32,570 nt of DNA. It comes from an uncultured Lachnospiraceae bacterium. GTDB lineage: Bacteria > Bacillota > Clostridia > Lachnospirales > Lachnospiraceae. The translations under genes were made by a program, and so were the position numbers. Position 1 is the first letter of the stretch, and the number at the start of each line of letters is the position of its first letter. The notes under the pieces were generated by a model. The model was not told where the DNA came from, did not search any database, and was given only the letters and a program-made list of their open reading frames with translations. The stretch spans positions 22,447-55,016 of the forward strand of contig CADACD010000027.1 in NCBI GenBank assembly GCA_902786365.1, given 5' to 3'. Shown here piece by piece: positions 1 to 32,570 of the stretch.

Positions 1-16
1 AAAATATAACTTCTAG

Positions 17-92
17 CAAATTTTACGAAGTAAAATTTGTGTAGTTCCGAAAGGAACTCATAAGTTAACGAGCAAAAATGCGCAGCATTTTT
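17..92. repeat. Cluster of three short hairpins upstream of the sce7726-family gene
   Basis: Three stem-loops follow each other closely. CAAATTTTAC (17-26) pairs with GTAAAATTTG (30-39) around GAA. AGTTCC (43-48) pairs with GGAACT (53-58) around a GAAA tetraloop. AAAAATGC (74-81) pairs with GCATTTTT (85-92) around GCA. None has a clean T-tract, so they do not look like ordinary terminators. The third hairpin and its flanks (AAGTTAACGAG, ACGAGTT) recur in altered form near 7984-8027, which suggests a dispersed palindromic element of this genome. The function is unknown. Confidence 0.5.
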
Positions 93-131
93 ACGAGTTT
101 TCACATACGATTTTAAAGGCAGGGATAACTG

Positions 132-884
132 GTGTTACACGATAAAGATATAAGAGAACCGTTGTTTGAATTCTTGGAGGAAATATATCCGGTCAACCGA
201 ACAATAGAAGAGAAAAGAATGGGGCGTTCCAGAGCAGATGCTGTAATGGTAACGCCTGATTCCATTTACGGAATCGAAATAAAAAGCGATGCAGATACAT
301 ATGCAAGACTTGCAAGCCAGGTAAAGGATTATGATTTGTATTTTGATTATAATTTTGTGGTTGTGGGGACAAGTCATGCCTTACATATAGAAGAACATGT
401 GCCAGAGTATTGGGGAATTATAACGGTTGAGTATACAGAGGATTCAGAGCAGCCAGAGGATTCGGAGCAGCCAGAGGATTCAGAGCAACCAGAGGATTCA
501 AAACAGCTGCAGCGGATTGAAAGCATGAAGGAAAGCAGTAAGACAAAGACCATAGATTTCTATATGCTCAGATATCCAAAGAAAAATCCAAATGTAAGCT
601 GGGAAAGAAAAATGAGTATGCTTTGGAGGCCGGAGATGGCTCATATTCAAGAGTTAAATGGTATGCATGCCTATAAACAAAAGAGTAAACTTTTTGTATT
701 GATGAAAATATTGGAAAAAGTCCCTTATGATATATTACAGACACAAATTTGTGCTGAATTGATGGAGCGTGATTATAGTACAATAAGCGAAAGAATATAT
801 GAATACAGAAAGGCAAATGCGAGACCGGGGAAAACTGTGCGTAGAAAGAAAAAAAGAAAAAAATATAAGGTGCTAATAAAATAA
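132..884 (+). CDS. sce7726 family protein (PD-(D/E)XK nuclease-like)
   Basis: This 250-residue protein starts at a GTG. It opens with the DKDIREPLFEFL pattern typical of sce7726-family proteins, followed by a nuclease-like core: Asp36 in RADAVMV, then Glu49-Ile-Lys51 in GIEIKSD, then the RLASQVKDYDLYFD stretch and the WGII strand. The D...ExK layout matches PD-(D/E)XK enzymes, so a DNA-acting role is plausible but not shown; the family is poorly characterised. A linker at about residues 103-126 is four tandem PEDSEQ-type units, and the C-terminus is very basic (KKKRKK), perhaps binding nucleic acid. No methyltransferase or toxin partner is adjacent. The rhomboid gene follows after 44 nt. Confidence 0.75.
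   Translation: MLHDKDIREPLFEFLEEIYPVNRTIEEKRMGRSRADAVMVTPDSIYGIEIKSDADTYARLASQVKDYDLYFDYNFVVVGTSHALHIEEHVPEYWGIITVEYTEDSEQPEDSEQPEDSEQPEDSKQLQRIESMKESSKTKTIDFYMLRYPKKNPNVSWERKMSMLWRPEMAHIQELNGMHAYKQKSKLFVLMKILEKVPYDILQTQICAELMERDYSTISERIYEYRKANARPGKTVRRKKKRKKYKVLIK
438..509 (+). repeat. 18-bp tandem repeat inside the sce7726-family gene
   Basis: Four head-to-tail copies of an 18-bp unit, gaggattcagagcagcca and close variants, start at 438, 456, 474 and 492. They encode the hexapeptide EDSEQP. The last copy is diverged (EDSKQL). Because the unit is a multiple of three, copy-number change would lengthen or shorten an acidic linker without breaking the frame. Confidence 0.9.
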
Positions 885-928
885 AAAAATTTATGGCAGA
901 ATATAGACAATAGAAAGGAATGGGTAAT

Positions 929-1531
929 ATGGAAAAAGAAAATCGGAAATTTAAAATAACATTTAATTCACCGGTGACACTTAGTTTCACAGCAATATGT
1001 TTTGTTGTAATGATATTAAATTATATTACCGCGGGTGCGAGCAACAGATTATTCTTTATCACATATCATTCGTCACTTAGTTCAGGATTTACATATATTC
1101 GTTTTTTTACACATGTGCTGGGACATTCGGGATGGCAGCATTTTATTGGAAATATGTCATACATCCTCCTTTTAGGACCACTGCTTGAGGAAAAGCATGG
1201 TTCTAAGAAAATAGTAATAGTAATATGTGTAACTGCGTTTGTAACAGGCATCATCAACTATATTTTCTTTTGGAAAATAGCACTTTGTGGAGCAAGTGGA
1301 GTGGTATTTGCATTTATTTTGCTTGCTTCATTTACGAATTTCAAAGAGGGTGAACTTCCACTTACAGTCATCCTTGTTGCAGTTATTTTTATTGGACAAC
1401 AGGTATATGAGGGCATTTTTGTTCAGGATAATATTTCAAATATGGCACATATTATTGGAGGCATTGTAGGTACAGTAATAGGATATAATTTGAATAAAAA
1501 AGATAGACAATTGGATTATAATAAATCATGA
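929..1531 (+). CDS. Rhomboid family intramembrane serine protease
   Basis: This 200-residue polytopic membrane protein carries the rhomboid signature. GASG holds the nucleophile Ser123, the partner His174 is in NMAHIIGG, and the HFIGNMSYILLLGPLLEE segment is the usual HxxxN helix. Rhomboids cut transmembrane segments inside the lipid bilayer; the substrate here is unknown. I chose the ATG at 929 because AAAGGA at 914-919 lies 9 nt upstream of it. An in-frame ATG at 920 abuts that site and is unlikely to be used. The short basic/polar tail (NKKDRQ) is presumably cytoplasmic. It may share a transcript with the gene 44 nt upstream. Confidence 0.88.
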   Translation: MEKENRKFKITFNSPVTLSFTAICFVVMILNYITAGASNRLFFITYHSSLSSGFTYIRFFTHVLGHSGWQHFIGNMSYILLLGPLLEEKHGSKKIVIVICVTAFVTGIINYIFFWKIALCGASGVVFAFILLASFTNFKEGELPLTVILVAVIFIGQQVYEGIFVQDNISNMAHIIGGIVGTVIGYNLNKKDRQLDYNKS

Positions 1532-1585
1532 TAAAATAATACATAAGATAGTAAATACATACAAAACAAATATAGAGGTATAGTG

Positions 1586-1681
1586 ATGAACAAAATTGAA
1601 CAGCAGTTTCTGACTGGAGAGAGAGCATTATTTGCGTCAGAAAATCTTGAGATAAGTAATACGATTTTTGATGAATCATAG
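1586..1681 (+). pseudogene. DUF3737 protein, N-terminal relic
   Basis: This short reading frame (31 codons) begins MNKIEQQFLTGERALF and continues ENLEISNTIFDES before TAG. It closely resembles the first ~30 residues of DUF3737 proteins, which normally run to about 280 residues and continue with a DGESPLKES segment. The rest of the gene is gone, and the next recognisable coding sequence is the malY relic 48 nt later. In my knowledge of Firmicutes genomes, DUF3737 and malY/patB genes are often neighbours, which fits a decayed two-gene operon. The family assignment rests on this N-terminal match only. Confidence 0.6.
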
Positions 1682-1729
1682 TGAATAGCTAAAGTAATAC
1701 AAAGTTGCCAAAATAGTCAGGAGGAAGAA

Positions 1730-1928
1730 ATGAAGTATAATTTTGATAAAATAATTGATAGAAGAAGCACCAATTCATTAAAGTGGAATGTGAATGAGAA
1801 TGAGCTGCCTATGTGGGTTTGGTGGAGAAAAATTTTTGAGATTAAATATAGCCTGCAACAAAGACGTCCTTTATGATGGTCTTTACAGACTTAAGAAAGG
1901 GGTGGATTTGTATCACAGTAACACATAG
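1730..1928 (+). pseudogene. malY: malY/patB-type PLP-dependent C-S lyase, internally deleted relic
   Basis: AGGAGG at 1719-1724 precedes an ATG whose frame reads MKYNFDKIIDRRSTNSLKW and then NENELPMWV, the standard opening of MalY/PatB aminotransferase-fold lyases. After codon 30 the sequence jumps. In another frame it reads GEKFLRLNIACNKDVL followed by LYRLKKGVDLYHSNT and TAG at 1926-1928, which is the standard C-terminal end of the same family. About 320 of the usual ~390 codons, including the PLP-lysine, are missing. The join lies near 1817-1825 and shifts the frame, so the product would be a 48-residue scrap ending at 1876. This is clearly non-functional. Confidence 0.82.
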
Positions 1929-1989
1929 CAATCAATTACAACATTTCATTTTCTTTTATTAATAATGACAAAATGGAGGAAAGAGATTC

Positions 1990-2571
1990 ATGATGAAAAA
2001 TAAAAGAAAAACATTAATCATAACAATGTGTGCATTATTTGCAGCACTGATTTCTGTATTTTCGCAGGTTCAGATTCCACTTCCGCAGATACCAATTAAT
2101 CTGGCATTGGCTGCAGTATATCTTGCAGGAGTGATATTAGGACCTGCTTATGGTTCGTTATCAGTGATTGTATTTGTACTTCTTGGAATTGTCGGTGTGC
2201 CTGTATTTGCTGGATTCAGAGGAGGTCTTGACGTGATAACAGGAGCGACCGGAGGATACATAGTCGGCTATATCACATGTGCATTTCTTACAGGACTGAT
2301 TGTAAAGTATACAAGTGATAAAATCTATGTTGTTGCTATTGCAATGTTTCTTGGAATGGTGTCGTGTTATGTTCTCGGAACAATGTGGTTTATGACTATG
2401 TCAGGAACATCATTAAAAGCGGCACTTACGGTATGTGTACTTCCATTTTTACCGGGAGATGCAGTGAAAATAGTGTTGTCCTCAGTGGTCGCCAACAGGA
2501 TAAGACATTCGGTGGAAGAAGTGTACGAATTGAATCCCTGCCGGCATAAATGCATAGACAACATTTTTTGA
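1990..2571 (+). CDS. bioY: Biotin transporter BioY (ECF substrate-binding subunit)
   Basis: This 193-residue membrane protein is the S-component that captures biotin and docks on the shared ECF energising module (EcfA/A'/T), which is not in this window. Family features seen are QVQIPLPQIPINL near residue 30, the LAGVILGPAYGSLSV segment, FAGFRGGLDVITGATGGYIVGY, and LPFLPGDAVKIVLSS near the end, spread over about six hydrophobic helices. GGAGG at 1976-1980 sits 9 nt before the ATG. No BirA-type operator is evident upstream. It is followed by proA after 45 nt, though the functions are unrelated. The last ~20 residues (NPCRHKCIDNIF) are an unusual hydrophilic tail. Confidence 0.92.
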   Translation: MMKNKRKTLIITMCALFAALISVFSQVQIPLPQIPINLALAAVYLAGVILGPAYGSLSVIVFVLLGIVGVPVFAGFRGGLDVITGATGGYIVGYITCAFLTGLIVKYTSDKIYVVAIAMFLGMVSCYVLGTMWFMTMSGTSLKAALTVCVLPFLPGDAVKIVLSSVVANRIRHSVEEVYELNPCRHKCIDNIF

Positions 2572-2616
2572 CACTATAAATTTATTATGATATGATAACC
2601 GCTGAAGGAGGTAATT

Positions 2617-3912
2617 ATGAAAACAGATATGACAATTAAAGAACAGACAAAGTTGATGAAACTTGAAAGTTCCAAGATGGCAGCAATGTCACTTGAGGTG
2701 AGAAACAATGCATTAAAAGCAGTTGCAGATGAACTGATAGCAAAAAAAGAAGAAATCATCCGTGCCAATGAAGAGGATTTAAAAAAAGCTGAGGAAGACG
2801 GATTGCAGAAATCTGTATTAAAAAGATTAAAATTTAATGAAGAGAAAATCAATGGTGTAGTTGAAGGAATTAACGATTTAATCAATCTTACGGATCCACT
2901 TGGAAAGGTACAGATGAAAAGAGAACTTGATGAGGGCTTACTGTTAATCAGAGAAAGTTGTCCAATCGGTGTTATCGGGGTGATATTTGAATCAAGGCCT
3001 GATGCAATGGTGCAGATTTCCACACTTTGCATCAAAAGTGGAAATTGTGCGATATTAAAAGGTGGAAGCGAAGCTATGAACACTAATAGGGTTGTATTTA
3101 ATATTATATACAACGCTGCCGTCAATGCTGGACTTCCAAAGAACTGCATGATGCAGATTGAGGCAAGGGAAGATATCACAGCAATTCTTGACTGCCATGA
3201 GTCGGTTGATTTATTGATACCAAGAGGTTCTAATGCATTTGTCCAGTACATCATGAGCAACACAAAGATTCCTGTCATGGGACATGCGGACGGAATCTGC
3301 CATATCTATGCAGATAAAGATGCAGATATCGAAAAAGCAGTTAAGATTATCATTGATTCTAAGACACAGTACACAGCAGTATGTAATGCCACAGAAACAC
3401 TTCTTGTTCATGAGGACATTTTAGAAAAACTTATGCCTGTTTTAAATGAAGCATTTAAGACAAAAAATGTGGAGGTAAGAGGCACTCAGAAGATAAGAAA
3501 TATCATAGACTGTGAACAGGCGACAGAGGAAGATTTTGCGACAGAATATCTTGATTTGATTATTTCAGTGAAATCTGTAAATAATATTGATGAGGCGATT
3601 GAACATATTAATCGATATGGTTCACATCATACAGACTGTATCATAACAGAAGATGACAAGGCGGCAGAATATTTTATGCAGAATGTTGATTCTGCAGGTG
3701 TGTATAAAAACTGTTCCACAAGATTTGCAGATGGCTATAGATACGGCTTTGGAGCAGAAGTGGGAATCAGCACAGGAAAACTTCATGCGAGAGGTCCGGT
3801 AGGACTGGAAGGTTTGTGCACATATAAATACAAATTATATGGTGATGGACATATTGTGGATGATTATGCGGCGGGCAGAAAAAAGTTTCATTTTAAGGAT
3901 GAGCAGATATAA
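2617..3912 (+). CDS. proA: Glutamate-5-semialdehyde dehydrogenase (gamma-glutamyl phosphate reductase)
   Basis: This 431-residue protein catalyses the second step of proline synthesis: NADPH-dependent reduction of gamma-glutamyl phosphate to glutamate semialdehyde in the cytosol. The aldehyde-dehydrogenase fold shows the ProA motifs IGVIGVIFESRPDA, LKGGSEA, LLIPRGSN and VMGHADGICH. The catalytic Cys256 is in TAVCNATETLLVH, and the C-terminal signature GAEVGISTGKLHARGPVGLE is present. Length is typical. A strong AAGGAGG site precedes the ATG. The usual partner proB (glutamate kinase) is not adjacent, so it must lie elsewhere. No clear terminator follows. Confidence 0.96.
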   Translation: MKTDMTIKEQTKLMKLESSKMAAMSLEVRNNALKAVADELIAKKEEIIRANEEDLKKAEEDGLQKSVLKRLKFNEEKINGVVEGINDLINLTDPLGKVQMKRELDEGLLLIRESCPIGVIGVIFESRPDAMVQISTLCIKSGNCAILKGGSEAMNTNRVVFNIIYNAAVNAGLPKNCMMQIEAREDITAILDCHESVDLLIPRGSNAFVQYIMSNTKIPVMGHADGICHIYADKDADIEKAVKIIIDSKTQYTAVCNATETLLVHEDILEKLMPVLNEAFKTKNVEVRGTQKIRNIIDCEQATEEDFATEYLDLIISVKSVNNIDEAIEHINRYGSHHTDCIITEDDKAAEYFMQNVDSAGVYKNCSTRFADGYRYGFGAEVGISTGKLHARGPVGLEGLCTYKYKLYGDGHIVDDYAAGRKKFHFKDEQI

Positions 3913-3967
3913 AGATTTTTAGAAATTCGACCGGAATATTACAAATTCAACTGAAATAGAGAATTGA

Positions 3968-3984
3968 TTTGATAGATAATCAAA
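3968..3984. promoter_or_regulatory. Dyad upstream of the BI-1 gene, possible operator
   Basis: TTTGAT and ATCAAA form a perfect inverted repeat with a 5-nt centre (AGATA). It lies about 20 nt before a TATAAT at 4004-4009 that has no good -35. A second, better-spaced promoter lies downstream at 4079-4107. The dyad could be a repressor site or simply AT-rich chance symmetry. Confidence 0.25.
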
Positions 3985-4078
3985 TATATCAGTTGATATA
4001 GAGTATAATGGTAAATGGTTTAAAAGAATGAAATTGTAAAATAAAGATAAAGAAATAATAAAATTTGTGTGATAATTC

Positions 4079-4107
4079 TTGAATAAATCAAACGAATGTG
4101 ATATGAT
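4079..4107 (+). promoter_or_regulatory. Predicted sigma-A promoter of the BI-1 gene
   Basis: TTGAAT (4079-4084) and TATGAT (4102-4107) are separated by 17 nt, about 58 nt upstream of the chosen start codon at 4165. Confidence 0.5.
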
Positions 4108-4164
4108 GTCACGAAATAAGAAAACAATATTATTTAAGTTTAGATTACAGAAAGGATGTTTGTT

Positions 4165-5292
4165 ATGGAAGGAAGAAATTATAACCAGAATGACAATGGC
4201 TACAATAACAGCTATAATGGCAATTATGACAATAGCGGCTATAACAATAATTATAACAGCTATAGTGGCAGTTACAACAATAATAATTATAGCAGTTATA
4301 ATGGCTATAACGCAGGAAATAGCAATGCAAATAACGACTATATGAACAATTCGTATGATAACAATAATTATATGAACAATTCATACAACAATGGAAATGG
4401 TAACTATATGAATAATAACTCCTATAATAATGGAAATAACGGTTATTCCTATAATAATGGAGGCAATGGCGGTTATGGAAATGGTAACTATGGTAATAAT
4501 AACTACAATGATTATACGAGAAATAATATGAATGGAAGTTATCAGGGAGGCTTTAACAGCTACGGTGGAAATGACTACAATACAGGTTATAACAATGTAT
4601 ATTCAGGAAGCTATTCAACATCATCAGTAAATGAAGACATCAAATCCCAGATTATCATGCGTTCATTTATTGTAATGTTGGTTTCACTATTGGTGACAGG
4701 TATTGTATCTGTTATTGTAGCAGGTAATGAAACATTGTTTAATAATATGATTCTTAACGACAGTTTTTATATATGGTTTTTAGCAGAAATTGGTGTCGTG
4801 ATAGGTGCACAGTATGCAATCAGAAAAAGAAACATAACTTTAGCCGGTGTATTATACTTTGCTTACGCTGCTATGAATGGTATCACATTTTCAGTGATAT
4901 TCTATGTATTCCAGTTAGAGTCAATAGAGAGCGTTCTATTTATTACAGCACTATTGTTTGGAATGATGGCAGCAATTGGATATGTGACAAAGAAAGATTT
5001 GTCATCAGTAGGAAGTATTGGTATGATGCTTCTTCTGGGTGTTATTTTAGTGTCAATTGTTAATATGCTGATACTTCACAGTTCAGGATTGGATCTTTTT
5101 ATGGATTATGTGGTTGTGTTTATTTTTGTAGGACTTACTGCATATGATACACAGAAGATGAAAAGAGTTGCAGCCACAGCATCAGAAAGCGAAATCAATG
5201 TATTGGCATTATATTGTGGATTTGAGTTATATCTTGATTTCTTGAATTTGTTTATCAGATTGTTAAGTATAATGGGAAAGAGAAGAAGATAA
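4165..5292 (+). CDS. Bax inhibitor-1/YccA family membrane protein with long Asn-rich N-terminus
   Basis: This 375-residue protein has two parts. Residues ~1-155 are low-complexity, built almost only from Asn, Tyr, Gly and Ser with loose YNNGNG- and YMNNSY-like repeats. Residues ~160-375 form a seven-helix BI-1/TMBIM domain, shown by SIGMMLLLGVILVS and the diagnostic GLTAYDTQKMKR near the C-terminus. BI-1 proteins are integral membrane proteins, some acting as calcium leak channels; bacterial roles are unclear. The ATG at 4165 is preferred because AGAAAGGA ends 8 nt before it; the in-frame ATG at 4156 overlaps that site. The long head is far beyond the ordinary family length. The next gene follows after 50 nt. 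Confidence 0.88.
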   Translation: MEGRNYNQNDNGYNNSYNGNYDNSGYNNNYNSYSGSYNNNNYSSYNGYNAGNSNANNDYMNNSYDNNNYMNNSYNNGNGNYMNNNSYNNGNNGYSYNNGGNGGYGNGNYGNNNYNDYTRNNMNGSYQGGFNSYGGNDYNTGYNNVYSGSYSTSSVNEDIKSQIIMRSFIVMLVSLLVTGIVSVIVAGNETLFNNMILNDSFYIWFLAEIGVVIGAQYAIRKRNITLAGVLYFAYAAMNGITFSVIFYVFQLESIESVLFITALLFGMMAAIGYVTKKDLSSVGSIGMMLLLGVILVSIVNMLILHSSGLDLFMDYVVVFIFVGLTAYDTQKMKRVAATASESEINVLALYCGFELYLDFLNLFIRLLSIMGKRRR

Positions 5293-5342
5293 TAAAGTAA
5301 AAATGTGAAATATTGCAAAGCAAGGGATAAGAAAAGCAGGAT

Positions 5343-6011
5343 ATGATTAAGATAGCGATTGGAATGCTTCTGATAGCCTTTGATTATGTGATAAGTCCTG
5401 ATGGAAAAATGAAGATTGATTTACTGCCTGATTTCATAGGATATGCCATTATAGTATATGGTTTTTATAAAATTTTAAAAAACTGTAATATATATAGTGA
5501 CAAATCTAATAAGGAAAATGGCGGTAAATCAATTTCTGTTAAGGCAGGTAAAGTAGCTTCCGTAAAAAAAGGAAAAAATAAGCATAAGGCAGAAGAAACA
5601 TATAAAACGAATTTAAAAGAAAAAGCGAAGCAGGGCGTGACAGCATCTGTAATAGTATGTATATTGACTTATATAGCATATTTGCTTGATATGTATGGAG
5701 TGCTGGTTAAGATGCCTGCTATGGCAGTCGGAGCGATAAGCATGATATCAGATCTTTCGATGCTTCTTGTGATGTATCTGTATATACAGATTTTGTTAGC
5801 ATTACAGGGTGAGAATTTCCATTTTCAGATTGAAAGAATGATGTTTTTATGGAAAATGACAATACTTTGCATTGCATGTGAATACATTTCATTTTCAGTT
5901 GATGCAGCAACAATGACATTTGTTGTTTTTGAGAAAATTTTATTAATTATATTTATATGTTATATTCTGACATCATCATTGACGTATAAAGAAAAATTTT
6001 TGAGACGATAG
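5343..6011 (+). CDS. Membrane protein of unknown function
   Basis: This 222-residue protein is one I do not recognise. It has a hydrophobic N-terminal segment followed by DLLPDFIGYAIIVYGFYKIL. A strongly basic hydrophilic stretch (about residues 48-95, rich in Lys) comes next, then four more hydrophobic helices in the C-terminal half. A total of five or six membrane segments with a cytoplasmic basic loop is likely. It starts 50 nt after the BI-1 gene and ends just before a strong terminator, so the two are probably co-transcribed. No catalytic motif is visible. Confidence 0.65.
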   Translation: MIKIAIGMLLIAFDYVISPDGKMKIDLLPDFIGYAIIVYGFYKILKNCNIYSDKSNKENGGKSISVKAGKVASVKKGKNKHKAEETYKTNLKEKAKQGVTASVIVCILTYIAYLLDMYGVLVKMPAMAVGAISMISDLSMLLVMYLYIQILLALQGENFHFQIERMMFLWKMTILCIACEYISFSVDAATMTFVVFEKILLIIFICYILTSSLTYKEKFLRR

Positions 6012-6035
6012 TGGCAGATATCGTATTTATAGAAA

Positions 6036-6068
6036 AACAGCTTACAGGAAACTGTAGGCTGTTTTTTT
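6036..6068 (+). terminator. Rho-independent terminator after the BI-1 gene pair
   Basis: A 12-bp stem, AACAGCTTACAG with CTGTAGGCTGTT (one G-T wobble), closes a GAAA tetraloop and runs into seven Ts. Confidence 0.92.
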
Positions 6069-6140
6069 GCTATTTTACGATTTGACAAAATCTGTGGGAT
6101 TTGTCTTGGTTAAAATGCAGATAAAATCAAAAAAAACTGA

Positions 6141-6170
6141 TTGACGATATTGATTATGAATAGTTATAAT
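6141..6170 (+). promoter_or_regulatory. Predicted promoter of the amylase gene
   Basis: TTGACG (6141-6146) and TATAAT (6165-6170) are 18 nt apart, 51 nt before the GTG start. This differs from the TTGCAA-type promoters of the three surface genes that follow. Confidence 0.65.
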
Positions 6171-6221
6171 GAACAGTGGATATATTATTTAAATTTGTAA
6201 TCACATTAGGAGGTATTTTTT

Positions 6222-7982
6222 GTGAAAAAGAAAAACATTATTTTAAAAAGGGCTGTGTCAGGTCTTGCTGCATCACTGCTTGCAGTGTCGATGATTTTCA
6301 CAGGCTGTGGAAAGAGCAGTGGCAATAGCAGTAGTAGCACTACAACAGGTGGTGCTAATACAAACACAAGTGAGACTTCTACTACAGCAAGGGAAGAACA
6401 AGAGACATCACCAAGGATTGAACTTGAGGGAGAGGAAGTTCCCTCACAGCTTGCGACAACGCTGAATGTCATTGATGATAAAAATAGAAATTACTATGAG
6501 ATATTTGTTGCATCATTTTATGACAGTGATGGAGATGGCATGGGAGATCTTCAGGGTATCATAGAAAAACTCGATTATATCAATGATGGAGATCCGAATA
6601 CGGATACAGATCTTGGCTGTAACGGAATCTGGTTGATGCCGATTAATCCCTCATCATCATATCACAAATATGATGTAAAGGATTATAAAGCAATTGATGA
6701 ACAGTATGGAACACTAGATGATTTCAAGCAGTTGATAGAGGAATGCAATAAAAGAGGCATTACTGTCATTGTTGATTTGGTAATGAATCACACAGCACTT
6801 GGAAATCAGTGGTTTAAAGATGCAGTAACATATTTAAAAGATCTTCCGGATGATAAAGAGCCGAATGCAGCAGAATGTAAGTATGTTGATTATTATACAT
6901 TTGTCAAAGGAGAACAGGTAGGTAATTATTATCAGGCCGGTTCGTCAGCATATTACTATGAAGGGATGTTTTCACAGCAGATGCCGGATTTGAATCTTGA
7001 CAATCCTAATGTGAGAGCTGAATTTGAAGATATTGCAAAATTCTGGCTTGACCTTGGAGTTGGAGGCTTCAGACTTGATGCAGCAAAGGAATACTTTTCA
7101 GGACAGACAGATAAGAATGTAGAGGTTCTTACATGGTTTAATAATTATGTAAAGAGTGTTAATCCGGAGGCATATATTGTAGCAGAAACATGGACTCCGG
7201 AATATGCAAGATATCTTGACAGCGGAATTGACAGTGCATTTGATTTCAGTTATTCGGGCATTGATGGAAACATCACATTTACAGCACGTAATTCAGATCC
7301 TACATATGATGGTTTGTATTTCGCCAATTGTCTTTTAAAAACACAGGAAAGTGTACAAAGTCATTCGCAGACAGCAGTGCAGGCGCCATTCCTTAGCAAT
7401 CATGACCTTGACAGACCGGCAGCGTACCTTGCTTATGGTGAAGAAAAGATTAAATTTGCACATGGACTTTTGAGCATAATGAACGGTTCAACATTTATCT
7501 ACTATGGTGATGAGATAGGTATTGGCGGTACCGGTGCAGATGAAAATAAGCGTTCGCCTATGATTTGGTCAAGCACAGATACAACAGGACAGTGTAATGG
7601 ACCGATAAACATGAAAAAAGATGAGGTTATCAATAAATTTGCATCGGTTGAGGAACAGCTTCAGGACGAATATTCAATTCTTTCCTATGTAAAACATGCC
7701 ATGAAACTCAGAAATATGTTCCCGGAGATAGCAAGAGGAACAGTTGAGTTAGTTGAAGAAGTAACTGATACAGATATATGTGCGATTTCTAAGACATATA
7801 ACGGAAGTAAGATTATCATCCTTGCTAATACAAATAAAACAGAGACAAAATGTGTTGAATTGTCAAGAGCAAACAATGGCTATACATGTATACAGGGTAT
7901 CCTTACTGTAGGTGCAGACCAGCCTTATCAGGTGGAGGACACAATTGTACTGCCACCAAATGCGATTGTGATACTGAAATAA
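6222..7982 (+). CDS. Secreted lipoprotein alpha-amylase, GH13 (subfamily 36-like)
   Basis: This 586-residue enzyme is predicted to cleave alpha-1,4 links in starch or maltodextrins at the outer face of the membrane. A basic, hydrophobic signal ends in FTGC, giving lipidation at Cys29, followed by a Ser/Thr/Asn linker. GH13 landmarks: DLVMNH (185-190); MPDLN (254-258), the region-V form used by the intermediate GH13_36 group; nucleophile Asp286 in GFRLDAAKEYF; acid/base Glu322 in AETW; Asp395 in SNHDLDR. DSDGDGMGD near residue 105 resembles a calcium loop. A beta domain ends in LPPNAIVILK. AGGAGGT precedes the GTG start. Three secreted surface proteins follow, suggesting a joint role in starch use. 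Confidence 0.92.
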   Translation: MKKKNIILKRAVSGLAASLLAVSMIFTGCGKSSGNSSSSTTTGGANTNTSETSTTAREEQETSPRIELEGEEVPSQLATTLNVIDDKNRNYYEIFVASFYDSDGDGMGDLQGIIEKLDYINDGDPNTDTDLGCNGIWLMPINPSSSYHKYDVKDYKAIDEQYGTLDDFKQLIEECNKRGITVIVDLVMNHTALGNQWFKDAVTYLKDLPDDKEPNAAECKYVDYYTFVKGEQVGNYYQAGSSAYYYEGMFSQQMPDLNLDNPNVRAEFEDIAKFWLDLGVGGFRLDAAKEYFSGQTDKNVEVLTWFNNYVKSVNPEAYIVAETWTPEYARYLDSGIDSAFDFSYSGIDGNITFTARNSDPTYDGLYFANCLLKTQESVQSHSQTAVQAPFLSNHDLDRPAAYLAYGEEKIKFAHGLLSIMNGSTFIYYGDEIGIGGTGADENKRSPMIWSSTDTTGQCNGPINMKKDEVINKFASVEEQLQDEYSILSYVKHAMKLRNMFPEIARGTVELVEEVTDTDICAISKTYNGSKIIILANTNKTETKCVELSRANNGYTCIQGILTVGADQPYQVEDTIVLPPNAIVILK

Positions 7983-7983
7983 C

Positions 7984-8027
7984 AAAAATGCACAGCATAT
8001 TTACAAGTTAAAATGAAAGACCCGATA
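7984..8027. repeat. Diverged copy of the left-edge hairpin element
   Basis: AAAAATGC (7984-7991), ACA, then GCATATTT gives an imperfect hairpin, followed by ACAAGTT and ATAAGTTAGC. These words match the third hairpin and flanks at 62-97 (AAAAATGC, GCATTTTT, ACGAGTT, ATAAGTTAAC), although their order around the hairpin differs. It lies directly after the amylase stop codon and lacks a proper T-tract. Confidence 0.4.
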
Positions 8028-8131
8028 AGTTAGCAACAGACCGGAGGTGTAATTTGGTGTATTCTAATGGAAAAAATCACTAAAATTTCATTAAAATATA
8101 GAGAATATTTAAAAAATATGTCAAAAAATAC

Positions 8132-8160
8132 TTGCAAGCTAGTATTATTTGATATATAAT
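8132..8160 (+). promoter_or_regulatory. Promoter of surface protein gene 1
   Basis: TTGCAA (8132-8137), a 17-nt spacer ending TGATA, and TATAAT (8155-8160). The same layout occurs before the next two genes. Confidence 0.8.
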
Positions 8161-8219
8161 GTGGATATTGACACCTATGTTTACGTCAAATAATAAAAAG
8201 AAAGGGATGGATTTAGAAG

Positions 8220-9263
8220 ATGAGAAAATCTATTAAAAAAGTAGCAGCAACTTTATTAGCAGCAACAATGACTTTAGGAACTTTAACAACAGCATTCGCA
8301 TATGAGACAGGAACAAAACAGGAAAAAGACAAAGATGGGAATGTTACATATGAATATGAAGCTGTTACTGATGTTGATGACAAAGAAGCAGTTTATTTTG
8401 CAGTAGGTAACATGTCACCAGAGGCTTGGAAGACAGACGCTACAGCTAACATTATCAAACCTGTAGATGGACTAGATGGAGTTTATTCTATCGATTTAAC
8501 ATTCCCAGCATATGATGATGAGAGCAAGTGGGCTTCAAGATTTGGTATCTGCGCCGCTTACTATGATGAATCTACAGGCGTATTCACTGCTGGAACATGG
8601 GCAAGAATGTTAGTTGGTGAACCGGCATATACAGCAAATGATGGTTTAACATGTTTATCAAACATCAGTGTCAGACCAGAAGAAGAATTAAAAGCTACAG
8701 TTTACTATGATGAAAGAACAGCTACAGTATATATTCAGGATGAAGAAGGCAACGCAGTAGATTACTACTTAAGCTGGGTTGGTAATGATGATGATGAAGT
8801 TTATATGACAGTTGCTGATTATGCAAAGACAACATATGAAAAGTATTATAACGGATTATCAACAGATGACAGACGTGCAGACCTTGACAAAATTGCTAAA
8901 GATATCACACTTACAAAGTCACTTTTCGATGGAACATATGTTTCAAATGTTAAAGGTTTAGCAGCATATGTTAATGGTGGAGATGACTATTATAAAGCAT
9001 CAGAGCCTGCATCAGAGCCTGCATCAAAGCCTGCATCAGAGCCTGCATCAAAGCCTGCATCAGAGCCAGCAACAGAGGCTACAACAACAGCAGCAGTTGT
9101 AACACCAGCAGCATCAACACCAGCAGCAGCTAAAACAGCAGCAGCTACAACAGCAGCAAATCAGGCAACAAAAACAGGTGATGTGGCACCAGTTGCATTA
9201 TTAGCAGTATTATTAGCTTCAGTTGCAGTAGTTGCAGTAGCAGCTAAAAAGAAAGAAGCTTAA
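8220..9263 (+). CDS. Secreted cell-surface protein 1 with KTGD-type anchor
   Basis: This 347-residue protein has a signal peptide (MRKSIKKVAATLLAATMTLG to about residue 27, AFA cut site). A beta-rich domain at about 50-180 contains PVDGLDGVYS, shared with the next protein. An aspartate/tyrosine-rich helical part runs to about 258, a Ser-Glu/Lys-Pro-Ala repeat linker and Ala/Thr stalk follow, and the protein ends TKTGD, hydrophobic helix, KKKEA. The end resembles a sortase sorting signal (usually PKTGD), but Thr replaces the Pro. I do not recognise the main domain; a carbohydrate-binding role is inferred from the amylase upstream and the CBM26-like third protein. It has its own promoter and terminator. 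The Shine-Dalgarno is weak: AAAGGG lies about 13 nt before the ATG. Confidence 0.8.
   Translation: MRKSIKKVAATLLAATMTLGTLTTAFAYETGTKQEKDKDGNVTYEYEAVTDVDDKEAVYFAVGNMSPEAWKTDATANIIKPVDGLDGVYSIDLTFPAYDDESKWASRFGICAAYYDESTGVFTAGTWARMLVGEPAYTANDGLTCLSNISVRPEEELKATVYYDERTATVYIQDEEGNAVDYYLSWVGNDDDEVYMTVADYAKTTYEKYYNGLSTDDRRADLDKIAKDITLTKSLFDGTYVSNVKGLAAYVNGGDDYYKASEPASEPASKPASEPASKPASEPATEATTTAAVVTPAASTPAAAKTAAATTAANQATKTGDVAPVALLAVLLASVAVVAVAAKKKEA
9000..9071 (+). repeat. 12-bp tandem repeat encoding the SEPA/SKPA linker
   Basis: Six copies of tca-(g/a)ag-cc(t/a)-gca run head to tail and encode Ser-Glu/Lys-Pro-Ala. They form a spacer between the folded part of surface protein 1 and its wall/membrane anchor. 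The length may vary between strains. Confidence 0.92.
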
Positions 9264-9289
9264 TTTGAAAATGATTGTAATGTAGTTTT

Positions 9290-9320
9290 AGAGGAAATGC
9301 ATATGCATTTCCTCTTTTTT
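9290..9320 (+). terminator. Terminator after surface protein gene 1
   Basis: AGAGGAAATGCAT (9290-9302) is followed directly by its exact reverse complement ATGCATTTCCTCT (9303-9315) and a T-run. The 26-bp perfect palindrome is unusually strong. Confidence 0.93.
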
Positions 9321-9509
9321 GAAAAAAGGACAAAATGTCATGTACATTGTCTCCTTATTTTATTCTACAGGGAGATTTTAGAATAGTTATCCGGTTTTAA
9401 TATTTCATGATAGACGATTGGCATATATATGGATATTGTAGAAAAATGTAAAAGAAAAGTAAAAAGATAAAATAAAATCATAATAAAAAATAAATATGAA
9501 AAAATTGTA

Positions 9510-9538
9510 TTGCAAATATGAATTAAATGATATATAAT
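9510..9538 (+). promoter_or_regulatory. Promoter of surface protein gene 2
   Basis: TTGCAA (9510-9515), a 17-nt spacer ending TGATA, and TATAAT (9533-9538). Just downstream, GTTACA (9551-9556) and TGTAAC (9562-9567) could form a hairpin near the 5' end of the transcript. The 190 nt between the preceding terminator and this promoter hold nothing I can identify. Confidence 0.8.
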
Positions 9539-9594
9539 TGGCTAGAAAATGTTACAAAGAATGTAACTTTATTTTGAAAGGAGAAAAGTTAATT

Positions 9595-10497
9595 ATGAGA
9601 AAAGTAATTAAGAAGATTGCAACAGTAGTTGCATCAGTATCGATGGTAGCGGCTATGAGTTTATCAGCATTTGCTACAACATATGACACATATCAGTTTG
9701 CTGGAAATCCTAACCTTGTAGGTGAGGCTGATCCGGGAGCAAAAACAGTAGGTTGGGTAACTGTTAGAGAACAGCAGTTTTTAGAGCCAGTTGATGGATT
9801 AGATGGCGTATATTCATTTACAGGAAATTATGTTCATGCTGCTGATTATGATTCACTTGATGATGACACAAAAGCAGGATACAGAGAGTTTAAGATACTT
9901 GGTGATGGAGATGTGGAAGGCTGGAACCATCAGTTATGTCTCGGAACACCTGATGCAGCATGGGCTGACAACCAGACACAGTTCAGAATTGACGATACAC
10001 TTGAAGAAGGTGAATTTAAAGTATATGTTGATGTAACAAAAGGATTTGTTGCAGTTATTCAGAATCATCAGAATGTTAATATGTTAATAAGATTCCATTC
10101 AAGAGATGAAGATTCTGCGAACTTTGTTAAAACTACAAAGGCAGCTATCTTAGCTGATGGATATGAAGAAAGTGCTGTATATTTAGATGATGATGCATAC
10201 TTAGAGTTTGTTAATCAGTGTCTTAAATTAGAAGGTGGCGAAGCTATCACAGCATTATACGAAGGTGATGAAGCTCCTGCAGCTGCAGAAGATGATACAA
10301 CAGTTTCAGATGACAATGCAAACGATAAAGCAGATGCTGAAAAAACAATAGGTGTATCTGATACAAAGACATCTTCATCAAACAGCAGTGATGATAAAGA
10401 AGATGATGGCCTTTCAAAAGGTGCTGTTGCAGGTATTGTAGTTGCTGTAGTAGCAGTTATCGGTATCATTGTAGCAGTAGTTAAGAAGAAAAACTAA
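9595..10497 (+). CDS. Secreted membrane-anchored surface protein 2
   Basis: This 300-residue protein starts at the ATG at 9595, where GAAAGGAG lies 11 nt upstream and the product begins MRKVIKKIATVVAS like its neighbours. A signal peptide ends near AFA. The folded part (about 30-215) contains GWVTVREQQFLEPVDGLDGVYS, EFKILGDG and WNHQLCLG, then EFKVYVDVTKGFVAV. This pattern resembles small beta-sandwich starch-binding modules, but I cannot name the family. An acidic Ser/Asp linker leads to SKGAVAGIVVAVVAVIG, a membrane helix ending KKKN. Unlike proteins 1 and 3 there is no KTGD motif, so it is probably held by the helix alone. A polysaccharide-binding role is inferred from context. Confidence 0.75.
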   Translation: MRKVIKKIATVVASVSMVAAMSLSAFATTYDTYQFAGNPNLVGEADPGAKTVGWVTVREQQFLEPVDGLDGVYSFTGNYVHAADYDSLDDDTKAGYREFKILGDGDVEGWNHQLCLGTPDAAWADNQTQFRIDDTLEEGEFKVYVDVTKGFVAVIQNHQNVNMLIRFHSRDEDSANFVKTTKAAILADGYEESAVYLDDDAYLEFVNQCLKLEGGEAITALYEGDEAPAAAEDDTTVSDDNANDKADAEKTIGVSDTKTSSSNSSDDKEDDGLSKGAVAGIVVAVVAVIGIIVAVVKKKN

Positions 10498-10526
10498 TCA
10501 TTGATATATCAATATTGAATGAAAAC

Positions 10527-10566
10527 AAAGAGTATCATGAACAATGCGTCGTGGTACTCTTTTTTT
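10527..10566 (+). terminator. Terminator after surface protein gene 2
   Basis: AAAGAGTATCATGA (10527-10540) pairs with TCGTGGTACTCTTT (10549-10562) through 14 bp including two wobbles, followed by more Ts. Confidence 0.9.
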
Positions 10567-10664
10567 AAATGTTGAACTATACATTTCTACTAGATTTTAT
10601 ATTAATTTCTTAGTTAATTGTACCAAAAAAGGCAAAATTAGATATAAAAATATAGTAAAAAGTA

Positions 10665-10693
10665 TTGCAAAAACTATATACATGATATATAAT
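10665..10693 (+). promoter_or_regulatory. Promoter of surface protein gene 3
   Basis: TTGCAA (10665-10670), a 17-nt spacer ending TGATA, and TATAAT (10688-10693), the same architecture as the two preceding genes. Confidence 0.8.
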
Positions 10694-10759
10694 AGGAATA
10701 ATTGAAAGTGAGCGCAGTCTCTCTATTCAAAATAATATCATAAAGGAGAAATGAGAAGA

Positions 10760-11593
10760 ATGAGAAAATTAAAGAAACTTTTTGCAGTAGCAGCAACAGC
10801 TGCAATGACTTTGGCAATGAGCGTTTCAGCTTTTGCTGATCAGACAATTACATTCCATTTCCAGAATGCTAAAAACTGGAATCCAGTTGGTGCATGGATT
10901 TATCAGGGTGTAGGTTTTGATGTAAACGTAACAAACGCATTCGTAACAAACACAAAGGCAGATGGTTCAGTTAAGCAGTTATGGCCGGGAGCTAAATGTA
11001 CAGACGAAGGAAATGGCTGGGTATCAGTATCAGCTACATTTTCTGATACTGTTGCAACAGATGGAGCAGTTGTAATTTTCAACAACTTTGTTGCAGATTC
11101 AAAGACAAACGATACAACAGAGGAAGATGACATTGAAGCAATCAAGAATTCAGGTATTGCTACAGATGCAACAGCTACAAAAGAGCAGACACCTAATATT
11201 ACTCTTAACAAGAAGAATGCATTCAAAGATGGAGCAGTTCCAGCAGAAGTATGGGTTACATATGATGGAAAGACAGCTACAGTATTAGCTGCAGCTCCTG
11301 ATAGTTATGCAAAAGCAAGCACTAATCCAGGGCCAACAACAACAGGCAATACAGAAACACCAACACCAGCAGGTAGCAACACAGCAGCATCAACACCAGC
11401 AGCATCAACACCAGCAGCATCAACACCAGCAGCATCAACACCAGCAGCATCAACACCAACATCTGCTGGTACAGGTACAGCTTCTAACACAACAGCACCT
11501 AAGACAGGTGATACAGTTGCAGTTTCAGTTATAGCACTTGCAGCAGTAGCAGCAGTAGCAGTAGTTGCAACAAAGAAGAAAGCTAACGCATAA
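10760..11593 (+). CDS. Secreted surface protein 3, CBM26-like starch-binding module with PKTGD anchor
   Basis: This 277-residue protein starts at the ATG at 10760: AAAGGAG is 11 nt upstream, and an in-frame ATG at 10751 is too close to it. A signal peptide ends at AFA. Residues ~27-105 read TITFHFQNAKNWNPVGAWIY, then LWPGAKCTDEGNGWVSVSA and AVVIFNNFVADSKTNDT. This order (aromatic strand, W-PG, GWVS, IFNN, T-D) fits starch-binding CBM26-type domains. EVWVTYDGKTATVL follows at about 160. A Pro/Ala/Ser/Thr stalk with five AASTP repeats leads to APKTGD, a hydrophobic helix and KKKANA, a sortase-type sorting signal. No sortase gene is in the window. Likely role: holding starch at the cell surface beside the lipoprotein amylase. 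Confidence 0.8.
   Translation: MRKLKKLFAVAATAAMTLAMSVSAFADQTITFHFQNAKNWNPVGAWIYQGVGFDVNVTNAFVTNTKADGSVKQLWPGAKCTDEGNGWVSVSATFSDTVATDGAVVIFNNFVADSKTNDTTEEDDIEAIKNSGIATDATATKEQTPNITLNKKNAFKDGAVPAEVWVTYDGKTATVLAAAPDSYAKASTNPGPTTTGNTETPTPAGSNTAASTPAASTPAASTPAASTPAASTPTSAGTGTASNTTAPKTGDTVAVSVIALAAVAAVAVVATKKKANA
11384..11458 (+). repeat. 15-bp tandem repeat encoding the AASTP stalk
   Basis: Five exact or near-exact copies of gcagcatcaacacca encode Ala-Ala-Ser-Thr-Pro, the extended stalk of surface protein 3. The identity at DNA level suggests recent expansion. Confidence 0.95.
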
Positions 11594-11620
11594 TTTATAA
11601 TTGATAGTAATCAACATTAC

Positions 11621-11650
11621 AGAGAAGTCGTTCTTGCGGCTTCTCTTTTT
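11621..11650 (+). terminator. Terminator after surface protein gene 3
   Basis: AGAGAAGTCG (11621-11630) pairs with CGGCTTCTCT (11637-11646), one wobble, loop TTCTTG, followed by Ts. Confidence 0.9.
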
Positions 11651-11863
11651 GTATATATAAAAATAAAGGGAAATTTGTGTGAAATTACTATAAAAGTCAC
11701 AAAAAATGCAATGAAATTGTTAATAAAAACTATAAAGAAAAATATTTAATATTAAATCTAAATGTGTTATAATAAAATAGAATATCGCAATAAAACAAGA
11801 AGATATTACTTGATTACATAAAATATGTACAAATAAGCGATACATAGGGAAGGAAAACACGCA

Positions 11864-12766
11864 ATGAAAAATCTTCTTTTTATATATAACCCACATTCCG
11901 GTAAGGGAATAGTGAAAGAGTATCTGTCAGATATTTTTGATTTTTTTGTAAAAAATGATTATAAGATTAGTGTTTATCCAACACAGGAACGATTAGATGC
12001 AAGAGAATATATTATTAACAATGCATATGGAAGTGATATGGTTGTATGCAGTGGCGGCGATGGTACACTGAATGAGGTAATAAGTGGTATGATGGAACTG
12101 CCGGAGCGACCAGCATTGGGATATATACCGGCAGGTTCTACAAATGATTTTGGACAAAGCATAAAGATACCCAAATCCATACTTGAAGCAGCTGATGTTG
12201 CTATTAATGGAGTACCTATAATGGTAGATGTGGGAAACTTTGGAAAGAGAAACTTTGTATATGTAGCTGCCTTTGGGGCGTTTACAGATGTATCTTATAT
12301 GACACCTCAGGAGATGAAGAATTTGCTAGGACATTCGGCATATCTTATTGATGCAATTACGAAGATTACATCTCTTAGAACATATCATATGAAGGTTAGC
12401 TGTGAAGATGGTAATATTGTAGAAGATGATTTTCTGTATGGTATGATAACGAATTCTATTTCTGTTGGTGGTTTTAAAGGCATTACTGGAAAGAATATTG
12501 TATTGGATGATGGTTATTTTGAAGTTATGCTTATTAAAAAGCCAAAGAATGCGATAGATTTGAATATCATACTTGGAGCGATTCTTGGTATGGATTTTAA
12601 GACAGAGAGCATTGTTTCATTCAAAGCATCTGAGATTGTCTTTGAGTCAAATGAGAAAGTTCCATGGGTGTTAGATGGAGAATATGGTGGTTCTCCACAG
12701 AAAATTAAGATAGTGAATAATAAACAGGCAATTAAAATTATGTCTGGAATTTCCAAAAAGAACTAA
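11864..12766 (+). CDS. Diacylglycerol kinase family lipid kinase (YegS/DgkB type)
   Basis: This 300-residue cytosolic or membrane-peripheral enzyme of the DAGK catalytic family phosphorylates a lipid alcohol such as diacylglycerol, recycling it to phosphatidate. Motifs seen: YNPHSGKG near the N-terminus (nucleotide binding), SGGDGTLNEVISG with GGDGT at 64-68, and GYIPAGSTNDFGQS; the C-terminal domain holds VLDGEYGG. Length is typical. The exact lipid substrate cannot be told from sequence. GGGAAGGAAA lies upstream of the ATG. The 213 nt between the preceding terminator and this gene contain a TATAAT at 11768-11773 with only a weak -35. rpoD follows with its own promoter. Confidence 0.9.
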   Translation: MKNLLFIYNPHSGKGIVKEYLSDIFDFFVKNDYKISVYPTQERLDAREYIINNAYGSDMVVCSGGDGTLNEVISGMMELPERPALGYIPAGSTNDFGQSIKIPKSILEAADVAINGVPIMVDVGNFGKRNFVYVAAFGAFTDVSYMTPQEMKNLLGHSAYLIDAITKITSLRTYHMKVSCEDGNIVEDDFLYGMITNSISVGGFKGITGKNIVLDDGYFEVMLIKKPKNAIDLNIILGAILGMDFKTESIVSFKASEIVFESNEKVPWVLDGEYGGSPQKIKIVNNKQAIKIMSGISKKN

Positions 12767-12792
12767 AATATTACAAAATTTTTTGTTCTTAC

Positions 12793-12821
12793 TTTACACT
12801 CGGATAATTTTTGTGTATAAT
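12793..12821 (+). promoter_or_regulatory. Predicted rpoD promoter
   Basis: TTTACA (12793-12798) and TATAAT (12816-12821) are 17 nt apart, in the gap between the lipid kinase gene and the rpoD start. Confidence 0.7.
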
Positions 12822-12874
12822 GTTGCAACAGACAAGAGATAATGTAACTAGAGATAGAGAAAGGACCGGTTTTC

Positions 12875-14032
12875 GTGGTTGAAGAAGAATTCTTAAAAAA
12901 ATTAAAAAAATTAGTAGAAAGTGCAAAAGCAAAGAATAATATGGTTGAGTTCAAAGAGCTCGACAAATTCTGTAAGGAAGCAAAACTTACAGGAGAGCAG
13001 ATGGATTTGGTATATCAGTATTTGGAAGATAGTAAGATTGAGATTCTGCATGCGATGGATTTAGAGCCGGAAGATGAAACGATTAAGCAAGCAGAGTTAT
13101 TAGATGCGGATGATTTACTTCTTGAGCCAACAGATGAAGAACTCGAAGAAGAAGATGAGGAAAAGATTGATTTAGATGCAATCGATTTGCTTGATGGAGT
13201 TGGCACAGAGGATCCGGTTAGGATGTATTTGAAAGAGATAGGAACAGTACCACTTTTGACAGCAGAGGAAGAATTGAGGCTTGCAAAAAGAAAAGCAGAA
13301 GGTGATCAAAAGGCAAAGGACAGGCTTATTGAAGCAAATTTAAGATTGGTTGTCAGTATTGCAAAGAGATATACAGGGAGAGGAATGAGTTTCCTTGATT
13401 TGGTTCAGGAAGGAAATCTCGGACTGATCAAAGGTGTTGAAAAGTTCAATTATGATAAAGGATTTAAGCTCAGCACATACGCAACATGGTGGATTAGACA
13501 GTCTGTCACAAGAGCACTTGCCGACCAGGCTAGAACGATTCGTGTACCTGTTCATATGGTAGAAACAATCAACAGAATGTCTAAGATGCAGAGAAAATTG
13601 ACGTTGGAATTGGGGTATGAGCCATCCGCAGCAGAATTGGCTGACGCACTTGATATGACAGAAAGCAAAGTATTAGAGATTATGCAGATAGCAAGAGAAC
13701 CGGCATCTTTGGAGACACCTATTGGTGAGGAAGATGATTCAAATCTTGGAGATTTCGTTGCTGATAACAATACAGTTACACCGGAGGCAAATGTTGAGTC
13801 GGTAATGCTTAGGGAGCATATCGATCAGTTGCTTATGGATTTAAAAGAGAGAGAGAGACAGGTTATTGTTCTAAGGTTCGGACTCGAAGATGGACATCCA
13901 AGAACTCTTGAAGAAGTTGGAAAGGCATTCAATGTGACAAGGGAGAGAATCAGACAGATAGAAGCGAAGGCACTTCGTAAACTTCGTAATCCGGTAAGAA
14001 GTAAGAAGATTAAAGACTTTTTGCAAAATTAA
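12875..14032 (+). CDS. rpoD: RNA polymerase primary sigma factor RpoD (SigA)
   Basis: This 385-residue housekeeping sigma factor directs RNA polymerase to TATAAT/TTGACA-type promoters. Regions in order: an N-terminal helical region 1.1 and a very acidic stretch ([10 protein letters not shown], about 85-105); region 1.2 from Asp113 ([17 protein letters not shown]); region 2 with [20 protein letters not shown] and the -10-reading YATWWIRQ; region 3; and the region 4 helix-turn-helix ([20 protein letters not shown], from about 344). The GTG start has GAGAAAGGA 10 nt upstream. In many Firmicutes dnaG lies just upstream of rpoD; here it is absent and the gene stands as its own unit with promoter and terminator. 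Confidence 0.97.
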
Positions 14033-14065
14033 GTGATTGCGTAAATATAAACAGATATAAGAAAG

Positions 14066-14110
14066 CTTAGGAAATAGAAGTAAAAGACAGACTATTTCCT
14101 AAGTTTTTTT
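14066..14110 (+). terminator. rpoD terminator
   Basis: A perfect 12-bp stem, CTTAGGAAATAG (14066-14077) with CTATTTCCTAAG (14092-14103), is followed by seven Ts. Confidence 0.94.
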
Positions 14111-14149
14111 GAATTGTACACACAAATACTACAAATGTGTTCGGGAAAT

Positions 14150-14166
14150 AAATTGTCTGACAATTT
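14150..14166. promoter_or_regulatory. Perfect dyad upstream of the gltB promoter
   Basis: AAATTGTC-T-GACAATTT is a 17-bp perfect dyad, 24 nt upstream of the predicted gltB -35. With a single central base it suits a dimeric DNA-binding protein better than an RNA hairpin. A role in nitrogen control of gltBD is a guess from position. Confidence 0.4.
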
Positions 14167-14190
14167 GTTTTTAATAATTAAAAATTTTTA

Positions 14191-14219
14191 TTTACAATTT
14201 TAAAATAATGTAGTATAGT
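14191..14219 (+). promoter_or_regulatory. Predicted gltBD promoter
   Basis: TTTACA (14191-14196) and TATAGT (14214-14219) are 17 nt apart. They leave a leader of about 120 nt before the gltB start, in which I see no clear riboswitch or attenuator. Confidence 0.55.
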
Positions 14220-14344
14220 AAAACACGAAGTAGATTTCGAAAGAACTTTAAATATGATAAAATGTTTAAGCTGAGTTCAAACAAAGTAAGCTTAACAACA
14301 AAAGAGTCGAAACAAAATTAAAATTGAATAAGGAAGTGAGGCAA

Positions 14345-17300
14345 ATGAATCGTAACGATTTGTTTATCCGTGCAGAAAAGACAGGATTATACGATCCAAG
14401 TTTTGAGCACGACAATTGTGGTATCGGTGCTGTGGTCAATATCAAAGGTAAAAAGACACACCAAACAGTAGCGAACGCATTAAAAATAGTTGAAAATTTA
14501 GAGCATAGAGCAGGCAAAGATGCCGAGGGAAAAACCGGAGACGGTGTTGGAATACTTTTACAGATTTCACACAAGTTCTTTAGTAAAGCGGTTAAGTCCC
14601 TCGGTATTTTTTTGGGTAATGAGAGAGAATATGGTATAGGTATGTTCTTCTTTCCACAGGATGAGTTAAAGAGAAATCAGGCAAAGAAAATGTTTGAGAT
14701 TATTGTTGAGAAGGAAGGTCTTGAATTTTTAGGATGGAGAGAGGTGCCTACAAAACCGGACGTTCTTGGTACAACAGCCATTGAATGTATGCCATATATT
14801 ATGCAGGGATTTGTAAAGAAACCGGATGATGTAAAGAAAGGTCTTGATTTTGACCGCAAATTATATGTCGCAAGGCGTGTATTTGAACAGTCAAATGACA
14901 ATACATATGTGGTATCACTTTCGAGCAGAACTATTGTATATAAAGGTATGTTTTTGGTAGGTCAGTTAAGATTGTTTTTTGAAGATTTGCAGGATAACGA
15001 CTATGAGTCAGCGATTGCACTTGTGCACTCAAGGTTCAGTACCAATACAAATCCAAGCTGGCATAGGGCACATCCGAACAGACTGATGGTTCACAATGGA
15101 GAGATTAATACTATTCGAGGAAATGCAGATAACATGCTTGCTAGAGAAGAGACAATGGCATCAGAATATTTAAAAGGTGAAATGCATAAGATTTTACCGG
15201 TAGTTAATACAGAGGGTTCTGACTCAGCGATGCTTGACAATACACTTGAGTTTCTGGTAATGAGTGGAATGGAGCTTCCGCTTGCTGTGATGATCACTAT
15301 TCCTGAACCGTGGGATAACAACCATACCATTAGCCAGGCGAGAAGAGATTTCTACCAGTATTATGCGACAATGATGGAGCCATGGGATGGACCGGCCTCT
15401 ATCTTGTTTTCAGATGGTGATATTATGGGTGCTGTACTTGACAGAAACGGTCTTCGTCCATCACGTTATTACATTACAGATGATGATACTTTGGTGCTTT
15501 CATCAGAGGTGGGAGTGTTAGACGTTGATCCGTCTACCATTGTGGCAAAAGAAAGACTTCATCCGGGCAAGATGTTACTGGTAGATACCATTAATGGAAA
15601 ATTGATTGATGATGAAGAATTAAAAGAAAAATATGCATCAAGACAGCCTTATGGGGAATGGCTTGACAACAATCTTGTAAGGTTGAAAGATTTAAAGATA
15701 CCGAATAAAAAGGTAGAAGAGTATCCGTTAGAAGAGAGAAAGAGGCTTCAGAAAGCGTTTGGTTATACATATGAAGAACTGATGACTTCTATTCTTCCTA
15801 TGGCAAAGAATGGTGCAGAGCCTATCTCGGCAATGGGTAATGACAAACCTCTTGCTGTTTTATCAAGCAAGCCACAGCCATTATTTAACTATTTCAAACA
15901 ATTATTTGCTCAGGTAACCAATCCGCCAATCGACGCCATCCGAGAGGAGATTGTTACATCAAGTACAGTATATATCGGTGAAGATGGAAATATCCTTGAG
16001 GAGAAGCCGGAAAATTGTCAGGTATTGAAAGTAAAGAATCCGATTCTTACAAGTACAGACCTTTTAAAGATTAAGAATATGAATGTATCGGGATTCCATG
16101 TTGAAGTGATACCGATTACATATTATAAAAATACATCGCTTGAAAAGGCGATTGACCGTCTGTATGTTGAGGTGGACAGAGCACACAGAGATGGAGCGAG
16201 TATCCTTATTCTCTCAGACAGAGGTGTAGATGAGAACCATGTGGCAATCCCATCACTTCTTGCAGTTTCAGCTGTACACAGATATCTCGTACTGACAAAA
16301 AAGAGAACAAGTCTTGCACTGATTCTTGAAAGCGGTGAGCCTAGAGAAGTCCATCATTTTGCTACATTATTAGGTTATGGTGCATGTGCCATCAATCCAT
16401 ATCTGGCACAGGAATCAATCAAGTACCTGATTGACAAAGATATGCTTGATAAGGATTATTACGCTGCAGTAAATGACTATAATGATGCAGTACTTCATGG
16501 AATCATCAAGATTGCATCAAAGATGGGAATTTCAACAATACAGTCATATCAGGGTTCACAGATATTTGAGGCAATTGGTCTTGGAAAAGAAGTGATTGAT
16601 AAATACTTTACAGGAACAGTGAGCCGCATCGGTGGTATTACATTAAAAGATATAGAGCGGGGTGTGGATGAACTTCATTCGACAGCCTTTGATCCATTGG
16701 GACTTGAGACAGATCTTGTTCTTGACAGTAGAGGAAGTCATAAGTTTAGAAGCGGAAAAGAGCAACATTTATATAATCCAAAGACAATTCATCTGTTACA
16801 GCAGTCTACATGGACAAATAATTATGATATGTTTAAGGAATATACTAAGCTGATAGATGATGAAGTAGGACCTGTCCATATCAGAGGAATGCTTGAATTT
16901 AATTATCCTAAGAAAGGTATTCCGATTGAAGAGGTTGAGAGTGTAGACAGTATTGTTAAGAGATTTAAGACAGGTGCCATGTCGTATGGTTCTATTTCAC
17001 AGGAAGCACATGAGACAATGGCAATTGCAATGAACATGATTCATGGCAAGTCAAACAGTGGTGAAGGTGGAGAAAGTGAAGAGAGACTTGCTACCTCAGG
17101 ACAAAAGATTGATAAATGTTCAGCAATCAAGCAGGTTGCTTCCGGAAGATTTGGTGTTACATCGAAATATCTTGTGAGTGCAAGAGAGATACAGATTAAG
17201 ATGGCACAGGGAGCAAAGCCGGGCGAAGGCGGACATTTGCCTGGTAAGAAGGTTTATCCATGGATTGCAAAAACAAGACATTCTACACCGGGTGTGAGTC

Positions 17301-18898
17301 TTATTTCGCCTCCGCCACATCACGATATTTATTCAATTGAAGATTTGGCTCAGTTAATCTATGACTGTAAGAATGCCAATAAAGATGCAAGAATTTCTGT
17401 TAAACTTGTATCAGAGGCAGGTGTCGGAACGGTGGCAGCCGGTGTTGCAAAAGCAGGTGCACAAGTTATCTTGATATCAGGCTATGACGGAGGTACGGGT
17501 GCCGCACCTAGAAACTCTATTTATAATGCAGGACTTCCATGGGAGTTAGGCCTTGCAGAAGCTCATCAGTCGCTTATCATGAATGGTCTTAGAAATAAGG
17601 TTGTTGTCGAGACAGACGGTAAATTGATGAGTGGACGAGATGTGGCAATTGCAGCAATGCTTGGAGCAGAGGAGTTCGGATTTGCGACAGCACCGCTTGT
17701 GACAATGGGATGTGTCATGATGAGAGTCTGTAACCTAGATACATGTCCGGTAGGTGTTGCTACACAGAATCCTGAACTTAGAAAGAGGTTTAAGGGAAAA
17801 CCGGAATACGTTGTTAATTTTATGAAGTTTATCGCACAGGAGCTTCGTGAATATATGTCTAAACTTGGCGTAAGGACAGTCGATGAGCTTGTTGGAAGAA
17901 TTGATTTACTAAAGGCGAAAGATGATTTGTCATTAGGAAACAATGGTAGAGTAGATTTGTCAAGGATCCTTGATATTGATTTTGCAAAAGAGCCTGTTGA
18001 GTATGAAAAGAAAAATGTATATGATTTCGAACTTGAAAAGACACTTGATGAAAAGGTACTTGTCAAGAAATTCATGCCATCACTGTTAAAGAAACAGCCA
18101 AGAAGCATTGAAATAGATGTCACAAATACAGATCGTTCATTTGGAACAATATTTGGTTCAGAGATAACAAAGCATTATGGTGATGATGTGCTTGAGGATG
18201 ACACTTATGTAGTAAAATGTAACGGAGCAGGCGGACAAAGTTTCGGCGCATTTATTCCAAAGGGACTCACATTGGAGCTTACAGGTGACAGTAATGATTA
18301 CTTTGGAAAGGGACTTTCAGGTGGAAAACTGGTATTATACCCACCGAAAGGAATCAAGTACAAAGAGGACGAAAATATAATTGTAGGTAATGTTGCTTTA
18401 TACGGTGCAACAAGTGGAAGTGCCTATATTAATGGTGTTGCCGGAGAGAGATTCTGTGTAAGAAATTCAGGTGCAGTAGCTGTTGTAGAAGGTGTCGGCG
18501 ATCATGGCTGCGAGTATATGACAGGCGGTCGTGTTGTGGTTCTTGGTAAAACCGGAAAGAACTTTGCAGCAGGTATGAGTGGCGGAATTGCTTATGTGCT
18601 TGATGAGGATAGAGATTTATATACAAGATTGAATAAAGAGCTTGTATCTTCAACTGAAATTACATCGAAATATGATGTTCAGGAATTGAAAGAAATGATT
18701 GCTGACCATGTAAAATATACAAATTCAGCAAAAGGTAAGGAAATTCTTGAGAATTTTGGCGATTATCTTCCAAAGTTCAAGAAAATCATACCTCATGATT
18801 ATAATAAGATGTTGATGACAATTGTTCAGATGGAAGAAAAAGGTCTGAGCAGTGAGCAGGCACAGATAGAAGCATTCTATGCAATGACAGGAAATTAG
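14345..18898 (+). CDS. gltB: Glutamate synthase large subunit (GltB)
   Basis: This 1517-residue subunit of glutamate synthase hydrolyses glutamine and passes the ammonia to 2-oxoglutarate, giving two glutamates. Domains in order: a 24-residue propeptide, then the class-II glutaminase with N-terminal nucleophile Cys25 in HDNCGIG; a central linking domain; the FMN-binding synthase barrel (FKTGAMSYGSISQEAH, NSGEGGE, then DGGTGAAP); the 3Fe-4S cysteines Cys1123, Cys1129 and Cys1134 in GCVMMRVCNLDTCPVG; and the C-terminal GxGxG helix domain (GAGGQSFGAF to GGVRVVVLG-like repeats). The ATG at 14345 has AGGAAG 8 nt upstream. gltD follows after 36 nt, an operon. Length is normal for the bacterial NADPH form. 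Confidence 0.97.
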   Translation: MNRNDLFIRAEKTGLYDPSFEHDNCGIGAVVNIKGKKTHQTVANALKIVENLEHRAGKDAEGKTGDGVGILLQISHKFFSKAVKSLGIFLGNEREYGIGMFFFPQDELKRNQAKKMFEIIVEKEGLEFLGWREVPTKPDVLGTTAIECMPYIMQGFVKKPDDVKKGLDFDRKLYVARRVFEQSNDNTYVVSLSSRTIVYKGMFLVGQLRLFFEDLQDNDYESAIALVHSRFSTNTNPSWHRAHPNRLMVHNGEINTIRGNADNMLAREETMASEYLKGEMHKILPVVNTEGSDSAMLDNTLEFLVMSGMELPLAVMITIPEPWDNNHTISQARRDFYQYYATMMEPWDGPASILFSDGDIMGAVLDRNGLRPSRYYITDDDTLVLSSEVGVLDVDPSTIVAKERLHPGKMLLVDTINGKLIDDEELKEKYASRQPYGEWLDNNLVRLKDLKIPNKKVEEYPLEERKRLQKAFGYTYEELMTSILPMAKNGAEPISAMGNDKPLAVLSSKPQPLFNYFKQLFAQVTNPPIDAIREEIVTSSTVYIGEDGNILEEKPENCQVLKVKNPILTSTDLLKIKNMNVSGFHVEVIPITYYKNTSLEKAIDRLYVEVDRAHRDGASILILSDRGVDENHVAIPSLLAVSAVHRYLVLTKKRTSLALILESGEPREVHHFATLLGYGACAINPYLAQESIKYLIDKDMLDKDYYAAVNDYNDAVLHGIIKIASKMGISTIQSYQGSQIFEAIGLGKEVIDKYFTGTVSRIGGITLKDIERGVDELHSTAFDPLGLETDLVLDSRGSHKFRSGKEQHLYNPKTIHLLQQSTWTNNYDMFKEYTKLIDDEVGPVHIRGMLEFNYPKKGIPIEEVESVDSIVKRFKTGAMSYGSISQEAHETMAIAMNMIHGKSNSGEGGESEERLATSGQKIDKCSAIKQVASGRFGVTSKYLVSAREIQIKMAQGAKPGEGGHLPGKKVYPWIAKTRHSTPGVSLISPPPHHDIYSIEDLAQLIYDCKNANKDARISVKLVSEAGVGTVAAGVAKAGAQVILISGYDGGTGAAPRNSIYNAGLPWELGLAEAHQSLIMNGLRNKVVVETDGKLMSGRDVAIAAMLGAEEFGFATAPLVTMGCVMMRVCNLDTCPVGVATQNPELRKRFKGKPEYVVNFMKFIAQELREYMSKLGVRTVDELVGRIDLLKAKDDLSLGNNGRVDLSRILDIDFAKEPVEYEKKNVYDFELEKTLDEKVLVKKFMPSLLKKQPRSIEIDVTNTDRSFGTIFGSEITKHYGDDVLEDDTYVVKCNGAGGQSFGAFIPKGLTLELTGDSNDYFGKGLSGGKLVLYPPKGIKYKEDENIIVGNVALYGATSGSAYINGVAGERFCVRNSGAVAVVEGVGDHGCEYMTGGRVVVLGKTGKNFAAGMSGGIAYVLDEDRDLYTRLNKELVSSTEITSKYDVQELKEMIADHVKYTNSAKGKEILENFGDYLPKFKKIIPHDYNKMLMTIVQMEEKGLSSEQAQIEAFYAMTGN

Positions 18899-18934
18899 AG
18901 CAGAAACCATATTAGTAGACAAGGAGGCACAGAT

Positions 18935-20419
18935 ATGGGAAAACCAAGTGGATTTTTAGAATATGAGCGTGAAGATGCTGCTGCAGTATCTCCGAAAGAA
19001 AGAATAAAAAATTTTAATGAATTTCATACACCACTGTCTGAGGAAAAACAGAGATGTCAGGCAGCAAGATGCATGGACTGCGGTGTTCCTTTCTGTCAGG
19101 CAGGAATGTTAATCAGTGGGATGATGTCGGGTTGTCCGCTGAACAATCTTGTACCTGAATGGAATGAACTTTTATATACAGGCAATTTAGAACAGGCGTA
19201 TCACAGACTTCATAAGACGAACAATTTTCCGGAATTTACAGGTCGTGTATGTCCGGCGTTATGCGAAAAAGCATGTACATGTGGCCTCAATGGTGATGCA
19301 GTATCAACAAGGGCAAATGAGCTTTCAATTATTGAGAATGCATATGAAAAAGGTTTTGCAGCACCAAATCCGCCAAAGGTAAGAACAGGCAAAAAAGTTG
19401 CCATCATTGGTTCAGGACCGGCAGGTCTTGCGGCAGCAGACCAGTTAAACCATAGAGGACATAGTGTGACTGTTTATGAAAGGTCTGACAGGGCAGGCGG
19501 ATTACTGATGTATGGTATTCCAAACATGAAGTTGGAGAAACAATTTGTTGACAGAAAAGTAAATGTCATGAAAGAGGAAGGCGTTGAATTTATCACAGGT
19601 GTTAATGTAGGTGTGGATATCAAGGCAGAGGAACTTCTGAAAAAATATGACAGAGTGATTCTTGCATGTGGAGCTTCAAACCCAAGAGATATCAAAGTTC
19701 CGGGAAGAGAAGCAAATGGAATTTATTTTGCAGTTGACTTTTTGACAGCTACAACAAAGAGTCTGCTTGACAGCAGCTTTACCGATAACAAATTTATACA
19801 GACAAAGGGCAAAAATGTAATGGTCATCGGTGGTGGTGACACAGGTAATGACTGTGTCGGAACATCGATAAGACTTGGCGCAAAGAGTGTATTACAGCTT
19901 GAGATGATGCCAAAGGCACCTGATGAGAGAGCGGCAAATAATCCGTGGCCGGAATGGCCGAAAGTCTGCAAGACAGATTATGGTCAGGAAGAAGCGATTG
20001 CGGTATTTGGTCATGATCCAAGAGTCTACCAGACAACTGTCAAAGAATTTATTGCTGACAAGAAAGGCAATTTATGTAAGGCGAGACTTGTGAAACTCCA
20101 GAGCAAAAAGGATGAAAAGACCGGAAGATTCATGATGGTTGAAGTGGAGGGCAGCGAGTATGTTGTTGATGTTGATATCGTTCTTATTGCAGCAGGATTT
20201 TTAGGAACACAAGATTATCTGACAAAGGCATTTGGTGTAGAGACTGATGCGAGAACAAACATCAAGACAGAAAGTGAAAAGCATGCTACTTCCGTGAAAC
20301 ATGTATTTGCAGCAGGTGACTGCCATATTGGACAATCGCTTGTGGTAAGAGCAATCAGAGAGGGAAGAGATGTGGCAAGAGAAGTTGATATGAGCCTGAT
20401 GGGTTATACAAGTCTGTAA
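18935..20419 (+). CDS. gltD: Glutamate synthase small subunit (GltD)
   Basis: This 494-residue subunit oxidises NADPH and passes electrons through FAD and 4Fe-4S centres to GltB. The N-terminal cysteines RCMDCGVPFC, CPLNN and RVCPALCEKACTCG carry the iron-sulfur clusters. The FAD-binding fold begins at KVAIIGSGPAGLAAADQL, the NADPH-binding fold at VMVIGGGDTGNDCVG, and the terminal FAD contact is HVFAAGDCHIGQSLVVRAI. The AAGGAGGC site precedes the ATG at 18935. It ends just before a strong terminator, closing the gltBD operon. Length is typical of the family. Confidence 0.97.
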   Translation: MGKPSGFLEYEREDAAAVSPKERIKNFNEFHTPLSEEKQRCQAARCMDCGVPFCQAGMLISGMMSGCPLNNLVPEWNELLYTGNLEQAYHRLHKTNNFPEFTGRVCPALCEKACTCGLNGDAVSTRANELSIIENAYEKGFAAPNPPKVRTGKKVAIIGSGPAGLAAADQLNHRGHSVTVYERSDRAGGLLMYGIPNMKLEKQFVDRKVNVMKEEGVEFITGVNVGVDIKAEELLKKYDRVILACGASNPRDIKVPGREANGIYFAVDFLTATTKSLLDSSFTDNKFIQTKGKNVMVIGGGDTGNDCVGTSIRLGAKSVLQLEMMPKAPDERAANNPWPEWPKVCKTDYGQEEAIAVFGHDPRVYQTTVKEFIADKKGNLCKARLVKLQSKKDEKTGRFMMVEVEGSEYVVDVDIVLIAAGFLGTQDYLTKAFGVETDARTNIKTESEKHATSVKHVFAAGDCHIGQSLVVRAIREGRDVAREVDMSLMGYTSL

Positions 20420-20468
20420 TTGAGATAAGAGAATTAAAATTTAAGTCGGTTAAATGATTATGAAAAAT

Positions 20469-20511
20469 CAGATATGAGAGATGGAATTAGTCTTTCATAT
20501 CTGTTTTTTTT
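20469..20511 (+). terminator. gltBD terminator
   Basis: CAGATATGAGAGA (20469-20481) pairs with TCTTTCATATCTG (20491-20503), one wobble, 9-nt loop, followed by eight Ts. Confidence 0.93.
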
Positions 20512-20553
20512 AAACTGTAATTATATGATAAATTATAGCAGATTGGTATATAT

Positions 20554-20715
20554 CTATTTTGTTATTTCAAGAGGTGCATCATAGAATATCCAGTCAAAAT
20601 TGGCAACATCATAAGAAGCATTACAGTAGGTACAGATTCCTTCGGTTGTGAGGTTGATGTTCGCACCGCAGCCAGGACATATAACAGCTTGTGCTGAAGC
20701 ATTTTTTTTTGTCAT
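20554..20715 (-). pseudogene. Zinc-ribbon protein C-terminal relic
   Basis: This minus-strand frame of 53 codons reads MTKKNASAQAVICPGCGANI, then NLTTEGICTYCNASYDVANF and DWIFYDAPLEITK. The two CxxC pairs (CPGC and CTYC) form a zinc ribbon like those at the C-terminal end of some larger Firmicutes proteins. There is no convincing ribosome site. Just upstream a different frame reads ENVDDVIVKKIFYRKCNDKKK and meets this one at a run of nine A's, with a stop codon before it, which looks like a frameshifted remnant of a longer gene. It could instead be a genuine tiny protein; I favour decay. The remaining 280 nt up to metN hold a TATAAT at 20882-20887 with no good -35 and nothing else I can identify. 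Confidence 0.5.
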
Positions 20716-20995
20716 TGCATTTACGGTAGAATATCTTTTTTACAATCACATCATCAACATTTTCCTAATTTGGCTATAGAAAAAACTTATAGCAAGATAT
20801 AGGTTTTAAGTATTATTTATAAATTCGAAAAGGTGATATACTTTCCTATGTCAACAAATCATACTAAAGTGATATGGTAAATATAATTTTAGGTATTTAA
20901 GCAACAGAATGAAAAAGATTGATAAAAGATTGAAAAGAAAAAGCTGTTTCCAAAACAGAAATAGTGCAATAAGGAAATGAAAGAAGGTGAGAGAA

Positions 20996-22018
20996 GTGAT
21001 ACGTTTTGAGAACGTCAGTAAAAAGTTTGTATCAAAGGATAATGAAACGATTGCAGTAAATAATGTTAATCTGACGATACATAAAGGTGAAGTTTTTGGT
21101 ATCATCGGTTTTTCCGGAGCGGGAAAATCCACACTTGTAAGACACATTAACCTGCTTGAACATCCGACGTCAGGAAATATATATTTTGATGATGTCAATC
21201 TTACGCAGGCAAGCGAGAAGGAACTGCGAAAGTATCGTCAGAGAATTGGTATGATTTTTCAACAATTTAATCTGCTGTCACAAAGAACAGTGATTGATAA
21301 CATTGTTTATCCGCTTGAAATTGCAGGGGCAGACAAGAAAGAGAGAATAAAAAGAGCGGATGAGCTTCTTGCATTGGTAGGTCTTGAAGATAAGAGAAAA
21401 GCCTATCCGTCACAGCTGTCCGGTGGTCAGAAACAAAGGGTGGCGATTGCAAGAGCTCTCGCAACAAATCCCGATGTGCTGCTGTGTGATGAAGCAACCA
21501 GTGCACTTGACCCAATTACGACCCGTTCAATTCTGGCATTGTTAAAAGAAATCAATGAAAAATTAGGAGTTACGATTGTCGTAATTACACATGAGATGAA
21601 AGTTGTCGAGCAGATTTGTGACAGAGTCGCGGTAATGAATGCCGGAGTGATTGAAGAGATAGGTGCGGTAAAAGATGTATTCTTAAATCCTAAATCTGAG
21701 ACAACTAAGAGACTCATTCTTCCAGAGGACAACGGGCTTAAGAGGGATGAGAACAGAAGAATTCTTCGAATCGCTTTTGATGGTCAGTCAGCATTTTTGC
21801 CACTTATATCCTCTCTTACGATAGAATGTGATGCAATGATTAATATTCTGGGTGCTAACACAGAGAATATCGGAGGAAAGGCATATGGTCAGATGCTGAT
21901 AGAGCTTCCAAAGGATGCAGATAAGGAAAAGCAAATAAAGAAATATCTTGATAGTCAGGGTATTTACTATGAGGAAGGGGGGAAAGGTCATGAGCAAGGG
22001 CATGATAGAACTGCTTAA
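20996..22018 (+). CDS. metN: MetN-type ABC transporter ATP-binding protein
   Basis: This 340-residue ATPase powers import of methionine or a related amino acid. It shows Walker A GFSGAGKSTL, the Q-loop region MIFQQFNLLS, the signature LSGGQKQRVAIARAL, Walker B VLLCDEATSALD, and the H-loop VVITHEMKVV. After about residue 245 comes the NIL/ACT-like domain (RILRIAFDGQSAFLPL onward), which in known MetN proteins senses methionine inside the cell. The GTG at 20996 is chosen because AGAAGG ends 8 nt upstream and gives the usual M-I-x-F-x-N-V-S start; another GTG at 20987 overlaps that site. No S-box (SAM-I) leader is visible. It overlaps metI by 29 nt. Confidence 0.92.
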   Translation: MIRFENVSKKFVSKDNETIAVNNVNLTIHKGEVFGIIGFSGAGKSTLVRHINLLEHPTSGNIYFDDVNLTQASEKELRKYRQRIGMIFQQFNLLSQRTVIDNIVYPLEIAGADKKERIKRADELLALVGLEDKRKAYPSQLSGGQKQRVAIARALATNPDVLLCDEATSALDPITTRSILALLKEINEKLGVTIVVITHEMKVVEQICDRVAVMNAGVIEEIGAVKDVFLNPKSETTKRLILPEDNGLKRDENRRILRIAFDGQSAFLPLISSLTIECDAMINILGANTENIGGKAYGQMLIELPKDADKEKQIKKYLDSQGIYYEEGGKGHEQGHDRTA

Positions 22019-22649
22019 AAATGGTGTGGATGAGACGTTATACATGACATTGATATCAACAATTGTTGCATATCTTATTGGCATACCATTAGGCGTACTG
22101 GTGTATATAACTGACAGTAAAGGAATATGTAAAAACAGAATCATCAACTTTATTACCGGAGTAATCATCAATGTAGTAAGGTCAGTGCCGTTTTTGATTT
22201 TGTTGGTTACCATCCTTCCTTTCACCAGAATGGTTGTTGGAACCACGATTGGTTCTGATGCCACAATTGTTCCGTTGGTGGTAGCTGCCGCTCCATTTGT
22301 TGCAAGACTTGTAGAATCATCTCTTAAAGAAGTGGACAGCGGTGTTATAGAGGCGGCAAAGGCGATGGGTTCGTCTAAACTGCAGATAATCACAAAGGTA
22401 CTTTTGCCAGAAGCAAAACCGTCACTTCTTGTGGGAGGTACAATTGCCATTTCTACAATTCTTGGCTACTCTGCAATGGCGGGATTTGTTGGAGGCGGTG
22501 GTCTTGGAGCAATCGCAATTAATTATGGCTATTACAGATACCAAAACAATGTAATGTTGATTACAGTAGCATTTCTGGTCATCATTGTACAGCTGTTTCA
22601 GGAGGTTGGGATACGAGTGGTAAATAAGATTGATAAGAGACTAAGGTAA
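21990..22649 (+). CDS. metI: MetI-type ABC transporter permease
   Basis: This 219-residue membrane permease of the MetNIQ importer has about five hydrophobic helices. The cytoplasmic coupling loop reads EAAKAMGSSKLQIITKVLLP, the EAA motif that contacts MetN, and AMAGFVGGGGLGAIAINYGY is characteristic of MetI. It starts within the end of metN; AGGGGGG at 21976-21982 lies 7 nt before the ATG. Translational coupling with metN is likely. Length matches the family. Confidence 0.94.
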   Translation: MSKGMIELLKNGVDETLYMTLISTIVAYLIGIPLGVLVYITDSKGICKNRIINFITGVIINVVRSVPFLILLVTILPFTRMVVGTTIGSDATIVPLVVAAAPFVARLVESSLKEVDSGVIEAAKAMGSSKLQIITKVLLPEAKPSLLVGGTIAISTILGYSAMAGFVGGGGLGAIAINYGYYRYQNNVMLITVAFLVIIVQLFQEVGIRVVNKIDKRLR

Positions 22650-22714
22650 ACATAAGTACGACAATAAAAATAGTAATCACAAAAAATAATTATATATAAA
22701 GAAAGGTTAAATTG

Positions 22715-23548
22715 GTGAAATTGATGAGAAAGAATAGTTTTAAGAGAAAAGCAGTAGCAGTAGTATTAGGATTAAGCGTGGTAGCAGGTTTGTTTACAGG
22801 ATGTGGTAAGGAGAAGAGTGATAAGACAATCAAGGTAGGAGCAGTACCTACACCACATGCAGAAGTGCTCAATATTATCAAAGATAACTTGAAGGAAAAG
22901 GGCTACAACTTGGAAGTTGTAGAGTATAACGATTATGTATTGCCTAACAAGGCATTAGAGGATGGTGAGCTTGATGCGAACTATTTCCAGCATCAGCCTT
23001 ATCTGGATGATTTTAATAAAGAAAATGGAACACATATCGTGTCAGTGGCAGCAGTTCATTTTGAGCCATTCGGCATTTATGCAGGAAAAACAAAGTCTCT
23101 TAGTGATTTAAAGGATGGCGCTACGGTTGCCGTTCCAAATGATACAACCAATGAGGCAAGAGCTTTGCTGCTTTTGGAAGCACAGGGATTAATCAAGTTA
23201 AAAGAAGGTGCTGGTATCACAGCAACAGTACTTGATATAGAAGAGAATCCTCTTAATCTTGAAATTAAGGAATTAGAAGCAGCACAGGTAGCAAGAGCAG
23301 TGTCTGATGTAGACATCGCAGCCATTAACGGAAATTATGCAATTGATGCAGGATACAAGGTAAGTGATGCACTTGCAGTAGAATCAGCAGATTCACTTGC
23401 GGCAGAAACATATGCTAATATCGTTGCTGTAAAGGAAGGCAGTGAAAACTCAGACAAGACTAAGGCTTTAGTAGAGGCAATTCTCTCTGATGAGGTAAGA
23501 GATTACATTAATCAAACTTATGAAGGAGCAGTTGTTCCTGTATTCTAA
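22715..23548 (+). CDS. metQ: MetQ/NlpA family substrate-binding lipoprotein
   Basis: This 277-residue lipoprotein captures the substrate outside the membrane for the MetN-MetI importer. The signal ends in LFTGC, giving a lipidated Cys. The mature protein shows the family pattern KVGAVPTPHAEVL, LPNKALEDGELDANYFQHQP, and VAVPNDTTNEARAL. The GTG at 22715 is preferred, with GAAAGG 8 nt upstream; an ATG at 22724 is too far from it. It follows metI by 65 nt and probably shares its transcript. MetQ homologs bind methionine isomers, but relatives bind other compounds. The opine dehydrogenase and racemase relics just downstream raise doubt about a plain methionine role. Confidence 0.92.
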   Translation: MKLMRKNSFKRKAVAVVLGLSVVAGLFTGCGKEKSDKTIKVGAVPTPHAEVLNIIKDNLKEKGYNLEVVEYNDYVLPNKALEDGELDANYFQHQPYLDDFNKENGTHIVSVAAVHFEPFGIYAGKTKSLSDLKDGATVAVPNDTTNEARALLLLEAQGLIKLKEGAGITATVLDIEENPLNLEIKELEAAQVARAVSDVDIAAINGNYAIDAGYKVSDALAVESADSLAAETYANIVAVKEGSENSDKTKALVEAILSDEVRDYINQTYEGAVVPVF

Positions 23549-23610
23549 GATATACGCAGGGCCAATGGATTCGCAGATAATAAAAATAGCAGTTTTGGAC
23601 GAGAAATAAA

Positions 23611-23860
23611 ATGTTTAGTGAAGAAGAATTAAAAAATAGTCCTGTTGCAGTGCTTGGCGGTGGTGCAGTAGGAAAAACAGTAGCAGCTGACTGTGTACTT
23701 GGTGGAAGGAGTAAAGACACCTGTTATTGACAGTATGATTACCCTTGCATCCGTAATGACAGGGCAGGATTTCTATGAAAAGGGTCTTACACTTGATGAA
23801 CTTGGCATAGGACATTTAAACAAAGAGCAATTGCTTGATTACTTGAATAATGGTGTATAA
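23611..23860 (+). pseudogene. Octopine/opine dehydrogenase family gene, internally deleted relic
   Basis: The frame from the ATG at 23611 reads MFSEEELKNSPVAVLGGGAV and GKTVAADCVLGG, the start of the Rossmann domain of NAD(P)-dependent octopine/nopaline dehydrogenases. At about 23701-23710 it jumps to another frame reading EGVKTPVIDSMITLASVMTG, then FYEKGLTLDELGIGHLNKEQ and LLDYLNNGV before TAA at 23858-23860, the usual C-terminal end of the same family. Roughly 270 of about 360 codons are lost and the first frame stops at 23730. No intact copy is in the window. Its position behind metQ suggests it was once part of the same operon. Confidence 0.75.
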
Positions 23861-24001
23861 ATCCTTTTAGAGTGCAGCGACTTGCCGCCTTATGCAAAAG
23901 CAATACAGACAGTTACGGGGCTGCCTGTATTTGATTTTAATACAATGATTGACCTGGTATACCATGCTGTGGTGCAAAAGAGTTACTTTGGGTGGCTGTA
24001 G
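23861..24001 (+). pseudogene. Aspartate/glutamate racemase family gene, C-terminal relic
   Basis: Immediately after the opine dehydrogenase stop codon, and in the same frame, 46 codons read ILLECSDLPPYAKAIQTVTG, then LPVFDFNTMIDLVYHAVVQK and SYFGWL before TAG. The LECSDLPPYA...TGLPVFDF pattern is the C-terminal end of the Asp/Glu racemase-like family, including the second-cysteine region (LEC). There is no start codon, no ribosome site and no N-terminal four-fifths. A further deletion must have joined the two genes. Confidence 0.65.
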
Positions 24002-24029
24002 GCGTAAATCTTAAGCGAATGACTATCTA

Positions 24030-24057
24030 TTGAAATTTTTTGATTATATGCTATAAT
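24030..24057 (+). promoter_or_regulatory. Predicted promoter of the signal peptidase gene
   Basis: TTGAAA (24030-24035) and TATAAT (24052-24057) are 16 nt apart, about 100 nt before the start codon. Confidence 0.55.
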
Positions 24058-24073
24058 AGAAGTGATTTAACGG

Positions 24074-24103
24074 TCGGGGGTCGTTTATATGATTCCCGAT
24101 TTT
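24074..24103 (+). promoter_or_regulatory. Leader stem-loop with short T-tract before signal peptidase gene
   Basis: TCGGGGGTC (24074-24082) pairs with GATTCCCGA (24091-24099) through 9 bp including two wobbles, followed by TTTT. It sits between promoter and start codon, so it may act as a partial terminator (attenuator) or stabilise the mRNA end. No competing antiterminator is obvious. Confidence 0.4.
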
Positions 24104-24153
24104 GTGTATATTATTGAAACATCATATTAGAGTGAGTTTTGGAGGAATCAATT

Positions 24154-24798
24154 GTGGCTGACAGACTTGAAGATGAAATAGAGATTATCTACTGGGGAGA
24201 TGATGAAGATAATAATACAGTCAATGCTGATAGTATTAACAGAAAATATAAAAATAGAAAAGAGAAGATAACCTTACAGCAGGAGATAATAGGCTGGCTT
24301 AAGCTGGTGATTATTGCAGTAGTAGTTGCGATATCAGTTAATAATCTAATCATCATCAATGCAGAAGTTCCGAGCGGTTCTATGGAAAATACAATCCATG
24401 AAGGCAGCAGAATGATAGGATTTCGATTGTCATATGTATTTTCTAAACCGAAGCGAGGAGATATTATTATATTTAAATATCCCGAAGATGAATCGCAGAA
24501 TTTTGTAAAAAGAGTGATAGGAACTCCGGGAGATACCGTAGAGGTTAAAATGGGTATTGTATATATTAATGGTAAGACATTAAAAGAGGATTATGTTTAT
24601 TTTGAAGGAAATGTTATCAGTAGTAAAGGAGATTTCCCGGCAACAAAAGTGCCAAATGGCTGTTATTTTGTGATGGGAGATAACAGAAACAACTCACTTG
24701 ATTCGAGATTTTGGGAAAAGACACATTTTGTTAAGGAAGATGAAATACTTGGGAAAGCAATATTCAGCTATTATCCGTCATTCAAATTTTTTAAGTAA
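24154..24798 (+). CDS. lepB: Signal peptidase I
   Basis: This 214-residue type I signal peptidase cuts signal peptides from secreted proteins on the outer face of the membrane. An acidic cytoplasmic head (EDEIEIIYWGDDEDNN) leads to one membrane helix (VIIAVVVAISVNNLIII). The nucleophile is Ser76 in PSGSMENTI and the general base is Lys119 in FVKRVIGTPGD. The box E motif GDNRNNSLDSRFW is present. The GTG at 24154 lies 7 nt after GGAGGA. The family usually starts closer to the helix, so the ~48-residue acidic head is somewhat long. The gene converges on the GNAT gene. Gram-positive names such as sipS would fit equally. Confidence 0.93.
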   Translation: MADRLEDEIEIIYWGDDEDNNTVNADSINRKYKNRKEKITLQQEIIGWLKLVIIAVVVAISVNNLIIINAEVPSGSMENTIHEGSRMIGFRLSYVFSKPKRGDIIIFKYPEDESQNFVKRVIGTPGDTVEVKMGIVYINGKTLKEDYVYFEGNVISSKGDFPATKVPNGCYFVMGDNRNNSLDSRFWEKTHFVKEDEILGKAIFSYYPSFKFFK

Positions 24799-24813
24799 CA
24801 CATCAATCATTTT

Positions 24814-25665
24814 TTATGAAGCGATATTTCTTTTATAAACTGAAAAAGATGAATTTACTTTTAGTCCACAGCTGGCATAAAGGCTGTGGGCTATTATATT
24901 TTCACCACTGACATGAAGAATCAGTTTGTTGAAATTTTTGTTGCGAAGCTCATTCAAAATAGAAATAAAACCAGCACGTCCGTATCCTTTGGAACGAAAT
25001 TCGCTTATAATTTCAAAATTATAGAAAGTTACATAATTTTCATCATAAAATGGCATAATATTACAACCACCTATATATGTGTCAGAAAGCCAAAACTGAA
25101 ATTCATTTTCATCCTCATCAAATTCTACTTCAAGTAAACCATTATTATTGCTTAAATCATTATTTAATATAGGAGAAGAAAAATTATATTCCATAAGATA
25201 TTCGTGATGACTGAATGTAAAACCGGTATTGGAAAGCAGTGAATGAATATGCGTAGGAATCGAAATAGTTTCATTTGTAATTTGTTTTCTATCAGGAATA
25301 TGTGCCCGCACAGTTGGTATCACAAAATGACAAAATTTTGATTCTGGCATTTTTGAATGATGTATAGTGCAGTTTTTTAAATCATCAGTGATAAAGTTTA
25401 AAAGATTTGTCATGATATGCCTGCGTCTGAATTTTGGATGAATCAATCCATACAGGCAGAAGTCTTCATCATATGGTATCATTGAAACAATACCAATCAT
25501 GGAATTACCTTCATAACAAAGATAATAAGATACACAATCATCTTCTATGCAGAAATAGTAATCATAATCATCAAAGGTATTACACAAACTATAGATTGAC
25601 ATAATTTCACTTTTTTCATTCTCGGACAGAGTTTCTTTTTTTTTGAAATTGACATTTTCAGACAT
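24814..25665 (-). CDS. GNAT family N-acetyltransferase with two GNAT-like halves
   Basis: This protein of about 283 residues is counted from the ATG at 25665, chosen because AAGGA lies just upstream on the minus strand; an in-frame ATG at 25683 is an alternative. The C-terminal half has the acetyl-CoA-binding pattern FRSKGYGRAGFISILNELRN, preceded by YVTFYNFEIISE and followed by ILHVSGENIIAHSLYASCGL, the classical GNAT end. The N-terminal half has a similar but weaker layout (MIGIVSMIPYDEDFCLYGLI then HPKFRRRHIMTNLL), suggesting a duplicated fold with one degenerate site. The substrate is unknown. It is divergent from pepF, with promoters facing away from each other. Confidence 0.8.
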   Translation of the reverse strand: MSENVNFKKKETLSENEKSEIMSIYSLCNTFDDYDYYFCIEDDCVSYYLCYEGNSMIGIVSMIPYDEDFCLYGLIHPKFRRRHIMTNLLNFITDDLKNCTIHHSKMPESKFCHFVIPTVRAHIPDRKQITNETISIPTHIHSLLSNTGFTFSHHEYLMEYNFSSPILNNDLSNNNGLLEVEFDEDENEFQFWLSDTYIGGCNIMPFYDENYVTFYNFEIISEFRSKGYGRAGFISILNELRNKNFNKLILHVSGENIIAHSLYASCGLKVNSSFSVYKRNIAS

Positions 25666-25704
25666 TTCTTTTTCCTTCTTCATGGTATTATTTTGACTGT
25701 AAAT

Positions 25705-25733
25705 ATTATAGTGGTAAATCGGAAGTGTGTAAA
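25705..25733 (-). promoter_or_regulatory. Predicted promoter of the GNAT gene
   Basis: Read on the minus strand, TTTACA (25733-25728) and TATAAT (25710-25705) are 17 nt apart, about 40 nt upstream of the start codon. Confidence 0.65.
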
Positions 25734-25773
25734 GGGTGTTAATATGAAAAAAACCAAATTGCAAAACACCCTT
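25732..25773. promoter_or_regulatory. Inverted repeat between divergent promoters, possible shared operator
   Basis: AAGGGTGTT (25732-25740) and AACACCCTT (25765-25773) are perfect 9-bp inverted halves 24 nt apart. One touches the -35 of the GNAT promoter and the other follows the -35 of the pepF promoter. The symmetric placement fits a regulator controlling both genes. Confidence 0.4.
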
Positions 25774-25787
25774 ATAAGGTATATAAT
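25759..25787 (+). promoter_or_regulatory. Predicted pepF promoter
   Basis: TTGCAA (25759-25764) and TATAAT (25782-25787) are 17 nt apart, just upstream of pepF. Confidence 0.7.
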
Positions 25788-25829
25788 GAAAAACAGATAT
25801 TAAAAATGATGAATGGAGTGTATGAACTT

Positions 25830-27662
25830 ATGGCAGAATTAAAAGTGAAAAAACGTGATGAGATAAGTGATATTGATAAATGGAACATGAGAGATGTATA
25901 TGCAGATGAAGGGCTATGGGAACAGGATATTAAAGAGGCAGAAAAAATGATGGAAGAGCTTGAAAATTATGAGGGCAGATTATGTGATAATGTCTCTGTG
26001 TTTAAGGAAGCATTAAAGCTCATAAATGATGTGGAATGGAAAGTTGAAAAGATATATTTTTATGCTAATCAGAAATACCATGAAGATTTGGGAAATCCTA
26101 AGTATCAGAAATATTCTGCACGTTCAGCTCAACTTCTTACAAAATATTATGCAAAAACTTCTTTTGTCACACCGGAGTTTTTGTTACAGCCTGAAGAAAA
26201 AATTTTCGGATATATCAGTGAGGACGAAGAATTATCAGAATATACCCAGTATTTTAAGGATTTGTACAGACAGAAAAAGCATATTCTTGATGGGGAAAAG
26301 GAAGAACTTCTCGCAAAAGTATCAAAGTTCTCAAATGGTGCAGGCGATATCTTTGCTGTATTTAACAATGTTGATATACAATTTCCGGTGATTAAAGATG
26401 AGCAGGGGAATGATGTGAAGATTACACATGCAAAATTGAATTTGCTCCTCGAAAGTAAGGACAGAAGTGTGAGAGAAAATGCATTCAAAGGACTGTATGG
26501 TTCCTATTCGCAGTTTAGGAATACGCTTGCGGCAGTTTATATCAATAATCTGAAAAAGGACAGTTTTTTTGCAGATGTAAGAAATTACTCTTCTAGCAGG
26601 GAGATGTTTTTAGACGATTCTAATATTCCGGGAGAAGTATATGATAATCTGATAGAGACAGTTGGAGAAAATCTTCATTTGCTGCACAGATATTTGAAAA
26701 TCCGTAAAAGAGTCATGAAAGTGGATGAGCTTCATTTATATGATGTATACACACCTCTTGTGCAGTCTTACAACAAAAAGATATCTTATGATGAAGCAAA
26801 AAATATGGTTATCAGCGGTCTTAGCAGGATGGGAGATGAGTATATTAAGATTTTGAAAGGCGGACTTGAAGGGGGATGGATTGATGTTTATGAAAATGAG
26901 GGAAAGCGAAGTGGTGCATATTCATGGAGTGTGTATGGAACTCATCCGTATGTGCTTTTGAATTATCAGCCGAATTTGAATAATGTGTTTACGATTGCAC
27001 ATGAGATGGGACATGCGATTCACTCCTATTATTCTAATGCCAATCAGACATATACAAATGCAGGGTACAAGATTTTTGTTGCAGAGGTGGCATCGACATG
27101 TAATGAATCTTTACTGATTAATTATCTGATAGAAAACAGCAAAGATAAAGAAGAAAAAGCATTTTTAATTAATTATTTTCTTGAACAGTTCAGAACAACT
27201 CTTTTCAGGCAGACAATGTTTGCAGAATTTGAAAATATTGTCCACAAAATGACAGATGAGGGTGAGACTTTAAGCTGTGAAGCTATGTGTGAGATTTACT
27301 ATGAATTGAATAAAAAGTATTTTGGTGAGGATGTACTGATAGATAAGGAGATAGAACTGGAGTGGGCAAGAATACCACATTTCTATTCATCATTTTATGT
27401 ATATCAGTATGCGACAGGATTTTCGGCTGCAGTGGCGCTTTCAAAAAAAATCATAGATGAGGGTGAAAGTGCAGTGGAGGATTATAAAAAATTCTTAAAA
27501 GCAGGATGCAGTGATTATCCGATTGAGATATTGAAGATGGCAGGAGTTGACATGAGTCAAAAAGAACCTGTAGAGCTTGCAATGAAGATGTTTGAACAGT
27601 TGCTTGATGAGTTTGAAAGCCTTCAGGTGGAGGTTCCAAATTCAAAGGAATCAGCAAAATAA
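25830..27662 (+). CDS. pepF: Oligoendopeptidase F
   Basis: This zinc metallopeptidase of the M3 family, 610 residues, degrades short peptides in the cytosol. The zinc site HEMGH is at 391-395 inside NVFTIAHEMGHAIHSYYSN, with the downstream glutamate in FVAEVASTCNE. The N-terminal helical domain starts ISDIDKWNMRDVYADE, typical of PepF. I prefer the ATG at 25830 because GGAG lies 11 nt upstream; an ATG at 25806 would have no ribosome site and only a very short leader. Length is normal (about 600). It has its own promoter and is divergent from the GNAT gene. No clear terminator follows before the carAB promoter. Confidence 0.94.
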   Translation: MAELKVKKRDEISDIDKWNMRDVYADEGLWEQDIKEAEKMMEELENYEGRLCDNVSVFKEALKLINDVEWKVEKIYFYANQKYHEDLGNPKYQKYSARSAQLLTKYYAKTSFVTPEFLLQPEEKIFGYISEDEELSEYTQYFKDLYRQKKHILDGEKEELLAKVSKFSNGAGDIFAVFNNVDIQFPVIKDEQGNDVKITHAKLNLLLESKDRSVRENAFKGLYGSYSQFRNTLAAVYINNLKKDSFFADVRNYSSSREMFLDDSNIPGEVYDNLIETVGENLHLLHRYLKIRKRVMKVDELHLYDVYTPLVQSYNKKISYDEAKNMVISGLSRMGDEYIKILKGGLEGGWIDVYENEGKRSGAYSWSVYGTHPYVLLNYQPNLNNVFTIAHEMGHAIHSYYSNANQTYTNAGYKIFVAEVASTCNESLLINYLIENSKDKEEKAFLINYFLEQFRTTLFRQTMFAEFENIVHKMTDEGETLSCEAMCEIYYELNKKYFGEDVLIDKEIELEWARIPHFYSSFYVYQYATGFSAAVALSKKIIDEGESAVEDYKKFLKAGCSDYPIEILKMAGVDMSQKEPVELAMKMFEQLLDEFESLQVEVPNSKESAK

Positions 27663-27665
27663 ATA

Positions 27666-27694
27666 TTGACTGGAAGTACATCTTATTGTATAAT
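27666..27694 (+). promoter_or_regulatory. Predicted carAB promoter
   Basis: TTGACT (27666-27671) and TATAAT (27689-27694) are 17 nt apart. The start of transcription near 27701 gives a leader of about 200 nt before carA. Confidence 0.75.
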
Positions 27695-27709
27695 CTATAC
27701 AATTTGAGA

Positions 27710-27789
27710 TTAGTTTGCCACGAAACCATCTTACGCATGGGACAACGATTTGAACTTTTGGTTTGAAGCCGGATGATCAGGCAAATTAA
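27710..27789 (+). ncRNA. Structured 5' leader of carAB, candidate cis-regulatory RNA
   Basis: A 10-bp closing stem, TTAGTTTGCC (27710-27719) with GGCAAATTAA (27780-27789), begins about 9 nt after the likely transcript start and encloses 60 nt. Inside, AAACCA (27723-27728) can pair with TGGTTT (27759-27764), or alternatively CCAT (27726-27729) with ATGG (27737-27740). The two are mutually exclusive, a switch-like feature. I see no PyrR-binding loop consensus, S-box, purine, ykkC or glutamine-riboswitch motif. Regulation of carbamoyl-phosphate synthesis by a pyrimidine, arginine or glutamine signal is plausible but unproven. Confidence 0.5.
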
Positions 27790-27817
27790 TATATCAATAA
27801 TAAAGGCAGATAAATGC

Positions 27818-27853
27818 GAGCGCCATAACTACAAAGGTGTAGTTTTGACGCTC
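27818..27853 (+). promoter_or_regulatory. Second leader hairpin before carA
   Basis: GAGCG (27818-27822) pairs with CGCTC (27849-27853) and, inside it, AACTAC (27827-27832) pairs with GTAGTT (27839-27844) around AAAGGT. The following bases (TAATTTGGG) are not a good T-tract, so it is not a standard terminator. It lies between the aptamer-like fold and the carA ribosome site. Confidence 0.5.
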
Positions 27854-27905
27854 TAATTTGGGAGCAGACACATATTCATAAGACAAGAAAGGACGGATTA
27901 CAATA

Positions 27906-28985
27906 ATGAAAGCTTTTCTAATACTTGAGGATGGGACTGTATTTGAAGGAACATCCATCGGTTCTACAAAAGAAATTATTAGCGAAATCGTATTTAACAC
28001 ATCTATGACAGGTTATCTTGAAGTCCTTACAGATCCATCATATGCCGGACAGGCAGTTGCAATGACATACCCACTTATTGGTAATTATGGAATTTGCCGC
28101 GAAGATATGGAATCATTAAAACTGTGGCCGGACGGATATATTGTAAGAGAATTGTCAAGAGTTCCAAGTAATTTCAGAAGTGAAGATTCTATACAGAATA
28201 TTTTGACAGAATTTGATATTCCGGGAATAGCGGGTATCGATACAAGAGCCCTTACAAAAATTTTGAGAGAAAAGGGCACCATGAATGGAATGATTACAAC
28301 AGATGAGAATTATCATATAGAAGAGGTTTTACCTAAGTTAAAAGAATATTCACCAAAGGGAGTTGTTGCGAAAGTGACATGTGCTGAAAAATCAGTTCTC
28401 AAAGGTGATAAATATAAAGTAGCATTGCTTGATTTTGGTGCAAAGAAAAATATTGCAAGGTCATTAAATGAGAGAGGATGCGAGGTAACCATTTATCCGG
28501 CATTCACATCAGCAGAAGAGATTATCGCATCGAATCCTGATGGAATAATGCTTTCAAACGGACCGGGTGATCCGAAAGAATGTGTGTCGATTATAGAGGA
28601 ACTTAAGAAATTATATGATACCGATATACCGATTTTTGCTATTTGTCTTGGACATCAGCTCATGGCACTTGCCACAGGAGCAGATACACACAAGATGAAA
28701 TACGGACACAGAGGCGGCAATCATCCTGTGAAGGATTTAAAGACAGGAAAGGTCTATATTTCTTCACAGAACCATGGTTATGTGGTTGACAGTGAGAAAG
28801 TTAATCCGGATATTGCAGAGGTAGGCTTTGTCAATGTAAATGACAAGACGGTGGAAGGTTTAAGGTATAAAAATAAAAACATTTTCACTGTACAGTTTCA
28901 TCCGGAGGCATGTCCGGGACCACAAGATTCAAGCACTTTATTTGATGAATTTTTAGATATGATGGGAGGTAACAAAAATGCCTAA
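27906..28985 (+). CDS. carA: Carbamoyl-phosphate synthase small subunit (glutaminase)
   Basis: This 359-residue class-I amidotransferase subunit hydrolyses glutamine and channels ammonia to CarB for carbamoyl phosphate, the start of pyrimidine and arginine synthesis. The N-terminal domain has LEDGTVFEGTSIGS and GYLEVLTDPSYAGQ. The triad is Cys247 in FAICLGHQLMALATGA with His332 and Glu334 in QFHPEACPGP. AAAGGA at 27888-27893 lies about 12 nt before the ATG. The stop codon overlaps the carB start by 8 nt, so the two are translationally coupled. Length is typical. Confidence 0.97.
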   Translation: MKAFLILEDGTVFEGTSIGSTKEIISEIVFNTSMTGYLEVLTDPSYAGQAVAMTYPLIGNYGICREDMESLKLWPDGYIVRELSRVPSNFRSEDSIQNILTEFDIPGIAGIDTRALTKILREKGTMNGMITTDENYHIEEVLPKLKEYSPKGVVAKVTCAEKSVLKGDKYKVALLDFGAKKNIARSLNERGCEVTIYPAFTSAEEIIASNPDGIMLSNGPGDPKECVSIIEELKKLYDTDIPIFAICLGHQLMALATGADTHKMKYGHRGGNHPVKDLKTGKVYISSQNHGYVVDSEKVNPDIAEVGFVNVNDKTVEGLRYKNKNIFTVQFHPEACPGPQDSSTLFDEFLDMMGGNKNA

Positions 28986-31900
28986 AAATCCTAATATTAA
29001 AAAAGTTTTGGTTATCGGTTCTGGTCCTATCGTTATCGGACAGGCAGCAGAGTTTGACTATGCGGGAACGCAGGCGTGCCGCTCGCTCAAAGAAGAGGGA
29101 ATCGAAGTTGTCCTTCTCAATTCCAACCCTGCGACCATCATGACAGATAAAGATATCGCAGATAAGGTTTACATAGAGCCTCTTACTGTGAAGGTTGTTG
29201 AAAAACTGATAGAAAAAGAGAAGCCGGACAGTGTTCTTCCGACACTAGGAGGACAAGCGGCACTCAACCTTGCCATGGAGCTTGCTGAGACAGGCTTTTT
29301 GGAAACACACAATTGTAAACTGATTGGTACAACACCTGAGACAATCAAAAAAGCAGAAGACCGTCTTGAATTTAAAGAGACAATGGAAAAGATTGGAGAA
29401 CCATGTGCTCCTTCACTCGTTGTAGAAAATGTGGAAGATGGTGTGGCGTTTACCAATACAATCGGATATCCGGTCGTGTTAAGACCTGCTTATACACTCG
29501 GTGGAAGTGGTGGCGGTATTGCACACAACTATCAGGAATTAGTTGATATTTTATCAAATGGACTGCGACTTAGCCGTGTGGGCCAGGTTCTTGTGGAGCG
29601 CTGTATCGCAGGATGGAAAGAGATTGAATATGAGGTAATGCGTGACAGTGCAGGAAACTGTATCACTGTTTGTAACATGGAAAATATTGACCCTGTAGGT
29701 GTACATACAGGTGACAGTATCGTTGTAGCTCCGTCACAGACATTGGGAGATAAAGAGTACCAGATGCTTCGTACATCTGCACTCAATATTATCAGTGAAC
29801 TCAATATCACAGGCGGATGTAATGTCCAGTATGCACTACATCCGACAAGTTTTGAATATTGTGTTATCGAGGTAAATCCGCGTGTCAGCCGTTCATCGGC
29901 ACTTGCATCAAAAGCAACAGGTTATCCGATTGCGAAAGTGGCAGCGAAGATTGCACTTGGCTACACACTTGATGAGATTAAAAATGCGATTACAGGAAAG
30001 ACATATGCCAGCTTTGAGCCGACGCTTGATTACTGTGTAGTAAAGATTCCAAGACTTCCGTTTGATAAATTCATCACAGCAAAGAGAACACTGACAACGC
30101 AGATGAAGGCGACAGGTGAGGTAATGAGTATCTGCACCAACTTTGAAGGAGCTTTGATGAAAGCAATTCGATCGCTTGAGCAGCATGTGGAAAGTCTTCT
30201 TGACTATGATTTTACAGAGTTAAACAATGAGGAACTGACAGAACAGCTTGCCAAAGTGGACGACAGAAGAATCTGGGTTATCGCAGAGGCACTCAGAAGA
30301 AAATTTGATTATGATATCATTCACGATATTACACAGATTGATAAATGGTTTATTGATAAGCTTGCCATCATTGTAGAGATGGAAGAAAGACTGAAGAGCG
30401 AAGAACTCACAGAGGAATTATTAAAAGAGGCAAAGAGAATAGAGTTTCCTGACAAGCTGATTGCAAAATTAAATGGTAAGGTGACAGAGGAAGAAGTACA
30501 TGAACTTCGAATGAAATACGGTATTGTGGCAGCATTTAAAATGGTTGACACATGTGCTGCTGAGTTTGAGGCAACAACACCTTATTACTATTCGTGCTTT
30601 GGAAGTTACAATGAAGTGATCGAGACAAAGCCGGATAAGAAGATATTAGTACTCGGTTCAGGACCGATAAGAATTGGACAGGGTATCGAATTTGATTTCT
30701 GTTCTGTTCACAGTACATGGGCATTTAAAGAAGAGGGATATGAGACAATCATCATCAATAATAATCCGGAGACAGTCAGTACAGACTTTGATATCGCAGA
30801 CAAGCTTTATTTTGAGCCACTTACACCGGAAGATGTGCGTAATATCGTTGATCTTGAAAAGCCTGACGGTGCAGTTGTTCAGTTCGGTGGACAGACAGCT
30901 ATCAAACTGACAGAGAGCCTTATGAAAATGGGTGTTCCGATTTTAGGAACGAAAGCAGAGGATGTTGATGCAGCAGAGGACAGAGAGCTGTTTGACGAAA
31001 TTCTTGAAAAATGTGGTATTCCAAGACCTTCCGGCGGAACAGTATTTACCTGTGAGGAAGCAAAGAGTGTTGCTAACAAACTCGGTTATCCTGTGCTTGT
31101 AAGACCTTCTTATGTTCTTGGTGGTCAGGGCATGCAGATTGCAACTTCTGACGAAGAGATAGAAGAATTTATGAATATTATCAACCGTATTGCACAGGAT
31201 CATCCGATTCTTGTTGACAAGTATCTTGTCGGCAAGGAGATTGAGGTCGATGCAGTATGTGACGGAACAGATATATTGATACCGGGTATCATGGAACACA
31301 TTGAGAGAGCCGGTGTTCATTCAGGTGACAGTATTTCCGTTTATCCGGCACAGACATTGTCACAGGAAGCAATTGACAAGATTGAAGAGTATACAAAGAA
31401 ATTGGCAGAGTCACTCCATGTCAAAGGTATGATTAATATTCAGTTTATTGTGTGTGGAAACGCAGATGTCTATGTCATAGAGGTCAATCCTCGTTCAAGC
31501 CGTACAGTTCCTTATATCAGTAAGGTAACAGGTATTCCGATTGTCAAACTTGCGACAAAATGTATTATAGGAAAGACAATCAAAGAGCTTGGTTATGAGC
31601 CGGGACTTCAAAAGAAGGCAGATTATATTGCTATTAAGATGCCGGTATTCTCATTTGAGAAAATCAGGGGTGCAGAGATCAGTCTCGGACCGGAGATGAA
31701 GTCAACAGGTGAGTGTCTCGGTATTGCAACAACTTTTGAGGAAGCACTTTATAAAGCATTTTTAGGTGCAGGAGTCAACCTTCCGAAGCATAAAAAGGTT
31801 ATTATCACTGTCAATGATGCTGATAAAAAAGATGCCATTTCGATTGGACGACGTTTTGAAAAATTAGGCTATGAAGTATATGCGACAAGAAGTACGGCAA

Positions 31901-32190
31901 AGGTACTTAAGGAAAATGGCGTAGGTGCAAGAAGAGTCAATAAATTGCATCAGGAAGCGCCAACAGTTATTGATTTGCTTTTGGAACACAAGATAGATAT
32001 CGTTGTAGATACACCTACACAGGGAAGAGATAAGTCAAGAGACGGTTTCTTAATCAGACGTATTTCCATAGAGACAGGTGTCAACTGCTTTACATCACTT
32101 GACACTGTTAATGCACTGCTTACAAGTCTTGAAAGTAATGTCAAGGATAACCTGACATTGATTGATATTGCGACAGTTACAACGAGATAA
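28978..32190 (+). CDS. carB: Carbamoyl-phosphate synthase large subunit
   Basis: This 1070-residue synthetase uses two ATP, bicarbonate and ammonia from CarA to make carbamoyl phosphate. It shows the expected internal duplication: the first half starts KKVLVIGSGPIVIGQAAEFD and the second KKILVLGSGPIRIGQGIEFD (near residue 550), each followed by an ATP-grasp domain (RPAYTLGGSGGGIA and RPSYVLGGQGMQIA). An oligomerisation region lies between them. The C-terminal MGS-like allosteric domain (from about 938, VIITVNDADKKDAISIGRRF to DTPTQGR) binds effectors such as UMP or ornithine in studied enzymes. The ATG lies inside the end of carA with GGGAGG upstream. Full length, no defects seen. Confidence 0.98.
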   Translation: MPKNPNIKKVLVIGSGPIVIGQAAEFDYAGTQACRSLKEEGIEVVLLNSNPATIMTDKDIADKVYIEPLTVKVVEKLIEKEKPDSVLPTLGGQAALNLAMELAETGFLETHNCKLIGTTPETIKKAEDRLEFKETMEKIGEPCAPSLVVENVEDGVAFTNTIGYPVVLRPAYTLGGSGGGIAHNYQELVDILSNGLRLSRVGQVLVERCIAGWKEIEYEVMRDSAGNCITVCNMENIDPVGVHTGDSIVVAPSQTLGDKEYQMLRTSALNIISELNITGGCNVQYALHPTSFEYCVIEVNPRVSRSSALASKATGYPIAKVAAKIALGYTLDEIKNAITGKTYASFEPTLDYCVVKIPRLPFDKFITAKRTLTTQMKATGEVMSICTNFEGALMKAIRSLEQHVESLLDYDFTELNNEELTEQLAKVDDRRIWVIAEALRRKFDYDIIHDITQIDKWFIDKLAIIVEMEERLKSEELTEELLKEAKRIEFPDKLIAKLNGKVTEEEVHELRMKYGIVAAFKMVDTCAAEFEATTPYYYSCFGSYNEVIETKPDKKILVLGSGPIRIGQGIEFDFCSVHSTWAFKEEGYETIIINNNPETVSTDFDIADKLYFEPLTPEDVRNIVDLEKPDGAVVQFGGQTAIKLTESLMKMGVPILGTKAEDVDAAEDRELFDEILEKCGIPRPSGGTVFTCEEAKSVANKLGYPVLVRPSYVLGGQGMQIATSDEEIEEFMNIINRIAQDHPILVDKYLVGKEIEVDAVCDGTDILIPGIMEHIERAGVHSGDSISVYPAQTLSQEAIDKIEEYTKKLAESLHVKGMINIQFIVCGNADVYVIEVNPRSSRTVPYISKVTGIPIVKLATKCIIGKTIKELGYEPGLQKKADYIAIKMPVFSFEKIRGAEISLGPEMKSTGECLGIATTFEEALYKAFLGAGVNLPKHKKVIITVNDADKKDAISIGRRFEKLGYEVYATRSTAKVLKENGVGARRVNKLHQEAPTVIDLLLEHKIDIVVDTPTQGRDKSRDGFLIRRISIETGVNCFTSLDTVNALLTSLESNVKDNLTLIDIATVTTR

Positions 32191-32269
32191 AAAGCAGAAG
32201 CTTGATGGACAGAGTATAGGATTGCTGTAGAATGATTGTTTGCAGGATTCAGATAAAGATTTCGATAAA

Positions 32270-32323
32270 TAAAAAACTGCCACACTTTTCCGTGATATTC
32301 TTAACGGAAAATTAGGTGGCAGT
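32270..32323 (-). terminator. Minus-strand terminator of the recombinase gene
   Basis: Read on the minus strand, ACTGCCAC and TTTTCCGT pair with ACGGAAAA and GTGGCAGT as a long stem with a small bulge. The stem (plus positions 32276-32323) ends in a run of six Ts (32275-32270). Confidence 0.85.
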
Positions 32324-32324
32324 G

Positions 32325-32363
32325 ATACCCTGAAGGTTTGAAGTTACCTTCAGGGTATTTTTT
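32325..32363 (+). terminator. Plus-strand terminator facing the recombinase
   Basis: ATACCCTGAAGG (32325-32336) and CCTTCAGGGTAT (32347-32358) form a perfect 12-bp stem with a 10-nt loop, followed by Ts. It would stop carAB transcription before it runs into the opposing recombinase gene. Confidence 0.9.
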
Positions 32364-32365
32364 GT

Positions 32366-32570
32366 TTAGTTTTTGTCTAATTGGAACGTGTACTGGATGA
32401 CGATGGTGTTGCCACAGGTTCGCGAGTATCTGACTTCTTTTTCGTAGACATCAATCCGCTTGATGAAGGCACGGAGAATTTCGGGAGTGAGCTTTTCAAT
32501 GTTAATATACTCTTTCGCTTTTGCGATGAAATCCTTAACGTATTTCTCCTGCAAATCAATCTCATTGATT
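32366..32570 (-). CDS. Serine recombinase, C-terminal end (partial, runs off the window)
   Basis: The minus-strand frame is open to the window edge and ends at 32366. The 67 visible residues read INEIDLQEKYVKDFIAKAKE, then YINIEKLTPEILRAFIKRID and VYEKEVRYSRTCGNTIVIQY. The order LTPE-L-FI--I-V-EKE-RYSRT--I-I-Y is characteristic of the extreme C-terminal part of large serine recombinases of Firmicutes transposons and integrative elements, after the coiled-coil. The catalytic domain lies outside the window, so whether the gene is whole cannot be told. It marks the likely edge of a mobile element placed tail-to-tail with carB. Confidence 0.7.
   Translation of the reverse strand, partial: INEIDLQEKYVKDFIAKAKEYINIEKLTPEILRAFIKRIDVYEKEVRYSRTCGNTIVIQYTFQLDKN

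Follow-up and report, generated by a model that had tools for sequence, protein, structure and literature searches.

What do three small secreted proteins, encoded one after another downstream of an amylase gene, do on the surface of an uncultured Lachnospiraceae bacterium? We considered this question for a 32,570-nt stretch of contig CADACD010000027.1 (GCA_902786365.1), referred to here as the window. Four plus-strand ORFs – an amylase gene at 6222–7982 followed by the genes for proteins 1, 2, and 3 – are all present where an initial annotation had placed them (6222–11650). The first encodes a 586-aa protein (P0001) that matches the Pfam Alpha-amylase family (4.3e-74), has 7jjn as its best solved relative (4.2e-131), and carries the GH13 motifs DLVMNH, GFRLD, AETW, and FLSNHD as well as a lipobox cysteine, in agreement with its earlier reading as a lipoprotein GH13 amylase. 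Another strong relative, 1wza (5e-78), is presumably a GH13_36 enzyme. The genome as a whole contains 25 GH13 stretches in ~17 frames, and CBM26 in 3 frames. Pfam searches found neither cohesin nor dockerin on the four window proteins, which thus do not qualify as amylosome components by that measure; elsewhere in the genome there are 1 cohesin and 4 dockerin matches. Searches of the window for RNA families and tRNAs found none.

Protein 3 (P0004; 280 aa; 10751–11593, plus strand) is the member of the trio most readily assigned. Behind its signal peptide, residues 36–122 (10856–11116) match the CBM26 starch-binding module PF16738 at 7e-9 (36.2 bits, cut-off 28.1), confirming the CBM26-like pattern noted before; a TPAAS-type repeat stalk and a PKTGD tail complete the protein. 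Proteins 1 and 2 have no match to PF16738. Protein 1 (P0002; 347 aa; 8220–9263, plus strand) consists of a signal peptide, a module that we describe below as X25-like, helices, a repeat stalk, and a TKTGD tail. Protein 2 (P0003; 9595–10497, plus strand; 300 aa counted from its ATG, with a TTG further upstream at 9538) has a signal peptide, an X25-like module, an acidic Ser-rich stalk, and a membrane tail. The similar plan ascribed to all three therefore holds for signal, module, stalk, and C-terminal tail, but the tails differ in type: sorting-type motifs can be read in protein 1 (TKTGD, 9168–9182, plus strand) and protein 3 (PKTGD, 11498–11512, plus strand), and the membrane-type tail of protein 2 has no sorting motif. 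None of the three exceeded the cut-off of sorting-signal models of the LPXTG/NPXTG type; protein 3 scored 16 bits against Rumino_NPXTG (cut-off 23.5), protein 1 scored 12.4 bits against srtB_target (cut-off 18.15), and protein 2 had no match. Seven sortase matches in the genome are over cut-off. The stalks are encoded by short tandem DNA repeats (window 8997–9086 and 11382–11456; 12-nt, 15-nt spacing), so stalk length may differ among strains.

In Pfam and NCBIfam, proteins 1 and 2 have no match that passes the cut-off; weak Pfam rows (DUF5634, Podoplanin, and others) fell short of it and were discarded. As previously noticed, the two share the exact 10-mer PVDGLDGVYS, beginning at residue 81 in protein 1 and residue 65 in protein 2. 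Alignments of their respective orthologs (A1, 14 rows; A2, 9 rows) matched each other in hhalign with a probability of 98.9 (E 1.7e-17), and an iterated profile started from either protein retrieved the other. Both profiles converged on 48 stretches in the window and 19 loci (i-E <1e-4, fragments counted), a count that is not a frequency because these loci were picked for having matches. These sequence comparisons place proteins 1 and 2 in a single family, and their homology accounts for the shared 10-mer. Within its own genome the module is confined to these two proteins, plus one row at E 0.24.

Structure prediction connects this family to known starch-binding folds. The model of protein 1 (pLDDT 92.1, pTM 0.89) has a beta-sandwich at residues 55–183 (8382–8768, plus strand) followed by C-terminal helices at residues 197–250 (8808–8969, plus strand) – four in the model (model residues 157–209), in blocks of pLDDT 88–97. 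In protein 2 (pLDDT 86.3, pTM 0.87) the sandwich spans about residues 29–166 (9679–10092, plus strand). Compared with known CBM folds, both models were best matched by the SusE/SusF-type (X25) sandwich: 7rpy (Sca5 X25-2), 2wan (pullulanase X25), and 4fe9 (SusF) are the top three in both structure lists, with 7rpy ranked first by Foldseek for protein 1 (E 0.014, prob 0.96). Because the underlying alignments have 7 rows in common, the two models are only partly independent. On these models, both proteins would share the X25 beta-sandwich of SusE, SusF, and Sca5. Hsp70 substrate domains in the structure lists were taken to reflect a common sandwich arrangement. Profile searches of PDB with the module gave no match, or P450 and actin rows attributable to chance (E 1.3–1.8). 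A match to Sas20 domain 1 had been expected because of the protein 1 helices, but no chain of that domain is among the structural matches listed.

Sequence evidence bridges part of the remaining distance. Neither P0002 nor P0003 matched PF22058 (X25_BaPul_like) at E 1 or 0.05, placing both outside that family by Pfam. When relatives were scanned singly, X25_BaPul_like was matched by three rows in each of two alignments: A3 (19 rows, best 0.0017) and A4 (22 rows, best 5e-5). The matching rows may overlap between alignments and include neither protein of the window. One whole relative ORF reached 24.7 bits, below the cut-off of 27. A frame in genome G064 contains two X25 stretches (Pfam 3.1e-46) and, from residue 261 on, resembles neopullulanases (6.5e-15); adjoining frames were read, without a family search, as a maltose-type transporter. 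Of the 36 rows of an alignment that includes the G064 X25 copies, 31 have tryptophan in one column and 34 in a second; both G064 copies, protein 1 (W70/W127), and protein 2 (W54/W110) have it at each. The aligned sequences thus indicate that the tryptophan pair of the X25 ligand platform is kept in proteins 1 and 2. In the Sas20 paper (PMC9112005), the platform pairs are W509/W555 and W620/W661, and the window pairs would be equivalent to Sca5 W509/W555. Proteins 1 and 2 had been described as fitting no recognised family; their predicted fold and the X25_BaPul_like matches of their relatives indicate instead divergent X25-like modules of a single family. By their models they are built like X25 although outside PF22058, and they probably work like X25 modules.

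We examined the company that the module keeps in congeners. At one locus (L052), five modules share an 1823-aa protein with Big_2, six ChW repeats, and a protein-3-type domain; next to it, a single module occurs in a protein of 1444 aa that also has CBM48, GH13, and ChW and whose pullulanase beta-domain scores below cut-off. A comparable pair occurs at L055, where no module was matched in the 1213-aa GH13 of pullulanase type and the large module-bearing binder (L055:4092–8610) is spread over two frames that overlap, a pattern that a frameshift or misassembly would produce. Modules are combined with dockerin at L056, L057, and L058, together with a protein-3-type domain at L056 and L057 and with LRR at L056 and L058. 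Three modules occur at L060, with a protein-3-type domain and choline-binding repeats, and at L051, with a TGD tail; L063 has four, plus Big_2. The protein-3-type domains that accompany modules (L052, L055, L056, L057, and L060) were identified with a profile built here, at E 1e-43 or better per protein. By Pfam CBM26, L056 is just below cut-off (27.9 vs 28.1), L057 and L060 are below it, L052 and L055 are not listed, and a separate L063 gene is over it (37.3). L048 in genome G008 has one module and a below-cut-off cohesin match (20.5 vs 24.1). Matches genome-wide number 21 dockerin and 6 cohesin in G004, and 13 dockerin in G008. We also observed that the module lies on dockerin proteins in G004 (L056, L057, and L058) and beside the weak cohesin in G008, where a dockerin (G008:C268:4306–4464) follows that frame beyond an in-frame TGA. 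A second, Lachnospiraceae amylosome is possible in G004 and G008.

Within Lachnospiraceae, the module was seen in two of the genera sampled. It was found in 4 of 397 genomes and 2 of 334 genera of a family sample (E 1e-5); a profile search of an order sample, scoring at most 8 candidates per genome, found matches in 4 of 392 genomes and 2 of 173 genera; three of these genomes belong to the genus of the window, and the fourth, G064, to a different family. Scanning a named collection yielded 29 pattern stretches at 12 loci, strain RM5 among them, all labelled Lachnospiraceae, Lachnospira, or uncultured Clostridiales. Matches to P0002 that covered only stalk and anchor (query residues 256–347; G007:C91, G015, G020, G033, and G056), only the signal peptide (G004:C86), or only the stalk (several more congener rows) were not counted as module.

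Gene order was compared in 12 loci plus the window, and the arrangement recurs in other Lachnospiraceae. In all 12 loci, a protein-3-type (CBM26-type) gene adjoins that for protein 2. A lipid kinase and a sigma factor lie downstream in all 11 testable loci (L072 ends early, and L073 has one extra frame before them), so position is also conserved with unrelated genes. The amylase is upstream of the trio in 6 of 9 testable loci (the window, L066, L069, L070, L075, and L077), with an opposite-strand gene between them in L069, L070, L075, and L077; it is missing from the examined flank in L067, L071, and L072. Loci cut by contig ends (L068, L073, L074, and L076) were left out of this count. For L068, whose genome is G007, the amylase is found together with a module-bearing frame at the edge of a different contig (L062). 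Six relatives have a 251–285-aa minus-strand frame directly before the first module gene (L067:3612–4388, L069:6841–7662, L070:6127–6882, L072:4515–5282, L075:3508–4269, and L077:2433–3290) that the window does not; their ends are similar by eye, and a copy at L063, in the genome of L077, has no Pfam match. Two relatives carry an extra gene between proteins 1 and 2: an L,D-transpeptidase (YkuD) at L054:9345–10811 and a copy at L053:8548–10524 that is similar at its end by eye.

Each trio gene is preceded by the same promoter-like element, TTGCAA-N12-TGATATATAAT (8132–8160, 9510–9538, and 10665–10693, plus strand), ending 56–59 bases upstream of the ATG. These are the only exact copies in the 3.12-Mb genome; with up to two mismatches, there are 21 sites genome-wide compared to 1 for a backwards control pattern. 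Across the 12 loci and the window, 43 trio-type or other module/CBM26 cluster genes were scored; 42 of these have at least 13 of the 17 promoter positions within 300 bases, the single miss being an L077 gene with 10 positions and a doubtful start. The same threshold was reached by none of 7 amylase/lipid-kinase genes, by 23 of 787 random 303-base window stretches, and by 6 of 195 AT-rich stretches; two doubtful starts, the L066 amylase (TTG) and L072 protein 1 (off ATG), were kept in these counts. A general sigma-70 scan was not above shuffles (26 vs 27.4), so it is the shared element that carries the promoter argument. Terminator-like hairpins are present after protein 1 (9290–9315), protein 2 (10527–10562), and protein 3 (11621–11646), all on the plus strand; the region has 7 such hairpins on both strands, with 2.7 expected. 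No terminator-like site was found between the amylase and protein 1.

Taken together, homology, predicted fold, the tryptophan pair, modular company, promoter-like elements, and gene order lead us to propose, with a probability of about 0.77, that the three tandem genes encode a co-expressed cell-surface starch-binding set: two divergent X25-type modules and one CBM26, each on a stalk. The genes would be transcribed from the near-identical promoter-like elements, and each protein would be secreted and kept on the surface by its sorting-type tail (proteins 1 and 3) or membrane tail (protein 2). A single module per protein – in proteins 1 and 2 the X25-type module with its conserved tryptophan pair and extra C-terminal helices, which may themselves have a role at the binding site, and in protein 3 the CBM26 – would be carried on a flexible stalk and would hold starch or maltodextrin (alpha-glucan) chains. 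The lipoprotein amylase and other GH13 enzymes could then cut the held chains near the membrane. Two module types would fit the recognition of distinct starch parts, a view advanced for Sas20 in PMC9112005.

The starch-capture role first suggested for this locus is thus supported by the X25-like folds and the recurring gene order, but its dedication to one amylase is not clear. A single operon of amylase and trio, in which the starch locus would have an enzyme of its own, would account for adjacent genes on the same strand, and read-through into protein 1 is possible since no terminator-like site intervenes. We nonetheless judge it very unlikely, because each trio gene has its own promoter-like element before it and terminator-like hairpin after it; the amylase has no such element, and the genome has its ~17 GH13 frames. 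These sites, the many GH13 frames, and the three of nine loci without a flanking amylase together mean that the trio does not clearly serve one amylase. The missing amylases, along with the near-identical promoter-like elements and the invariant lipid kinase and sigma factor, would also suit an abundant structural or adhesive coat, in which parallel promoters build a surface layer from sandwiches with no sugar ligand and the amylase is a chance neighbour. We consider this improbable given the amylase upstream at six loci, the CBM26-type gene adjoining the protein-2 gene throughout, and the module inside a GH13 protein.

Alternatively, starch may be left to the CBM26 protein, with the X25-like modules of proteins 1 and 2 having drifted towards something else: a different glucan, peptidoglycan, mucin, or a protein partner (possibly the amylase itself). 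Sandwich folds get reused, the extra helices change the module, and, according to PMC9112005, lone X25 halves of Sca5 did not bind. The retained tryptophan pair, the fusion with GH13 and CBM48, and the repeated company of protein-3-type domains argue against such drift, which we regard as unlikely but deserving more weight than a coat. We therefore favor starch capture by all three proteins. More tentatively, and with rather less than even confidence, we suggest a new X25-derived starch-binding family of Lachnospiraceae origin, whose helices make a single module enough and which is deployed as a kit: trio-promoter stalks, tandem arrays with protein-3-type domains on ChW/choline-binding-type repeats, a GH13 (pullulanase-like) fusion, and a cohesin/dockerin starch complex (G004, perhaps G008) parallel to the R. 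bromii amylosome. If our main interpretation is right, X25 gains a single-module variant with helices, surface proteins without a name in any family library are explained, the regulon can be sought by its promoter signature, and it becomes possible to ask whether helices take the place of the second X25 half needed by Sca5.

To our knowledge, non-catalytic starch capture in Lachnospiraceae is known mainly from anchored Eubacterium rectale enzymes, and work on X25 binding comes mainly from R. bromii, Bacteroides, and Bacillus. Among the publications listed by literature searches, no title or abstract opening named these proteins. SusE and SusF of Bacteroides thetaiotaomicron (4fe9, 4fem, and 4fch, all in the structural lists) are surface proteins with X25-type starch-binding domains and are part of a Gram-negative outer-membrane system. 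The X25 of Bacillus acidopullulyticus pullulanase (PF22058, 2wan) has the same fold, and some relatives weakly match it in sequence, but it sits within an enzyme and the window proteins do not match its family. Protein 3, a CBM26 member by Pfam, is a free-standing anchored protein, in contrast to CBM26 as part of an amylase. SusE and SusF have two and three modules, and the Ruminococcus bromii Sca5/Sas20 X25 modules, about 120 aa each, act as a tandem pair (both from PMC9112005). The X25 of Sca5 and Sas20 domain 2 (7rpy) shares with proteins 1 and 2 the beta-sandwich and tryptophan pair, is the top structural match of both models, and serves the non-catalytic surface starch binding proposed here; in this genome the window proteins differ in that each carries a lone module, which with its helices is about 180 aa long, and in that they lack dockerin and cohesin. 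A set of small single-module binders serving one amylase had been thought new, but PMC9112005 already predicts a single-module anchored binder in R. bromii: Sas20 domain 1 and its anchored homologue (RBR_02940/RBR_09240) comprise a sandwich followed by helices, a linker, and a sortase motif. That plan resembles the one read here, though the Sas20 domain 1 sandwich is described there as CBM26-like and is absent from our listed fold matches. The apparent novelty lies in the module variant, which adds helices to an X25-like sandwich, and in the set of genes that share a promoter-like element.
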